NCBI GenBank assembly: GCA_035541935.1
Contig: DATKMJ010000071.1
Coordinates: 1-59,654 of the forward strand
DNA: 59,654 nucleotides
DNA from: Candidatus Binatia bacterium
Lineage (GTDB): Bacteria; Vulcanimicrobiota; Vulcanimicrobiia; Vulcanimicrobiales; Vulcanimicrobiaceae
Direction: 5' to 3'
Positions 1 through 59,654 of the stretch are shown here, piece by piece (the stretch's first letter is position 1; each line of letters starts with the position of its first letter). The position numbers and the translations under genes were made by a program. The notes under the pieces are model-generated. The model searched no databases and had not been told where the DNA came from. It saw only the letters and a program-made list of their open reading frames with translations.

Positions 1-322
1 TGGCGACGCCGTCCACGTGCCCATAGACGAAGTGCCCGCCGATGCGATCGCCCACGCGCAGCGCATACTCGACGTTGACCGCGGCGCCCGGTTCGAGCCG
101 GCCGAGCGTGCTGCGCGCGATCGTCTCGGGCACGACGTCGAAGGCTATCGCGTCGCGCTCGATCGTCGTCGCCGTTAGGCAGACGCCGTCGATCGCGATC
201 GAATCCTTCGGCTCGGGGCGTTCCGCCTCGACGCCTTCGCAGCGCACCCAGAGCGTGAGGCCGCCGCCGGCCGCAGTCGTCCGCAGCACCTCGCCGCGGT
301 AGGCGACAATCCCGCTAAACAT
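1..322 (-). CDS. ribE: Riboflavin synthase alpha chain, N-terminal part (cut by window edge)
   Basis: Riboflavin synthase dismutates two 6,7-dimethyl-8-ribityllumazine molecules to riboflavin. Translating the minus strand gives an N-terminus of MFSGIVAYRGEVL, then SIAIDGVCLTAT near residue 45 and GGHFVYGHVDG near residue 95. These are the hallmark segments of the first lumazine-binding repeat. About 107 residues are visible of the roughly 200 usual for the family; the rest lies beyond base 1. The ATG at 322 overlaps the end of ribD by 8 bases (ATGTTTAG), so the two are probably translationally coupled. The ribD-ribE order and the motifs make the call secure. Confidence 0.93.
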   Translation of the reverse strand, partial: MFSGIVAYRGEVLRTTAAGGGLTLWVRCEGVEAERPEPKDSIAIDGVCLTATTIERDAIAFDVVPETIARSTLGRLEPGAAVNVEYALRVGDRIGGHFVYGHVDGVA

Positions 323-1421
323 ACGCGATGGTCCCCGAGATCACGACGTCGTCTCCGGCGCGTTCGATGCGATCGAATCGCAGACGCAGGTCGAGCCGGG
401 CGAGATCGGAGCCAAGCAGCACCGGCACCGCGTTATCGTTGCTCAAAAGACGCGGCGCGATCGCCCAATAGACGCGGTCGACGGCGCTCGCCGCAAGCAG
501 GCTTGCCGCCAGACGTGGGCCGCCCTCGCAGAGAACGCTGAAAATCCCGCGCTCGCGCAACGCTTTCATCGCGAGCGGCAGATCGAGCGCCGCCGAGTTC
601 GCATCGCCGACATAGACGAGATCGGCGACCCCGGCGAGCACGTCGAACGTGCGGCGCGCGCCGGCAGGCGCGAGCACGATCGTTTTCGCGTAACCGTCGT
701 TCTCGGCAAAGACCCGGCTGCGCCGGTCTACGCCTTCGCTCTCGCACGCGACGACCCGCACGTACGGACGGCTCCGCGCGTGCGGCGGACGGACGGTCAG
801 CTGCGGGTCGTCTATGCGAACGGTTCCCGCGCCGGCGAGCACCGCGTCATGTGCGATGCGCAGCTCGCGCACGTAGCGGTCTTCGTCCGCCGAGCCGAGC
901 CGCTCTTGTACGCCGGGCCGGGTCGCGACGATGCCATCGAGCGATGCCGCCATCTTCAGCGCGACGTACGGGCGATCGCTCGTCGAGGCTCGCGCGAATA
1001 TCTCGATCAGCGTGCGCGCCGACGGATCGTCGGCGACGGAAACGGCGATCCCGCGTGCCTGCAACTCCGCCGCGCCCCCGTTAGCCGGATCGAACGTTCC
1101 GGCGACGACGCGCGCCACGCCGGCTTCTATCAACGCATGCGTGCAGGGCGGCGTTCGACCGACGTGCCGGCATGGCTCGAGCGAGACGTAGAGCGTCGCG
1201 CCGCGCGCCGCGGCGCCCGCCTCGCGAAGCGCCTCGGTCTCGGCATGCGGAGCCCCGGCGGCGCGGTGGTAGCCCTCGCCGACGACGCGGCCGTCGCGCA
1301 CGACGACGGCGCCGACCGGGGGGTTCGGCGCGGTCGCGCCGAGCGCACGAGCGGCAAGCTCGTAGGCTCGCTGCAAATAGAGCTCGTCAATCGGCGTCAG
1401 TTGAGGGCGGGCGGTCTCCAC
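315..1421 (-). CDS. ribD: Bifunctional diaminohydroxyphosphoribosylaminopyrimidine deaminase / 5-amino-6-(5-phosphoribosylamino)uracil reductase
   Basis: RibD performs the second and third steps of riboflavin synthesis from GTP. The N-terminal cytidine-deaminase-like half carries the zinc site H59-A-E61 with C84 and C93 in EPCRHVGRTPPC. The C-terminal reductase half starts near residue 150 with RPYVALKMAASLDG and includes the AGAGTVRIDDPQLT segment. The open frame runs up to 1934, but everything before about 1421 only shadows comF. I chose the GTG at 1421 because deaminase homology (DELYLQRAYELA) begins about ten residues later and no ATG is available there. This gives 368 residues, the usual size. 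The start lies 25 bases inside comF. Confidence 0.92.
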   Translation of the reverse strand: METARPQLTPIDELYLQRAYELAARALGATAPNPPVGAVVVRDGRVVGEGYHRAAGAPHAETEALREAGAAARGATLYVSLEPCRHVGRTPPCTHALIEAGVARVVAGTFDPANGGAAELQARGIAVSVADDPSARTLIEIFARASTSDRPYVALKMAASLDGIVATRPGVQERLGSADEDRYVRELRIAHDAVLAGAGTVRIDDPQLTVRPPHARSRPYVRVVACESEGVDRRSRVFAENDGYAKTIVLAPAGARRTFDVLAGVADLVYVGDANSAALDLPLAMKALRERGIFSVLCEGGPRLAASLLAASAVDRVYWAIAPRLLSNDNAVPVLLGSDLARLDLRLRFDRIERAGDDVVISGTIAYV

Positions 1422-2026
1422 GGATGGGCCGTCTTCGTCGCGGCGACGACGACGGCATCCTCGACGACCCCGCCCGCCCGCCGCACCGCGTCCGCACAGT
1501 CGCGCAGGGTCGAGCCGGTCGTGCAGACGTCGTCCACCAAGGTCACGCAACGGCCCCCGACGCGACCGTCGCAGCGAAAGCGTCCCCGGGCGGCGAGACG
1601 CTCGCTCCTCGATCGCCCCCGCTGCGCGTCGCCGGAGCTTTGTTCCAGCACATCGAGGACCGACGCGCCGGCGATCTCGGCGGCGGATCGCGCGACGAGC
1701 GCGACGCCGTCGAAACCCCGCACGCGACGCCGCGTCGCAGTCGTCGGAATCGGGACGAGCAGAGCCGCGGGCGCAACGAACGCCGCCAGGATTCTTCCGA
1801 GCGACTCGGCGACGTCGCGGCGCCCATCCTTGAGGGCGAGGATCGCGGAGCGCAACGCGCCTTCGTACGCACCGAACGCCGTGATGGAGAGCGACGGCAT
1901 GCGAACGCGAATCGCCCGCGCGGCGGCGGCGCACGCCGGACAGAATCCGGCGCCGATCGCATTACAGCCGGCACATTGCGGAGGAAAAACGAGATCGAGA
2001 AGCGCGCGCCAGGTCACCGCGCGCAA
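1397..2026 (-). CDS. comF: ComF family phosphoribosyltransferase-like protein
   Basis: This 209-residue protein has the ComF layout. An N-terminal four-cysteine zinc ribbon (C18, C21, C29, C32) is followed by a PRTase-type fold, with the phosphoribosyl-binding signature VTLVDDVCTTGSTL near residue 160. ComF proteins assist DNA uptake in competent bacteria, and homologues are common in species not known to be competent. It lies between a sugar nucleotidyltransferase and ribD in a tightly packed minus-strand run and overlaps ribD by 25 bases. That suggests co-expression but not a shared pathway. No other competence genes are visible here, so a role in transformation is unproven. Confidence 0.88.
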   Translation of the reverse strand: MRAVTWRALLDLVFPPQCAGCNAIGAGFCPACAAAARAIRVRMPSLSITAFGAYEGALRSAILALKDGRRDVAESLGRILAAFVAPAALLVPIPTTATRRRVRGFDGVALVARSAAEIAGASVLDVLEQSSGDAQRGRSRSERLAARGRFRCDGRVGGRCVTLVDDVCTTGSTLRDCADAVRRAGGVVEDAVVVAATKTAHPWRPPALN

Positions 2027-2055
2027 TCACGCGGCGTGGAGGTGCGGCTAGAGGC

Positions 2056-3075
2056 TCAGACGTCGAGCGCGACGAGCATCCCGTCGAGCGCGCTGTCCGG
2101 CTCGACGGCGTAGTTCGTGCCGACCACCGTCTCGCGCAACCGCGAGCCGGCCCCGACGCTCGAGTCCGCCCAGAGAATCGCGCGTTCCAGCCGCACCCCG
2201 GCACCGACGCGCACGCGATCGTCAAGCACGCTCGGGCCGAGAATCGTCACGCCTTCCCCGATCCGCACCTCCGCGCCGATCCGAACCGGGCCTTCGATGC
2301 GCGCGCCGGACGCGATCGTCGCGGACCGATCGATCCCGTTCGGCGCGGTCTCCGGAATCTGCACGACCCCGCTCACGACGTCGAAGCTCGCGCGGCGGTA
2401 CTCGTTCGGCGTGCCGATGTCGGCCCAGTATGCGCCGCGCGCGTCGTAACCGTAGAACGCTGCGCCCGCCGTTTGCAGCGCGGGAAATACCTGCCTGCCG
2501 AAATCGTAGAACTCACCCGATGGAATGTGCCCGAAGATCGCCGGCGTGAAGACGTAAACACCGGTGTTCGCGAGCTTGCTGCGTTCGGTTCCCTTCGCCG
2601 GCTTCTCCTGAAAGCCGACGATCTTGCCACGGTCGTCGAGCACGACGACGCCGTACTGATCCACCTCGTCGCATTCGACGAGGCCGATCGTCGCCACCGC
2701 GGCGCGATCGCGATGAAAATCGAGTAGCAGGTCGAGACGCATGTCCGTCACCTCGTCGCAGCCGATTACGACGAACGAGTCGTCGCCGAAGAACGATTCG
2801 AGGCGTTTGACCCCGCCGGCGCTCCCGAGCAGTTCGGGCTCGTACGAGTACTGCAGCCTCACGCCGAAGCGCGACCCGTCGCCGAGCACGTCGACGATCG
2901 CGTCGGCGAGATAGTGGACGTTGATCGCGATCTCGTCGAATCCGTACGATTTGAGGTAGCGAATGAGGTGTGCTGCGTTGGGAACGCCCGCGACCGGAAC
3001 GAGCGGCTTGGGAACGAGCTTCGTCAGCGGATAGAGGCGGGTCGAAAGGCCGCCCGCCAAGATCATCGCCTTCAC
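2056..3075 (-). CDS. Sugar-phosphate nucleotidyltransferase (mannose-1-phosphate guanylyltransferase type)
   Basis: The 339-residue product starts with the nucleotide-binding signature MILAGGLSTRLYPLTK and PKPLVPVAG, followed by a Rossmann-like NTP-transferase domain to about residue 235. A left-handed beta-helix tail has hexapeptide-like repeats such as IGAEVRIGEGVTILGP. Such enzymes make NDP-sugars for glycans; GDP-mannose or glucose-1-phosphate specificity cannot be read from sequence alone. I chose the GTG at 3075 because it forms a GTGA overlap with the upstream glycosyltransferase stop and gives the usual VKAMILAGG start. A second enzyme of the same architecture lies at 12092-13174, so the cluster has two paralogous nucleotidyltransferases. 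Confidence 0.88.
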   Translation of the reverse strand: MKAMILAGGLSTRLYPLTKLVPKPLVPVAGVPNAAHLIRYLKSYGFDEIAINVHYLADAIVDVLGDGSRFGVRLQYSYEPELLGSAGGVKRLESFFGDDSFVVIGCDEVTDMRLDLLLDFHRDRAAVATIGLVECDEVDQYGVVVLDDRGKIVGFQEKPAKGTERSKLANTGVYVFTPAIFGHIPSGEFYDFGRQVFPALQTAGAAFYGYDARGAYWADIGTPNEYRRASFDVVSGVVQIPETAPNGIDRSATIASGARIEGPVRIGAEVRIGEGVTILGPSVLDDRVRVGAGVRLERAILWADSSVGAGSRLRETVVGTNYAVEPDSALDGMLVALDV

Positions 3076-3806
3076 GGGCGCAACCGTAGCTCGTCGAGCG
3101 CGACGAGCCAGACGAAGCGCGGCAGCGCGAGCTGCCGGCGCCAGCGATGCGGCTCTTTGACGAGCCGATAGAGCCACTCGAGGCCGAGCTTGCGCACGAA
3201 CGCGGGCGCGCGCTCTATCCGGCCGCCGATCACATCGAACGATCCGCCGACGCCGATCCCGACGCCGCATCCGGTCGCCGCAAGATTCTCGGCGAGCCAA
3301 TACTCCTGACGCGGCGAGCCCATGCCCGCGAAGAGCATCCGCGCACCGCTCTGCGCGATCGCGCGCGTCACGTCAGCGTTTTCGTCGTCGCGAAAGTAAC
3401 CGCTGCGCGTCCCGGCAACGCGCAGGCCCGGAAAGCGTGAAGCCATGCGCGCGGCCGCGTCGGCCGCGACGCCCTCGGCGCCGCCGAGAAAGTAGACGGG
3501 GACGGACTGCTCGGCCGCGGCCGCGCAGAGGCGTTCGATCAGCTCGACACCCGCGACGCGATCGTGCAGCGCGGCGCCTCGCCGGCGGGCTACCGCGAGC
3601 ACGCCGACGGTGTCGCAGAGCGAGAGCGCGCTGCGCTCGAGGATCTCGCGAAAGCGGGCGTCGCGCTGCGCGTAGACGACCATCTCCGTTCCGAGCGTGA
3701 CGACCTGTTCGCCGCGCCCTTCACGGGCGAGCGCGAGGATTCGCCGCGTCGCCTCAGTCGAATCGATCGGATCGAGACGGCACCCCAGGATCTGCAGCGA
3801 GGTCAC
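3072..3806 (-). CDS. WecG/TagA/CpsF family glycosyltransferase
   Basis: The 244-residue protein matches GT26 enzymes, which transfer N-acetylmannosaminuronate or N-acetylmannosamine to a lipid-linked sugar in surface polymer synthesis. Visible family segments are the early TLGTEMVVYAQRD, GGAEGVAADAAARM, the signature FAGMGSPRQEYW, and the end pattern GGSFDVIGGRIERAP with EWLYRLVKEPHRWRR. The GTG at 3806 overlaps the dapA stop as GTGA, and the product end overlaps the next gene in the same way. The open frame extends farther upstream, but that part shadows dapA. The natural sugar donor is unknown. The adjacent nucleotidyltransferase suggests a cell-surface polysaccharide. Confidence 0.88.
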   Translation of the reverse strand: MTSLQILGCRLDPIDSTEATRRILALAREGRGEQVVTLGTEMVVYAQRDARFREILERSALSLCDTVGVLAVARRRGAALHDRVAGVELIERLCAAAAEQSVPVYFLGGAEGVAADAAARMASRFPGLRVAGTRSGYFRDDENADVTRAIAQSGARMLFAGMGSPRQEYWLAENLAATGCGVGIGVGGSFDVIGGRIERAPAFVRKLGLEWLYRLVKEPHRWRRQLALPRFVWLVALDELRLRP

Positions 3807-4696
3807 CGCGCGTGCGCGAACGCCGCGTAGGGTTCGACCAGCGGCGCGAGGCGCGCGGCGAGATCGTCGGGCATTGCATCGAGCGGAAGCCGGCAGTCTC
3901 CGACCGCGAAGCCGAGCTTTCGCATCGCCCACTTTATGGGAATCGGGCTCGTCGTCGCAAAGAGCGCCTCGATGAGCGGCAAGAGCGAGGCGTGAATTCG
4001 CGCGGCCTCGTCGACGCGCCCGGCGCGATGCGCGTCTCGCATCTTCACGTACTCGGGAGAGCAGAGGTGCGAGGCGACGCCGACGACGCCGTCGGCGCCG
4101 AGGGCGAGGCACGGAAGGAAGAGATGATCGTCGCCGGCCCAGACGATGAAGCCCTCGCGCCGGTCGCGCAGGATCGTGCCGATCTGTTTGAGGTCGCCGC
4201 TGGACTCTTTCACGCCCGCGAGATTGCGATGGCGGCGCGCCAACTCGAGCAGCGTCTCGGGCAGCATGTTCGCCGCGGTGCGTCCCGGGATGTTGTAGAC
4301 GACGACGGGAAGGCTCGTCGCCTCCGCGATCGCGCCGAAGTGCGCGAGCATGCCGCTCTGCGTCGGCTTGTTGTAGTACGGCACCACGGCGAGGATCGCG
4401 TCCGCTCCCGCGGCTTGCGCATCGCGCGCAGCGGCGACGGATTCGCGCGTCGAGTTCGTGCCCGCGTTCGCGACGACGGCCGCGTCGCCGCCCACTTCTT
4501 CTTTTACGGCCTTCCAGAGGGCGACGCGCTCGGCCGCGTCGAGCGTCTGCCCCTCACCCGTCGAGCCCGCGACGACGAGCCCGTCGTTTCCGCGATCGAC
4601 GAGCCAGCGCGCCAAGCGCCGGCTCTCCCGCAGATCGAGCGCGCCGTCGCCGTCGAACGCCGTGACCATCGCCGTCAGAATCGTGCCGAGCTTCAT
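3803..4696 (-). CDS. dapA: 4-hydroxy-tetrahydrodipicolinate synthase
   Basis: DapA condenses pyruvate with aspartate semialdehyde, the first committed step to diaminopimelate and lysine. The 297-residue TIM-barrel protein has the Schiff-base lysine K163 in GVKESSGD, the catalytic tyrosine Y134 in YNIPGRTA, and the GSTGEG loop near residue 44. Length and motifs are normal. The ATG at 4696 follows a strong GAGGAGG ribosome-binding site and overlaps the aspartokinase stop as ATGA. Order dapB-asd-lysC-dapA in one coupled run shows the pathway is transcribed together. Confidence 0.95.
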   Translation of the reverse strand: MKLGTILTAMVTAFDGDGALDLRESRRLARWLVDRGNDGLVVAGSTGEGQTLDAAERVALWKAVKEEVGGDAAVVANAGTNSTRESVAAARDAQAAGADAILAVVPYYNKPTQSGMLAHFGAIAEATSLPVVVYNIPGRTAANMLPETLLELARRHRNLAGVKESSGDLKQIGTILRDRREGFIVWAGDDHLFLPCLALGADGVVGVASHLCSPEYVKMRDAHRAGRVDEAARIHASLLPLIEALFATTSPIPIKWAMRKLGFAVGDCRLPLDAMPDDLAARLAPLVEPYAAFAHAR

Positions 4697-5913
4697 CGGT
4701 CCTCCTCTCCTTCGTCGAGACCGAAACGCCGATGCACCGCGCTTTCGGCGCGGGTCACTTGCTCGGCCGGTACGAGAATGGAAATCGTGACGTTGCTGTC
4801 GGTGCAGTGAATGATCTCGACGTTGGCTCCCGAGAGCGCGTCGACGACGCGGTGGACGACGCCCGGCGTGTCGCGCATACCGGTGCCGACGACCGATAAC
4901 TTCGCGCAGCCCTCGCGCACGCGGACGGCGAGGTTGAGGTCGCCGAGCAGGCGCCGGATCTCGTTGCCGCGATCGCCCGCAACGACGAACGAGACGCCGG
5001 CCTGGTTGATCGTGACCTGATCGATCGAGACCGCCGCCTCCGCGAAGCGGCGGAACATCTCGAGCTCGGTCTCCATCCTCCGCGTCGGCGATTCGATGTC
5101 GCCGCGGATGATGCGGACCCACGTCACGCGGCCCGTCGACGTGACGCCGGTGACGGGGCGGCTGTGCTCGCGTTCGTCAACCTCGGTGCCGCGATCGGAG
5201 CGCAAACCTTTGATCGCGTAGCTCGTACCGGTGCGCTTCGCGTACTCGGCGGCCTTCTCGTTCATCACCGTGGCACCGTGGTTTGCCAACTCCGTCACTT
5301 CCTCGAGCGACGCGCGCTCGAGCGTGCGCGCCTCGGGGACGCGCTGCGGATCGGCGGTCATGATGCCGCTCACGTCGGTGTAGATATCCACGCGTCCGGC
5401 ATCGAGTGCGTCGCCGATCGCGATCGCCGAGAGATCGGTGCCGCCGCGGCCCAGCGTCGTGACCGCACCCGCTTCCGTCGCTCCTTGAAATCCCGCGACG
5501 ACCGGGACGACTCCCTTGGCGAGGAGTTCGGCGATCGCTCGCGGCTCTACCCGAAGGATCGTCGCGCCGCCGTGTTGCGCGTCGGTGACGATGCCGGCCT
5601 GCGCGCCGGAGAGCGCTACCGCGGCGATGCCGCGCGCCGCCAACTCGGCGGCGAAGACTCCGGCAGAGATCAGTTCGCCCGCCGCCAGCACGAGATCGGC
5701 GTTCGCGCTTCCCGCGCCGCCTTCGACAAGCGAGAGCAGCGTGTCGGTCGCGTACGCATCGGGGAGCCGGCCCATCGCCGAAACGACCGCGACGGTTGCG
5801 AAGCCCGCCTCGCGCGCCTCGCGTACCCTGCTATACGCGATCTCACGATCGGCGGGCGTCGCAAGCGACGTGCCGCCGAACTTGAGCACCGCGACGCGCG
5901 CCGTAGCGTTCAT
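4693..5913 (-). CDS. lysC: Aspartate kinase
   Basis: Aspartokinase phosphorylates aspartate, opening the lysine, threonine and methionine branches. The 406-residue protein begins with the nucleotide-binding KFGGTS motif (K11-S16). The kinase domain continues through LGRGGTDLSAIAIG and DVSGIMTADPQ. Two ACT regulatory domains follow from about residue 265, including SIDQVTINQAGVSFVV and DTPGVVHRVVDALSGANVEI. ACT domains usually give feedback control by lysine and/or threonine; which one is not evident. The ATG at 5913 overlaps the asd stop as ATGA. The open frame upstream of it shadows asd. Confidence 0.94.
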   Translation of the reverse strand: MNATARVAVLKFGGTSLATPADREIAYSRVREAREAGFATVAVVSAMGRLPDAYATDTLLSLVEGGAGSANADLVLAAGELISAGVFAAELAARGIAAVALSGAQAGIVTDAQHGGATILRVEPRAIAELLAKGVVPVVAGFQGATEAGAVTTLGRGGTDLSAIAIGDALDAGRVDIYTDVSGIMTADPQRVPEARTLERASLEEVTELANHGATVMNEKAAEYAKRTGTSYAIKGLRSDRGTEVDEREHSRPVTGVTSTGRVTWVRIIRGDIESPTRRMETELEMFRRFAEAAVSIDQVTINQAGVSFVVAGDRGNEIRRLLGDLNLAVRVREGCAKLSVVGTGMRDTPGVVHRVVDALSGANVEIIHCTDSNVTISILVPAEQVTRAESAVHRRFGLDEGEEDR

Positions 5914-6911
5914 GCGGCGACGTATCCCTTCTCGAGCAGCAGCTCTAAGATTTGAACCGCGTTCGTCGCAGCACCCTTGCGCAGCTGATCGCCGACGCAC
6001 CAGAGCGCGAACTGCCGGTTGCCGCCGTCGAGCGCGGCACGAAGACGCGCGACGTGCACCTCGTCGCTCCCCTCGACGTCGCGCGGCGTCACGATGCCGT
6101 CGCGGTGAAAGACGATGCCCGGCGCCGCTTCGAGCGCGGCCGCGAGTTCGCCGACGTCCGTCTCGCGCTCCGTTTCGAGGAAGACCGCCTCGCTGTGCGC
6201 CGTCCGCACCGGCACGCGCACGGTCGTGACGTTGACGAAGAGATCCGGCAACGAGAGCATTTTGCGGGTTTCGTCGCGGATCTTGCGCTCTTCGCCGCTC
6301 CAGCCCTCATCGTCGAGGCTGCCGATTTGGGGAACGACGTTGCGCGTCAGCCGGCTGGGGAATATCGCCGGTGCCGGCTCGGCCTCGCCGCGCGCAACGG
6401 CGCGCTCGCCCGCGAGCAGCTCGTCGAGACCGGCGCGTCCGGCACCGCTGGCCGCCTGATACGTCGCCACCCAGACCGATCGCAAGCCTGCGGCATCGCG
6501 AATCGGACGCAGCGCCGTGCAGAGCACGATCGCGCTGCAGTTCGCGACCGGAAAGAGCCGATGTTCGGCGCGCAGCACGTGCGCGTTGACTTCCGGAACG
6601 ATCAGCGGCACGTCGCCGCGCATCCGAAACGTCGAACTGTTGTCGATGACGACCGAGCCGCGCGCGAGCAGCGCGGGGATGAATCGTTCGCTCGCGTCCT
6701 CACCTCCCGCGAAGAAGACGACGTCGAAATCGCGCAGCGCATCGTCCGATGCCGCGCGGACGTCGAGCGCGTTCCCGCGAAAGCGGACCGCCGCGCCGCG
6801 GTCGCGCGATGCAAACGGCCCGAGCGACCCAACCGGAAGGTTGCGCTCCTCGAGCAGCCGCAGAATCGTTTCGCCGACGGCGCCGGTCGCGCCGACGACG
6901 GCGACGTTCAC
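5910..6911 (-). CDS. asd: Aspartate-semialdehyde dehydrogenase
   Basis: Asd reduces aspartyl phosphate to aspartate semialdehyde with NADPH. The 333-residue product has the N-terminal dinucleotide-binding motif GATGAVG (residues 7-13), the catalytic cysteine C125 in VANCSAI, and the later RVPVRTAHSEAV segment with the histidine typical of the family. Size is normal. The start is a GTG at 6911 that overlaps the dapB stop as GTGA. The gene lies between dapB and lysC, so three consecutive enzymes of the diaminopimelate route are translationally coupled. Confidence 0.94.
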   Translation of the reverse strand: MNVAVVGATGAVGETILRLLEERNLPVGSLGPFASRDRGAAVRFRGNALDVRAASDDALRDFDVVFFAGGEDASERFIPALLARGSVVIDNSSTFRMRGDVPLIVPEVNAHVLRAEHRLFPVANCSAIVLCTALRPIRDAAGLRSVWVATYQAASGAGRAGLDELLAGERAVARGEAEPAPAIFPSRLTRNVVPQIGSLDDEGWSGEERKIRDETRKMLSLPDLFVNVTTVRVPVRTAHSEAVFLETERETDVGELAAALEAAPGIVFHRDGIVTPRDVEGSDEVHVARLRAALDGGNRQFALWCVGDQLRKGAATNAVQILELLLEKGYVAA

Positions 6912-7600
6912 CCGTCGACCCCGAGAATCGCGTCGAGCCCGATCGAGAGGCCGCGCCGGTTGACTACCGCGCGCACTGCGGCGAGCATGCCCGCGACGAA
7001 CGATTCGCGCGAGAGCGAATCGTGACGGATCGTCAGCAACTCGCCGGGCCCTCCGAAGAGAACCTCTTGGTGCGCGAGCAAGCCGTTGAGCCGTACGCTG
7101 TGAATCGCGGGGGCGCGCCCGGTCGCGCGCTCGATGCGCGCGGCGGTCTCGATCGCCGTGCCCGAGGGTGTATCTTTCTTCTCCGCGTGATGGAGCTCGA
7201 CGATCTCCACCCCGGGAAAGAAGCGCGCCGCCTCGCTCGCGAAGCGCATCGCGAGCGCCGCACCGAGCGAGAAGTTCGGGACGATCAGCGCGCCGACGTT
7301 GGCGCGCTGCGCCTCCTCGCCGAGCCTCGCGCGCTCCTCGGCGCTCCAGCCGCTCGCACCGACGACGGTCGGGAGGCCGTGCTTCACGGCCGCGAGCGAT
7401 ATCTCGTAACTGCCGGGTTGCGTGGTGAGGTCGAGCAAAGCGTCCGGCTTACGCTCGAAGATCGCGTCTAAGGCATCGAAGATCGCACGGTCCGGATCGG
7501 CGACGCGGGCAAGACCGCAGCAGTACTCGCCCGTCTTCTCCAGCGCCTCGCGCGCAATGGTGCCCATTCGCCCCATCGCTCCCGCGACCGCGACGCGCAT
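6908..7600 (-). CDS. dapB: 4-hydroxy-tetrahydrodipicolinate reductase
   Basis: DapB reduces the DapA product to tetrahydrodipicolinate using NAD(P)H. The 230-residue product shows the cofactor motif VAGAMGRMG at the N-terminus, VGASGWS near residue 81, and the catalytic ELHHAEKKDTPSGTAI (H137, H138, K141/K142). It is slightly shorter than most DapB proteins, but both domains are present. The ATG at 7600 shares one base with the pcrA stop (TAATG). The open frame above that position shadows pcrA. Confidence 0.93.
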   Translation of the reverse strand: MRVAVAGAMGRMGTIAREALEKTGEYCCGLARVADPDRAIFDALDAIFERKPDALLDLTTQPGSYEISLAAVKHGLPTVVGASGWSAEERARLGEEAQRANVGALIVPNFSLGAALAMRFASEAARFFPGVEIVELHHAEKKDTPSGTAIETAARIERATGRAPAIHSVRLNGLLAHQEVLFGGPGELLTIRHDSLSRESFVAGMLAAVRAVVNRRGLSIGLDAILGVDG

Positions 7601-9762
7601 TAGATCTTTTCGAGAGGCGCGTACTTCAGCATGAGCATCTTCTGGCCCACGTTGGGAAAGTCGATCGTCACGAGCCCGTCGCCGCCCGCGCCGACGATGC
7701 TTTCGATCCGCCCTTCGCCCCACTTCGGATGGCGCACGCGGTCGCCGTTCTTGAGCCCGAGGTGCACGCCGGCGCCCGCCGACTCGTGGATCGCAACCTC
7801 GCGCCACCGTCCGCCCGCCGGACGCGGCAGCGGCACGCTATCGCTCTCGAGGACCTCGATGCCGGGAATCTCCTCCAAGAAACGGGATTTCGGATAGGCG
7901 TACGTGTTGCCGAAGATCGCGCGGCGCGACGCATAGGTGAGGAACAGGCGATCGATCGCGCGCGTGATGCCGACGTAGGCGAGGCGCCGCTCCTCTTCCA
8001 GCTCGGCGGGCTCGGTGAGGGCCCGGCTGTGCGGGAAGACTCCCTCTTCGAATCCGGTGAGGAAGACGCTGGGGAACTCCAGTCCCTTCGCGCTGTGCAG
8101 CGTCATCAGGGTCACGTACGAGGCGTCCTCCTCGAGCGTGTCGAGATCGCTGACGAGCGCGATGTTCGCGAGGAAGCCCGCAAGCGACGGCTCCTCGTCG
8201 GAGGCCTCGTACTCGCGCGCCACGCCGACGAGCTCTTGGAGATTCTCGAGGCGCGCGCGCGCATCGTGCGTGTCCTCGCTCTGCAGCTCGCGCACGTATC
8301 CCGAGCGCTCCATCGCCGCGACGAGCAGGTCGGCGACGCCGCCGCTCTCCGCGACCTTGCGCAGCTCGGTGATCAGCTCGGCGAATCGCTCGAGCTCCTT
8401 GAGCTTCTTTGGTACCGCCGCACGCAGCAGGTCGTTGTCGAAGATCGCCTCGCCGACCGAGACGCGCGCCGCGCTCGCCGCCTGAACGAGTGCGGCCAAC
8501 GTCTGTTGGCCGATCCCGCGGCGCGGCACGTTAACGATCCGCTTAAAGGCAAGCGCGTCCGACGAGTTGACGATGTAGCGAAGGTAGGCGATGACGTCCT
8601 TGATCTCGGTGCGGGCGTAGAAGCCGACGCCGCCGACGACGCGATAGGGAATGCCCTCGGTCAGCAGCGCCTCTTCGAAGACGCGAGATTGCGCGTTGGT
8701 CCGGTAGAGTACGACGAAATCGCGGTAGGCGGAGCCGTCGCGCACGAGACTCTTGATCTTCTCGACGACGTAGCGCGCCTCGTCGCGCTCGGTCGCGGCC
8801 GGATAGAGCGTGATCGGATCGCCCTCGCCGCGCGTCGTGAAGAGCGTCTTCGGCGCGCGCGTACGGTTGTTCGCGACGAGGCTATTCGCCGCGTCGAGAA
8901 TTCGCGACGTGCTGCGATAGTTCTCCTCGAGCTTGAAGGTGCTCGCGCCGGGGAAATCCTCTTCGAAGCGCAGGATCATGCGGTAGTCGCTGCCGCGCCA
9001 CGAGTAGATCGACTGATCGTCGTCGCCGACGACCGTGATGTTGCCGTGCCGTCCGGCGAGCAGCGCGACGAGACGGTATTGCGCGGCGTTAACGTCTTGG
9101 TACTCGTCGACGAGCACGTACTCGAATCGTTCCTGGTATTTCCGGCGCGTCGCTTCGTCGCGCTCGAGGAGATCGATCGTGCGGACGATCAAGTCGTCGA
9201 AGTCGAGCGAGTTCGACTCGCCCAGGCGCCGCTGATACTCGGCGTAGACGTTCGCGATGCGTTCCCCGTAGAACGAGGTCTGCCGCTGCGAAAACTCCTC
9301 GGGCCAGAGCAGCGCGTTCTTCGCCTTATCTATCTCGGCGAGGCAGGCGCCGGCCGACAACTGACGCTCGTCGTAGTCGAGATCGTCGAGGATCTCCTTG
9401 ACGAGTTGCCGCTGATCGGAATCGTCGATCACGGCGAAACTTCTTCCGATGCCGATCTGCGTGCCGTCGCGCCGCAAGATGCGCACGCACATTGCGTGGA
9501 ACGTTCCGACCCACACGTCGCGCGCTTGCGGACCGACCATCGCGTGCAGGCGCGACCGCATCTCGCCCGCGGCTTTGTTCGTAAAGGTAACTGCCAGGAT
9601 GCGCTCCGGAGGAACGCGCATCTCACCGAGCAGATGCGCGATGCGATGCGTCAAGACGCGCGTCTTGCCGCTTCCCGCACCCGCAAAAATCAACACCGGG
9701 CCATCAGTCTGCCGAACGGCGGCTAACTGCGCGTCGTTGAGGATTTCCGTTTCCAGGAGCAT
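7600..9762 (-). CDS. pcrA: UvrD/PcrA family ATP-dependent DNA helicase
   Basis: This 720-residue superfamily 1A 3'-5' helicase should act in nucleotide excision repair and replication-conflict clearance. It has Walker A AGAGSGKT (residues 27-34), Walker B VDEYQDVN, motif III GDDDQSIYSWRG, and late motifs VTLMTLHSAKGLEF and RRLAYVGITRA. The C-terminal tail GDRVRHPKWGEG begins the Tudor-like RNA-polymerase-binding module seen in PcrA. The ATG at 9762 directly abuts the stop of the gene before it (TAAATG). Its place in a lysine-biosynthesis run looks like operon packing rather than pathway linkage. Confidence 0.94.
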   Translation of the reverse strand: MLLETEILNDAQLAAVRQTDGPVLIFAGAGSGKTRVLTHRIAHLLGEMRVPPERILAVTFTNKAAGEMRSRLHAMVGPQARDVWVGTFHAMCVRILRRDGTQIGIGRSFAVIDDSDQRQLVKEILDDLDYDERQLSAGACLAEIDKAKNALLWPEEFSQRQTSFYGERIANVYAEYQRRLGESNSLDFDDLIVRTIDLLERDEATRRKYQERFEYVLVDEYQDVNAAQYRLVALLAGRHGNITVVGDDDQSIYSWRGSDYRMILRFEEDFPGASTFKLEENYRSTSRILDAANSLVANNRTRAPKTLFTTRGEGDPITLYPAATERDEARYVVEKIKSLVRDGSAYRDFVVLYRTNAQSRVFEEALLTEGIPYRVVGGVGFYARTEIKDVIAYLRYIVNSSDALAFKRIVNVPRRGIGQQTLAALVQAASAARVSVGEAIFDNDLLRAAVPKKLKELERFAELITELRKVAESGGVADLLVAAMERSGYVRELQSEDTHDARARLENLQELVGVAREYEASDEEPSLAGFLANIALVSDLDTLEEDASYVTLMTLHSAKGLEFPSVFLTGFEEGVFPHSRALTEPAELEEERRLAYVGITRAIDRLFLTYASRRAIFGNTYAYPKSRFLEEIPGIEVLESDSVPLPRPAGGRWREVAIHESAGAGVHLGLKNGDRVRHPKWGEGRIESIVGAGGDGLVTIDFPNVGQKMLMLKYAPLEKI

Positions 9763-10803
9763 TTATCGCGATTCGCCGCGGAGTGCGTCGTTGCCTGTCG
9801 CGCGAGCGTGCGACGTTTGCCGCACGCGCAGCGCGCAGGCCGCCGAGAGCAACGCGAGCGTGGATTCGGCGCCCATATTGAGGTTCACCGAGTCTTCGTC
9901 GAGCCCGTCGTAGCAGCCGCCGCCGTGCGCCATCGCGATTTCCCGCGAATTCTTACCGTAATACCACGCAAACGCCACCTCCGCGGCCGAGAGATGGCCC
10001 GACTCGCTCGTGAGATCGAAGGCGGCGAGCTCGGCGTCCACCATCGCGCAGGCCTCGAGCGGCTGTTGCGCGTAGCGGGCCCGCCGCCCGCCGCGCCGGT
10101 ACCACCCGTCGTTGCCGATCGGGACGTGGATCCCGTTCTCGATGGTCACGCCTTCGTAAAAGGCCAGCGCCGACAGGCCGATCCTGCCGAAGCGCTCGTC
10201 GCCGAGCGCGTGCCCGGCGCGCAGCAGGGCCTGGGGAAGGCGGGCATTGTCGTAGGTCATGGCCTCTTCGAACCAGCGCCAATCGTCGCCGGCCGTCGCG
10301 TCGTAGGCGTCGGCGATCTCGCCGGCGAGCCGGCGCAGGGCGGCGGCGTAGCGCTCGTCGCGCAGCGCGGCGTAGGCGTGGGCGAAGCCGAGGGCGGCGT
10401 AGGCTCGCGAGCGGAGGTACTCGAGCGAATCGAGCGAGGGAAGCGCGCGATCGAGCATCGCGCGGCAGACGCGCCGCCACTCCTGCGGCTCGGCGTTTTC
10501 GATGCCGAAGCCGAGCGCCCAGATCGCGCGGCCGCAGCTGTCCTGGCTGCCCGCCTCGTCGAGCCAGGTGCGGTCGTAACCCATGAAGTTGTGGAAACGG
10601 CCGTCGTCGAGCTGCGCGTAGTGGAGAAACGAAAGGCAGGTCGAGGCCGTCCGCCCGCATGCGGGGTTCGGCCCGAACGCCCGCGGGTATGCGAGCGTCA
10701 CCATAAAGGCACGCGCAACGTCGTCGGTGCAGTAGCCAAACTTTCGGTTCGGAACGTTTTCGACCGCGTGTTGAATGACGCCGACGTTATCCGTCAGCGT
10801 CAT
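9763..10803 (-). CDS. Six-hairpin-type glycosidase-like protein partnered with a GT4 glycosyltransferase
   Basis: The product resembles alpha/alpha-barrel proteins found beside GT4 glycosyltransferases in many bacteria. Family-like segments are GVIQHAVENVPNRKFGYCTDDVARA at the start (quoted here as GYCTDDVARA), GRAIWALGFG, WRWFEEAMTYDNARLPQALL and MGAESTLALL at the end. No enzymatic activity can be assigned; it may act on, or bind, the glycan made by its neighbour. I use the ATG at 10803; a TTG lies one codon upstream. The same frame reads PPLDHLM before the ATG, as if homology continued upstream without a canonical start, so the true N-terminus is uncertain. Confidence 0.75.
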   Translation of the reverse strand: MTLTDNVGVIQHAVENVPNRKFGYCTDDVARAFMVTLAYPRAFGPNPACGRTASTCLSFLHYAQLDDGRFHNFMGYDRTWLDEAGSQDSCGRAIWALGFGIENAEPQEWRRVCRAMLDRALPSLDSLEYLRSRAYAALGFAHAYAALRDERYAAALRRLAGEIADAYDATAGDDWRWFEEAMTYDNARLPQALLRAGHALGDERFGRIGLSALAFYEGVTIENGIHVPIGNDGWYRRGGRRARYAQQPLEACAMVDAELAAFDLTSESGHLSAAEVAFAWYYGKNSREIAMAHGGGCYDGLDEDSVNLNMGAESTLALLSAACALRVRQTSHARATGNDALRGESR

Positions 10804-10840
10804 CAAATGATCGAGCGGCGGCGTTGCTACGCCGCGGGGT

Positions 10841-12013
10841 TCAGGCAGAGGTCACCAGCTCGAGCGGTCCCCGCGGACAGAGGTCGCTGAAGAGCTGACC
10901 GTATGCGGTCGCGACGTGCGGCCACGTCATCTGACGCCCGAAGCGATAGGCGCGCCGTTCGGTCGCGCGACGCAGCGCCGGGTCGTCGAGCAGCATGTTG
11001 AGCCGGTCGGCGATCGACGCCGAGTCGCGGAACTCGCATAAGAAGCCGCGGTTGTGCGCGAGCAATTCCTGCGCGTAGAGATACGGCGTCGAGACGATCG
11101 CCTTGCCGCATCCGACCGCGTACGCCAGCGTGCCGCTGACGATCTGCGCCGGATTGAGATACGGGGTGAGATAGATGTCGGTCGCCGCGAGGTAACTGAC
11201 GACCTCGTCGAAGTCGAGGTACTTGTCAACGAGCGCGACGTTGTAGTGCAGGCCGTACTCGCGAACCATCGCGAGCAGCGACTCGCGGTACGATTCGCCC
11301 TCCTGGCGGCGCACGACCGGATGCGTCTCGCCGAGGATGAGATAGAGCGCTTCGGGATGACGCTTCACGACGCTGCGCATCGCCTCGATCGCGTACTCCA
11401 GCCCTTTGCCGCGGCTGATCAGCCCGAACGTCGAGATCGCGGTACGCTGGCCGATTCCGAACGATGCCTTCGCCGCGGACGTCTCTTGGAACGGCACGTC
11501 CGGCACGCCGTGATGGATGACGTCGAGTCGCTGCGGATCGATGCCGTAGACGTTTTCGAGCAGGTTGCGGCCGGTCTCCGAGAGGGCGACGACCTTCGCG
11601 GCTTCGTCGCAGAGCGCGCGCGTCACGCGCAGATAGGCTTCGTCGGGTTCGGGCAGCACGGTGTGCAACGTCAGCACGACCGGCTTGTCGAGCAACCGGA
11701 TGAAGTCCAAGAGCCACTCGCCGCGCTCTCCGCCGAAGAGGCCGTATTCGTGCTGAATGTTCACGAGCTCGACCGGATAAGCGTTGACGAACGCAGCCGC
11801 AGCGGCGTAACTCTCGCGGACGTTTTCGGCGATGCGGGCGACGACTTCGGGCGGATAGCGGCGCACGTCGGCGCCGGGCTCGTCAATCGCGATGACCGGG
11901 GTGGACAGGCCAAACGCACGGTCGTACGCGTCGACCATGTCTTTAGTAAAGGTCGCGATCCCGCATTCGCGCGGCGGGTACGAGCCTAGGAACAACGCGC
12001 GGGGCGGCAACAT
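10841..12013 (-). CDS. GT4 family glycosyltransferase
   Basis: The 390-residue protein has the two-domain GT-B plan of retaining GT4 transferases. The acceptor-side N-terminal half begins LFLGSYPPRECGIATFTKD. The donor-side half has STFGLISRGKGLEYAIEAM and SGTLAYAVGCGKAIVSTPY near residues 285-300. The ECGIATFT start is typical of a subgroup encoded beside the six-hairpin protein that follows here 37 bases later. The upstream mannose-1-phosphate guanylyltransferase suggests a GDP-mannose donor, but that is context only. The start is the ATG at 12013. Confidence 0.86.
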   Translation of the reverse strand: MLPPRALFLGSYPPRECGIATFTKDMVDAYDRAFGLSTPVIAIDEPGADVRRYPPEVVARIAENVRESYAAAAAFVNAYPVELVNIQHEYGLFGGERGEWLLDFIRLLDKPVVLTLHTVLPEPDEAYLRVTRALCDEAAKVVALSETGRNLLENVYGIDPQRLDVIHHGVPDVPFQETSAAKASFGIGQRTAISTFGLISRGKGLEYAIEAMRSVVKRHPEALYLILGETHPVVRRQEGESYRESLLAMVREYGLHYNVALVDKYLDFDEVVSYLAATDIYLTPYLNPAQIVSGTLAYAVGCGKAIVSTPYLYAQELLAHNRGFLCEFRDSASIADRLNMLLDDPALRRATERRAYRFGRQMTWPHVATAYGQLFSDLCPRGPLELVTSA

Positions 12014-12091
12014 GTAGGCGATGGGGTCCTCCGGGGGATGGAACCTTAGTTTACCCGACCGCAGATGCGGGGTAAACCCGGGCGACGCTTG

Positions 12092-13174
12092 CTAGCCCGC
12101 TATTCCTTCGCCCGACCCGACCCGGGCGCCCGGCTCGAGCCTCGCCCCGGGCTCGATGGTGACGTCGTGGCCGATCACGCTCCCACGGGCGATATGGGCG
12201 TCGGGTCCGATGGTGACCCCGCCGGCGACGATTGCCTCCTCGATCACCGCTCCCGCGCCGACGCTGACGCGGTCCCAGAGGACCGACTCGCGCACGACCG
12301 CGCCGGCGCCGATCGAACAGCCTCTGCCGAGTACGACGTTCGGGCCGATCACCGCGCTCGGATCGGCAACGACGTCGGACGCGCAGTGAACCGGAGGCAC
12401 GACGCCGGGATGCCCCTGCAGCGCCGAGCATCCGGCGCCCGTCAATCCGGGCTCGAGCGCGAGCGGCATCGCGCCGCTCAGCACGTCGCGATGCGCGGCG
12501 AGATACTGCTCGGGCCTGCCGAGATCGAGCCAATAGTCGGCGGTCGTATAGGCGTAGATCGCTCGGCCTTGCGCGATCGCCTCCGGGAAGGTCGAGCGTT
12601 CGATCGAGACGTTGCGGCCCGGAGGAATCAGATCGAGGATCTCGCGCTCGAGCAGATACGTTCCGGCGTTGATCTCGTTCGTCGGCTCCTCGCCCTTCGG
12701 CGGCTTCTCGACGAATGCGGAGACGCGGCCGTTCGCATCGTGCACGACGCAGCCGAACGGCGAGGGATCGTCGACGCGAATCAGGTGTAGCGTTGCGATG
12801 CCGCCCTTCTTTTCATGGTACCGGCGCATCGCGCGCAGATCGAGGCTCGTCAAGATGTCGCCGTTGAGAACGAAGAACGGGCCGGTGACGTGCTGCTCGA
12901 CGTTCTTCAACGCGCCGGCCGTGCCGAGCGGCACCGCCTCGATCGCGTACGTAATCTTCATGCCGAGTTTCGATCCGTCGCCGAAGTAATCCACGATCGA
13001 CTGCGGCATGTAGCCCGCCGCGAGAATCACGTCGCGAATTTCCGCCTCGTAGAGACGCTCCATCGTGCGCGCGAGAAACGGCACGTTCATGATCGGCACC
13101 ATCGGCTTCGGCGTGCCGTACGTCAGCGGCCGTAAACGGGTGCCCTCGCCCCCGACCAACACGATCGCCTGCAT
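12092..13174 (-). CDS. Mannose-1-phosphate guanylyltransferase-type nucleotidyltransferase
   Basis: The 360-residue product opens with MQAIVLVGGEGTRLRPLT and TPKPMVPIMN, the pyrophosphorylase signature of GDP-mannose enzymes. An NTP-transferase domain follows to about residue 235, then a left-handed beta-helix tail with repeats such as IGPNVVLGRGCSIGAGAVV. It resembles the protein at 2056-3075. The ATG at 13174 has AAGGAA at ribosome-binding distance. The open frame continues to 13234, but that extension is encoded by a dispersed intergenic repeat (FDYAQDD), so I exclude it. Confidence 0.88.
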   Translation of the reverse strand: MQAIVLVGGEGTRLRPLTYGTPKPMVPIMNVPFLARTMERLYEAEIRDVILAAGYMPQSIVDYFGDGSKLGMKITYAIEAVPLGTAGALKNVEQHVTGPFFVLNGDILTSLDLRAMRRYHEKKGGIATLHLIRVDDPSPFGCVVHDANGRVSAFVEKPPKGEEPTNEINAGTYLLEREILDLIPPGRNVSIERSTFPEAIAQGRAIYAYTTADYWLDLGRPEQYLAAHRDVLSGAMPLALEPGLTGAGCSALQGHPGVVPPVHCASDVVADPSAVIGPNVVLGRGCSIGAGAVVRESVLWDRVSVGAGAVIEEAIVAGGVTIGPDAHIARGSVIGHDVTIEPGARLEPGARVGSGEGIAG

Positions 13175-13203
13175 CGATTTTTCCTTCGCCGCACCCGCGA
13201 CGC

Positions 13204-13279
13204 TGTCATCCTGAGCGTAGTCGAAGGACATCACGTGTCATCCTGAGCGGAGTCGAAGGGCTGAGCGGAGTCGAAGGGC
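13204..13279. repeat. Cluster of three dispersed GAGCGNAGTCGAAGG repeats
   Basis: Three copies of a unit reading GAGCG[G/T]AGTCGAAGG lie head to tail between the nucleotidyltransferase start and the HNH gene. Two of them carry the leader TCATCCT. A nine-copy array of the same unit is at 59382-59620. Such units are known as abundant dispersed repeats in many environmental bacterial genomes. On the minus strand they would be in the 5' leader of the nucleotidyltransferase transcript. Confidence 0.9.
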
Positions 13280-13322
13280 AAAATGCGATGCAGTTGGCAT
13301 GGCGTTTGCATAGCATCGCGAC

Positions 13323-13920
13323 ATGGCAAGAAAACTCCACGATTGGAATGCCGTACAAGCGTATTATGACGAAGGCCACGGCTTCGTCGAATGCTCCCTC
13401 CGGTTTGGATTTACACACACGGCATGGATCAAAGCCATCCAGCGTAGGAAGTTGAGGGTTTTGCCGTCGTTGTTCGCCGACCGCCGCCGGAAGTACGATT
13501 GGGCTGAGATTCAAGCCTATTACGATGGCGGTCACAGCTATCGCCAATGCAAAGCGAGGTTCAAGTTCTGCGCCGCGTCCTGGACCAACGCCGTGCGAAG
13601 GGGAGAGATCAAAGCACGTCAATTCGGTATGCCGATCGCTGAGTTGCTCTCAAGTCCGAAAAGGAATCGCAAGCACGTCAAACTGAGACTCATTAGAGCG
13701 GGGCTATTACCGAATAGGTGTCAATTATGCGGGCTAACGGACTGGCGAGGAAAGGCCCCTCAACGTGCACCTCGACCACATCAACGGCGTAAAAGACGAT
13801 AATCGCCTCGAGAACCTGCGCATGCTGTGCCCCAACTGCCACAGCCAAACTCCAACCTACGGCGGCAGAAACCTGAGGCGGGCAGGCGTTGCAAGAGCCG
13901 AGGGACGTCCTGTAGTATAA
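13323..13920 (+). pseudogene. Frameshifted HNH endonuclease with duplicated helix-turn-helix-like modules
   Basis: The first frame starts MARKLHDWNAVQAYYDEGH and holds two similar modules of about 40 residues. Both have the pattern DW-x3-QAYYD-x-GH ending in a basic segment, and they look like homeodomain-type helix-turn-helix units. It then reaches the first half of an HNH domain (RCQLCGLTDWRGK). The second half (HLDHINGVKDDNRLENLRM, then LCPNCHSQTPTYGGRN) is in the next frame, from about 13759 to the stop at 13920. One extra G in AAAGGCCCC at 13754-13755 explains the shift. Removing it restores about 198 residues and the usual GKPL-x-LDH spacing. It may be a real frameshift, a recoding site or a sequence error. 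Confidence 0.8.
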
Positions 13921-13932
13921 CGCTTGCAGCCT

Positions 13933-14008
13933 TCCCGGGTGGTGTAACTGGTAACACGCCACGCTCTGGACGTGGATAGTCAAGGTTCGAGTCCTTGCCC
14001 GGGAGCCA
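13933..14008 (+). tRNA. tRNA-Gln (anticodon CTG)
   Basis: The acceptor stem TCCCGGG pairs with CCCGGGA. The anticodon stem CCACG/CGTGG encloses loop CTCTGGA with anticodon CTG. The T-arm carries GGTTCGAGTCC, and the CCA end is encoded. The 76-base cloverleaf is complete. It begins 12 bases after the HNH gene's second frame ends and is one base from the next tRNA. Confidence 0.95.
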
Positions 14009-14009
14009 T

Positions 14010-14085
14010 GGCCCCATCATCTAGTGGCCTAGGATGCCGCCCTCTCACGGCGGTAACGCGGGTTCGAATCCCGCTGGGGCTACCA
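14010..14085 (+). tRNA. tRNA-Glu (anticodon CTC)
   Basis: The acceptor GGCCCCA pairs with TGGGGCT. The anticodon stem CCGCC/GGCGG encloses loop CTCTCAC with anticodon CTC. The T-arm is GCGGGTTCGAATCCCGC and the 3' CCA is encoded. The body resembles standard bacterial tRNA-Glu. It is separated from tRNA-Gln by one base, so both are probably cut from one precursor. Confidence 0.95.
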
Positions 14086-14089
14086 CGAC

Positions 14090-14115
14090 AACGCCGTGCG
14101 ATATCGGCGTTTTCC
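14090..14115 (+). terminator. Rho-independent terminator after the tRNA pair
   Basis: The inverted repeat AACGCCG / CGGCGTT has an 8-base loop and is followed by a short T run (TTTT). It lies five bases after the encoded CCA of tRNA-Glu, where the tRNA transcript should end. Confidence 0.75.
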
Positions 14116-14204
14116 ATTTCGTCGCAGCGCGCGTACCCGGCAGCTGCGTCCCGCCGCCCTGCGGCATTGCTGACGGTCGGAAGCTTCGAATACCGCTTGG
14201 CGTC

Positions 14205-14654
14205 TTAGCGGCTTAAGCCGTAGCGTGCTTCGAGCTCCGGATTTCCGTTGATTGGAACGACTTTCTTCGTATCCAATCGCACTTCGAAGTAATAGCCGCC
14301 GCTGCCGTTGATGCAGAGGCAGACCTCCCGAATCGGGTAGGCTTGCTCGGGCGCCTCGCCGAGTTGGGAATCGATCGCGCCGTCATTGCGCTTCGAGTAA
14401 TCGACCGAGTAGCGAGAGACGACCATCCATCCGTAATCGGGGTGCATGCGTTCGCCGTAGGAGACGTTGTTGCCATAACCTCTCGCGATCCGTATCGCGT
14501 CGTCGTCGCTCGGCGCAAAGCTCGCGGGGGTTACGGACGTCGCGATCGCCCGAGGCGCGCCGGGAGGGCGCCGATATCCGTAACGCACGAAGATCCACGA
14601 AACCACCGCGATAACCACGAGCGCACCTGCGGCATACCAAACCGTCCGGTTCAT
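14205..14654 (-). CDS. Hypothetical protein with one N-terminal membrane helix
   Basis: The product is 149 residues. A hydrophobic segment at about residues 5-22 (VWYAAGALVVIAVVSWIFV) would anchor it in the inner membrane, and the rest would face the periplasm. The soluble part has no motif I recognise; it contains the segments GYGNNVSYGERMHPDYGW and INGSGGYYFEVRLDTKK. The latter could be a small beta-rich domain. The ATG at 14654 forms an ATGA overlap with the stop of the degraded dehydrogenase fragment upstream. That suggests it was once the last gene of a coupled operon with the intact dehydrogenase. Confidence 0.65.
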   Translation of the reverse strand: MNRTVWYAAGALVVIAVVSWIFVRYGYRRPPGAPRAIATSVTPASFAPSDDDAIRIARGYGNNVSYGERMHPDYGWMVVSRYSVDYSKRNDGAIDSQLGEAPEQAYPIREVCLCINGSGGYYFEVRLDTKKVVPINGNPELEARYGLSR

Positions 14655-14996
14655 CCGCGAGGCGTGAGCGCCGCGGCGATATAATCCTCGCCGCCCACGC
14701 CTGCTTCGATCGCCCGTTCGTACTCTTCGAGCGCGCAATCCATCAGCGGTGTCTCGGCATGCAGATCCCGGCGCGCCGCATGCGCTAGACGCAGATCCTC
14801 GATCAGCGCGTTTGCGGAGAAGCGCGGCTGCATATCGCGATCGACGCCGGCGAGCTTGAGATGTCCGCTCGCCGCGGGCGAGCCGGTGAAGCGCACGGTG
14901 GAAGCCATCGCGCCCAACAGCCCGCGCGCTCGCCCGAACGCTCGATCGCTGCCGCCCGGATAGCGCGTCAGCGTTCCGGCCCGCGCCCCATCGACG
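14651..14996 (-). pseudogene. Remnant of a 3-hydroxyisobutyrate dehydrogenase-family gene
   Basis: The frame shows pieces of the NAD-binding beta-hydroxyacid dehydrogenase family. VDGARAGTLTRYPGGS resembles the end of the Rossmann domain. GLLGAMASTVRFTGSP and SGHLKLAG match the segment before the catalytic lysine helix. ANALIEDLRLAHAARRD and ALEEYERAIEAGVGGEDY match the C-terminal helical domain. KLAG is followed almost at once by the C-terminal segment, so about 60-70 central residues are missing, and the whole nucleotide-binding N-terminus is absent. Both losses argue for a dead fragment rather than a short enzyme. Confidence 0.65.
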
Positions 14997-15087
14997 CGCC
15001 GCCGTCGGGATCTTCGCCGATCCAGCAGCGGCAGAGCGTACGGCACGAGCACGCTTCCAGCAGGGTGCCTTGCAGTCTGTAGACCAT
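14968..15087 (-). pseudogene. Truncated 5' end of a DUF1326-type gene
   Basis: A strong ribosome-binding site AAGGAGGG precedes an ATG at 15087. The frame reads MVYRLQGTLLEACSCRTL then CRCWIGEDPDGG and stops after 39 codons. The start resembles DUF1326 proteins, which open with a beta strand, paired cysteines and W-x-GEDPDGG. The family is normally about 200 residues. After DPDGG the DNA passes into the dehydrogenase remnant in another frame, so two unrelated gene pieces are joined near 14990. The 5' end and its translation signal are intact while the body is gone. Confidence 0.6.
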
Positions 15088-15144
15088 TTCGGAGCCCTCC
15101 TTGGTGGGCGCCTAACGTTCGAGAACGCGCTCCGGCCGCCCCCG

Positions 15145-16383
15145 TCAGATTGTAAAGGCGAGCTCTCTCCGCCGTGCTTCCCAGTCGATCGGTGCGAGCC
15201 GGCCCGTGAGAAAGACCCATGCGGCCGCGCCGGCGAGCGAGACGATCGCGACGATCGTGAACGGAAGCTTGAAACTGCCGGTCGCGTCGACGAGAACGCC
15301 GGTTAGCGACGGTGCGATGAGTCCGGCGACGTTGGCGATGCAGTTCTGCACGCCGACCCACCGTCCGGTCGCGGCGGGGCCGCCCATCGTCTGCGCGCAG
15401 ATGTATGTGTTGAGCGACGACGCTCCGAAAAAGATGCCGCCCGCGACGAGCCAGATCGCGGAACCGACGTCGCCGGAGTAGCCGACGCCGATCAAACAGA
15501 CCGCCGCTCCGGCTCCGCCGATTATCCAACACGATTTTCGGACGACGGTTGGAGCGGCGCCCTTTCGAATCACCGCGTCGGCGATCGTTCCCGTCAGGAT
15601 CGACGAAGCGCCCGACGCGAGATACGCGACGCCGCCGATCATCGCCATCTGCGGCAACGACCAATGGCGCTCGTGAACGAGGTAATACGGAATCCACGAC
15701 GTGTTGAAATAGAGCGCGAAGTTTCCGCAGAAGTGCGCCACCGACGCGCCCCACAGCGACGGCTCGCGCAGGATGAGCGCCGCCGGAACGAGCTCGCCGC
15801 GCTCGGGCGCCGCCGCGTCGCGATTCGAAACCCGCATCAACAGCAGCCACGCGAACGCCCAGACGAGACTGACCGCGCCGAAGCCGATGAAAAAGAAGCG
15901 CCATCCGAACGCCGCCGTCAGCATCCCTCCGAAGAAGACGCCGAACGCCGGCCCGAACGCGACCCCCGCCTGCGTGATGCCGTTCGCGAGACCGCGGCCG
16001 GTCTCGCCGACGTGCTCCGCCAGCAATTTCGCGGTCGCCGGAAATGAGACCGACTCGCCGACGCCGAGCAGAAGCCGGCAGCCGAAGAGCGCGACGAAAC
16101 CGGCGGTCAGACCCGTCACGACGGTCGCGAACGACCAGACGAGAAAACCAGCGAGCAAGACGCGGCTCGCACCGTAGCGCTCGACGAGCCATCCGACGAC
16201 CGGCTGCATCGGCACGTACGTGATGAAGAACGCCGAGAGCAAGAAGCCCAACTGCGATGCATTGAGGCGGAGCTCGGCCTTGATCAGCGTCGCGGCCGTA
16301 GCGAGATTCCCGCGATCCACGTAGTTGATGAGGATCGCGAGCCCGAGCAAGACCAGCATCGCCGTAACCGGCCGCGGCCGCAT
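15145..16383 (-). CDS. MFS transporter, anion:cation symporter (ACS) type
   Basis: The 412-residue protein has twelve predicted membrane helices in two halves. It carries ACS-type features: INYVDRGNLATA in helix 1, the long first periplasmic loop reaching FITYVPMQPVVGWLVERYGASR (motif A), and LLLGVGESVSFPATAKL in helix 4. This family imports organic anions such as hexuronates, glucarate or phthalate. The substrate here is unknown. I chose the ATG at 16383; a TTG five codons earlier is possible but would lie closer to the terminator. The nearest dehydrogenase is only a remnant, so a catabolic operon may have decayed. Confidence 0.85.
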   Translation of the reverse strand: MRPRPVTAMLVLLGLAILINYVDRGNLATAATLIKAELRLNASQLGFLLSAFFITYVPMQPVVGWLVERYGASRVLLAGFLVWSFATVVTGLTAGFVALFGCRLLLGVGESVSFPATAKLLAEHVGETGRGLANGITQAGVAFGPAFGVFFGGMLTAAFGWRFFFIGFGAVSLVWAFAWLLLMRVSNRDAAAPERGELVPAALILREPSLWGASVAHFCGNFALYFNTSWIPYYLVHERHWSLPQMAMIGGVAYLASGASSILTGTIADAVIRKGAAPTVVRKSCWIIGGAGAAVCLIGVGYSGDVGSAIWLVAGGIFFGASSLNTYICAQTMGGPAATGRWVGVQNCIANVAGLIAPSLTGVLVDATGSFKLPFTIVAIVSLAGAAAWVFLTGRLAPIDWEARRRELAFTI

Positions 16384-16410
16384 CGGGCGCGCGTTCAACG
16401 CCGGTGCAAG

Positions 16411-16440
16411 AAAGCCCCGGGAGAGTCTCCCGGGGCCTTT
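16411..16440 (-). terminator. Terminator hairpin between the coiled-coil gene and the MFS gene
   Basis: The inverted repeat GCCCCGGGAGA / TCTCCCGGGGC has a very short loop and is flanked by AAAG and CTTT. It follows the stop of the minus-strand gene at 16463 by 22 bases and precedes the MFS start. The short A/T flanks suit intrinsic termination on the minus strand. Confidence 0.7.
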
Positions 16441-16462
16441 GCGAATTCGCTCGCGCGAGTTC

Positions 16463-17542
16463 TTAGTTGTGGGAGGCTCCCGCCGGCTCCGCCTTCTTCT
16501 GAGCGTCGGGCGCGAGCGAGAACGCCTCTTCGGCGACGCGCATCGCGAGCGCTTGCACGTCGGTGATCGCGGCGAGCCCCTGCCCTGAATCCGGGAGCGA
16601 CTTCTTCAGCGTCTCCGCACGCTCTTGAGCGACGAGCGCCTCTTTCTCGGTCGCTTCGTGCGCGGCTTGGGCGGAGGCGACGAGTTCGGCGGCCTCGGTC
16701 TCTTCGCGAGCCGCGTCGCGCTCTTTGGCGGTGGCTTCCTTGACGCGGGTCTCGCATTGTTCGAGCGTTACCGACGTCTTCTTCACCGCCTGCTGTGCGA
16801 CGCGAAGTTTCTGCTCGAGCTCGGCGGCCTGCGCCTTCGCCGTCTGGGCGTCGGTGCGCGCCGCGGTCAGCAGAGCGCCGGCATCTTTGCACTCCGTCAC
16901 CGCAGCCTTGTGGCGCTCGGCCGCGCTTGCCGCAGCGTTCTTGGCCTGCTCCGCGCGTGCGAGTGCTGCGTCGGCTTTCTGACGCGCGGCTTCGTACGCG
17001 TGGATTGCCTCGGTCGCATGCGTCTCGCTCTTGAGACGCTCTTCGAGAAGAACGACCTCGCGCAGCAGCGCCTCGGCAGCCTTACGCTGTTCCGCGACGA
17101 CGCGTTGCGCCGCGGTCAACGAACCCGGCGTTGCCACCGGGGCCTGGGCGACCGGGGCGGTTGCCGGAGCAGCCGCTTGTGCGGGCGCCGCAGCCGGCTT
17201 CGTCTGCGCGGGCGGCGGCGCCGCGGCTTGGGCCGCCGCTTGGGCCGCGGGTTGCGCGGCCGCCGGCGCCGGTTTTGCCGGCGCGACAGCCTCCGCTTTT
17301 ACCGTAGGCGGTGCGTGGGAATCTTTTGTCTCTTCCTTGGTTGCCGCCGCCGGTGCGGCTGCTTGTGCCGGCGCCTCTTCCGCCTCTTGAAGAGTGCTGC
17401 GTCTCAGATCCGCCAATGCGTTCCGAAACCGCACAATCTCGGGATCGGTACCGTCTTCCGCGGCGTCCGCTCCGTTTCGCGTCTTGCGTGCGCCGTTATC
17501 GCGGACTAAGTTTTCGAACTGGGCCTTCCAATTGCTGAACAT
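16463..17542 (-). CDS. Ala/Pro/Gln-rich linker and coiled-coil protein of unknown function
   Basis: The 359-residue product has three parts. The N-terminus (MFSNWKAQFENLVRDN) has about 60 charged residues. A low-complexity Ala/Pro/Gln stretch covers about residues 58-140 (runs such as AAAQPAAQAAAQAAAPPPAQ). From about residue 143 to 330 it is a long heptad-rich helix with many Glu, Lys, Arg and Ala, which should form a coiled coil. No signal peptide or membrane segment is visible, so it is probably cytoplasmic. A structural or scaffold role is possible, but no family can be named. It appears monocistronic and ends at a clear terminator. Confidence 0.75.
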   Translation of the reverse strand: MFSNWKAQFENLVRDNGARKTRNGADAAEDGTDPEIVRFRNALADLRRSTLQEAEEAPAQAAAPAAATKEETKDSHAPPTVKAEAVAPAKPAPAAAQPAAQAAAQAAAPPPAQTKPAAAPAQAAAPATAPVAQAPVATPGSLTAAQRVVAEQRKAAEALLREVVLLEERLKSETHATEAIHAYEAARQKADAALARAEQAKNAAASAAERHKAAVTECKDAGALLTAARTDAQTAKAQAAELEQKLRVAQQAVKKTSVTLEQCETRVKEATAKERDAAREETEAAELVASAQAAHEATEKEALVAQERAETLKKSLPDSGQGLAAITDVQALAMRVAEEAFSLAPDAQKKAEPAGASHN

Positions 17543-17585
17543 CGTAACGCTCCCGAGCGGCTTGAATAAAAGGTCGAGAAATGAC

Positions 17586-17795
17586 CTAAGAGGCGCCCGG
17601 CAAAGGACGCTCCCACCGCCGATTATGCCATCGCGTCGGGGAACCCGTCAACCAGAGGGCACCCCTTCCCCCCGGAGCGCCGCCCGGGCGGCCCGTCGTC
17701 GGCCCTCCAGGACGTCCGGTATCTTCGAGAGTTCCGGGCGCTCCGCCATGACCGGGTGCGCTCCCGGACGGCCCTGCGGAAGGGAGCGGGGTCAC
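17586..17795 (-). CDS. Possible small Gly/Pro-rich protein
   Basis: The frame encodes 69 residues dominated by Gly, Pro, Arg and Thr, with stretches such as TGRPGGPTTGRPGGAPGGRG. Its GTG at 17795 overlaps the stop of the ornithine-cyclodeaminase-family gene as GTGA, the usual coupled junction here. That is the only positive sign. High-GC DNA easily gives such open frames, so this may be untranslated. No homologue is recognised. Confidence 0.25.
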   Translation of the reverse strand: MTPLPSAGPSGSAPGHGGAPGTLEDTGRPGGPTTGRPGGAPGGRGALWLTGSPTRWHNRRWERPLPGAS

Positions 17796-18700
17796 GGCGC
17801 CGGAGCCGCTCCCAGTGCGTCGACGACGAGCCGAGCCGCCGCGATGTCCTCGCAGGCGAGTCCGACTGACTTAAAGACGGTCGTCCGCTCGGGCGTCGCG
17901 ACCCTCGTCCCGGCGAAGATCTCGCCTGCTTCGGCGTAGATGGTCGCGCCCGCGAGCAGCACGTCGCCGGCCTCCCTCTCCGCGGCCTCCCGCGAATCGA
18001 CGACGACGGTGTTGCGCATCGCTTCGTCGTCGAGCTCCCGCCAATCCGGACGCGACGATCCGACGGCGTTCACGTGCGCGCCCTGTTTCAGCCACGCTCC
18101 CTGGAGAATCGGCTCGCGGGCGGCGGTCGCGGTTACGACGACGTCGGCGCCGCGCACCGCCGCCTCGGGCGAGGCGACGGCGGTCACGCCGCGGTCGCGC
18201 GCGAACCGTTCCGCGTGCTCCGCGTTGCGGCTCCAGATCCGCACCTCGGAGAACGAACGAACGCGCGAGAGCGCGTCGAGGTGCGAGTGCGCCTGCACCC
18301 CGCTGCCGAGTAACGCGAGGACCCGGCTCTCTTGCGACGCCAAGTGCTTCGTGACGGCCGCGGAGACCGCCGCGGTGCGCATCTCCGTAATCAAGCGGCC
18401 GTCCATCGCGGCGAGCGGCTGACCATCCGCCGTGCGATAGAGCAGGATCGTCGCGTTGTGCGTCGGGACGCCCGTGTCCGCATTAACCGGATAGAACGTC
18501 ACGAATTTCAGCCCCATCACGTCGCCCATCACGGCGGGCATGACGCCGAGATACCGCTTCTGCTCCTCGATCGTCAGAACGTTGCGCACGGGTTGCATCA
18601 CGCCGCCGCTCGAAAACTCCGCGAGCGCGCGCTCCATCGCCGCGATGAGATCCTCCCATCCCAGCAGACGCCTGACCGACGCTTCGTCTAAGTAGATCAG
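17792..18700 (-). CDS. Ornithine cyclodeaminase / mu-crystallin family protein
   Basis: These NAD(P)-dependent enzymes include ornithine cyclodeaminase, alanine dehydrogenase and imine (pyrroline-2-carboxylate) reductases; sequence alone does not decide among them. Seen here are KFVTFYPVNADTGVPTHNA, TEMRTAAVSA, the cofactor motif LALLGSGVQAHSHLDAL, and VVVTATAAREPIL. The first ATG (18637) omits a well-conserved N-terminal segment (IYLDEASVRRLLGWEDLI) that is present in frame just upstream. The only plausible start for it is the CTG at 18700, giving 302 residues, near the family's 310-330. No ATG, GTG or TTG lies in frame before it. The ATG remains an alternative. Confidence 0.85.
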   Translation of the reverse strand: MIYLDEASVRRLLGWEDLIAAMERALAEFSSGGVMQPVRNVLTIEEQKRYLGVMPAVMGDVMGLKFVTFYPVNADTGVPTHNATILLYRTADGQPLAAMDGRLITEMRTAAVSAAVTKHLASQESRVLALLGSGVQAHSHLDALSRVRSFSEVRIWSRNAEHAERFARDRGVTAVASPEAAVRGADVVVTATAAREPILQGAWLKQGAHVNAVGSSRPDWRELDDEAMRNTVVVDSREAAEREAGDVLLAGATIYAEAGEIFAGTRVATPERTTVFKSVGLACEDIAAARLVVDALGAAPAP

Positions 18701-18710
18701 CGGGGCGAAG

Positions 18711-19328
18711 CTAGCCCTTCGAGCCGGGATACTTGTAGCGCATCACCTTCGTCAGGTCGATCCCGCGAACGATGCCGTTGGCGTGGTACGCCAGCCCCCA
18801 CGAATCGATTGACGACATATCCGGGAAGATGCACGCCTCGAGCGTCTGATCTTCGGAGTTCTTGTTGTACCAGCCGCCGCCGTTGCCGGCGGTTCCGCCG
18901 AATTGGTCCGAGCCGCCGAGAAGCGTGCAGTAACACGACGCCGGGTTGCCCTGGCACGATCCGGTCGGAGGCGCGAGGATATAGGCAAGCGCCGCGAGCG
19001 ACGGTTTCGTCGTATAGAGCGTGCTCAGCAAGATATGAATGCGCGAACCGTCTTTCTTGCTCGTGTATTGGCAGAAGCTGCGTTCGCCGGCGAGCCGCAG
19101 CGGGCTCGAGCCGTTCGTGCCGTAGAGCGGATAGCGAACAAAGACCTCGCCCTTCGTCTGCTTGCAGTACGCGGCCGCTGCCGACGCATCCGCAGAGGCG
19201 AATTCGCCGCCGGTCAACTGCGCGACGCTCGCGCCGGCGCCTGCACCGGTGCTGCCGACGCCGCCCCCGCCGCATCCCGTAATCAAGAGCGCTGCAACCG
19301 CAAGCGCCAAACCGTTTAAACTCTTCAT
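18711..19328 (-). CDS. Secreted lipoprotein of unknown function
   Basis: The 205-residue product has a signal peptide with lipobox LITGC (Cys at residue 19), then a Gly/Ser/Ala linker. The folded part has several cysteines (YCKQTKG, FCQYTSKKDGSR, GSCQGNPASCYC, ACIFPD), which may form disulfides after export. I recognise no domain. A good GGAGGAAGAG ribosome-binding site precedes the ATG at 19328. It is followed 10 bases later by the proposed CTG start of the cyclodeaminase-family gene and is divergent from the S9 peptidase gene. The 126 bases between them should hold both promoters. Confidence 0.75.
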   Translation of the reverse strand: MKSLNGLALAVAALLITGCGGGGVGSTGAGAGASVAQLTGGEFASADASAAAAYCKQTKGEVFVRYPLYGTNGSSPLRLAGERSFCQYTSKKDGSRIHILLSTLYTTKPSLAALAYILAPPTGSCQGNPASCYCTLLGGSDQFGGTAGNGGGWYNKNSEDQTLEACIFPDMSSIDSWGLAYHANGIVRGIDLTKVMRYKYPGSKG

Positions 19329-19454
19329 CTCTTCCTCCGCCCGAAGTCGTCGTTCGAAACTCGCTCAACCGGTAGTCGGCGTTCAATCCGGTGGCCCCTT
19401 CCGGAGACGAACCCCAGGCCCGCCGAGGTTGCGCTGTGCTATCATCGCTATCTG

Positions 19455-21461
19455 ATGCCGTCGAAAGCCGCGTTTGCCGTCGCCCTGCTCTGCTGTACGT
19501 CGTTCGCCTCGGCGGCGACGCCGCCGACCCTCGGCGAAGACGACTACAAACGCCTGGCCGTCCTCGGTTCGCCCGCAATCTCTCCCGATGGTAAGCAGGC
19601 CGCGGTCGTCGTTTCGCGCGTCGTCTGGGACGAAGACCGCCGCGACAGCGACCTGATCGCGGTCGACGTCGCAACGCGCGAGCAGCGCACGCTCGCGACC
19701 GGCCTGCGGGGTCTCTCGAGTCCCGCATACTCGCCCGACGGAACGCGCATCGCGTTCGTCGCCGACGAGGGGACCGGCAGCGCGGCCGAGTCGCAGATCT
19801 TCGTCGAACCGCTCGAGGGCGGCGCGCCGAAGGCGGTGACGCACGTCAAAGACGGCGTCGACGCGTATTCGTGGCGACCCGACGGCGGCGCGATCGTCTA
19901 CGCGGCGAACGATCCGGAGCCCACGCGCACGGGAGCGGACCGCTTCCGCGACAGCTTCGTCTTCACGACCGAGCCGATCGTCGCGCAGTCGGCGCCGCGC
20001 CCCGACCATCTCTTCCTCCTCGATCTCGGCGACGGGACGACGGCGCAACTGACCTCGGGCGAGCAGAGTTTCTGCGGGGACTCGATCTCGTGGTCGCCCG
20101 ACCAGAAGACCATCGCCTTCACGCTCTGCCGAAACGCGATCCTGAACGACGAGAACTACTCGCGCGCGGTCGTGCTCGACGTTGCGAGCAGAGAGGTGCG
20201 CGCGCTAACCGGACGCTCGATGTGGGAGGGCGATCCGATCTTCTCGCCCGACGGCGCGCACATCGCCTATCAGTATTCCAACGGCGACCCGCAGATAAAT
20301 CTCAACCTTCTCTACGTCACGACCCCGCGCGGAGGAGTCGGGTCGCCCATCTCCGGCGCGATCGGCAGGCCGATCGGCGACGCCGTTTGGTCGCGCGACG
20401 CGAAGAGCCTGATCGTGACCGCACCGCAGGGCACGACGAACGCGCTCTATCGCCTCTCGCTCAACGGCGCGTACGCGCGCATCCCGATCGGCGACGTCGT
20501 TCCCGGGATTCCGCTCTCGACGACCGGCGGCGCCGAGTCTCCGTCGCTCGGCGAGGCGCTCGCGCCGGACGGGACGCTCGCGTTCGTCGCCACGTCCACG
20601 TCGCAGCCGCTCGAACTCTACGCGTACTCGCCCGCAAGCGGCGCGACGAAGCTGACCGGCTTCAACGACGCGTTCGCGCAGTACGCGCTCGCGACGGCGC
20701 GGCGCGTGACGTTTGCGACGACGACCGGCGTCACCGCGGACGGCGTGCTCTACGAGCCGCCGGGCTTCTCGCCGGAGAAAAAGTATCCGCTCGTCGTCTA
20801 CATTCACGGCGGCCCAACCGACGCATCCATGACGATCTTCGATTTCTGGTCGCAGGTCATGGCGGCGCACGGATGGCTCGTGCTGCGCCCGAACTATCGT
20901 GGCAGTCCGAACCTCGGGCTGAAGTATCAGCGCGGGGTTCTCTACGACCTCGAAGACGGCCCCGGCAAGGACGTCATGGCGGCCGTCGCCGCCGTTCGCT
21001 CGCGCGGGATCGTCGATCCGTCCAGAATCGCCGTCTGCGGATGGTCGTACGGCGGCATCATGACCGCGTGGCTGATCTCGAAGTACCACATCTGGAGCGC
21101 CGCGGTCTCGGGCGCGTCGGTCAACGATTGGATTACCGATTACGGCACGGCCGACGACAGCCTCGGCGACGCCGACCTCTTCCACGGTTCGCCGTTCACC
21201 GGTGACGCGGCGGAGTGGCGCCGCGCCTCGGCGATCACCTACGTCCGCGACGTCACGACGCCGGTGCTGATTCTCTCCGACGTCGGCGACAACCGCGACC
21301 CCTTCGCAACGTCCTCGATGTATTGGCGCGCGCTGCGCGACAACGGCAAACCCGCGGTGCTGCGCGTCTGGCCCGTCGCGGGACACCTGCCGGGCGATCC
21401 CGTGCGCCTCGTCGACGTCTACCACTATTGGATCGATTTCATCGCCGCGCATTTTAAGTGA
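19455..21461 (+). CDS. Secreted S9 family peptidase (prolyl oligopeptidase / acylaminoacyl-peptidase type)
   Basis: The 668-residue enzyme has a signal peptide ending near FASA (residues 1-21). A WD40/PD40-type propeller follows, with repeated SPDG units (AISPDGKQAAVVVS, YSPDGTRIAFV, FSPDGAHIAYQ). The C-terminal alpha/beta-hydrolase domain starts near residue 420. Its nucleophile is S531 in CGWSYGG; the acid is probably the aspartate in LSDVGDNRDP and the histidine that in WPVAGHLPGD. It should cleave short peptides in the periplasm or outside. Its stop overlaps the start of the next gene, so the two are likely co-transcribed. Confidence 0.9.
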   Translation: MPSKAAFAVALLCCTSFASAATPPTLGEDDYKRLAVLGSPAISPDGKQAAVVVSRVVWDEDRRDSDLIAVDVATREQRTLATGLRGLSSPAYSPDGTRIAFVADEGTGSAAESQIFVEPLEGGAPKAVTHVKDGVDAYSWRPDGGAIVYAANDPEPTRTGADRFRDSFVFTTEPIVAQSAPRPDHLFLLDLGDGTTAQLTSGEQSFCGDSISWSPDQKTIAFTLCRNAILNDENYSRAVVLDVASREVRALTGRSMWEGDPIFSPDGAHIAYQYSNGDPQINLNLLYVTTPRGGVGSPISGAIGRPIGDAVWSRDAKSLIVTAPQGTTNALYRLSLNGAYARIPIGDVVPGIPLSTTGGAESPSLGEALAPDGTLAFVATSTSQPLELYAYSPASGATKLTGFNDAFAQYALATARRVTFATTTGVTADGVLYEPPGFSPEKKYPLVVYIHGGPTDASMTIFDFWSQVMAAHGWLVLRPNYRGSPNLGLKYQRGVLYDLEDGPGKDVMAAVAAVRSRGIVDPSRIAVCGWSYGGIMTAWLISKYHIWSAAVSGASVNDWITDYGTADDSLGDADLFHGSPFTGDAAEWRRASAITYVRDVTTPVLILSDVGDNRDPFATSSMYWRALRDNGKPAVLRVWPVAGHLPGDPVRLVDVYHYWIDFIAAHFK

Positions 21462-23338
21462 TGCGCGAGCGGCACAGGGAGACGCTGCGTAGCGTCGTCA
21501 CGACCTTCGCTCCTGCCGATGCGCGCGTCGATCGCATAACGGAGCTCGCGGCGGCGGCGATTGACGGCCTGACGCCCCGACGGCGCGCGGAGCTCCTCAT
21601 GCTGCTCGCCCTGCTTCGCCTGCCGATGCGTGCCGGCGACGCCGCCCGCGAGGCCGCGCTGAACGCGCTCGCGCGCGCGCCGGTCGCAAAACTGCGAACC
21701 GGGTTCGCCGCACTAAAGCGGCTGGCGCTCTTCCTCGCCTATGCCGAGAGCGAGCCCGGCAGCGAGAATCCCACGTGGAAACGCATCGGTTATCCCGGCC
21801 CGCGCGGGGACGGGCGCGCGGGCGCGGCGGCGCTGCCGCTCGCGGTGGCGAGCGACGGCGAGATCGTTCGCGCCGACGTCGTCGTGATCGGCAGCGGTGC
21901 CGGCGGTGCCACCGCCGCATCGTCGTTCGCGCGCGCCGGCAAGCGCGTCGTCGTGCTGGAGGCGGGCGGCGCGTACGACGCAGCGTCGTTCACGCAACGC
22001 GAAATCTCGATGGCGGATCTCTATCTCGATCGCGGCCTGACGTCGAGCAGCGACCTCGGCATCGCGATCCTCGCCGGCGCGACGCTCGGCGGCGGAACGG
22101 CCGTCAACTGGTGCACGTCGCTGCGGCTACCCGAGCGGATCGCTGCGGAATGGCAGGAGCAGAGCGGCATCGAGCGGCTCGGCGCGGAGCTCGAGGCGCA
22201 CTACGCGGCCGTCGAGGCGCGCCTCTCGATCGCGCCGGCCCTGACGCACAACGCGAACAACGCCGTGATCGTCGAGGGTGCGCGAGCGCTCGGGGTGGAC
22301 GCCGAGGCGACGCCGCGCAACGCCTCGCCGGAGTGCGGCGCCGGCTGCGGGTACTGCGGCTTCGGCTGTTCCTACGAAAAGAAACACTGTGGCGTCGCCG
22401 TCTTCTTGCCCGACCTCGCGGCGAGCGGCGGCGCGATCTACGCGAACGCCGCCGCGCAGCGAATCACGATGCGCGGGTCTCGCGCGCGAGGCGCGATCGC
22501 GCTGCAGACCGGCGCCTCCGGCTTCGCGCGCTTCGAAGTGGAGGCAGCGTGCGTCGTCGTCGCCGCGGGCGCGCTGCGGACGCCCCAGCTCCTCGCGCGC
22601 AGCGGCGTGCGCCATCCGCTGCTCGGCAGGCGCCTCTTCCTTCATCCGGTCTCGTCGGCGATCGCCGAGTTCGACCGGCGCATCGAGCCCTGGAACGGAC
22701 CGATGCAGAGCGCGCACTCCGACGCGTTCAACTATCGCACCGGCAACTACGGAACGAAGATCGAAGCCGCCCCGGCCCACCCCGGGCTCGCAGCGCTCGC
22801 TCTGCCTTGGACGAGTCGTGCCGAGCATGCCGAAATGATGGAGCGGATGCCCAACGTCGCCACGCTGCTCGCGCTGACGCGCGACCGCGACCCCGGCCGC
22901 GTCGGCCTCGACGACGAGGCCTCGATCGAGTATCGCCTCTCGGCGCACGACGGGGAGAACCTGCTCGCGGGCCTGCGCGGCCTCGTCGACCTCGCGTTCG
23001 CCGCCGGAGCGGTGCGCGTGACGACGCTGCACGCTACGCCGATCGCGGTCGAGGCCGCGCAGTGGACGCCGCGCTTTCGCGACGAGTTCGCGGCGCGGCT
23101 GCGCAGGATCGGCGTCGCGCCGAACCGGCAGATCCTCTTCTCGGCACATCAGATGGGAACGGCCGCGATGGGCTCCGGCCGCGTCCGCGGCGTCGTCGAT
23201 CCGGCCGGATGCGTCTGGGAGTGCGAGAACCTGCTCGTGGCCGACGGATCGCTCTTTCCGCAGTCGAGCGGCGTCAATCCAATGCTAACGATCATGGCGA
23301 TGGCGAGCCGCGTCGCCGCTCAGAATGGAGGAGCATGA
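21461..23338 (+). CDS. GMC-type FAD-dependent oxidoreductase (long-chain alcohol oxidase-like)
   Basis: The 625-residue protein has a helical N-terminal extension of about 125 residues, then the FAD-binding motif VVIGSGAGGATAASSFARAG and VVVLEAGG. Further on are GATLGGGTAVNWCTSLRLP and the C-terminal SSGVNPMLTIMAMASR typical of glucose-methanol-choline enzymes. The N-terminal extension and HQMGTAAMGSGRVRGVVD resemble long-chain fatty alcohol oxidases. A cysteine cluster (CGAGCGYCGFGCSYEKKHC) near residue 290 could bind metal or form disulfides. The substrate is unknown. The start is the ATG at 21461 or the GTG one codon earlier; both overlap the peptidase stop. Confidence 0.85.
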   Translation: MRERHRETLRSVVTTFAPADARVDRITELAAAAIDGLTPRRRAELLMLLALLRLPMRAGDAAREAALNALARAPVAKLRTGFAALKRLALFLAYAESEPGSENPTWKRIGYPGPRGDGRAGAAALPLAVASDGEIVRADVVVIGSGAGGATAASSFARAGKRVVVLEAGGAYDAASFTQREISMADLYLDRGLTSSSDLGIAILAGATLGGGTAVNWCTSLRLPERIAAEWQEQSGIERLGAELEAHYAAVEARLSIAPALTHNANNAVIVEGARALGVDAEATPRNASPECGAGCGYCGFGCSYEKKHCGVAVFLPDLAASGGAIYANAAAQRITMRGSRARGAIALQTGASGFARFEVEAACVVVAAGALRTPQLLARSGVRHPLLGRRLFLHPVSSAIAEFDRRIEPWNGPMQSAHSDAFNYRTGNYGTKIEAAPAHPGLAALALPWTSRAEHAEMMERMPNVATLLALTRDRDPGRVGLDDEASIEYRLSAHDGENLLAGLRGLVDLAFAAGAVRVTTLHATPIAVEAAQWTPRFRDEFAARLRRIGVAPNRQILFSAHQMGTAAMGSGRVRGVVDPAGCVWECENLLVADGSLFPQSSGVNPMLTIMAMASRVAAQNGGA

Positions 23339-24120
23339 CACTCACCGCTTACGTCTTCATCTTCGCGGCGGTCGCCGTCACGATCCACTCGATCTTCCGC
23401 AAGTTCGTTCCGGCCGACCTTCTCATCGAGCAGCACGAGGTCGCTGGATTCCTCGTCTCCGTCGTCGGGGTGCTCTACTCGGTCGTGCTCGGATTCTTGG
23501 TGGCCGCGGTTTGGGGCGGGTTCACGGCGGCGCAGCAGACCACCGACCTGGAGGCGGGCTATCTCTCCGACGCCTTCAACTTTGCCGGCCAGGTGCGCGA
23601 GCCGTCGCGCGAGCGGATCCAGCGTCTGCTCGCACGGTATGCGATCGATGTGAGGGACAGCGATCCCGCGTACGCGGAGCACGGTGCGCAGGATCCGCGT
23701 GGCTTGGCGCTGCTCACGCAAGCCGTGCACGCGACGCTGGCGATGCCGCCGGCGCCGCCGAACGCAACGCTCGGCGAAGCCCTCGACAGCAACACGATCC
23801 GCACCGCGCTGATCGGGAGCCTGCGCAACGTCGGCGACATGCGCCGAATTCGGCTCGTCCAGACGCAGAGCCATCTGCCCCGCGTCATGTACGTCTCGCT
23901 CCTCGTCGGCGCGGCGATGGTGCTCGCGTTCGCGCTCTTCTTCGGCGTTCGCAGTTATTTCAAGCAGATGGCGATGACGGCGCTCGTCGCCGGCGCGATC
24001 GGTCTCTTCTTGGGGCTCGTCGTCGAACTGAGCACCCCGTACGCCGGGACCTTCACGGTCTCACGCGATGCCTGGACCTTCGTGATTGAGAATAACCAGC
24101 TGGAGAAATTCGCGAAGTAG
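23335..24120 (+). CDS. DUF4239-type membrane protein
   Basis: The 261-residue product has about four membrane helices: near residues 5-20, 38-60 (VSVVGVLYSVVLGFLVAAVWGGF), 185-205 and 212-230. The central soluble region is mostly helical. VLYSVVLGFLVAAVW followed by an acidic segment matches the DUF4239 family, which has bestrophin-like membrane topology; its function is not established. The ATG at 23335 has GGAGGA just upstream and overlaps the oxidoreductase stop as ATGA. It is the third gene in the peptidase-oxidoreductase operon. Confidence 0.8.
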   Translation: MTLTAYVFIFAAVAVTIHSIFRKFVPADLLIEQHEVAGFLVSVVGVLYSVVLGFLVAAVWGGFTAAQQTTDLEAGYLSDAFNFAGQVREPSRERIQRLLARYAIDVRDSDPAYAEHGAQDPRGLALLTQAVHATLAMPPAPPNATLGEALDSNTIRTALIGSLRNVGDMRRIRLVQTQSHLPRVMYVSLLVGAAMVLAFALFFGVRSYFKQMAMTALVAGAIGLFLGLVVELSTPYAGTFTVSRDAWTFVIENNQLEKFAK

Positions 24121-24175
24121 CCGGGCGAGCGGGGGAAAGCCGGCCCCCCCGCGGAAACGCCAGCCGAGAGAGTTC

Positions 24176-24187
24176 TTAAGCGCTTAA
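24176..24187. promoter_or_regulatory. Perfect palindrome TTAAGCGCTTAA before a lipoprotein gene
   Basis: This 12-base perfect palindrome ends just before the GGAGGA ribosome-binding site of the lipoprotein gene at 24203. It could be an operator in the 5' leader. No matching regulator is known and a chance palindrome cannot be excluded. Confidence 0.3.
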
Positions 24188-24202
24188 CGGAGGAGATTCT
24201 TA

Positions 24203-24655
24203 ATGCGCCTACTCAGCACCGCGCTCGTGCTCGTGATCGCAGCCTTCGCTATCACGGCGTGCAGCAGCAAGTCAGATTCGAGCTCGTCGAGCGAGGCGAG
24301 CGCCGCGGCCAGCGCCCCCGCCGAATCGAGCGCGCCCGCCGAGGCGAGCCCCGCCGCAAGCTCGGCCACCGGAGACGTTCCGGCGTACCCTGGCGCCGTC
24401 ACGCAAGCCTCGGGCAGCGGCTCCAACATGGGCGCCACTGCGACCGGCACCGTGATGTCGACGGACGATCCGTTCGACAAGGTCTACGCGTGGTACCAGC
24501 AGCACCTGCCGTCGGGTTCCGAAAAGTCGCACGTCACCGCACCGGTCGAGAGCGCCGTCTTCACGCTGGGCGCGACCGGCGGCGAGCAGACCTCGGTAAC
24601 GCTGACCGCATCGGGCGGTAAGACGATGATCACCATCGGCAAGGTCAAGATGTAA
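24203..24655 (+). CDS. Lipoprotein with Ser/Ala-rich linker
   Basis: The 150-residue protein has a signal peptide with lipobox AITAC (Cys at residue 20). A linker made almost only of Ser, Ala, Glu and Pro runs to about residue 58. A compact domain of about 90 residues follows: VPAYPGAVTQ, STDDPFDKVYAWYQQHLP, then beta strands to TMITIGKVKM. The YPGA-x(n)-S(T)DDPFDKVYAWYQ pattern resembles periplasmic domains found in many environmental lipoproteins, with no assigned function. The start follows GGAGGA. A hairpin lies 32 bases after the stop. Confidence 0.75.
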   Translation: MRLLSTALVLVIAAFAITACSSKSDSSSSSEASAAASAPAESSAPAEASPAASSATGDVPAYPGAVTQASGSGSNMGATATGTVMSTDDPFDKVYAWYQQHLPSGSEKSHVTAPVESAVFTLGATGGEQTSVTLTASGGKTMITIGKVKM

Positions 24656-24687
24656 CGCAGCCTCGATTCCCCCAACGTAGTAACCCC

Positions 24688-24719
24688 CCGGCCCTCGCGA
24701 GGTTCACCGCGAGGGCCGG
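24688..24719. terminator. Perfect 12-bp hairpin after the lipoprotein gene
   Basis: CCGGCCCTCGCG pairs perfectly with CGCGAGGGCCGG around an 8-base loop. No T run follows on either strand, so it may be a stability hairpin or a weak/Rho-assisted terminator rather than a classical intrinsic one. Confidence 0.5.
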
Positions 24720-24751
24720 AACGCAGGGTCGGGCGCCCGTAAGGAGGATGC

Positions 24752-25219
24752 ATGCTGAGATTGAGCGTGATGCTCGCACTGATCGCCGCGCTCGTCGCGG
24801 CGCCGACGGTAACGATCGCGGCTTCCCAAGAGAGCGACGTCATGGCTGCCGTCAACCAGTTCGTCGACGGCTTCAATAGAGGCGACCAGAGAGCGGCGAC
24901 GTCTGCGTGCGCCGCGCCGGCGTCGATCGTCGACGATTTTCCGCCGCACGAGTGGCAGGGACCCACGGCCTGCGCCGACTGGTACGCTGCGTATCTCGCG
25001 GACGCCAAGAAGGAAGGCATAACCGACGGCGTCGTCAAGCTCGGCAGCCCGTGGCACGTCATGGTGACCGGCAGCCGCGCGTACGTGGTAGCACCCGCGA
25101 CCTTTACGTATAAGGTTCATGGAAAGCCGACGAAGGAAGGCAACGCCGTCTTTACCGTCGCGCTGCAGAAGCTCGGCGCCGGCTGGCGGATCACCGGCTG
25201 GGCCTGGTCGCAACACTGA
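24752..25219 (+). CDS. Secreted SnoaL/NTF2-like protein
   Basis: The 155-residue product has a signal peptide (cleavage likely after TIAA, near residue 24) and then a SnoaL/NTF2-like cone fold: VMAAVNQFVDGFNRGD, then VVKLGSPWHVMVTGSRAYVVAPATFTYK and the C-terminal LGAGWRITGWAWSQ. The family includes small-molecule-binding and isomerase proteins; no catalytic residues can be fixed. A strong AAGGAGG site precedes the ATG, and the same AGGAGGATGCATG string is found before the TonB receptor gene. The stop codon overlaps the proposed CTG start of the permease gene. Confidence 0.78.
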   Translation: MLRLSVMLALIAALVAAPTVTIAASQESDVMAAVNQFVDGFNRGDQRAATSACAAPASIVDDFPPHEWQGPTACADWYAAYLADAKKEGITDGVVKLGSPWHVMVTGSRAYVVAPATFTYKVHGKPTKEGNAVFTVALQKLGAGWRITGWAWSQH

Positions 25220-26742
25220 ACGAATCCGAGCGGCTCGCCGCTCTCGGGTACCGGCAAGAGCTGTCGCGAGTACTCTCGCTCTTCGACAACTTCTCGGTAG
25301 CGTTCAGCTACCTGAGTCCGATGGTGGGAATCTACTCGCTCTACACGCTGGGCTTGGGCACGGGCGGGCCGCGCTATATCTGGACGATCCCGATCGTCGT
25401 CGGCCTCATGATGCTCGTCGCGCTCGTCTTCGGCGAGCTCGCGAGCGAGTATCCGCTCTCGGGGGCGCTCTACCAATACGGGAAATACACCGTCGGTCCG
25501 CGCTACGGGTGGTTCATCGGATGGATCTACGGTTTCGCGCTTCTCGCGACGGTGGCGTCGGTCGATTCCGGCGCGGTCGGTTACGTCGCCTCGCTGTCGA
25601 ACGTCTGGTTCGGGACGAAACTCGATCCGGCGAACCACGTGACGATCTTCGCGATCGCGGGCGGCATCATCGTCCTCTCCGCGATCCTCAACTGGATCGG
25701 CGCGAAGATCATGGGGCGGGTCGGGCGCTTCGGCGTCTACGTCGAGACGATCGGAACGTTCGGCGTCTTCTTGGCGCTCGCCATCGCCGGCTTCCATCAC
25801 GGCTTCGGCTTTCTCTTCTCCACCGCCGGCGTCGAGCACGTCGGGAGCAATCCGCTCGGTCTGAACTTCGGCGGTAACTGGTGGACCGGCGCGGCGCTCG
25901 TCGCCGTTCTCGCCAACGTCTACATCTTCTACGGCTTCGAATCCGCCGGCGCCATCTCCGAGGAGACGATCGAGGCGCAGCGCCAGGTGCCGAAGGCGAT
26001 GCGCACCGCGCTGCTCTACGGCGGCATCGCCTCGTTCGCTTTGGTGGCCGGCCTGCTGCTCGCTACGCCGCCGGGCGGCATCGGGGGCGTCGTCAGCGGC
26101 GGCATCAACACGATCCTCGCGACGCTGCCGGGATGGCTGCAGACCTTCTTCCTCGTGATGGTGATCGTCGCGTTCTTCAGTTGCGGCACGGCGGTGCAGG
26201 GCGCCGGCGCACGCGTCGCCTACGCGCTCGCTCGCGACGGCGCGCTGCCGCTCAGCGGCCGGATTCGCGCGATCTCGCCGCGCCACCGCACGCCTGCCAA
26301 CGCGATCCTCGTCGGCACGATCGTCCCCTTTCTCTTCCTGCTGCTCGTCCTGATAAATCCGAGCACGAACGTGCGCATTCTCTGGTTCGACTATCCGGCG
26401 CACGTCAACGCGTTGTACGCGCTCGTCTCCTTCGCGACGTCCGGCATCTACCTGGCCTTTTTACTCACCGTGCTCGGAGCCGCCGTCGCGCGACTGCGCG
26501 GATGGGTTCCGGGCGGTGCCTTTAGGCTCGGGCGATGGGGATGGCCGGTCACGGCCGGCGCCGCGGTCTACCTGCTGCTGATGCTCGCCGACATCGTCTG
26601 GCCCAGCCCGCTGAGCAGCGGCCGCGCCGTCTTCAACTACGGATGGGTCACGCTGCTCGTCATGGCGGTCATCGTCGCGGCGGGAGCGATCTACGAGGCG
26701 CTCGCGCGCCCCGATCGCAACGTCGCGTCAAAGACGACCTGA
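25216..26742 (+). CDS. APC superfamily amino acid permease
   Basis: The 508-residue transporter has about twelve membrane helices. Helix 1 holds the substrate-site segment FSYLSPMVGIYSLY, followed by GELASEYPLSGALYQYG and FYGFESAGAISEET. This is the amino acid/choline transporter branch of APC. The first ATG (25321) would delete half of helix 1 and the conserved lead-in ELSRVLSLFDNFSVAFSYLS. That segment is in frame back to a CTG at 25216, which overlaps the previous stop as CTGA, mirroring the ATGA/GTGA junctions here. No ATG, GTG or TTG is available for it, so I take the CTG. The 3' end overlaps the convergent methyltransferase by 52 bases. Confidence 0.88.
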   Translation: MNESERLAALGYRQELSRVLSLFDNFSVAFSYLSPMVGIYSLYTLGLGTGGPRYIWTIPIVVGLMMLVALVFGELASEYPLSGALYQYGKYTVGPRYGWFIGWIYGFALLATVASVDSGAVGYVASLSNVWFGTKLDPANHVTIFAIAGGIIVLSAILNWIGAKIMGRVGRFGVYVETIGTFGVFLALAIAGFHHGFGFLFSTAGVEHVGSNPLGLNFGGNWWTGAALVAVLANVYIFYGFESAGAISEETIEAQRQVPKAMRTALLYGGIASFALVAGLLLATPPGGIGGVVSGGINTILATLPGWLQTFFLVMVIVAFFSCGTAVQGAGARVAYALARDGALPLSGRIRAISPRHRTPANAILVGTIVPFLFLLLVLINPSTNVRILWFDYPAHVNALYALVSFATSGIYLAFLLTVLGAAVARLRGWVPGGAFRLGRWGWPVTAGAAVYLLLMLADIVWPSPLSSGRAVFNYGWVTLLVMAVIVAAGAIYEALARPDRNVASKTT

Positions 26743-27899
26743 TCCCAGAGCCAGAGGCGCTCGAAAAACTCGCGCGCATGTTGTAGATCGCCGCTCTCGC
26801 CGCAAATCTGCGCGATCGAGCGCTCCCCGTCGATCGCCGCGAACAGAGCTTCCTGCGCGGAATCAATCGGCAGATACAGGTCGGTGTAGGTGTGGTTGCG
26901 GTTGATCAGCACCGCCGCCGCGCCGGCCGGAAGACGTTCGCGCACCGCGACAGTCCCCTCGCGGCGCATCGGCACGTAGCGGAGCCATTGGTCGCCGCCG
27001 AAGTCGATCGCTCGGATCGCAGGAAGGTCCGTTCGGTACGCGACGACTGCGTGCCGAACCATCGTGCCGCGAAAAAGCTCGAGCATCGCGTACTGCTCGC
27101 GCTCGGGCAGCGTGGCGAGCCTGGCGGCGTGCGGCGTCCCCGCGATCGCGCCGCAGACGGGGAGATACGGTGCCTGGCGGATCCAGCGGCCGAAAGCCAG
27201 ATCGGCGCCGCGCAAGAATTCGAACAATTGCGCGACGGAGTAGGCGCGGTCGATTGGATGGAGCAGTGCATCGGCCAGCGCGTCTTTGTTCGAAAAATCC
27301 GGCGAGGACCGGAGCAACGGCACGATCGGGTGGTCCGGCGGCAGCGCGCGCAGGCTCTTCGCAAGATCGTCGATCTCGGCCGCGCTCCATCCGATGCGCA
27401 GCCGGCGGCAGTACTCCTGCAACATGTAGACGCCGGCGCGTCCGTACGGCGCGTAGACCATGAGGTGCATCGCACCGCCGGGCGCGAGCGCCTCCCGCAA
27501 CGCGCTCAGCCCCGCATCGGGATCGGGCAAGTGATGGAGCACGCCGGTGCAGACGACGCGATCGAAACGCTCCCCAAGCTCGGCCGCACGCTCGACGGAT
27601 AGGCGCCGAAGCTCGAGGTTGACGAGGCCGTGCTTGCGCTTCAGGTCGGAGGCGAAAGCGATGCTCGCCTCGCTGAGGTCGATGCCGACGACCCGCGAAC
27701 GGGGCCACCGGACGGCATAGTGCGCCGCCTGCGTCGTGCCGCAGCCGGCGACGAGAATCGCGCGGTCGTCGCGATAGCTTTCGCCGGGCCAAAAGAGATG
27801 CGACTCGGCCCGCCGCCGCCGGTCGTCCCACGTCCCGCGATAGGCATCGAGATCGTCGGCCGGCGGCGGGTATGGGTGGCTTTCGTAAAAGCCACCCAC
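26691..27899 (-). CDS. Class I SAM-dependent methyltransferase with large C-terminal domain
   Basis: The 402-residue protein has the SAM-binding motif I LVAGCGTTQAAHYA near residue 50, VVGIDLSEASIAFA (motif II), VVCTGVLHHLPDPDAGL (motif IV region), and LREALAPGGAMHLMVYAPYGR. About 180 further residues, without a recognised motif, include FFERLWLWDQVVFDA. Similar proteins are annotated only as methyltransferases and the substrate is unknown. The start is the GTG at 27899 or the TTG at 27902, just after the sulfatase stop, so the two genes form one unit. A perfect 10-bp hairpin covers codons 1-8. Confidence 0.82.
   Translation of the reverse strand: MGGFYESHPYPPPADDLDAYRGTWDDRRRRAESHLFWPGESYRDDRAILVAGCGTTQAAHYAVRWPRSRVVGIDLSEASIAFASDLKRKHGLVNLELRRLSVERAAELGERFDRVVCTGVLHHLPDPDAGLSALREALAPGGAMHLMVYAPYGRAGVYMLQEYCRRLRIGWSAAEIDDLAKSLRALPPDHPIVPLLRSSPDFSNKDALADALLHPIDRAYSVAQLFEFLRGADLAFGRWIRQAPYLPVCGAIAGTPHAARLATLPEREQYAMLELFRGTMVRHAVVAYRTDLPAIRAIDFGGDQWLRYVPMRREGTVAVRERLPAGAAAVLINRNHTYTDLYLPIDSAQEALFAAIDGERSIAQICGESGDLQHAREFFERLWLWDQVVFDATLRSGRASAS
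27874..27897. promoter_or_regulatory. Perfect 10-bp hairpin over the methyltransferase start
   Basis: GGGTGGCTTT and AAAGCCACCC flank a four-base loop. On the minus-strand mRNA the hairpin starts at the GTG codon and lies 10 bases after the sulfatase stop. It could block ribosome loading or partly end the sulfatase message; no T run follows. Confidence 0.45.
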
Positions 27900-27906
27900 C
27901 AACTCG

Positions 27907-29421
27907 CTAGCCGTGGGGCGTGTTCACCTGTTCCATGACGGAGTCGAGATTGAACGACGCGGGTTTTTGCCGCGGCGGGAACTTCTTGAAGCCCTCGATC
28001 TGCTCGGCGACGACCGCCTGCATCAGATACATCTGCGGGATGTGGTCCACCGCCCAGTCCCAGTACGTATTCGAGTTAAAGTCCGCTCGCTCGAACGGGT
28101 CGCGCCGCAAATTGACGATATGCGGCACGCGCAGCTTGACGAAGGGCTCGGCCCAGAGCTGCATCTGATTCGCGCGCTGGACGGACAAGTTGAACTTGTA
28201 ATCCCCGACGCGCACCGCGATCACTTCGCCGTCGTCGCTGAAGTAGATGATATGGTTTCTCGGGCTCGTCTCCGACGCGCCGGAGAAGTACGGAATCATG
28301 TTATAGCCGTCGAGATGGACGTTGAACTTCTTCCCGTCCACCGTGCACCCGTCGAGGAGCTGCTGCTTGACGTCCGGATTTCCGGCCGCGGCGAGCAGCG
28401 TCGGGAACATGTCGATATGGGAGACGATCTCGTTGTAGATCGCACCGGGCTTGATGACGCCCGGCCAGCGGATGAAGCACGGGACGCGCCAGCCGCCCTC
28501 CCAGTTCGAGTCCTTCTGGCCGCGGTACGGCGTGTTGGCGCCGTCCGGCCACGTGTCGTTCTCGGGGCCGTTGTCGGTCGAGTACATGACGATCGTGTTT
28601 TCGGCGATCCCCAGCTCGTCGAGCTTATCGAGCATCATCCCGATCTGCTCGTCGTGCACGACCATCCGGTCGCTGTAGGGATCCTGGCCGCTCTTGCCGA
28701 TGTTCTTCGGCGCGACGTGCGTGCGGAAGTGCATCGCCGTCGAGTTATACCAAAGGAAGAACGGCTTGTCGGCTTTCGCCTGTTTCTCCATCCACGCAAG
28801 CGCGCCGGCCGTGATCTCCTCGTCGATCGTCTCCATGCGCTTCTTCGTCAGCGGACCGGTGTCTTCGACTTTTTGTTTTCCTACGCGGCCCCATCGCGGA
28901 TCCACCGTCGCGTCGTCCTTGTCGGTCGCCCAGCAATGCAGGACGCCGCGCGGTCCGAACATCTCTTTGAACTTCGGATCCTTCGGATAGTCGGGAAGCT
29001 CCGGTTCTTCCTCGGCGTTGAGATGGTAGAGGTTGCCGAAAAATTCGTCGAAGCCGTGAACCGTCGGCAGAAACTCGTTGCGGTCGCCGAGGTGATTCTT
29101 GCCGAACTGTCCGGTCGCGTAACCGAGCGGCTTCAATAGCTCGGCGATCGTCGGATCTTCCGCCTGCAGGCCGACCGTCGCTCCTGGCATGCCGACTTTC
29201 GTCAGGCCGGTGCGGATCGGGTTCTGACCGGCGATGAAGCAGGCGCGACCGGCGGTGCAGCTCTGCTGCGAGTAGTAATCGGTAAAGAGACCGCCTTCGT
29301 GCGCCACGCGGTCGATGTTGGGCGTCCGATATCCCATGCTTCCGTTGCTGAACCTGCTGAGATTCCAGATGCCGATGTCGTCGCCCCAAAGGATGAGGAT
29401 ATTGGGTTTCTTCGCTGCCAT
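27907..29421 (-). CDS. Sulfatase (arylsulfatase family, Cys-type active site)
   Basis: The 504-residue enzyme hydrolyses sulfate esters. It has the metal-binding D14-D15 after KPNILILWG, the activation signature C55-T-A-G-R59 within SCTAGRACFIAGQNP, and the late metal site TDNGPEND. C55 should be oxidised to formylglycine by the enzyme encoded at 30456-31373. No N-terminal signal peptide is visible (MAAKKPNIL), so it may act in the cytoplasm or leave by another route. The gene is followed directly by the methyltransferase gene and is divergent from a beta-barrel protein gene. The natural substrate is unknown. Confidence 0.93.
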   Translation of the reverse strand: MAAKKPNILILWGDDIGIWNLSRFSNGSMGYRTPNIDRVAHEGGLFTDYYSQQSCTAGRACFIAGQNPIRTGLTKVGMPGATVGLQAEDPTIAELLKPLGYATGQFGKNHLGDRNEFLPTVHGFDEFFGNLYHLNAEEEPELPDYPKDPKFKEMFGPRGVLHCWATDKDDATVDPRWGRVGKQKVEDTGPLTKKRMETIDEEITAGALAWMEKQAKADKPFFLWYNSTAMHFRTHVAPKNIGKSGQDPYSDRMVVHDEQIGMMLDKLDELGIAENTIVMYSTDNGPENDTWPDGANTPYRGQKDSNWEGGWRVPCFIRWPGVIKPGAIYNEIVSHIDMFPTLLAAAGNPDVKQQLLDGCTVDGKKFNVHLDGYNMIPYFSGASETSPRNHIIYFSDDGEVIAVRVGDYKFNLSVQRANQMQLWAEPFVKLRVPHIVNLRRDPFERADFNSNTYWDWAVDHIPQMYLMQAVVAEQIEGFKKFPPRQKPASFNLDSVMEQVNTPHG

Positions 29422-29552
29422 ATGGGATCAAACTCTCCTTCACGAGTCCGAGGGATTCCGCGATGCGGACCAGGGTGTTTGGAGCGCCGTTGCCCATTCC
29501 CTATCCGCACAGCGAAGGACGCGCCACATAATCGCGCCGTATCTAAGGCCCC

Positions 29553-30449
29553 ATGCAAAAGATCACGCGCCTCTCACTATCGGCTATCGCTCTCTCGCTT
29601 GCTGCTTTCGTCGCACCCGCGAGCGCGCAGGCGCCCGCATCGTCCCCGACTCCCGCGGCGAGCGCGAACCCTACGTTCATGGACCGCCAGTACGACGGGC
29701 GCGCGCACCTCATGCTCGCGCCGTACATCTGGGGCCCGACGATCAAGGCTAACTTTCAGTTTTCGATCCCGACGCTCTCCGGGCGCCCGCGCGGGATCGC
29801 CCAAACGTCGGTTCTCGTCGGGCCGAGCGACTATCTGCCGAAGCTCAACACTGCGGGCATGATGTCCCTCGATTTTCGCAAGAGCGATTTCGACCTCTTT
29901 GCCGACGCGATCTATCTCAACGCCTCGACGACCGCGACGATCTACGGAAACGTGAACGGGCCGCGCGGCAGAGTTCAGATTCCCGTCACCGTCGATAGCT
30001 CGGCGCACATCACGACCGCGATCTGGGAAGTCGCGGCCGGCTATACGTTCGCGCACGGTCACAACGCCGATCTCAGCGGCTTCGTCGGCGTGCGACAGTT
30101 CCCGATGAATCTTAACGCGGACTATACGGTGACGATCGGCAAGCGGGGTATCCTCGCGCCGACCGGCTCGATCGGCACGGCCGATTACACGAACGACGTG
30201 ATCTGGGGCCTGCGCGGTAAGGCCTTCTTCGGCGACGACCGCTGGTACGTGCCGTACTACTTCGACGTCGGCACCGGAACGAACAATCAGACCTGGCAGG
30301 CCTACGGCGGCGCCGGCTATGCCTTCCCGCACGGTCAAACGTTCGTCGCCCTCTGGCGCGCGTTGAACTACAATCAGTTTCATCCGACCGCGCACGTGCA
30401 GAAGATGAGCCTTGCGGGTCCGCTCTTGGGTTACACCTTCAATATTTAG
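29553..30449 (+). CDS. Outer-membrane beta-barrel protein
   Basis: The 298-residue product has a signal peptide ending near ASAQA (residue 27), then a Pro/Ala/Ser linker. The remainder has alternating hydrophobic/polar strands, such as AHLMLAPYIWGPTIKANFQF, FDLFADAIYLNAS, TAIWEVAAGYTFAHG, WGLRGKAFFGDDRWYVPYYF and LLGYTFNI. This pattern and the aromatic strand ends indicate an 8-12 strand barrel. DIWGLRGK-type phrases occur in many porin-like proteins of unknown role. It sits between the sulfatase and FGE genes on the opposite strand, so a role in uptake of sulfated compounds is possible but not shown. Confidence 0.78.
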   Translation: MQKITRLSLSAIALSLAAFVAPASAQAPASSPTPAASANPTFMDRQYDGRAHLMLAPYIWGPTIKANFQFSIPTLSGRPRGIAQTSVLVGPSDYLPKLNTAGMMSLDFRKSDFDLFADAIYLNASTTATIYGNVNGPRGRVQIPVTVDSSAHITTAIWEVAAGYTFAHGHNADLSGFVGVRQFPMNLNADYTVTIGKRGILAPTGSIGTADYTNDVIWGLRGKAFFGDDRWYVPYYFDVGTGTNNQTWQAYGGAGYAFPHGQTFVALWRALNYNQFHPTAHVQKMSLAGPLLGYTFNI

Positions 30450-30455
30450 AGAAGT

Positions 30456-31373
30456 CTAGTCACGCACGCACCGAAAGCCGACGTGCGACATTCCGGTGTC
30501 GATCATCTGCGGCGAGCGCGCGGCCGGGCGAAAACGTAAGCAGTACTCCGGCGAGCAGAGAAACGATCCGCCCTTGAGGACTCTGCGCGGAATTCGCGTC
30601 GCCGGCTGACAGGCGTCGTAGCTGCGTTCGCGGGCTGCCGCTCCGCCGGCGCAGCACGGCGACTCCAGTTCCGTGCGATCGGCGACGTACCAATCGCTCG
30701 TCCATTCCCAGACGTTGCCCGCCATGTCGTAGAGACCGAAGCCGTTTGCGGCGAAACTGCCGACCGGCATCGTACCGGGCCCGCGCTTTGCCGTGCTCCG
30801 ATACGGAAAGTTGCCCTGCCACGTGTTCGCCGCGGGAACGCCTCCCGGCAGCATCTCGTCGCCCCAGACGAAGTCCTTTCCATCGAGACCGCCGCGCGCG
30901 GCAAACTCCCACTCCGCCTCGGTCGGCAGACGTTTGCCGGCCCAACGCGCGTACGACTCGACGTCCTCGTACGCGACGTGCACGACGGGATGGTCGGGAC
31001 GCGATTCGATCGAGCTGCCCGGACCCTCGGGATGCTTCCAGCACGCACCTGGAACCCACGACCACCACTGCATGAAGTCGCGCAGATTCACCGGCCCCGG
31101 CGTCATGTGAAAGCAGACCGCACCGGGAACGAGATTCTCGGCCGGCGCTCCGGGAAAGTCGTCGGGATTCGGTTCGCGCTCGGCGATCGTAGCGTACCCG
31201 GTCTTGCGAACGAACTTCGAGAACTCCGCGTTCGTAACCGCGTACGGATCGATCCAAAATGCCTCGACGCTAACCTCGCGCACGGGCGCCTCTTCGGGAT
31301 AGAAGCGGTCCGAGCCCATTCGAAACGTCCCGCCCTCGATTCGAACCATGCCGTCCAGCATCGTCGGGCTCAT
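30456..31373 (-). CDS. Formylglycine-generating enzyme (sulfatase-modifying factor, SUMF1 family)
   Basis: FGE oxidises the cysteine of a sulfatase C-x-A/P-x-R motif to formylglycine. The 305-residue product has the FGE-sulfatase fold: GGTFRMGSDRFYPEE, AVTNAEFSKF, KRLPTEAEWEFAARGG, NVWEWTSDWY and the end GFRCVRD. Most importantly, the C-terminus has paired active-site cysteines C273 and C278 in GGSFLCSPEYCLRFRPAARS, which most SUMF1-like proteins lack. It is therefore probably a true FGE and matches the Cys-type sulfatase 1 kb away. The ATG at 31373 overlaps the stop of the upstream gene as ATGA, so it is the last gene of a five-gene operon. Confidence 0.92.
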   Translation of the reverse strand: MSPTMLDGMVRIEGGTFRMGSDRFYPEEAPVREVSVEAFWIDPYAVTNAEFSKFVRKTGYATIAEREPNPDDFPGAPAENLVPGAVCFHMTPGPVNLRDFMQWWSWVPGACWKHPEGPGSSIESRPDHPVVHVAYEDVESYARWAGKRLPTEAEWEFAARGGLDGKDFVWGDEMLPGGVPAANTWQGNFPYRSTAKRGPGTMPVGSFAANGFGLYDMAGNVWEWTSDWYVADRTELESPCCAGGAAARERSYDACQPATRIPRRVLKGGSFLCSPEYCLRFRPAARSPQMIDTGMSHVGFRCVRD

Positions 31374-32263
31374 CCAAAGGTCTCGCTTTCTCTGTACGGT
31401 TTGTAGGTGTAGCCGGCGTCGCGGAGCTTGCGCAGCCGAGTGAAGACTTGCGGCGTCGGCTCGAAGACGGCGTTGAGGGCGGGCCAAAAGCCCCCGTAGG
31501 TTCGTTCTTGCGCGAGGTAGTCCTCGACGTTCACGCCGTCCATCAGGCGGCGCCCCACCGCGTTGATCAGCAAGCCGCGAAAGCCGGTCGGCGAGAGCTC
31601 CGCGCCGTAACGATCGCGCGAGAATATACGCGCCCGCTCGAGCGGCGTGCGAAACCACTTGACCGACGAGACGTACGTGAGCAGCATCTCGTTCCACACC
31701 GCGGTCTGCTGGAGCCGGATCGCCCCCAACTCGTGCGCGATGACGAAGGAGATCACGTCCATCGTCTTGCGCTCGTCGATGTCGAAGATGCTCTGATGCA
31801 GCACGATGTAATTCTCACGCCACGACGAGAAGGTCTGGGAGTACGGCGCGATCGAGCCCGACGTCAGAAAGAGTTCCGGCGGTTGCGCCATCCCCAGCCT
31901 GCGGCAATGGTCCTGCAGCACCGCGTAGACCTCGGGAAACTGCCGCGGCGAGAGCCGCACGGAGTTGCCGCGGATCGTCGCCTCGCGGCGATTGCGGGTG
32001 AGGACGAGCAGCGGTACGCCGACGAGCGCGGTGATCGCAATCGCCCGAAGAAAGCTCAGCTCTTTGTTTACGATCGGATGCTCCTTCAGCCACGGCGGAT
32101 TGTAGACCACCAGGGCGATCGCGGCCGCCATCATCAGGAAGTTGAGGGCGATCGACGCGACGAGGAGCGGCCGTTCCTGCGGATCGCGCAGCCGCGACTC
32201 GTCGATCGTGCCCGAGTTACTCGCCGGAGTCCCCGTAGATGATAGCGGTCTTCGTGGTTCCAT
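31370..32263 (-). CDS. M48-like membrane protein with a degenerate zinc motif
   Basis: The 297-residue protein has two membrane helices at about residues 33-55 and 72-90, then a soluble domain with M48-peptidase features. These are PELFLTSGSIAPYSQTF, NYIVLHQSIF, VISFVIAHELGAIRLQQTAVW and a later SRDRYGAEL. Active M48 enzymes need HExxH; here the sequence is H177-E178-L-G-A181, with no second histidine. It is therefore probably not a protease in the usual sense and may bind peptide or act as a scaffold. The ATG at 32263 lies 47 bases inside the upstream gene; a later start is possible. It is coupled to FGE. Confidence 0.72.
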   Translation of the reverse strand: MEPRRPLSSTGTPASNSGTIDESRLRDPQERPLLVASIALNFLMMAAAIALVVYNPPWLKEHPIVNKELSFLRAIAITALVGVPLLVLTRNRREATIRGNSVRLSPRQFPEVYAVLQDHCRRLGMAQPPELFLTSGSIAPYSQTFSSWRENYIVLHQSIFDIDERKTMDVISFVIAHELGAIRLQQTAVWNEMLLTYVSSVKWFRTPLERARIFSRDRYGAELSPTGFRGLLINAVGRRLMDGVNVEDYLAQERTYGGFWPALNAVFEPTPQVFTRLRKLRDAGYTYKPYRESETFG

Positions 32264-33065
32264 GCGAGAGATAATCCTTCAGCGGCACTTGCAGCGCTTT
32301 GAAGCACTCGTCGGCGGCGCGCTGGCCCTTCTCTTCCTTGCCGTCCTTGTTGAGGACGCGCGTCGAGAAGGCGAACTCCGCGATGAGGGGCTCGAACGTG
32401 TCCGGAACGGGGCGAGCCCAGACCGCAAGCGTCGCGTGCGCGCTGACGCCGTGCCCGAACGAGAAGTTGCCGAGCGTGGACTGCAGCTCGAAGACCTTCG
32501 CGCCGCCGACGACGGCGAGCGTGTCGTCGGGGTTCAATCCCAGCGACTTGAGGTGCGGCAGCGCCTCGGCGAGTCGCGAGAGCGGAAACTCCGGCAGGAT
32601 GTCGGGCGACTCGACGATCACGTTGTTCGAGAAGATCGTCGTCATCGTCGCGGGGGCTTCGCCGCGGAGCAGCTCTTCCTTGAACTTCTTCTTCTGCATC
32701 GCCGTCATCGTCGTGTCGGTGTTAAACGCGGCGGCTCTATCGTACTCGGGCGCGCGGCATTTGAACGTGAGCTCCCAACTCTCGTCGGGCCAGCCGCCCG
32801 GCCGGATCTGGCGGATCCGAAAAATCAGCTTGTTCTTGCGGAGATCCTCGCCCTTCGTATCGTAGAACTGGACGATTCTCAGTTGCGAGTCGAGCGACTC
32901 GACCGGCTCGTAGTGAACGCCGAGGCGCCCAGCCAACTCCTCGAGCAACGCGTTAAACTCCAGCACCGCGCGGCGGCTCGCGAATCGCTCCGGCTTGAGC
33001 AGCAGCTTGAACTCGCGATGCGTCACGAGCGACGCCGCGGGCGCGCTCTTCTCGGCCTTGCTCAT
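32217..33065 (-). CDS. CYTH-like protein of unknown function
   Basis: The 282-residue soluble protein has features that recall the CYTH/triphosphate tunnel fold. These are an N-terminal strand HREFKLLLKPERF, later basic and acidic strands KLIFRIRQIRPGG and SWELTFKCRAPE, and a late EFAFSTRVLNKDGKEEKG. The classical ExExK signature is only partly present (REFK), so binding of triphosphate substrates is speculative. No signal peptide or membrane helix is visible. The ATG at 33065 overlaps the TRIC-channel stop as ATGA. Confidence 0.55.
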   Translation of the reverse strand: MSKAEKSAPAASLVTHREFKLLLKPERFASRRAVLEFNALLEELAGRLGVHYEPVESLDSQLRIVQFYDTKGEDLRKNKLIFRIRQIRPGGWPDESWELTFKCRAPEYDRAAAFNTDTTMTAMQKKKFKEELLRGEAPATMTTIFSNNVIVESPDILPEFPLSRLAEALPHLKSLGLNPDDTLAVVGGAKVFELQSTLGNFSFGHGVSAHATLAVWARPVPDTFEPLIAEFAFSTRVLNKDGKEEKGQRAADECFKALQVPLKDYLSHGTTKTAIIYGDSGE

Positions 33066-33799
33066 CCCTTGAACTCCTCGTGCAAACCTTCACCTAATTT
33101 CTTGCGCGCCTTCTCGCCGGATTGCAGCGGCGGCGGCTCCCACGGCTCCCACTCCTCCCACCCCAACGCCTGCGAGGTGAGACGGAAGCCGAAACCGACG
33201 ACGAACGCGACCGCCGTCGACGGAATCACGGCCATCCCGAACGTCTGGCTGCAGACGACGTAGGCGATCCCCGTGAGGGCGGCCGCGGTGACGAAGAACT
33301 CGCCTCGAACGAGCTGCTTCGGCACGACGTTGCAGGCGACGTCGATGATCCACCGGCCGGCCGTCGTCGCGATGATGCCGATGATCACCGCCGCGATGTA
33401 CCCGAGGTTCGCAGCGAGCGCGGCCTGCGCGCCGACGATTGCGTACCACGGCAACGAGAACGCCGTCATGAACTGAAAGAGCCCGTCTTTGAATCGCTGC
33501 TCTGAGCCGAAGTCGATCGCCAACGCCGTGGCCGCGGCCGCAAAGCACGCGATCAAGTACCAAGGATTTTCGAGCGGCGCCGGGACCTTATTGACCAGGA
33601 CGTCGCGGACGATGCCGCCCCCAATGCCGCCGGCGTACGCCAGAATCATGACCCCGATCAGCGTGAAATGCTTGTAATGATCGGGCCTCCGGGCGAGCAA
33701 CGCGCCGTTGAAGGCGTTCGTCGTCGCGGCGATCAGCGAGAGCCAATCTACCGTCGTGAAGGTCCAGATTCCGAACTTCGATAGGATCAGCGGCGTCAT
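33062..33799 (-). CDS. TRIC-type cation channel family membrane protein
   Basis: The 245-residue protein has about seven membrane helices arranged as two inverted repeats, as in trimeric intracellular cation (UPF0126) channels. Characteristic are AYAGGIGGGIVRDVLVNKVP in the first repeat and GIIATTAGRWIIDVACNVVPKQLVRGEFFVTAA in the second (quoted in parts: TAGRWIIDVACN). The charged C-terminal tail (WEEWEPWEPPPLQSGEKARK) is not conserved. It should pass potassium or similar ions across the inner membrane. The ATG at 33799 follows the BASS stop after one base. Confidence 0.85.
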   Translation of the reverse strand: MTPLILSKFGIWTFTTVDWLSLIAATTNAFNGALLARRPDHYKHFTLIGVMILAYAGGIGGGIVRDVLVNKVPAPLENPWYLIACFAAAATALAIDFGSEQRFKDGLFQFMTAFSLPWYAIVGAQAALAANLGYIAAVIIGIIATTAGRWIIDVACNVVPKQLVRGEFFVTAAALTGIAYVVCSQTFGMAVIPSTAVAFVVGFGFRLTSQALGWEEWEPWEPPPLQSGEKARKKLGEGLHEEFKG

Positions 33800-33800
33800 A

Positions 33801-34643
33801 TCAGGCCCCCTTGGCGACCGTGCGCGCGAAATAGACGCCGACGATCGTCGTGACGACGAACTGTATGATGAAATAGACCAAGACGGTCGCGACGATGAGC
33901 TTGTCGGGGAATGCCGACTCCGCGATCAACGCGCAGATGCCGATGTTGCGCAACGCCGTTCCGAGGCCGAGGATGCGACGGTCCTCGCGCGCCGGCCCGC
34001 CCATCGCCCAGCCGACTGCAAACGAGAGCAGGACGATGCAGAGCATCGCCAACATTCCGTGCGAGCCGTAGACCGCGGCGATACCGTGCGCCATCGTCGG
34101 CGCCAAAACGGCGAGCAGCCCGATCGCCGCCGCGAAGAAGATCAGTTCGACCGGACGAACGAGCTTCGCCGCCGACGCCGGGGCGCGTCCCGCTACGGCG
34201 ATGCCGGCCAAAAGCGGCAGCAGTTGGAATAGCACGAGCGTCGACAAGAAACGCGCCATCGGGAGATCGGCCTGGGCTGCGGTCGGAAGAACGAGCGCAG
34301 CCGTGACCGGAATCGTCAGAATCGAGAGCGCGGGCAGCAAGAGCGCGAGAGCGACGGCGAGACCGAGCCTCCCGCCTCGCTTTCGCACCGAGGCGAGGAC
34401 GAACGGCACGCCCGGGGCGATCGCCATCAACAGAAAGCCGGTCGCCACCGGCGCGGGCAGCGCGAAGAGCTTCGCGAGTGCGACGCCGAGAAGCGGAACG
34501 ATCAGGAAGTTCGCGATCAACGCGCGAGCGATGAGACTCGTGTTCTTGAGGATCGCGACGAGGTGATCCCAGTTGACCTGCAGGCCGGCCCCGAAGGTGA
34601 GCGCGATCAGCATGACCGCCGCCAGCAATTTCTCTGGATTCAC
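33801..34643 (-). CDS. BASS-family (bile acid:sodium symporter-like) transporter
   Basis: The 280-residue protein has about nine to ten membrane helices. Family-like segments are LTFGAGLQVNWDHL, ALIANFLIVPLLGVALA, LLMAIAPGVPFVLASV and GLGTALRNIGICALIAESAFP; the last matches the second crossover region that binds sodium. Bacterial members import organic anions; the substrate is unknown. The start is a GTG at 34643. It is the first gene of the operon BASS-TRIC-CYTH-like-M48-like-FGE. The 47-base gap to the next upstream gene on the same strand is short, so read-through is possible. Confidence 0.82.
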   Translation of the reverse strand: MNPEKLLAAVMLIALTFGAGLQVNWDHLVAILKNTSLIARALIANFLIVPLLGVALAKLFALPAPVATGFLLMAIAPGVPFVLASVRKRGGRLGLAVALALLLPALSILTIPVTAALVLPTAAQADLPMARFLSTLVLFQLLPLLAGIAVAGRAPASAAKLVRPVELIFFAAAIGLLAVLAPTMAHGIAAVYGSHGMLAMLCIVLLSFAVGWAMGGPAREDRRILGLGTALRNIGICALIAESAFPDKLIVATVLVYFIIQFVVTTIVGVYFARTVAKGA

Positions 34644-34690
34644 GGGCCGCTATACTGCCGCGCCCTTTGTGGGGATTCCTGTAAAAGTGC

Positions 34691-35245
34691 CTAGTTGCCC
34701 GTCTTCTTGCAGCTGATCGTTACGTTCGTCGTCTTGCCCTGCGCGTCCGTACCGGTCGAGTTATCGGTCGTCTCCGTATCGCTTACCTTCGTGACGACGT
34801 CGGTGCCGCTGCTCCCATCGAGGTTCTTGCCCGTCCACGTTATCGTGCTGCCCTGCCAGCCGGGAGAGGTCGCGATTCCGTAGCTGCCATCCGAGCCGAC
34901 TTCGACGCCGATCCATTGCTTGATCGCGGGATCGTACCCGGTATAGCTCGTGCTATTGATCGGAAACGTGCGATACTGATCGAACGGCGGCGCGACGTCT
35001 TGGGTGACCATCCACATCCCGTCCATGCCGATCGTCGTCGTGCTCGTATCGGGGCGCTGCTTGCCGCGCAGCATCTGCGTGCACGTCCACGTTCCGGTGA
35101 GGAACATCATCGAGGAGAAGTCGGGCTTGCTCATCGGAACCGGCGTCGGGGCCGGTGCCGGCTGCGCGACGGTCATCGCGGGAGTCGCAACGAGGCCGAT
35201 CGCGAACGCGACGGCGCCGAGCGTCCATAATACCGGAGTCTTCAT
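34691..35245 (-). CDS. Secreted DUF1579-like protein
   Basis: The 184-residue product has a signal peptide (cleavage near TVAQ, residue 28) and a Pro-rich linker. The domain FLTGTWTCTQMLRGKQRPDTSTTTIGMDG continues with TSYTGYDPAIKQWIGVEV and ends in TTNVTISCKKTG (segments quoted separately). The opening FLTGTWTC-x(n)-MDGMWMV and the Y-DP-x-KQWIG strand resemble DUF1579/lipocalin-like secreted proteins. There is probably one disulfide (TWTC and ISCKK). The role is unknown. Confidence 0.7.
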   Translation of the reverse strand: MKTPVLWTLGAVAFAIGLVATPAMTVAQPAPAPTPVPMSKPDFSSMMFLTGTWTCTQMLRGKQRPDTSTTTIGMDGMWMVTQDVAPPFDQYRTFPINSTSYTGYDPAIKQWIGVEVGSDGSYGIATSPGWQGSTITWTGKNLDGSSGTDVVTKVSDTETTDNSTGTDAQGKTTNVTISCKKTGN

Positions 35246-35325
35246 CTGCTCTCTACCTTTCTGAAGTCACGGCGGAAGGAAGCAGCGCATTCGGCGAGGG
35301 TTGGCTGCTTCCTGGCTTGGCAGAC

Positions 35326-36339
35326 CTAGGGTGCGACCGTGATGGAGACCGGACCGTTGACGCCGTTGGTGACGGAGCGCAGCGGTTTGCCGCCCGAGGA
35401 CTGGTAAACCGAGACGGAGCTGGGGCAGGCATTGCCGACGTAGAGGAGGCTCGAGGCGCCCATCGCCATCGTCGTCGGGCACGCGATACCGTCGGTGATG
35501 GTGCCGACGAGCGCAAGCGTCGTCTCGTCGTAGATCGAGACGGAATTGTCCTTATAGTTCAAGACGTAGAGCTGCTTCGCGCTCGAAACGAGGCTCAGCG
35601 GCGTGCGAACGCCCTTGCGGATCATCGCGCTCGGACTCTTCGTGCCGGGTGCGTAGACCGAGACGGAATTATCGTGATGGTTCGAGACGTAAAGATTGCC
35701 CGCGTCGTCAAATGCGAGCGCGTCGGGCGTCCGAACGCCTTTGACGATCGTTCGAATCGGGCCACCCTTGCCGGGCTCGTAAACCGTCACCGTGCTGCTC
35801 TTATAGTTCGCGACGTAGATGTCGCCGCCGTTGAAGGCGATTGCTTCGGGTCCCTTGACTCCCTTGACGATCGTCTGCAGCACCTGCGTCGATCCGTGCG
35901 CGTAGACGGTGACCGTGTCGTTACCGTTGTTGGCGACGTAGAGCTTCCCCGACGGCGCGACCGCCAGCGCGAACGGCCCGCGCACGCCCTGCGCGATCGT
36001 GCGCGCGGGCTGCGTGCTGCCGCCCGCATAGACCGAGACGCTGCTCGGAAAGCTGCCGCTGGCTCTTCCGTAGTTGCCGACGTAGAGGTTGCCGGACTTA
36101 TCGAGCGCGAGCGCATCGGGATACTCGATGCCGTTCGTAATCGTTCGGAGCAGCGGCTTGCCGCCCGAGGCGTAGACGGTCACGGCGTTGCCGTACCAGT
36201 TCGCGACGTAGACGCTGCCGGCGGCTTGCGGCGCGACGCTGTCCGCGGCCGCCGCGCTCGGCGGGATCGGAGCTTGCGACGATGCAGAGCAAGCGGCAAG
36301 AGTCAACGCAAAGAACGCAGCGACCAACGATCGGCTCAT
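35326..36339 (-). CDS. NHL-type beta-propeller lipoprotein
   Basis: The 337-residue product has a signal peptide with lipobox LTLAAC (Cys at residue 17). About seven repeats of 40-45 residues follow. Each carries the pattern LYV(A/G)N-x(2-4)-N-S/T-V-x-VY, then TI-x-G-V/I and P-x-A-L/I-A (for example LYVANNGNDTVTVYAHGS). This is the NHL/six-to-seven-bladed propeller type and should be anchored at the cell surface or in the periplasm. No ligand is known. The repeats are similar at DNA level too. It lies 39 bases after the GH125 stop and may be co-transcribed with it. Confidence 0.82.
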   Translation of the reverse strand: MSRSLVAAFFALTLAACSASSQAPIPPSAAAADSVAPQAAGSVYVANWYGNAVTVYASGGKPLLRTITNGIEYPDALALDKSGNLYVGNYGRASGSFPSSVSVYAGGSTQPARTIAQGVRGPFALAVAPSGKLYVANNGNDTVTVYAHGSTQVLQTIVKGVKGPEAIAFNGGDIYVANYKSSTVTVYEPGKGGPIRTIVKGVRTPDALAFDDAGNLYVSNHHDNSVSVYAPGTKSPSAMIRKGVRTPLSLVSSAKQLYVLNYKDNSVSIYDETTLALVGTITDGIACPTTMAMGASSLLYVGNACPSSVSVYQSSGGKPLRSVTNGVNGPVSITVAP

Positions 36340-36378
36340 TCGCGCTCGCTTCGAGTTACGCGATGGAAGGCCTTGCGG

Positions 36379-37761
36379 CTACCACGAGCGGGGCGCCTGC
36401 GAGAGCAGACGGCCCAGCGTACGCACGATTTCGGCGCGGTCCGAGAGCTGCGTCCACTCCGGCGTAATCGTCGGAATTTCGCTCTGGCGCTCGCCGGGAA
36501 CCATCGTGCTGAGCCGGCCGAGCGGCGTCGCCGGGTACCCCGCAACGGCGCGAAAGAGGAGGTCGGCCCAGAACGCGTTCGCCCACCCGAACTCCGGACG
36601 GGTGAAGCGCTGCGGATCGTCGGGATCCACGGACTCGTGCATGAGGCCGTTGAGGGTATCGCTGCGATCGAGCATGTCGATCGCGGCCGCAACGTCCTGC
36701 GCGCGCGTCGCGGTCAGCGCGGCGCCGATGATGCCGAGCGGCCAGACCCATCCTTTCGGCGTATGCGGGCTTCCGAGTCCGGTCGCGTAGGTTCCCGTAT
36801 AGTAGTATGGATCGTCGAAGCTCAGCGTAAAACGCCGAGTGTCGAGGTAGACGGGATCGGCGGTCGCACACCACCCGTACCACGGCAGCGCCGTAAGGTT
36901 CGGGACGTTCGCGTCGTCCATCATGTTCTCGTGACCGTAGCCGTCGGTTTCGTAGACGTACATCCAGCCGTATTTCGGATTGAACGTCTTGCCGTAGCGC
37001 AAGATGCCCGTCTGCACGGCGCCGGCCAGCGTCGTCGCCTTCGCCGCGAGGTCGTCGTCGCCGAACGCGTCGCGCGCGAACCGGGCGAGCATCCGCATCG
37101 CGACGACCGCCATCGCGTTCTGCGGCACGTTGAAGCGATAGGTTACGGGATCGTCCGAGGGCCGGAAGGCGCTCCAGATCATGCCGGTATCCGGATTGTA
37201 CCGGTCGTGCGTGGGAACCGAATCGGGCCAGACGTACCTGCTGCACGATGCGTGATGCTCCTCGCAGGTCAGCGTCGTCACGATCGTCCGCATCGCGGAG
37301 TGCAGCTCGGGCGTGAAGATCGTGCGGTCCCTCGTGCTCGCGTAATAGACGAAGACGAGGAGCACCGGCCACGCCAGCGAGTCGATCTCCCATTTCCGCT
37401 CCCAGACGTGGTAGTCGGCGCTGAACGCCTCCGCGTACGGATCGGTCAGGATGTTCTTCGCGTCGCGCTGGATGACGCCGGCGAAGGCCGCGTGCAGCGC
37501 CGGGTACTGCTCGGAGAAACGAACGTAGGGAATCGTCTGCGCCGCGGAGTCGCGCAGCCACATCGCGGGGATGTCGCCGGTCTGAACGTACGTCGTGCCA
37601 TCGCTCTCGCCGAAGAAATCGGCGAAGAGCTCGTGAAACAGCGTCTCGGTCTGAATCGGCCGAACGCCCGACGCGACCGGCACGCCGAGCGTCTGCGCCG
37701 ACGCGGGGAGGCTCGCGAGCAGCACCGCGAGCGCCGCGGCGACGGCGGCCGCCTTCGACAC
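36379..37761 (-). CDS. GH125 exo-alpha-1,6-mannosidase, secreted
   Basis: GH125 enzymes are metal-independent exo-alpha-1,6-mannosidases that trim N-glycan-type mannose. The 460-residue product has a signal peptide ending near PASAQ (residue 23) and the catalytic-domain signature TGDIPAMWLRDSAAQ (residues 61-75). It also has ERKWEIDSLAWP, FNVPQNAMAV, MMDDANVPNLTALPWYG and GSPHTPKGWVWPL. The start is a GTG at 37761, three bases after the stop of the glycosylasparaginase gene. The pair is probably translated from one mRNA. The (alpha/alpha)6 fold length is normal. Confidence 0.9.
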   Translation of the reverse strand: MSKAAAVAAALAVLLASLPASAQTLGVPVASGVRPIQTETLFHELFADFFGESDGTTYVQTGDIPAMWLRDSAAQTIPYVRFSEQYPALHAAFAGVIQRDAKNILTDPYAEAFSADYHVWERKWEIDSLAWPVLLVFVYYASTRDRTIFTPELHSAMRTIVTTLTCEEHHASCSRYVWPDSVPTHDRYNPDTGMIWSAFRPSDDPVTYRFNVPQNAMAVVAMRMLARFARDAFGDDDLAAKATTLAGAVQTGILRYGKTFNPKYGWMYVYETDGYGHENMMDDANVPNLTALPWYGWCATADPVYLDTRRFTLSFDDPYYYTGTYATGLGSPHTPKGWVWPLGIIGAALTATRAQDVAAAIDMLDRSDTLNGLMHESVDPDDPQRFTRPEFGWANAFWADLLFRAVAGYPATPLGRLSTMVPGERQSEIPTITPEWTQLSDRAEIVRTLGRLLSQAPRSW

Positions 37762-37764
37762 TCG

Positions 37765-38733
37765 TTAGCTGAGAAAGACGGGCGCGTCGTGGAGCGCCCC
37801 GCTTCCGTCGCGCCAGAGCGCGTACTGCAGCGACTGTTTCTTGTTCATCGAAGCCGCACCGATCTCGCCCTGCATGTTGATCGCGATGACGCAGTACATA
37901 TCGTCGTGGAGGTTCGGGGCGGTCTTCGCCATGAGGCGCATCACGTCGTTGCACGCCTCCTGCGGATGCGCGCCCTGCGCCATCCTCCCGACGATATACG
38001 TCGACGTGCAGTAGTTGGCCATCACGTCGCCGTCTCCGGTCGCCGACGCGGCGCCGACGGACGAATCGGCGTAGTAGCCGCAGCCGACGAGCGGCGAGTC
38101 GGCGACGCGCCCCGGAATCTTCCACTCGAGACCGCTCGTCGAACAGCCGGCGACGGCGTTGCCCTTGCCGTCGATCGCGACCATACCGACCGTGTCGTGA
38201 TGATTCTTGTCGATCCAGAACGTCTCGTGGTTGGGCGTGTTCTTCCATTTCAGCCACGCTTGCAGGCTGTGAGGCGTCAGGAGCTGCTGCGGCTCGAATC
38301 CCATCGCGATTGCGAACTGCAGGGCTCCCTCGCCGGCCATCGTCGTATGGCGCGTCTTCTCCATGACGAGCCGCGCGACCGAGATCGGGTTCTTGATCTT
38401 GTGCAGGTTGCAAACGGAGCCGGCTCGATGCGTCGTTCCGTCCATGATGCCCGCGTCGAGCTCGACCTCGCCCTGCTCGTTGGGCAGACCGCCGTATCCT
38501 ACGGTGTCGACGTTCGGATCGTCTTCGACGACGTTGATGCCCTTCTCGACCGCATCGAGCAGCGTTCCGCCGCCGGCCAATACCTCGGCCGCGCGCGCGT
38601 TCGCTTCGATGCCCCAATCCCAGGTCGAGAGAAAGACGGGCCCGTCGGAGCCCGCCGCGGCGGGCTTCGACGCCAACGCCGCGGCGGCGATGCCGGTGCC
38701 GATGAGGAACGAACGACGGTCGAGACCTTCCAT
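37765..38733 (-). CDS. N4-(beta-N-acetylglucosaminyl)-L-asparaginase (glycosylasparaginase), Tat-exported
   Basis: This Ntn hydrolase cleaves the GlcNAc-asparagine bond of N-glycoproteins. The 322-residue product has a twin-arginine signal (LDRRSFLIGTGIAAAAL) and the alpha-chain motif STWDWGIEANARA. Autocleavage should be at D180|T181 in HHDTVGMVAIDGKG, making T181 the nucleophile, with GRVADSPLVGCGYYAD further on. Glycosylasparaginase is favoured over plain isoaspartyl peptidase by the STWDWG start and HDTVGMVAID, although substrate was not tested. The ATG at 38733 shares one base with the stop of the upstream regulator (TAATG). Confidence 0.88.
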   Translation of the reverse strand: MEGLDRRSFLIGTGIAAAALASKPAAAGSDGPVFLSTWDWGIEANARAAEVLAGGGTLLDAVEKGINVVEDDPNVDTVGYGGLPNEQGEVELDAGIMDGTTHRAGSVCNLHKIKNPISVARLVMEKTRHTTMAGEGALQFAIAMGFEPQQLLTPHSLQAWLKWKNTPNHETFWIDKNHHDTVGMVAIDGKGNAVAGCSTSGLEWKIPGRVADSPLVGCGYYADSSVGAASATGDGDVMANYCTSTYIVGRMAQGAHPQEACNDVMRLMAKTAPNLHDDMYCVIAINMQGEIGAASMNKKQSLQYALWRDGSGALHDAPVFLS

Positions 38734-39506
38734 TATAAGGGCGTTCCTTTCTCGTGAAGAGCCGCGGCATACGCGGCTTCGGTCGCTTCGGACGGCGCGA
38801 TGCCGAGATCGTCGGCGAGCAGCTTCTTGCAGCGCGTGAATGCGCGCGCCGCAGCGCCGCGATTGCCGTCGGAGGCATGCAGCGCGATGAGCTTCCGGTA
38901 GAACCATTCGTTGTACGGATCTATGTCGAGGGCTTCCTCGGCGAATTTGATCGCTAGCGCGCGCTTCTCACCGCCGGCATAGACGTCGACGAGGCAGTCG
39001 AGCGCGCGTACGAGCAATACCGCGAGTTCGCGGCGCTTGCGCTCGAGCCACGCGTTCTCTTCGCCCGCGAGGAGCGGACGCCGGCAGATCATATACGTCG
39101 TCAGCGCGTCGCCGTAGCCGTCCATCGGTGCGCCGCGGTTCTTCGCCGCTTCGGCTAGCTCGAGGTGGATCTCGGCGGCCTCGACGTCGATCCAGGCGTC
39201 GGGCGGCAGTTGGAGGCGATAGGCCCCGAACGTTTGATCGATCGCCCCGTCGCGCGGGAGCCCGGCCTTCGCAAAGAGCGCCCGCAGTTTGCTGACGATC
39301 GCCGAGAGTCCGGCGGCCCAGGCCTCGGGAAGCTCCTCGCCCCAGAGCCAGTCGGCCAACTCGTCACGCGCGACCGGCCGGCGCCGTTCGCAGGCGAGCA
39401 TCGCAAAGACGAGCCGCCCCTGGTTGCCCGGAAAGGAGCGCTCGCCCATCACGAGGGTCCCGTTCTCGATTCCTACGGAGCCGGTCACGTAGAGCCGGAG
39501 CGCCAT
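38733..39506 (-). CDS. BTAD-domain transcriptional regulator (SARP-like)
   Basis: The 257-residue protein has an N-terminal winged-helix-like segment (residues about 5-90; LACERRRPVARDELADWLWGE) and a C-terminal bacterial transcriptional activation domain of TPR-like helices. The latter includes DVEAAEIHLELAEAA, KFAEEALDIDPYNEWFYRKLIALHA and AARAFTRCKKLLADDLGI. This resembles SARP/DnrI-type activators. I start at the ATG at 39506 (MALRLYVTGSVG), since the open frame upstream to 39596 lacks family similarity. Its stop overlaps the glycosylasparaginase start, so it likely controls that pair. It is divergent from DUF1059. Confidence 0.82.
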   Translation of the reverse strand: MALRLYVTGSVGIENGTLVMGERSFPGNQGRLVFAMLACERRRPVARDELADWLWGEELPEAWAAGLSAIVSKLRALFAKAGLPRDGAIDQTFGAYRLQLPPDAWIDVEAAEIHLELAEAAKNRGAPMDGYGDALTTYMICRRPLLAGEENAWLERKRRELAVLLVRALDCLVDVYAGGEKRALAIKFAEEALDIDPYNEWFYRKLIALHASDGNRGAAARAFTRCKKLLADDLGIAPSEATEAAYAAALHEKGTPL

Positions 39507-39582
39507 GGCGCCATGGCTTTTGCCAAGCATGCGCCAAGTCCTTACCAAAGCGCCTTGGCTACCATTGACTGGAGGATACGAG

Positions 39583-39735
39583 ATGCGAAAGACCATTACG
39601 TGCGAGTGCGGGTTCGTGATCGAGGGTGCGACCGACGATGAGTTGGTCCGCCGCGGCCAGGAGCACGCGTCGCAACACCACGGCCTGCAACTATCCCGCG
39701 AGCAACTGCTCGCGATGGCGACGCCGGCCGATTGA
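39583..39735 (+). CDS. DUF1059 small protein
   Basis: The 50-residue protein reads MRKTITCECGFVIEG, then DDELVRRGQEHASQHHGL, which matches the short DUF1059 family: an N-terminal Cys pair and a C-terminal helix with histidines. These proteins are small, cytoplasmic and of unknown function, and may bind metal. GGAGG lies at ribosome-binding distance before the ATG at 39583. The open frame extends upstream to 39505, but without a plausible start signal. A methyltransferase gene follows 13 bases later on the same strand. Confidence 0.82.
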   Translation: MRKTITCECGFVIEGATDDELVRRGQEHASQHHGLQLSREQLLAMATPAD

Positions 39736-39748
39736 GCAAAGGAGCGAA

Positions 39749-40612
39749 ATGACCGCAGCGCAACCCACCTTCGATGCAGACCTCTATAAGGAAACGACGC
39801 GCAAGCAGTGGCAGAGCGCCGCCGAGGCGTGGAATCGCTGGGGGAGCCTGCTCGAGGCGTGGCTCGGCGAAGCGACCGCCGTCATGTGCGACCTCGCGCA
39901 ACTCGAGCCCGGGGATCGCGTCGTCGATCTCGCAGCCGGCGCCGGTGGGCAGAGTCTCGCGGCTGCTCGTCGCGTCGGTCCGTCCGGGAGCGTGGTGGCG
40001 ACCGACATCTCCTCGAACATCCTCGCGTTCGTGCTGCGCAACGCGGAGCACGAAGGCCTGCGCAACGTTCGTACCGTCGTTGCCGATGGGGAGGATCTGC
40101 CGTTCGAGGCAGGCTCGTTCGATGCGGCCATTACGCGACTCGGGCTCATCTACTTTCCGAACCGGCAGGCTGCGCTGTGCGAGACCGCGCGAGTGCTCGT
40201 TCCCGGTGGACGGTTGAGCGCCGTCGTCTATACGACCGCCGACCGCAACGCCTTCTTCTCGATTCCCGTCTCGGTCATTCGCGAGCGCGCAAAACTTCCG
40301 CCTCCGCTTCCCGGACAGCCCGGCCCCTTCAGCCTCGGCGCGGCAGGCGTGCTCGAAAGCGCCTATCTCGACGCGGGCTTTCGCGACGTCGAGGTGCGGA
40401 CGATCCCGGCGCCGGTTCGGATGGCCTCGGCACAAGAGTGCGTGCGCTTCGAGCAAGAGTCGTTCGGCGCGCTCCACCAGATGCTCGCCGGCCTGCCGGA
40501 AAGCGAACGCGCCTCGGTCTGGGACGAGATCCACGAGCGTCTGCGCGCCTTCGAGACGGCCGACGGTTTCGTCGGACCCTGCGAGTTGCTCGTGGCCGCG
40601 GCTACCGCGTAA
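39749..40612 (+). CDS. Class I SAM-dependent methyltransferase (UbiE/COQ5-like)
   Basis: The 287-residue protein has the SAM motif VVDLAAGAGGQSLAAA (residues about 58-73), VVATDISSNIL (motif II), DLPFEAGSFDAAITRLGLIYF (motif IV) and ETARVLVPGGRLSAVVY. It looks like the UbiE/small-molecule methyltransferase group, and the substrate cannot be told. AAAGGAG precedes the ATG at 39749. The open frame begins earlier but shadows DUF1059. Its 3' end overlaps the convergent GNAT gene by 11 bases. Confidence 0.88.
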   Translation: MTAAQPTFDADLYKETTRKQWQSAAEAWNRWGSLLEAWLGEATAVMCDLAQLEPGDRVVDLAAGAGGQSLAAARRVGPSGSVVATDISSNILAFVLRNAEHEGLRNVRTVVADGEDLPFEAGSFDAAITRLGLIYFPNRQAALCETARVLVPGGRLSAVVYTTADRNAFFSIPVSVIRERAKLPPPLPGQPGPFSLGAAGVLESAYLDAGFRDVEVRTIPAPVRMASAQECVRFEQESFGALHQMLAGLPESERASVWDEIHERLRAFETADGFVGPCELLVAAATA

Positions 40613-41045
40613 CGTAGCGGGCCAGATCGAAGAGCTCGTCGTCGCGAAAGCCGAGCCGGACGTAGAACTCCCGCAGGTGCGGCTCGCGGTGCGGCAACTC
40701 GACCATCACGCTCGAAGCCCCGGTTTCGTGCGCGTACGCGATCACTCGCTCGACGAGCCGGCGCCCGATGCCGCGTTTGCGACTCGATTCCCGCACGTAG
40801 AGGTCGCTGAGAAACCAGATGCGCTTGCAGTGCCACGACGACCAGAGCGGATAGAGCGTGATGAAGCCCTCCACCTCGCCGCCGGTCGACGCGAAGAAGA
40901 CGATGCACTCGCCGCGAGCGAGGCGTTCCGTTAGGAAGCGCGCCGATGCGTCGAACTCGGCGCGCCCGGCGAAGAACTGGCGGTAGGCGTCGAAGAGCGG
41001 CGCGATCGCGGCGGCATCGCCGGCGCTCGCCTGCGCGATCAGCAC
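40602..41045 (-). CDS. GNAT family N-acetyltransferase
   Basis: The 147-residue protein is a compact GNAT. The acetyl-CoA loop is in DLYVRESSRKRGIGRRLVERVI (motif A, R-K-R-G-I-G), followed by HREPHLREFYVRLGFRDDE. The acceptor is unknown; small members of this kind acetylate amines or protein N-termini. The start is a GTG at 41045, 7 bases inside the upstream gene, so the two are coupled. Confidence 0.86.
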   Translation of the reverse strand: MLIAQASAGDAAAIAPLFDAYRQFFAGRAEFDASARFLTERLARGECIVFFASTGGEVEGFITLYPLWSSWHCKRIWFLSDLYVRESSRKRGIGRRLVERVIAYAHETGASSVMVELPHREPHLREFYVRLGFRDDELFDLARYVTR

Positions 41046-41773
41046 GTCGCGGCGCGGCGCATGCCGCGCAAGAATTGGGCTGCCAGCAGTACGGTTCCGT
41101 CAATGATCGCGTAGCCGCCGGCGATTGCCGACGGCGGGTTTCCCGAGGTCACGTGCAGCGCGGGCGTGTGCGCGAGCCACGTCCAGCAGTGAAACCACGT
41201 GCCGAAGAGCTCGACGTCGCTCGTTGCGATGAAGAGCGCGGCAAAGAACGCGCGGCGCGGGCTCCGGAGCAGCACGTAGGCGAAGAGCGGTAGCCAGACG
41301 AGGCCGTGCACGTCGTACCGTCCGGTGAGCGCCGGCAGAACCGTCAAACCCGCGAGAGTCCAGATCGTCGCGACGGCAAGAATACCGAGCGTGAAAGGGC
41401 GCTCGTGCCGCCGGATCAGATCCGTGGACGCAAGCGTCAGGCCGAAGACGTAAATCAGGCCGTGACCGAACGGCACGAAGAACGGAATCGCCCCGAAGCG
41501 ATAGCGATAACCGCCCCACACCTGCGAACCGAGCACCTCGAACCCGGTCGCGACGATCGCGCAGAGCCAGACGATTTTGCGATCCTCGGGCGCCACCCAC
41601 CGCGCGGTCAGCCAGAGCACGGCGAGCGTAATAAGGCCGAGGACGAATTGATCCGGCCAGGGCGCCCGCGCGAACGAGTCGAGAAAGAGCAGGAACGGTC
41701 CGAAGGCAAGCACGCTCCCCAAGACCCAGAGCGAGGGTGGCCGCGCGGCCGAGAGGGCGTTCGCGCTCGTCAT
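41039..41773 (-). CDS. Multi-pass membrane protein of unknown function
   Basis: The 244-residue product has about seven hydrophobic segments, for example LWVLGSVLAFGPFLLFL, FVLGLITLAVLWLTARW, IPFFVPFGHGLIYVFGLTLA and RAFFAALFIATSDVEL. Conserved-looking polar groups lie in the middle (GGYRYRFGAIPFF, HGLVWLP) and in FGTWFHCWTWLAHTP. I do not recognise the family. The ATG at 41773 shares one base with the stop of the TonB receptor gene (TAATG), so it is co-expressed with the receptor. Confidence 0.7.
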   Translation of the reverse strand: MTSANALSAARPPSLWVLGSVLAFGPFLLFLDSFARAPWPDQFVLGLITLAVLWLTARWVAPEDRKIVWLCAIVATGFEVLGSQVWGGYRYRFGAIPFFVPFGHGLIYVFGLTLASTDLIRRHERPFTLGILAVATIWTLAGLTVLPALTGRYDVHGLVWLPLFAYVLLRSPRRAFFAALFIATSDVELFGTWFHCWTWLAHTPALHVTSGNPPSAIAGGYAIIDGTVLLAAQFLRGMRRAATC

Positions 41774-44700
41774 TAGATCTTGACTTGGAGCGAGAAGTAG
41801 AGGTTGAGCGCGAGCGGATAGTTACCGGAGAACGCATCGCCGTACGACGGCACGAAGCTCTGGGCGAAGTACGGGTTCTCGGGCACGCCGTTCGCCGCCG
41901 CGTCGTTCGGGCTCGAGCCGTTATAGAAGTGACCGCCGTTGTAGAAGGTGTTCGACGTGTATCCGCAGATCACGCCGTTGGCCGGATAGGCGCGCGTCCA
42001 CGGTTCGTTCGATCCGCCGAAACATTGGTTGACGAGGTTCGTCACGACGAAGCGTCCCGAGATCCTCTGCGTGAAATCGTACGTCATCTGCAGGCCGAGA
42101 TTGAACTGCCAGGGTTGACGGAACTCGCCGAAAGTATCGAACTTCCCGGTCTGCGGGTTGGGGATGTAGAGCGTCCCGGGGTCGGTGCCGTCGCTCGTCA
42201 GCGCGTGGCTGCACGAGGTGTAATCCGCCATCAGCGGGTTGACCGTCTTGATTCCGAGACTTCCTTGATTCGCGTAACAGGCGCGTGGATCGATGCCCTG
42301 CACGTCGGCCGGCGTGCCGTACGTCGTTCCTTCGAAGAGCTCCATCGCCGGCGTGAGCGCGAACTTGCCGCGACGGTAGTTCAATACGATCGCGAACGTA
42401 TTTGGCGAGACGTACGGGAAGTCGAGTCCGGGCGCGTACCAGTCGTGCGGGCCGAGCGTCGGCTGCGGCGCCATCGCGTAGTACGGATTGAAGATCGACG
42501 ACGCTCCGCACTTCGGTGCGGGAACTCCCTTGCCGGTGTCTTTATAGCATTGGGCTCCGCCGCCGGCGCGCGTCAGCGCGTTGAACTCTTGGATATCCTG
42601 ATTGTACTGATCCACCGGCCCGACCGTGCTGTTCAAATAGTCGTTCCACATCTCGGTCGCGTTCGTGTACGTGTACGAGAACGTGCCGGAGAAGCCGTTC
42701 TTGCTAAAATCGCCCTTCGTTACGAGCAACTCGACCCCGTCGACGCGCAGCGTCCCGGCGTTGAACGAGGGGGATACCCCGAGGCTCGGGAGGTTCGGCG
42801 TCTCGTAGAGTTGATTCGTGCCCCAGCGGTAGTAGGGCGTGATCTTCGTCGCGACGTCGGTCCCCTTGAAGTGGTGCTCGTACGAGAAGTCGTAGTTGTC
42901 GGAGAACTGCGGCTGCGCTTCGTGCAGCGGAGAGCTGTAGCCGAAGGGGATGAAGCCGAGCAGGGTCGAGGCGAGGTTCGGCTGCAGCGTATCGTACTGG
43001 ATCTCGTAGTTCTGCGGCTGCTGGGCGTAGCGCCCGGCCGACGCGCGCAGCACGGTGTCGGCGTTCACCGTGTAGGTTGCCGAGATGCGCGGAAGGCCGT
43101 ACGCGACCGCGTACGACGACGGATAGTCGTTCGTCAAGAGAATTCCATCGGTGCCGTTGGGATGAACGGTCTTAACGGGCGTTCCCGTCGACCGGTCTAC
43201 CGGACATTTGAAACCGACGTAGGGCGTGTAGAAGTAAATATACTGCGGCGGCTGCGGCACGAAGATCGGCTGACGCGTGACGGGATTCACGCAGAACTCC
43301 CGCTGGGCCGCGGCAAACCAGAAGTTCGTCGCCGGATTGTTCGTGTCGGCGAGGCCGTAGGCGTCGTTCTCGAAACGCACGGCGGCGTTGACGACCCACG
43401 CGTCGCCGGGGCGCCACTGATCGCTGATCGAGGCGTTCGTGAGTTTCGGAACGACCGCGTTGATGTCGGCGCTATTGCCGAGATAGGTGAGCTCCATCGA
43501 GGCGCCGTCCACGCAGGCCGGCGTCGTCGCCTTCAACTCGCCGTCGGCGCAGGGATCCTGGCTGTCGAAGTTTCCGTACGGATCGGCGAAGTCGCCCTGC
43601 GAGACGGGTTTGTTGCAGGGCGCCGGATTGCCGAGCTTGTAACGCGGACTGTTCGCCGTCGCGAAGCACTGCGACCCGTTCGTGAAGTTGCTGACCTGCT
43701 GTGAATCGGTGTTGAAGTAGTTGCGATTCGCGTAGCGCAGGGTGTTCGAGGTAATGTACGAGACCATGCCCTCGAGCAGGTGCTGGCTCGAGATCTGATC
43801 GGCAAACTGCAACTCGAGGCCGCCGGTGTGCGAATCCACTTCGTACTGGTAGTTCGTCACGCCGAGCGTGACGTTATTGCCCCAACCGTTCGCGCTCGCC
43901 CGATTCGTATTCGAGTAGAACGAGTAGCCGAAGAGCCGGAGGTAGGCGGTCGAGCCGAGGTTCTTCTGATACTGCAGCTTCGCGATGTTCGCGGTATCCC
44001 AGCGGCCGTCGCGATAATCGCCCGGTATCAGCGACGCGACCTGATACTGCTGGTTGTTGAGCGGGCACGCGTTCGGGACGCCGGTGACGTTCGCGCAGCG
44101 GCCGGTCGGCGAGCCGGGATAGTAGTACGCAATCGGCGCGGTCGATGCCGGCGAGAGCCAGCGCGTGTTGCCGGAGAACGTGTAGAAATCCGGCCACTGA
44201 TTGATGTGACCCGCATAGAAGTCGGGCGGCGAGCCGAGCAAGCCGTCGTTCTCGATTCCCATGCCGAGCGGACCCGCGTCGTCGAGGCTCGAGTAGTACT
44301 GCGTGTAGTTCGCCGACGACATGTAGAGGAGTTGCACGTCGTCGCGTCCGGGATCGTTGCGGTGTGGAATTCCCACGTGAATGTTCGCGACGACGTCGCG
44401 GCCGTCGACCGCCGACGGCTGCCCGAAGTTCGACGGATAGGAGCCGAAGCAGCCCGGATCGTTCGAGACGAGGCCCTTATGTACGGCCGGGTTCACGTAC
44501 GTCGTGTTGTTGTGGCAGTCCGGATAGACTGCCGGCCAGAAGGGTAACTCCGTCGTGACGTACGACGGCCAGTAGCCGTAAGGAATCGTGTCGATCAGAC
44601 TGGCGCCATTGTATTGGTCGAAGTAGCGCAGGTCCTGATTGGTGCCGCTGATGCCGATGTAGTACGAGAAGTTTCGGTCCGGCGTCGAGCCGCCGGCTTC

Positions 44701-45522
44701 GATGCGCGCGTCGTGGTAGAACGTCGGCGTGCCGATCGCGAGGCCGCCGACGGCATAGCCCGGGTAGGTTCCGGTCTTGATGACCTGGTTGATGAAGCCG
44801 GCGAGGCCCGTCGCGTTAGCATCGGCCTCGCCCCCGCCCGTGTAGATCTGCAACTCCTGCTGGCCGAGCGTCGACTCCGAGTTCCCGGGATAATTGTCGA
44901 AGGATCGATTGATCGGGACGCCGTCGTATTCGTAACCGATCTGGTCGTAGTAGCCGCCGCGAATGTAGACGGTCTGATTGACGCCCACCTGATTCGGGGG
45001 CACGTACGCGCCCGGCATCGAGGCGATCGCGGAGTACGCGTTGTTGAGGCCGCCTCCGCCGCCGAGCGTCGCCGCGGCCGCGGTCAGCCCGGGATTGACG
45101 GAGTAAACGTCGGTCCCGGTTCCCGGCCGCACCGGACTCAGCGGCGATCGCGAGGTGATGCGCGCGATCTCCTTGAGGCTCTTCTGCAGCGCGAGCGTCA
45201 GCGATTGGCTCTGATCGGCGAAGACCGAGATGCCGGTGACCGAGAGCGGGCTATACCCGGCGTGCTCCGCCGAGATGACGTACGTATCGGGCGCGAGCGA
45301 AAGAAAGATGAAGCGCCCCGAGGCGTCGCTCGTTACGTGCGCGACCTGCGAAGGGCTGACCGCCGTAACCGTTGCGCCGGCGATCGGCGCTTTCGTCGCG
45401 GAATCGACGACTTGTCCGGTGATCGTGCCGGTCGTTCCCGCACGCGCGGGACTGGTAAGCCAAGCAACGGAAGCAAACGCGAGCACCGCGACGCGGGCCC
45501 ACTGGCCAAACGAGCTCCTCAT
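41773..45522 (-). CDS. TonB-dependent receptor with N-terminal carboxypeptidase-regulatory-like domain
   Basis: The 1249-residue outer-membrane receptor has a signal peptide ending near ARAG (residue 29) and a CarboxypepD_reg-like beta-sandwich (residues about 31-115: GTITGQVVDSATKAPIAGATV). A plug with NQTVYIRGGYYDQIGYEYDGVPINRSFDN follows near residue 190, then a long barrel. The last strand ends LALNLYFSLQVKI. This OmpA-like/Oar-type group imports large ligands, often peptides or glycans, with energy from TonB. No TonB box is clear. AGGAGGATGC precedes the ATG at 45522. The barrel is larger than usual, with long surface loops. Confidence 0.9.
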   Translation of the reverse strand: MRSSFGQWARVAVLAFASVAWLTSPARAGTTGTITGQVVDSATKAPIAGATVTAVSPSQVAHVTSDASGRFIFLSLAPDTYVISAEHAGYSPLSVTGISVFADQSQSLTLALQKSLKEIARITSRSPLSPVRPGTGTDVYSVNPGLTAAAATLGGGGGLNNAYSAIASMPGAYVPPNQVGVNQTVYIRGGYYDQIGYEYDGVPINRSFDNYPGNSESTLGQQELQIYTGGGEADANATGLAGFINQVIKTGTYPGYAVGGLAIGTPTFYHDARIEAGGSTPDRNFSYYIGISGTNQDLRYFDQYNGASLIDTIPYGYWPSYVTTELPFWPAVYPDCHNNTTYVNPAVHKGLVSNDPGCFGSYPSNFGQPSAVDGRDVVANIHVGIPHRNDPGRDDVQLLYMSSANYTQYYSSLDDAGPLGMGIENDGLLGSPPDFYAGHINQWPDFYTFSGNTRWLSPASTAPIAYYYPGSPTGRCANVTGVPNACPLNNQQYQVASLIPGDYRDGRWDTANIAKLQYQKNLGSTAYLRLFGYSFYSNTNRASANGWGNNVTLGVTNYQYEVDSHTGGLELQFADQISSQHLLEGMVSYITSNTLRYANRNYFNTDSQQVSNFTNGSQCFATANSPRYKLGNPAPCNKPVSQGDFADPYGNFDSQDPCADGELKATTPACVDGASMELTYLGNSADINAVVPKLTNASISDQWRPGDAWVVNAAVRFENDAYGLADTNNPATNFWFAAAQREFCVNPVTRQPIFVPQPPQYIYFYTPYVGFKCPVDRSTGTPVKTVHPNGTDGILLTNDYPSSYAVAYGLPRISATYTVNADTVLRASAGRYAQQPQNYEIQYDTLQPNLASTLLGFIPFGYSSPLHEAQPQFSDNYDFSYEHHFKGTDVATKITPYYRWGTNQLYETPNLPSLGVSPSFNAGTLRVDGVELLVTKGDFSKNGFSGTFSYTYTNATEMWNDYLNSTVGPVDQYNQDIQEFNALTRAGGGAQCYKDTGKGVPAPKCGASSIFNPYYAMAPQPTLGPHDWYAPGLDFPYVSPNTFAIVLNYRRGKFALTPAMELFEGTTYGTPADVQGIDPRACYANQGSLGIKTVNPLMADYTSCSHALTSDGTDPGTLYIPNPQTGKFDTFGEFRQPWQFNLGLQMTYDFTQRISGRFVVTNLVNQCFGGSNEPWTRAYPANGVICGYTSNTFYNGGHFYNGSSPNDAAANGVPENPYFAQSFVPSYGDAFSGNYPLALNLYFSLQVKI

Positions 45523-45580
45523 GCATCCTCCTAAAGCAACGTGGAGAGGCTCTTAGGTCTCGCGGCCCGTATCATCCTTC

Positions 45581-46075
45581 ATGAGCAACTCATATTTGCG
45601 AGCGACGCTTATCGCGACGCTCGCCGTTTCTTTAGCAGCCTGCGGTGCGAGCACGCCCAGCGCGTCGCCCGCGCTCGACGGAGCGACGAACCGCGTCTCC
45701 GGCGCCGCGACGCCGAACGTCAGCGGCGAGTACGCCGGCATGAAGGGCTCGGTTCACGCATCGTTCGCGCAAAACAGGACCTCGGTGGGCGGCACGTACA
45801 CGGAATCCTCGGGATCGCAGACGACCTCGTACGCGGTCGAATGGAATCTTTCTAAAGGTACTACCCTGACCGGAATCTCCGCCGCGACGGTCGACGGCGC
45901 GGCATGCACGTTCAAGCTCGACGGAACGTACTCGACGACGAACTACGAGATCACAGGCTCCTATCAGCCGTTGCACGGCTGCAAGGGCGATTCCGGCAGC
46001 TTCACGATCAAGCAGAAGTGCACGTACCCGCCGGGCGAGTACGCACGCCCGCAGAACGGGCCGAAGCCCTGTTAA
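45581..46075 (+). CDS. Small secreted lipoprotein
   Basis: The 164-residue product has a signal peptide with lipobox SLAAC (Cys at residue 21) and a Ser/Pro/Ala linker. A beta-rich domain follows: VSGEYAGMKGSVHASFAQNRTSVGGTY, KGTTLTGISAATVDGAACTFKLDGTYS and YEITGSYQPLHGCKGDSGSFTIKQKC. Four cysteines at the C-terminal half may form disulfides. Such repeats of G-x-Y/F strands occur in many secreted bacterial proteins of unknown role. It is divergent from the receptor gene and convergent with the cyclase gene. Confidence 0.7.
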   Translation: MSNSYLRATLIATLAVSLAACGASTPSASPALDGATNRVSGAATPNVSGEYAGMKGSVHASFAQNRTSVGGTYTESSGSQTTSYAVEWNLSKGTTLTGISAATVDGAACTFKLDGTYSTTNYEITGSYQPLHGCKGDSGSFTIKQKCTYPPGEYARPQNGPKPC

Positions 46076-46084
46076 CCTAAGGCG

Positions 46085-48757
46085 TCACGAGAGGGCGCGC
46101 GCGACGGCCTGCTCCTGCGGCCACGACGCGCCCTCGTCGAGGAGGCGCGCGAGCTCGGAAGCGCCGACGCGCTCTTCGAGCGCCCCGAGGAGTCGCTCGG
46201 CCATCGCGCGGTCGAACTCGGCGCGCACAAACTCGGCCGCCCGCAGCCGCTCCTCGGCGTAGCCGGCGAGTCGGGCGGCCCGAACCGGATCGCTCGCGCT
46301 CGCAACGATCGCCAAATACGAGATCGCCATCGGGACGACGACCGGATGGCGAGCCCTCGCGGCAAGCGCGAGGCCTTCGCGCGCGAACCCCTCCGCGCGG
46401 GCGTAGTCGCCGATCGCCAGATAACACCCCGCGATATCGGTGGCCCGATACATCATCGAATCGTGACCGGCATCGAGTTCGGCGGCATCGAGAAAACGCT
46501 GCGCCGCAGCGTCGAAATTGCCCACGTCCGCCTCCCACTGCCCCCACCACTCCAGGGCGCGAGCCGTCTCGTCATCGCGGCCGAGGCCGCGGAAGATTCC
46601 GACGCTCTCGTCGTAACGAGCGCGCACGGCATCGGTTCCGTCGGCGGAGAACGCGGTCGCGCAGCGGCGCAACGTGTCGGCGAGGAGGCGCCGATCGCCG
46701 GAGCCGCGAGCGAGCCGCAACGCTTCTTCCGCCGCGGCCCGCCCCTCGATCTCGTTCGTCTGGCGCGATGCAACTTGCGAGAGCGCCCGCGCCAGGCCGC
46801 GCGGGTCGCCTGCATCGCGATAGCGCGCAACCGCCGCAACCGCCTGCTCGAGCACCCGCGCGTTCGCGCCGACGTTGCTGTAGAGCATCGAAAGGCCGTA
46901 CCGCAGGCGCGCCTCGGTTTCGGGCTCGGGCGGCGGCACGATCGCGAGCGCGCTTTCGCAGTGCGCGATGCCTTCCTCGAGCAGCGAGAGCCGGAGAAAG
47001 GTCGGCGTTGCATCCGCAACGATTCGCGCGCCCAACGGGGGATCGTTCCCCGCTTCGAGGGCCCAATGTATCGCGATGCGCGCGTTGGCGAGATCGCGCT
47101 CCAGACGCGCGAGCCAATCGGCGCGCGGTCCGTTCTCCCATTCCTCGTAGCCCGCGCGAGCGAGCGCCGCGATCGCGCCGGCGTGGGCGCGCAACGCCGC
47201 GGCGGTCTCGGCGGCCCCCTCGAGCTTCTCGCGCGCGTACTCGCGGATCGGCTCGAGCAGCCGATAGCGCCCGTCCTGCGTTTCGGCGACGACGAGCGAT
47301 TTGTCGACGAGCGATCCGAGCGCGTCGAGCACCTCTCCCTTGGTCGCCCCTTGCGCACAGACGGCAACGGCGCTGGTGAGCGTGAATCCCCGAACGAAGA
47401 CGGCGCAGCGGCGCAAGACGCGACGCTCTCCCTCCGAGAGAAGGTCGTAGCTCCAATCTATGAGCGCGCGCATCGTCTGTTGACGCGGCCGGCGGTCCCG
47501 TCCGCCCGAGAGCATGCGAAGCTCGAGGTTCTCGGCGAGGCTCTCTACGGTCATCGTCCGAACGCGGGCCGCGGCCAGCTCGATGGCGAGCGCGATTCCG
47601 TCGAGGCGCTCGCAGATCTCGGCGACGATCGCCTTCTTCTCGTCGAGACGAAAGCGCGGATCGGCAGAGCGCGCGCGATCTCCGAAGAGTTGCATCGCGG
47701 AGGCCGCGTCGAGCGACGCGAGGCGATAAATTTGCTCGCCGGCGATGTCGAGAGGCTCGCGGCTCGTCGCCAGCGCGGTGACGTGCGCGCAGCGCGCGAC
47801 GATCACCGCAACGACTGCGGCGACCTCTGCGACGAGATGTTCGCTGTTGTCGAGCACGAGCAGCAGTTCCCGGTCCGCGAGATAGTCGAGCAGCGAGTCG
47901 AGCGGGTCCGCATCGGCCGCGCGTTTCGCTCCCAGCGTCGCGAGCAGCGTATCCGATATCAGCGAGGCGTCGGCGATGGATGCAAGGTCCACGAACCACG
48001 CCCCGTCGCGCTCGTCGTTGAGACGCGCCGCGGCAACCTCGAGCGCGAGCCGCGTCTTGCCGATGCCGCCCGCCCCGACGAGCGTCAGCAGCGAACCCGT
48101 CTCCAATAGCGCCTCGACCTTCGCGAGGTCGTCGCGGCGGCCGACGAAGGTCGTGTTCTGACGCGGAAGGTTATTCGGCGGCGTTTCGAGCGCGCGCAGA
48201 TCCTTGAAATCCGCGCGAAGCTCCGCGCCGACGGGCTGGTAGACGTTCTCCGGATCGGCGATGTCGCGGAGCGGGAGCGAACCGAGGTGACGCAGCGTTA
48301 TCCCTTCGGGCAGCGCGCCGAGCGCGAGATCGGCGGCGGTTCGCGAGAGCAGGATCTGACCCCCGTGCCCCGCCGAGAGCAGCCGCGCCGCGCGATTGAC
48401 CGCGGAGCCGAAGTAATCGCCGTCGCGTTCGTCGGTCTCGCCGGCATGAATCGCCATGCGGACGCCGAGTCCGTCGGTCGCGCCGAAATCCTCGCGCCCG
48501 AGCCGGCGCTGCGCGCCGACCGCCGCGGCGAGAGCGGCGCCGGCGTGCGCGAAGGCGGCGCAGAATGCATCGCCGATCGTCTTGAAGACGGCGCCGCCGT
48601 GCGTCTCGATCTCCGAACGCAGAATTTCATCGTGCCGGCGCAGCGCGTCGCGCATCGCGTCGCCGTAGCGCTCCCAGCGGCGCGTGCTTCCTTCGACGTC
48701 GGTAAAGAGAAACGCGACGACGCCGGTGGGCAGGCTCTGCATGAACGCGTCGTTCAC
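46085..48757 (-). CDS. Class III nucleotide cyclase with NB-ARC-type ATPase and TPR repeats
   Basis: The 890-residue protein begins with a class III adenylate/guanylate cyclase domain (residues about 12-180). Metal-binding aspartates are D20 (FLFTDVEGST) and D63 (TIGDAF). N121 and R125 in NRAARLL suit transition-state binding, so it looks catalytically complete. An AP-ATPase/NB-ARC module follows, with Walker A VGAGGIGKT (about 227-235) and LLVLDNSEH as Walker B. The C-terminal half is TPR-like helices. The start is a GTG at 48757 preceded by GGAG; an ATG at 48742 (MQSLPTGVVAF) also fits. It should make cAMP or cGMP in response to an unknown signal. Confidence 0.88.
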   Translation of the reverse strand: MNDAFMQSLPTGVVAFLFTDVEGSTRRWERYGDAMRDALRRHDEILRSEIETHGGAVFKTIGDAFCAAFAHAGAALAAAVGAQRRLGREDFGATDGLGVRMAIHAGETDERDGDYFGSAVNRAARLLSAGHGGQILLSRTAADLALGALPEGITLRHLGSLPLRDIADPENVYQPVGAELRADFKDLRALETPPNNLPRQNTTFVGRRDDLAKVEALLETGSLLTLVGAGGIGKTRLALEVAAARLNDERDGAWFVDLASIADASLISDTLLATLGAKRAADADPLDSLLDYLADRELLLVLDNSEHLVAEVAAVVAVIVARCAHVTALATSREPLDIAGEQIYRLASLDAASAMQLFGDRARSADPRFRLDEKKAIVAEICERLDGIALAIELAAARVRTMTVESLAENLELRMLSGGRDRRPRQQTMRALIDWSYDLLSEGERRVLRRCAVFVRGFTLTSAVAVCAQGATKGEVLDALGSLVDKSLVVAETQDGRYRLLEPIREYAREKLEGAAETAAALRAHAGAIAALARAGYEEWENGPRADWLARLERDLANARIAIHWALEAGNDPPLGARIVADATPTFLRLSLLEEGIAHCESALAIVPPPEPETEARLRYGLSMLYSNVGANARVLEQAVAAVARYRDAGDPRGLARALSQVASRQTNEIEGRAAAEEALRLARGSGDRRLLADTLRRCATAFSADGTDAVRARYDESVGIFRGLGRDDETARALEWWGQWEADVGNFDAAAQRFLDAAELDAGHDSMMYRATDIAGCYLAIGDYARAEGFAREGLALAARARHPVVVPMAISYLAIVASASDPVRAARLAGYAEERLRAAEFVRAEFDRAMAERLLGALEERVGASELARLLDEGASWPQEQAVARALS

Positions 48758-48801
48758 GCACTCCGCCCCGCTCTCCGCTTGCTCGCGGGCGCCTCGCGGC
48801 G

Positions 48802-50349
48802 CTAGTTCAATCGGCGCTTATGGTAGAAGGCGCTGATCGGTACGACCGGCTGCGAGAATACGGCGACGAGCTCCGCGCGGCTCTTCACGTTGAATTGCTG
48901 GAAGAGCGCGGAGACCTGATTTCGCACCGTGTTCGGACTGCGCCCGAGCTGCTTCGCGATCTCGGTGTTACGCCGCCCGGCGCGAACGAGCTCGAGCACC
49001 TCGCGCTTCGCCGGCGGGATCCGGTCGAGATGGAGCACCGACGTATTCGTCGCATCGGCCACGCGGCGCGCGATCCAGCTCTGCGGCCAGGGTTCGATCT
49101 TGCGCGCGGCGCGCTGCACCCAGCGCCGGTCGCGCGTGATTTCGTAGAGCGCGAGCGCGCAGATCGCCGCTCGCCAGGCGTAGTTGAAATCCTCGAAGAT
49201 CGACCACGCTTCGGTCAACGCGGTGCGTCCTTCGTCGACGTCGCCGAGGCGAACCCAAGCGACGCCCTGCGAGTAGGATTCGAAGCCCTTGACGCGAGGG
49301 TCGGCTCCGTACGCGAGGATCGGAATCACGGACGTCGTCAGGGTTCGGAAGCGTGCGAGATACTGCTCGGCGATCGCTGCGTCGTCGTGCGCGAAGAGCT
49401 CCGCGAGCACGAGCAGCGCCGAGCGCTCCTCACCGCTCACGTCGTTCCACGAGAGCCGCTGTGCGGTTTCGTGCGCTTCGAGCAGTTGCTCGGTTGCAAA
49501 GGCCATCTCGCCGGTGTTCTTTGCGAGCAGCGCGCGGTCGAGATAGCAGAGAACGGACCAGTGCTCGGACGGAGCCAGCCTCGCCGCCTTGCGGAAGCCG
49601 GCGAAGGCCGCCAGCTCGTTACCCTCGAGCTCGTCGATCGCCGCGAGGAATCGGGTGACCTGGAAGCGCTCGAGTTTAAGGCCCGATGTCCACGGCAGCG
49701 TCTCGAAGATGCTGCGCACCCGATCGGCCACCTCGCGCAGCGGCAGCTCGCGACAGAGCAGCGCGAGCGTGAAGAGTGCGTTGGCACGGTAGTACTGGTC
49801 GGGCGTTGCAGCGGCGTCGAGCTCGTCGAGCGCCTTCTGCAACTCGTCCACCTGACGCAGAATCTCGCCGCGGCGCAGCGCGATCCAGGAGAGCATGATC
49901 CTGGCGCGGGCGCGGTTGTTCGGTTCGGGGGAGACGAGCTGGGCCGAGGCCGCCTCTTCGGCCTCCTCTTGGTCGTGCTTGATCCAGGCGATGACGGCCT
50001 TGTAGTAGAGCGCCTCGTCGTAGAGCGGGTCACCGGGAGTGAGCTCATTGAGGGCGCGCTCGATCAGCTTGCGGCCGGCGACGAAGTCACGGGTGAGTCC
50101 GAGCGCGGCGCCGAGCAGGACGTCGCGTGCCATCCGCGTCTCTGGCGGAGCCTTCGAGACGTCTGAGAGCAGGCCGATCATATCGACGTACCGGCGCTCG
50201 CGCAGCGCGAGTCGCGCTGCTGCGAGAACGGCGTCGACGCTACCGCCTACGGATACGAGCTCACGGCAACGGTCAAAGTCCGCAGCCGTGAACGCTCTCT
50301 CGAACTCGATCTTGTCGAAGCTCGGGCGACCTACGATAGCAATTGTCAA
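48802..50349 (-). CDS. LuxR-type transcriptional regulator with TPR-like sensor region
   Basis: The 515-residue protein has a long alpha-helical TPR-like region (residues about 30-430) and a C-terminal LuxR/GerE helix-turn-helix: EVLELVRAGRRNTEIAKQLGRSPNTVRNQVSALFQQFNVKSRAEL, quoted here as NTEIAKQLGRSPNTVRNQ. It should bind DNA in response to a partner or ligand. The start is a TTG at 50349 with AAAGGGA just upstream; no ATG or GTG is available before an in-frame stop. An inverted repeat TTTAAC-TG-GTTAAA covers the ribosome-binding region. It precedes the cyclase gene by 44 bases, so both may form one signalling operon. Confidence 0.83.
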   Translation of the reverse strand: MTIAIVGRPSFDKIEFERAFTAADFDRCRELVSVGGSVDAVLAAARLALRERRYVDMIGLLSDVSKAPPETRMARDVLLGAALGLTRDFVAGRKLIERALNELTPGDPLYDEALYYKAVIAWIKHDQEEAEEAASAQLVSPEPNNRARARIMLSWIALRRGEILRQVDELQKALDELDAAATPDQYYRANALFTLALLCRELPLREVADRVRSIFETLPWTSGLKLERFQVTRFLAAIDELEGNELAAFAGFRKAARLAPSEHWSVLCYLDRALLAKNTGEMAFATEQLLEAHETAQRLSWNDVSGEERSALLVLAELFAHDDAAIAEQYLARFRTLTTSVIPILAYGADPRVKGFESYSQGVAWVRLGDVDEGRTALTEAWSIFEDFNYAWRAAICALALYEITRDRRWVQRAARKIEPWPQSWIARRVADATNTSVLHLDRIPPAKREVLELVRAGRRNTEIAKQLGRSPNTVRNQVSALFQQFNVKSRAELVAVFSQPVVPISAFYHKRRLN

Positions 50350-50358
50350 GATGGTCCC

Positions 50359-50372
50359 TTTAACTGGTTAAA
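50359..50372. promoter_or_regulatory. Inverted repeat TTTAAC-TG-GTTAAA at the regulator's translation start
   Basis: Two 6-base arms are separated by two bases and lie against the AAAGGGA ribosome-binding site of the TTG-started LuxR gene. It could be an operator for self-control. Confidence 0.3.
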
Positions 50373-50385
50373 AGCATGGTTCAAG

Positions 50386-50407
50386 ATCCGGCGGTCAACC
50401 GCCGGAT
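50386..50407. terminator. Strong hairpin between the repeat lipoprotein and the LuxR gene
   Basis: ATCCGGCGGT and ACCGCCGGAT are perfect arms around two bases. It lies 43 bases after the stop of the repeat lipoprotein (minus strand). No T run follows, so it may only attenuate or protect the mRNA. Confidence 0.45.
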
Positions 50408-50449
50408 AGGGTCCGGTACTAAGGTACTACAATTCTGGCGCTGATCCTA

Positions 50450-50872
50450 TTACCTGCCTCCCGCGCTTTTAGGAGGGCCTCCTCCTACAGAGTCGCCCGG
50501 CTTGGCAACCACGGGCGGGCCGCCGCCGACGGAGTCGCCCGGCTTGGCAACCACGGGCGGGCCGCCGCCGACGGAGTCGCCCGGCCTGGCAACCACGGGT
50601 GGGCCGCCGCCGACGGAGTCGCCCGGCTTGGCAACCACGGGTGGGCCACCGCCGACAGAGTCGCCCGGCCGAAGGATTACGGGTGGGCCGCCGCCGACGG
50701 AGTCGCCCGGCTTGGCAACCACGGGCGGACCGCCGCCGACCGAGTCGAGGTGGTGCATCATGCTCTGGCTCGTGGCAGGCAATAACGAACCGCCGGAAAT
50801 ACCACCGCCCGCGCATCCGCCGAGCATTGCGGCGGAAACGACCACAGCGGCCACGACGATCATCTTGCGCAT
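50450..50872 (-). CDS. Lipoprotein built of 14-residue tandem repeats
   Basis: The 140-residue product has a signal peptide with lipobox MLGGC (Cys at residue 20) and a short Gly/Ser linker. Six copies of DSVGGGPPVVAKPG follow, with small changes (one reads PVILRPG), and a seventh ends in PPKSAGGR. The repeat region spans about residues 43-135. The Gly/Pro/Val composition suggests an extended elastic or fibrous surface protein, as with elastin-like sequences, but no domain family matches. It is probably attached to the outer membrane by its lipid. The unit also repeats at DNA level (42 bases). Confidence 0.8.
   Translation of the reverse strand: MRKMIVVAAVVVSAAMLGGCAGGGISGGSLLPATSQSMMHHLDSVGGGPPVVAKPGDSVGGGPPVILRPGDSVGGGPPVVAKPGDSVGGGPPVVARPGDSVGGGPPVVAKPGDSVGGGPPVVAKPGDSVGGGPPKSAGGR
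50473..50746. repeat. 42-bp tandem repeats (about seven units) inside the lipoprotein gene
   Basis: Units such as GGGCGGGCCGCCGCCGACGG with CTTGGCAACCAC recur every 42 bases, encoding DSVGGGPPVVAKPG. Copies differ by a few bases. Such arrays often change copy number by slippage or recombination. Confidence 0.9.
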
Positions 50873-51125
50873 TATGTTGATGCCTTTCAGCGCCTGGGGG
50901 CGCCAGGAAGCAAAAGTAGTAGTACGAATATACTAGTACCAAAAAGCCTCCAAGGATAGGGCCGCTTGGCAAACTTTGCATTTACTAACTAAACCTAGCG
51001 GGTGTGGACGGATAATTCGGCCTTTGGGACGGGCGAGCGCAGCCTCTAGAGCGCCCGTCGCTTCGTGCTGCCCCCCGGCAGCGGCCACGACGCCCCGCTA
51101 CCATCATCTAACGAGGGGTCTTGCC
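50873..51125. promoter_or_regulatory. Divergent intergenic region
   Basis: This 253-base gap separates the repeat lipoprotein (minus) from the next lipoprotein (plus) and should hold both promoters. It contains AGTAGTAGTACGAATATACT (50915-50934) and GGATAGGGCC (50954-50963). Similar GTACTA/GGATAGGG strings lie at 50403-50430 before the LuxR gene. No sigma-type -35/-10 pair is clear. Confidence 0.4.
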
Positions 51126-52130
51126 ATGTCTCACTCCACGCTTCGGACGCGACCGGCGTTAACGGTCGCGGCTCTGGCGCTTCTCTCACTGGCGACGGCC
51201 GGGTGTAACGGACCCACCTCGCTCGCTCCGCCCAACGGGGGAGCGTCAGGCGCCGGCTCAAACGCCGCCGCCGTTAAGGCGGCGACCTACAACTTCAAGA
51301 CGATCGACAATCAGGACGATCCGACGTTTAACGAATTGCTCGGGATCAACAACCTCGGCAAGCTCGCCGGCTTCTACGGCGACGGCGAGAAGGCGCATCC
51401 AAGCGTCGGCTACGTCATCCGCAACTACGGTCAGTCCAAGTATTTGCTCGAGGACTATCCCGGCGCCTCGAATACGCGGGTCACCGCCGTGAACAATCAA
51501 AACGTCATCGCCGGCTACTACGACCGGCTCAACGGCGGCGGTACGTTCGGCTTCATCGAGCACGACGGCATCTGGGCAAGCTATAAGGATCCGCACACGC
51601 ACGGCGACTACAACGTAACGAAACTCCTGGGCCTCGCGGACTCGGGCCTCGCGGTCGGCTACTACGAAGATGCCGACAAGAACGATCACGCTTTCGAGCT
51701 GATCCAAGCGAGCGAGGAGTACCACGCGGTAACGCCGCCGGGAGCGGTCAGTACGGTCGCGACCGGCATCAACGGCAAGGGCGACATCGTCGGTTACTTC
51801 AAGAAGCAGGACGGCTCGATCGAAAGCTTCCTTCTAAAGGGAGGCATCTTTACGGAGTTCACATATGCGGGCTCCGATAACCAGACCGAAGCGACGAGCA
51901 TCAACTGGCAGGACGAGATCGCCGGCTACTACGTCGACGCTGGGGGCAGCACGCACGGCTTCGTTTTGGACGGCCTGCTCAACAAACCGGTGTGGACCGC
52001 TCCGATCGACGATCCGAAGGCACCGAAAAAGACGGTCGTCGAGGGGATTCAGAATCACCACTACATCGTGGGCTACTACGTGGACGCAGCCGGCGACACG
52101 AACGGCTTCCTGGCGGAACCCGCGAAATAA
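51126..52130 (+). CDS. HAF-type repeat lipoprotein
   Basis: The 334-residue product has a signal peptide ending in lipobox ATAGC (Cys at residue 27) and a Gly/Asn linker. At least six similar segments of about 45 residues follow, with a pattern such as INNLGKLAGFYGDG, VNNQNVIAGYYDRL, LADSGLAVGYYEDA, INGKGDIVGYFKKQ, INWQDEIAGYYVDA and IQNHHYIVGYYVDAAG. Each has an I-x-N-x(3-4)-I-V/A-G-Y-Y core, resembling HAF/extracellular repeat propellers. It likely forms a beta-propeller at the cell surface. The ligand is unknown. Confidence 0.78.
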   Translation: MSHSTLRTRPALTVAALALLSLATAGCNGPTSLAPPNGGASGAGSNAAAVKAATYNFKTIDNQDDPTFNELLGINNLGKLAGFYGDGEKAHPSVGYVIRNYGQSKYLLEDYPGASNTRVTAVNNQNVIAGYYDRLNGGGTFGFIEHDGIWASYKDPHTHGDYNVTKLLGLADSGLAVGYYEDADKNDHAFELIQASEEYHAVTPPGAVSTVATGINGKGDIVGYFKKQDGSIESFLLKGGIFTEFTYAGSDNQTEATSINWQDEIAGYYVDAGGSTHGFVLDGLLNKPVWTAPIDDPKAPKKTVVEGIQNHHYIVGYYVDAAGDTNGFLAEPAK

Positions 52131-52145
52131 CCGGCGAGGGAAGCC

Positions 52146-53339
52146 CTAGAGGACGAACGTCTCCCAATCGTAGGGCGTAAAGCCGCGGGCGACGTCTTCC
52201 CATCCGGTCCGGAACGTCTCGCCGATCCCCGCCGCGTCGCCGAATCCGACGACGCCGACCGGTAAGGTTTTTGCCGGCCGGATATATCGCAACGCCGTCT
52301 CCGGGACGCTCGCGACGTAGCGCGCGAGCATCTCGTGCCCGTTCGTCACGGTCGCCAGCTGCGCTGCGCTGAGACGCTGCAGCGCGCGTTTCCCGACCGA
52401 TTGAAAGTAGGTCGTGCGCATCTCCGTCTCGAGCAGCTTGCGCTGCATCGTCCCGAACGCGGAGTAGACGACGGCGACGGCGTCGTCCACGTCGTTCTCC
52501 GGCTCGAAGGGCGGGTCGAGCAGAACGACGTCGGCGGAACGCGCGAGCGCGTGCGCGATCCCCACCGGCGAGTTGCTCGCGACGCCTCCGTCGCAGTAGG
52601 CGTTCTCCGTGCCGTCCGGGCCGGGCATCTTCACCGGATCGAATGCGATCGGTATTGCCGCCGAAGCGAAGAGGGCGCGATGCAGGATGTCGGGCGTTGC
52701 CCTGCGCACGACGGTCTGCGGTCCGAGCAATATTTGCAGCGAGTGGGTGAAGCGATCGCCGAACGCGGCGCTTCGCTCTTCGGGGTCGAGGAAGAAGTAC
52801 TCGGGTTGCTGCGTCGTCAGGTTCGTCACCGCCCAGACGAGCGGCATCGCCAGCGGCACCGAGGGATCGACGTGGCGAACGATCCAATCGTAGACCGGCT
52901 CGCTCTGGAGGATCGCGCTTTGGTTCTTCGTTAGGCCGAAGAGGTGAACGGCCGCGGCCGCGCGGTCGATCAGGCCGCTCTCCGGGTCGCGCAACGCGGC
53001 GTACTGCGGCTTGGGCCGGATGATATTCTCGCCTGCGATGCCGTACCACAGCTCGCGCAGCTTGACGTATTGGCCGGTCGCGACGAACCAGCCGTTGAGG
53101 GCGCCGATCGACGTCCCGCAGACCAGGTCGTACTGCGAGAGCCGCGTACCGTCGGCGAGACCGGCCATCGCCGCCAGCGCGCCCACGAGCCCCGCCTCGT
53201 ACGCGCCGCGGGCGCCGCCGCCGCTGAAGACGAGCGCCGCGCCCAACGATTCGTCCCGTGCGCTCGCGGTAGCGCGCAGCGCCGCGGGCGTAATGCCCGC
53301 GGCGGCGAGGCTGACGAGGAAGTTCCGCCGTTCGATCAT
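52146..53339 (-). CDS. Patatin-like phospholipase, probably exported
   Basis: The 397-residue protein has an N-terminal twin-arginine-like signal (MIERRNFLVSLAAAGI). The patatin domain has the oxyanion loop GGGARGAYEAG (residues about 40-50), nucleophile S77 in GTSIG and the acid in DGGVASN. It should hydrolyse lipid acyl esters, with a Ser-Asp dyad. I use the ATG at 53339; a GTG two codons upstream (53345) is an alternative. It is convergent with the HAF-repeat lipoprotein gene, with 15 bases between the stops. Confidence 0.88.
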   Translation of the reverse strand: MIERRNFLVSLAAAGITPAALRATASARDESLGAALVFSGGGARGAYEAGLVGALAAMAGLADGTRLSQYDLVCGTSIGALNGWFVATGQYVKLRELWYGIAGENIIRPKPQYAALRDPESGLIDRAAAAVHLFGLTKNQSAILQSEPVYDWIVRHVDPSVPLAMPLVWAVTNLTTQQPEYFFLDPEERSAAFGDRFTHSLQILLGPQTVVRRATPDILHRALFASAAIPIAFDPVKMPGPDGTENAYCDGGVASNSPVGIAHALARSADVVLLDPPFEPENDVDDAVAVVYSAFGTMQRKLLETEMRTTYFQSVGKRALQRLSAAQLATVTNGHEMLARYVASVPETALRYIRPAKTLPVGVVGFGDAAGIGETFRTGWEDVARGFTPYDWETFVL

Positions 53340-53381
53340 TGCCACGCCGACTCTAGTGCGCGCCGATCGAACGGAATTACT

Positions 53382-54782
53382 CTATTGGGTATCCGGCCAC
53401 CGCGGATCGAGCGGCTGATGCAGGAAATACTCCTTGTCGTAGGGCGAGTTGATCTCTTTGAACTTCCGCGGGGGCTTCTTAAAGTTGAAGACGTCGACCG
53501 GAGAGGTCGCCCGCGCGTCGCTTGCCGCCAGGCGCGGCAATCCCCAGATGTCTTCGACGAACCGCAGGATGCTGCCGTGCTCGTAGTGCGTGTGCGAGAC
53601 CTTGCCCTTCTTCACGTACGGCGAGATGATCAGCATCGGAATGCGCAAGCCGAGCCCGTCGTAATCGAGCATCTGCGGCGCCTCCGGATCGTACCAGCCG
53701 CCGTAATCGTCCCAGAAGACGAAGATCGCCGTCGAGTTCCAGTACTGCGACTCGCCGATCGCGTTGACGAGCGAGGTGACCCACGAGGGCCCGGTGTTGG
53801 AGCCGCAGCCGGCATGATCGGAGTTCTCGCACGTCGGCGTAATCCAGCTCACCGAGCGCAGCTTGCCGTTTGAGACGTCGTTGAAGAAGTTCGTCTGTGG
53901 CGAGATGACGTCGGCCTTCCAGTCGGGGCCGTTATAGATATGATTGATCGCCTGATAGGCGCTCCAGATGTTGCCGTCGCCGTTGATCGACGCGGTGTAG
54001 AAGCCCCACGAGACGCCGGCCGCGTCGAGTTCGTCGCCGAGCGTCTCCGGATCCCAGCAGACGACTTCGTAGCCCGTGTCGACTTGACGCTGCTGGTTGA
54101 CCTCGCCGATCTCGTCGCCCGGCCCGCCGGGGCAGCCCCAGGCGCCGAACGGGTAGTTGACCGCGGATTCGGCCTGTCCCGAGATGATGTACTGGTGCGA
54201 AATAAAGCTGCTCGCGTCAAAATTCGATGCATACATCTGGTCGGCGAGAACGTACTGCTTGCCCATGTCGAAGTACGGCTTCGTCTCGCTATGCGGAACG
54301 TAACTGTACGGCGGGTTGGCATTGGGACACTTCGGCTGACCGGCGTGGCCGCAGCCGGCATACTCCCTGTTGAAGCCGTTCATCTGGCAGTCGGTGCCCG
54401 GGAAACTGCCCGTACCGTTGCACGCCTCAAAGAACGAGGACGAGCTATGGTCGAGATCCCAGGTCGTCTCCAAGCCGACCGGCTGCAGCGTGATCGGCTG
54501 ATTCGAGGAGTTGAGGCCGAACGTGACGGTCTTGGCGCCCTTAAAACCATAGAACAGATTGTTAAAAGAACGATTCTCTTGAACGATGATGACGACGTGT
54601 TGGATCGGACCGCTAGCGCTGTGATGGCGGACGTGCAGCAGCGGCGCGTGCACCGGCTGCCGGGTTACGGCAAACGGAGCGATCGACGGCGTGCCGGTCA
54701 CGCCATTACCGTTGCAAGCTGAGAATGCGAGCGCGGTAACCGCAAGCAACGGCAACCGGCTCGTAAGCGGGGTACAACGCAT
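53382..54782 (-). CDS. Lipoprotein of the phosphoesterase (acid phosphatase / phospholipase C) family
   Basis: The 466-residue product has a signal peptide with lipobox AFSAC (Cys at residue 23). The catalytic domain is of the PF04185 type: VVIIVQENRSFNNLFYGF (N-terminal metal-binding E-N-R-S), NFDASSFISHQYIISGQAES, IFVFWDDYGGWYDPE and VSHTHYEHGSILRFVEDIW. Family members release phosphate or cleave phospholipids. Cysteines such as FEACNGTGSFPGTDC and CGHAGQPKC suggest disulfides. It lies upstream of the patatin gene with a 42-base gap, so both may attack lipids together. Confidence 0.88.
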   Translation of the reverse strand: MRCTPLTSRLPLLAVTALAFSACNGNGVTGTPSIAPFAVTRQPVHAPLLHVRHHSASGPIQHVVIIVQENRSFNNLFYGFKGAKTVTFGLNSSNQPITLQPVGLETTWDLDHSSSSFFEACNGTGSFPGTDCQMNGFNREYAGCGHAGQPKCPNANPPYSYVPHSETKPYFDMGKQYVLADQMYASNFDASSFISHQYIISGQAESAVNYPFGAWGCPGGPGDEIGEVNQQRQVDTGYEVVCWDPETLGDELDAAGVSWGFYTASINGDGNIWSAYQAINHIYNGPDWKADVISPQTNFFNDVSNGKLRSVSWITPTCENSDHAGCGSNTGPSWVTSLVNAIGESQYWNSTAIFVFWDDYGGWYDPEAPQMLDYDGLGLRIPMLIISPYVKKGKVSHTHYEHGSILRFVEDIWGLPRLAASDARATSPVDVFNFKKPPRKFKEINSPYDKEYFLHQPLDPRWPDTQ

Positions 54783-54872
54783 GTGGCGTTTCTCCTTAGA
54801 CTAGCAGGGTAGACCTAACTTACTTTTACGCCGTTCCGAACTGCGAATCCCCGAAGCAAACGATGACGTGCA

Positions 54873-55253
54873 TCATCTTTCGAAGATCATTCTGACCCGA
54901 GTTCCCTTTGCGGTGTCGATTGTGAGCCGCCCGGCAATCGCTCGGATGATTTGCAAACCAAGGCCCCTTCCGGGAACGGGGCCGCGTTCGATGAACGAGC
55001 CGTGGTCGGAGACCTCGACGCAGAGCCTGCCGGTGCGCCACAATCGGGCGCGAAGCGCGAGCCGAGGCCGCTCGCATCCGCGCTCGTAGGCGTGCTCGAC
55101 CGCGTTTGCCAACGCTTCGCCGGCGGCGATCGTCACATCGGCGAGCAGGTCGCGATCGAGTTCGAGGCCCTGCAAAAACGCCGTCAGCGTGTGACGGACG
55201 CGCGCAACGTATTCGGATTGCGCCGGGCACGAGAGTCGCAGTTCGAAGCTCAC
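54873..55253 (-). CDS. RsbW-like anti-sigma factor / serine kinase (HATPase)
   Basis: The 126-residue protein is a stand-alone GHKL ATPase of the RsbW/SpoIIAB group. The N box is GEALANAVEHAYE (E47, N50), the G1 box DHGSF and the G2 box GRGLGLQIIRAIAG. Such proteins bind a sigma factor or phosphorylate an antagonist STAS protein; neither partner is in the window. The start is a GTG at 55253. The next gene upstream (a 56-residue protein) ends 30 bases earlier. Confidence 0.87.
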   Translation of the reverse strand: MSFELRLSCPAQSEYVARVRHTLTAFLQGLELDRDLLADVTIAAGEALANAVEHAYERGCERPRLALRARLWRTGRLCVEVSDHGSFIERGPVPGRGLGLQIIRAIAGRLTIDTAKGTRVRMIFER

Positions 55254-55283
55254 GTTCGAGATCGTTCCCAGATCGGCGCGAAG

Positions 55284-55454
55284 TTATGCTCCGTGACCGA
55301 GGTGCCATCCATGCCGCTCGCAGCGATATGGGTGCAGGCCCTTCGAGGTTTTGGGCATCGCGCGCTCCGCGGCCCGCTTCGTCGCGAACGCCGCCTTCGG
55401 CGCGCCGTTCTCTTTAAAGCAGGTGCGCGGGCCGCCGGATTTTCGCTCCTTCAC
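55284..55454 (-). CDS. Small basic protein with conserved C-terminal WHLGH motif
   Basis: The 56-residue product starts at a GTG (55454) that overlaps the cupin stop as GTGA. It reads VKERKSGGPRTCFKENGAPK with a basic middle (FATKRAAERAMPKTSKG) and the end HPYRCERHGWHLGHGA. The PYRC-x(n)-WHLGH tail resembles a group of small uncharacterised bacterial proteins. One cysteine, one CxxH-like end and several histidines could bind zinc. The longer open frame to 55523 overlaps the cupin gene and is not needed. Confidence 0.65.
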   Translation of the reverse strand: MKERKSGGPRTCFKENGAPKAAFATKRAAERAMPKTSKGLHPYRCERHGWHLGHGA

Positions 55455-55942
55455 TCCTCGCCGTCGAAGTAGTCGAGCGCGTCGGAGCGCAGCATCCGGC
55501 GTTCGGGCAACTGGACGCCCCACTTTCCGCTATCGGGATAGTAGAACGACTCGCCGATTGGATTGTCGGCGACGACGTAGATCACGAGATCTTCGCCGCC
55601 GTCGTTGAAGAACTGGTGCGCTTCGCCCGGCTTGAAGATGCAGGCATCTCCGGCCGCGATCGGCGTGGTTCCCGCGTGGTGGCGCGCGGTGCCGCTCCCC
55701 GAGATCACGTGGTAGAACTCCCATTGCGCGCTGTGCGAGTGGTAGGGGTAGGGGGCTTTGCCCGGCGGAATCCGGAGAATCTCCACGTCGAACGGATGGC
55801 GCTCGAGTAGATCGGTCGAGTGGCGGTTGCGGCCGAGCGCCTCGGAGATCTGAACGCCCGAACCGGCAAACGTGCCCTTCGGCGAAGACCACGAGTTTGT
55901 CTCGAGCTCGTTCGTGTTGACTTTCTTCATGGGCTCCCTCAT
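55451..55942 (-). CDS. Cupin-domain protein
   Basis: The 163-residue protein has a single conserved-barrel cupin. Motif 1 is YHSHSAQWEFYHVISGSG, with two histidines and a glutamate for metal binding. Motif 2 is PGEAHQFFNDG. Its substrate is unknown. The ATG at 55942 overlaps the DnaE2 stop as ATGA; an ATG at 55930 (MKKVNTNE) with GGGAG close upstream is a second choice. It is coupled at its end to the 56-residue protein. Confidence 0.85.
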   Translation of the reverse strand: MREPMKKVNTNELETNSWSSPKGTFAGSGVQISEALGRNRHSTDLLERHPFDVEILRIPPGKAPYPYHSHSAQWEFYHVISGSGTARHHAGTTPIAAGDACIFKPGEAHQFFNDGGEDLVIYVVADNPIGESFYYPDSGKWGVQLPERRMLRSDALDYFDGEE

Positions 55943-58900
55943 TGGAAACTATGGATGGCGAGTCTGCGGGTGATTCCTTCGTCGTCGAAGCTCCAGATTT
56001 TCTGCGCGAGCACGTCTATGCAGCCCGCCTCCTTCTGCAGCGTTCCTTCGACGATGAGCGTCGGCGAGGAGCGAATCGGGCGGCGAAAGGCTTCGTAGAC
56101 CTTCGGGCGGACGATGACGTTGACCAGCCCGGTCTCGTCTTCGAGCGTGAGAAAGACGAAGCCCTTGGCGGTGCCCGGACGCTGGCGCGTGACGACGAGA
56201 CCTCCGACGCGGCACGCGCTGTTGCGCGGAAGCGTCTGCAGCCGCGCGGCCGGAACGACGCGCCGCTCCGTGAGGAAGGCACGGAAATGCTCCATCACCT
56301 GCCCGGCCGCGGTGACGCCCGTCGCCCAGAGATCGAAGGCTGCGATCTTCTTCGGCGCCGGCGGATCGAAACGCGCCGCCGGCTCGTCAACGTCCATGAG
56401 CGCGCCGAGCTCGCCGCGCGCCTCGCGCTCGTCGATGCCGCGCAGCGCCCACATCGCGTCGCGGCGCGACGGATACCACGGCGCGAAGGCGCCGGCGATC
56501 GCGAGGTTCTCCAGCGTCTCGCGCTCGAGTCGCGTGCGCTGCGCGAAGGCGAGGACGTCGTCGAACGGTCCCCGCGCGATCGCCGCCTCCAAGCGCTTGC
56601 GCTGCGCGTCGCCGAGGCCGCGCACGAGATGGAAGCCGAGTCGCAGCGCGCCGCCGGGATCCACTTCCGACCAGTAGCCGCTCGCGTTGACTTCGATCGG
56701 CCGGATCGTCACGCCGTGGCGGCGCGCGTCGTTGACGAGCACTTCGGTCGAGTAGAAGCCCATCGGCTGCACGTTGAGAATCGCCGCGGCAAAGACGGCC
56801 GGAAGCCGGCACTTCACGTAGGCCGACGCGTAAGCCAAGAGCGCGAAGCTCGCGGCGTGCGACTCCGGGAAGCCGTAATCGGCAAACCCTTCGAGCATGT
56901 GAAAGAGCTGCTCGGCGGCGGCGCGGTCTATGCCGTTGGCGACCATGCCGTCGACGAGCCGCGCGCGCATCGCCTCCATCCGATCGCGCGAGCGTTTGTG
57001 CCCCATCGCCCGGCGCAGCAGATCGGCCTCGCCCGCAGAGAAGCCGGCGGCCTCGATCGCCAGGCGCATTCCTTGCTCCTGAAAGAGCGGAACGCCGAGC
57101 GTTCGCTCCAACACGGGCTTCAGCTTGGGATGGGGATAGGTTACCGGTTCGGCTCCGGAGCGCCGGCGCAGAAACGGGTGGATCATCTGCCCTTGAATCG
57201 GACCGGGCCGAATGATCGCCACCTGCATGACGATATCGTAGAAACAGGCGGGCTTCAGCCTCGGCAGCATGGACTGCTGCGCTCGCGACTCGATTTGAAA
57301 GACGCCGATGGTATCGGCGCGCTGCATCATCGCGTACGTCTGCTTATCGCCGGCCGGAATCGTGTGCAGTTCGAGATCGGGCGCAACCCCTTCGGCTCCG
57401 TTCAGGGCAAGCTGCGGCAGCCACGCATCGCCGCGAGCGACGCAGCGCCGGTAGATCGTAAACGCCTCGCGCAAGAGCGAGAGCATCCCCAGCCCCAACA
57501 GATCGATCTTTATCAAGCCGAGATCCTGCAGGTCGTCTTTGTCCCATTGCACGACGGTGCGATCGCGCATCGTCGCCCATTCGACCGGCGCGACGCGCAC
57601 GAGCGGGTCGCGCGTGATCAGCATGCCGCCGGAGTGAATCCCCAAATGCCGAGGAAAGTTCGCGATTCGGCGGCAGAGCGCGAAGAGCGCGTGCGGACCG
57701 GCCTCCTCGGGGAGCACTTCGCGCGTATCGTACTCGCGCGCGATCGCCTCGATCTCTTCCGGCGCAAGCCCGAGCGCCTTGCCGACGTCGCGGATCGCCG
57801 ATCGCGCGCGGTAGGTGATCACCTCCGCGACCATCGCCGCGTTCGCGCGTCCGTAGCGCTCGTAGACGTACTGAATGACGCGCTCGCGGTCTTGATGGGC
57901 GAAATCTATGTCTATGTCGGGAATTTCGCGCCGCTCCTCGGACATGAACCGTTCGAAGAGCAGGTCCATCGCGATCGGATCGACGGCGGTGATGCCGAGC
58001 GCGTAACAGACGGCCGAGTTCGCCGCGGAGCCGCGCCCTTGGCAGAGCACGCCGAGTTCGCCCGCCGCTCGCACGATATCCCAGACGATTAAAAAGTATC
58101 CGGCGAGATCCATCTTGGCGATGAGGCCGAGCTCGTATTCGAGCTGCCGCTCGACCTTCGACGCGAGCGGCGCCGCATAGCGCTTCGCGGCGCCTTCGTA
58201 GACGAGCTCGCGAAGATGGCGCTGCGGCGAGCTTCCCTCAGGCACGGGGAAGAGCGGAAACTGTTCGGTCGTGCGCTCCAGCCTGAAGCGGCAGCGCCGC
58301 GCGATCGCAACGCTCGCCGCGATCGCTTCGGGATGCTCCGCGAAGATGCGGCGCATGGCGGCGGGTCCTTTGAGGTGGAACTCGGCATTCGGACGGAGCG
58401 CGTTGGCGGTCCGCGCGGCGCTCAGCGTCGTGCCGTCGCGCACGCACGCAAGCACGTCGGCAATTCGCGCGTCCTCCTTGACCGCGTAGACGACGCCGTT
58501 GGTCGCAACGAACGGCACGCGGCATTCGCGCGCGAGGCGCACGAGCCGCAGGTTGCGCTGCGTCTCCGCCGGCGTGAGATGCTGCTGGAGCTCGATATAG
58601 AAGCGGTCGCCGAAGATCGCCTTATATGCGAGCGCGCGTTTGCGATCGAGGCGCCCGAACGGACCGCCGGAGAGCGCGATCAGGCCATCGCTGCGCTCTC
58701 GGAAGTCCTCCCACTGTAGACGCGCGTCGCCCTTGCGTCCCCGCATCTGCGCGCGCGAGATCAGTTCGCAGAGATGCGAATAGCCGCGCGCGTCTTCGGC
58801 CAAAAGCACGATGCGCGCGCCGTCTTCGAAGGTCAGCTCGCTGCCGACGATCGCCTCGACCCCGCGCCGGCGCGCGCAGGTCGCAAAGCGCACCGCTCCG

Positions 58901-59052
58901 TAGAGGCCGTCGCGATCGGTCAGCGCGATCGCCGCGAGACCGAGCCGCGCCGCGCTCTCTACCAGTTCTTCCGGATGCGAGCCTCCCTGTAAGAAGCTGA
59001 AGTTCGACCATGCGTGGAGCTCCGCATACCCGTCTTTCGCAAACTGAGACAT
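55939..59052 (-). CDS. dnaE2: Error-prone DNA polymerase III alpha subunit DnaE2 (ImuC)
   Basis: DnaE2/ImuC carries out translesion synthesis in the damage-induced mutasome. The 1037-residue protein starts YAELHAWSNFSFLQGGSHPEEL (PHP domain, quoted as ELHAWSNFSFLQGG), with polymerase motifs CQGRGSAANSAVCYALG and PDIDIDFAHQDRE near residue 380. A C-terminal OB domain has GFVFLTLEDETGLVNVIV. Length matches DnaE2 rather than DnaE1. The PHP catalytic histidines look altered (H13-A-W15; D46-R47-D48). A 74-base gap separates it from an upstream ImuB-like gene on the same strand, the usual mutasome order. Confidence 0.93.
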   Translation of the reverse strand: MSQFAKDGYAELHAWSNFSFLQGGSHPEELVESAARLGLAAIALTDRDGLYGAVRFATCARRRGVEAIVGSELTFEDGARIVLLAEDARGYSHLCELISRAQMRGRKGDARLQWEDFRERSDGLIALSGGPFGRLDRKRALAYKAIFGDRFYIELQQHLTPAETQRNLRLVRLARECRVPFVATNGVVYAVKEDARIADVLACVRDGTTLSAARTANALRPNAEFHLKGPAAMRRIFAEHPEAIAASVAIARRCRFRLERTTEQFPLFPVPEGSSPQRHLRELVYEGAAKRYAAPLASKVERQLEYELGLIAKMDLAGYFLIVWDIVRAAGELGVLCQGRGSAANSAVCYALGITAVDPIAMDLLFERFMSEERREIPDIDIDFAHQDRERVIQYVYERYGRANAAMVAEVITYRARSAIRDVGKALGLAPEEIEAIAREYDTREVLPEEAGPHALFALCRRIANFPRHLGIHSGGMLITRDPLVRVAPVEWATMRDRTVVQWDKDDLQDLGLIKIDLLGLGMLSLLREAFTIYRRCVARGDAWLPQLALNGAEGVAPDLELHTIPAGDKQTYAMMQRADTIGVFQIESRAQQSMLPRLKPACFYDIVMQVAIIRPGPIQGQMIHPFLRRRSGAEPVTYPHPKLKPVLERTLGVPLFQEQGMRLAIEAAGFSAGEADLLRRAMGHKRSRDRMEAMRARLVDGMVANGIDRAAAEQLFHMLEGFADYGFPESHAASFALLAYASAYVKCRLPAVFAAAILNVQPMGFYSTEVLVNDARRHGVTIRPIEVNASGYWSEVDPGGALRLGFHLVRGLGDAQRKRLEAAIARGPFDDVLAFAQRTRLERETLENLAIAGAFAPWYPSRRDAMWALRGIDEREARGELGALMDVDEPAARFDPPAPKKIAAFDLWATGVTAAGQVMEHFRAFLTERRVVPAARLQTLPRNSACRVGGLVVTRQRPGTAKGFVFLTLEDETGLVNVIVRPKVYEAFRRPIRSSPTLIVEGTLQKEAGCIDVLAQKIWSFDDEGITRRLAIHSFQ

Positions 59053-59126
59053 GGACGATTCAAAGACGCTCGTCGCTTCTCATCGCCCGTGCCTCAGCCG
59101 CAATCGAGGAATTGCTTCGCGAAATT

Positions 59127-59654
59127 TCATTCGTAGATGCCGCGGAAATACCAGTGCGAGCCTTGCCGGTAGATGCGCGCGAAGGTACCGCTCTCCAAGA
59201 CGACGTCGTACTCATCGCGCCCCTCGGCGCAATCCGAGTGCGACCGCTCGGCGATGCGCCACGGACCGGCGCACTGCCGCACCGCCTGCCGATCGACGAC
59301 CGCCGGTTCGCCGCCGCGCAACTGAACCGGCACCTCTCGCACTTCGTGCAGCCGCAACTGCGGAACGAGCTCACTTCGCTTGTCACCCTGAGCGGAGTCG
59401 AAGGGCTTAACCGTGTCACCCTGAGCGTAGTCGAAGGGCTTAACCGTGTCATCCTGAGCGGAGTCGAAGGGCTGAGCGTAGTCGAAGGGCTTGTCATCCT
59501 GAGCGGAGTCGAAGGGCTTAACCGTGTCACCCTGAGCGGAGTCGAAGGGCTGAGCGTAGTCGAAGGGCTTAACCGTGTCACCCTGAGCGGAGTCGAAGGG
59601 CTGAGCGTAGTCGAAGGGCTGCCGAAGGACGAAAGGCTCGTAACGAAATCGCTC
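59127..59654 (-). CDS. C-terminus of an ImuB-like / Y-family polymerase-related protein (partial)
   Basis: The minus-strand frame is open from the window edge to the stop at 59127 (175 residues). Its last 75 residues (LHEVREVPVQLRGGEPAVVD through WRIAERSHSDCAEGRDEYDVVLE to HWYFRGIYE, given in parts) match the DUF6504-type tail of ImuB/DNA-polymerase-Y-family proteins. Upstream of that is an in-frame array of PFDSAQ/PFDYAQ units encoded by the dispersed repeat. Context with dnaE2 supports ImuB; the polymerase domain itself is outside the window, so the call is provisional. Confidence 0.6.
   Translation of the reverse strand, partial: ERFRYEPFVLRQPFDYAQPFDSAQGDTVKPFDYAQPFDSAQGDTVKPFDSAQDDKPFDYAQPFDSAQDDTVKPFDYAQGDTVKPFDSAQGDKRSELVPQLRLHEVREVPVQLRGGEPAVVDRQAVRQCAGPWRIAERSHSDCAEGRDEYDVVLESGTFARIYRQGSHWYFRGIYE
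59382..59620. repeat. Nine-copy array of the dispersed GAGCGNAGTCGAAGG repeat
   Basis: Nine copies of GAGCG[G/T]AGTCGAAGG are joined either directly (CT spacer) or by CTTAACCGTGTCAYCCT or CTTGTCATCCT spacers. The same unit occurs three times at 13204-13279. The array interrupts the ImuB-like gene but keeps its reading frame, coding for nine PFD[S/Y]AQ units on the minus strand. Confidence 0.93.

Follow-up and report, generated by a model that had tools for sequence, protein, structure and literature searches.

The locus and its products

The window (the whole stretch of 59,654 nucleotides that was analysed) contains a gene for a small lipoprotein made up largely of repeats, directly upstream of a gene for a TPR-LuxR regulator. 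The features of the locus are as follows.

50450..50872, minus strand: repeat lipoprotein gene, candidate multi-copy peptide-signal precursor, 140 residues (ORF and translation; orthologs)
50813..50872, minus strand: signal peptide with lipobox LGGC, Cys20 (translation; leader kept in genus orthologs; LspA in the genome)
50495..50746, minus strand: six full 14-residue units, each a DSVGGGPP core with a 6-residue spacer (Tandem Repeats Finder, unit comparison)
50471..50494, minus strand: seventh DSVGGGPP core, followed by KSAGGR and the stop codon (translation)
48802..50349, minus strand: TPR-LuxR (GerE) regulator, proposed cognate receptor (orthologs, Pfam, AlphaFold model, structure matches)
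46085..48757, minus strand: guanylate-cyclase/NB-ARC/TPR-type regulator, a conserved neighbour separated from the LuxR gene by about 45 bp
50920..50939, minus strand: 20-bp box GTACTAGTATATTCGTACTA, candidate operator or promoter element (conserved in the genus, single site in the window)
50907..51003, minus strand: upstream stretch that is conserved across species and contains the 20-bp box (alignment)
50386..50407, minus strand: hairpin with perfect 9-bp arms between the candidate precursor gene and the regulator gene, not conserved in most orthologs

The lipobox (residues 17-20) is followed about 22 residues later by the array, of which residues 43-126 are the six full units and residues 127-134 the seventh core. 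This is the architecture that the earlier note had described, a 140-residue lipoprotein with six complete 14-residue repeats and a partial one; the "perfect" 42-bp unit of that note is not found, the six full units having 31-42 of 42 bases in common pairwise, with only one identical pair. Recent expansion, which the note had proposed, can be upheld in part only, the copies carrying many synonymous differences. Tandem Repeats Finder gave the array (score 406, period 42, 6.5 copies, 87% matches) the top score among 15 tandem-repeat rows in the window. Elsewhere in the window, CTGAGCGGAGTCGAAGGG occurs in tandem within a longer repeat near the end (59381-59621), with a second short site at 13243-13279. 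ORFs in other frames over the lipoprotein repeats were rejected as the gene because the frame of 50450-50872 is conserved in relatives, the point on which the earlier note had staked the gene, and because the copies differ mainly synonymously in that frame. Assignment to no known family, also proposed earlier, agrees with the profile searches: Pfam gave only a sub-threshold match to Cupin_2, and NCBIfam none.

The adjacent regulator has its GerE helix-turn-helix (HTH) at the C-terminus (residues 449-497), and Pfam matched it only to HTH-type families and, weakly, to one TPR-type repeat, with neither an autoinducer-binding domain before GerE nor an ATPase domain. None of the 11 Pfam families that matched at an E value of 0.1 or lower, and none of the 15 NCBIfam families that matched at 0.01 or lower, is an RRNPP family. 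The AlphaFold model (pLDDT 89.6) predicts a long TPR superhelix and a C-terminal GerE HTH, and Rap, NprR or AimR quorum sensors account for 14 of the 50 structural matches listed by VIA-align (RapI, Z 21.4). The model shares its TPR fold with peptide quorum sensors; since most of the other matches among the 50 listed are eukaryotic TPR scaffolds, this fold is compatible with a peptide sensor and is not proof of one.

Beyond it, the guanylate-cyclase/NB-ARC/TPR protein (46085-48757, minus strand) matches FxSxx_TPR of NCBIfam only weakly, far short of the cut-off. The surroundings of the gene pair in loci of the genus include, with varying completeness, phosphoesterase genes, the cyclase/NB-ARC regulator, a small lipoprotein and a TonB-type gene. 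The PF04185 phosphoesterase genes (window 53382-54782; loci L024-L035) stand in tandem next to the pair in many relatives, with as many as five copies per array. The genome contains eight SBP_bac_5 matches, one LspA and one Omp85 (outer-membrane assembly protein).

Selection on the core within the genus

Among 98 genomes searched, clear homologs of the lipoprotein were mainly confined to the same genus. The orthologs share a leader (MR..., next LGGCAGG or a close variant, next S.LP), after which come repeated cores that read DSVGGGPP in genomes G000, G007 and G010, DSVGGGPV in G008, DSVGGGIP/LP in G013, G005 and G001, SVGGGPP in G006 and G016, SVGGSIP in G003, G009 and G014, and VVGGGPS/T in G011 and G002. 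Copy number ranges from 2 (in two relatives, G010 and G001) to 13 in complete orthologs, bearing out the copy-number variation that the earlier note had anticipated; three further genes run off the contig end. MAG contigs end inside the array at L030, L031 and L032 (three relatives), so that true copy numbers are hidden there by assembly.

The spacers between cores vary in length and sequence among orthologs, and in G007 even from copy to copy. Of the 52 columns (13 genes) at the four core codon positions that had played no part in finding the copies, only 2 vary in amino acid, 39 vary only synonymously and 11 are invariant; in 8 of the 13 genes the first codon past the core shows amino-acid variation. 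With nearly all variation in the core codons synonymous and amino-acid changes appearing in the codon that follows, the core peptide is the part that is kept, and selection, as read from these codons, acts on the core as against the spacers.

The order of the two genes is the same in G001 as in the window, and a LuxR ortholog (67-78% identity) follows the candidate precursor in all nine fetched genus loci that have both genes; in two of the nine (L025 and the L033/L035 type) the repeats are divergent, and the precursor was identified by homolog search and reading of the locus. The box GTACTAGTATATTCGTACTA is found once in the window, against 0 sites expected; it is present in 13 of the 18 genomes of the genus, where it lies exclusively at the candidate precursor gene (G008 has two overlapping copies). 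In G001 the gene pair is present and the box is absent, even allowing 2 mismatches, which counts against reading the lipoprotein as a signal precursor. A scan found no sigma-70 consensus promoter and no terminator, and the TATATT inside the box is therefore no more than suggestive. A structured 5' leader of the candidate precursor was not significant (z -0.95); for the intergenic hairpin, z is -1.77 in the window, and exact hairpins are present in 2 of 11 intergenic regions.

Regulators and upstream ORFs across the class

Homologs of the regulator at about 30% identity are numerous in other genera and families, and a profile search gave about 150 TPR-LuxR matches in 51 of the 83 genomes of the class. 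The largest set, an unusually large one, comprises eleven TPR-LuxR genes in one genome (G117). A TPR-LuxR of this family is also present in L141, a record titled Rhodospirillales that may be mislabelled. A scan of viral contigs yielded no phage-borne relatives.

From the profile search of the 83 genomes, 90 matches were newly fetched, the remaining partial or weak matches being left out, and 89 of these later loci were compared with 145 other genes of the same stretches as controls (L261, with fewer than 500 bases upstream, was excluded). A small secreted ORF lies upstream of the regulator at 47 of the 89 loci versus 10 of the 145 controls (Fisher 2.5e-15), and the upstream ORF has a [DE]x(0-4)GG core at 32 loci versus 1 control (Fisher 1.4e-14; the D..GG motif was set down before the 89 loci were fetched, and the regular expression was fixed after their first inspection) and an internal repeat at 10 loci versus 0 controls (Fisher 4.6e-5). 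By the strict rule, 42 of the 89 loci have no candidate small ORF, which also weighs against a signal. The whole set of 133 loci, which omits L261 and five contig-end LuxR loci (L085, L116-L119), includes 78 candidate ORFs, 57 cores and 24 repeats, versus 11, 1 and 0 among 173 control ORFs.

The cores of the first paralogs were DTPGGPIP (x3), DTSGGPM (x3), DSGGAMTGD (x2), DGGGSMP, DSTGGMDGD, EGSHPPY (x3) and DGTLPPY (x2), and those of later loci include DSTHGGAV (x7), DSIGGPLT (x4-5), DTIGGGF (x3), DTGTTTGK (x3) and DSGSGPAG (x3). The 76 candidate precursors readable out of 80 labelled have a median length of 61.5 residues, the shortest paralogs being 38 residues long with a single different core. 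At least two core copies are found in 29 of the 76 (18 of 65 outside the clade of the window), the last core ends at most 6 residues from the C-terminus in 51, and a lipobox-like sequence is present in 29 and absent from 47.

In a tree of 138 regulators the core types cluster with receptor clades, and core similarity is correlated with receptor identity (Mantel r 0.49, or 0.27 for receptors less than 50% identical, neither value being reached in any of 2000 permutations), the core labels of 80 precursors having been given by eye for both tree and Mantel test, with "none" including missed or contig-edge cases. One clade of 18 regulators in this tree lacks core peptides, a further point against signalling. 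At least two members of that clade (L205, L213) have an upstream ORF with CarboxypepD_reg (PF13620), and others look similar by eye.

Several other receptor clades have their own conserved boxes of CTAG or GTAC type. Inverted repeats of at least 7 bp are found in 36 of 76 candidate precursor promoters versus 54 of 215 control upstream regions, and CTAG in 54 versus 58 of the same sets, a contrast that is weak because GC content differs (0.54 and 0.62) and some of the control ORFs may be spurious.

A proposed peptide signal and its relation to known systems

The gene pair is spread through the class, its tandem, clade-specific cores track the receptor clades, and at the locus in the window it is accompanied by a unique conserved promoter box. 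The repeat lipoprotein is probably, judging from sequence and gene context, a multi-copy peptide-pheromone precursor, and the regulator next door its cognate cytoplasmic receptor. The precursor would be exported as a lipoprotein (as the lipobox and the LspA of the genome suggest), and proteases would release the repeated core, approximately DSVGGGPP. The peptide may be taken up again, for example through one of the genome's oligopeptide-binding-protein systems (the eight SBP_bac_5 matches), and would bind the TPR superhelix of the adjacent LuxR-type regulator, which could then act at other targets as well as at the conserved box in the promoter of the precursor gene itself. A lipid anchor on a released signal is a point against this proposal, though a lipobox-like sequence recurs in the 29 candidate precursors mentioned above. 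Gly/Pro-rich repeats expand easily, and so repeat number by itself proves little.

The same pairing and lipobox, together with the presence of LspA and Omp85, would also suit an envelope-located ligand or decoy that reports the state of the envelope (such as protease activity) to the regulator of the same cell rather than an intercellular signal, and a cleaved peptide could act inside one cell; such a role is unlikely, however, as many paralogous precursors (47 of 76) have no lipobox-like sequence, and the diverse clade-specific cores suit signalling specificity better. It is improbable that the product is a surface lipoprotein whose repeat serves a structural, elastin-like or adhesive role and whose expression is merely controlled by the adjacent regulator. 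The lipobox, the Gly/Pro/Val-rich repeats and the variable copy number are what such a protein might have, and the earlier note had likened the product to elastin or other fibrous sequences, but that likeness is set aside because the spacers vary freely while a core of 7-8 residues is held; moreover, the array is often short in relatives, down to the 2 copies of G010 and G001, the gene goes together with a TPR-LuxR regulator, the cores track regulator clades, and paralogous precursors, some of only 38 residues with a single different core, are equally short and carry other cores in one to seven copies. That the gene encodes a multi-core precursor of a RiPP (a modified peptide) under the control of the adjacent LuxR regulator is highly improbable despite the layout of leader and repeated cores, since profiles identified no maturase among the neighbours checked and the conserved neighbours are regulators, phosphoesterase-family proteins and TonB-type proteins.

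Beyond the pheromone precursor proposed for this locus, the chances appear somewhat better than even that Eremiobacterota, a diderm phylum, possess a large and diversified peptide-signal set of TPR-LuxR receptors (up to 11 receptor genes per genome), many with their own, often multi-copy "D..GG" precursor, unrelated in sequence to the sets of Bacillota and independent of RRNPPA. A search of PMC titles and abstract openings, with subscription papers and preprints outside its scope, returned no paper on such systems in Eremiobacterota. The host phylum is mostly uncultured and has an outer membrane, and experimenters gain short, synthesisable candidate signals, a named putative receptor and a defined DNA box.

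The yeast alpha-factor precursor, a fungal multi-copy pheromone precursor, is secreted and contains several copies of a short signal split by spacers. The proposed precursor would resemble it in being secreted with spacer-separated signal copies, whereas organisms, receptors and processing are unrelated. Among LuxR-type regulators, those such as MalT combine a C-terminal GerE HTH with a helical-repeat sensor part, as does the regulator in the window, which differs from them in having no ATPase domain by Pfam and in being paired with a small secreted peptide gene, and from the acyl-homoserine-lactone receptors of LuxR type in having no autoinducer-binding domain before GerE by Pfam.

Closest in layout are the RRNPPA systems of Bacillota (Rap-Phr, NprR-NprX, PlcR-PapR, AimR-AimP), in which, as here, a small secreted propeptide gene adjoins the receptor gene. 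Intracellular peptide receptors of TPR type with propeptides next to them are on record from Bacillota and from the mobile elements of Bacillota (PMC9765709, PMC10075063). Multi-copy propeptides with up to six copies of the mature peptide are described in AimR, NprR, PlcR and Rap systems, and a signal peptidase II lipobox in a minority of RRNPPA propeptides, 211 of 2,734 (PMC9765709); for two Rap systems the peptide is described as processed from tandem copies (PMC11343458). The candidate precursors of the class likewise often have a C-terminal core, several copies of it and, in a minority, a lipobox, and the AlphaFold model of the receptor is a TPR superhelix like the cytoplasmic RRNPPA receptors. 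RRNPPA receptors have an N-terminal XRE-type HTH or a Rap-type helical bundle, whereas the regulator in the window has a C-terminal GerE (LuxR-type) HTH; the host belongs to Eremiobacterota and has an Omp85-type outer-membrane protein, and the cores are of D..GG type in up to 13 copies. Since the HTH type differs and no RRNPP profile matched, the system would work like RRNPPA without being a member, and it is possibly an independent invention of an RRNPPA-like layout. With about 150 TPR-LuxR matches in 51 of 83 genomes, many of them accompanied by tandem-core precursors, this peptide-signalling layout would then have arisen more than once.
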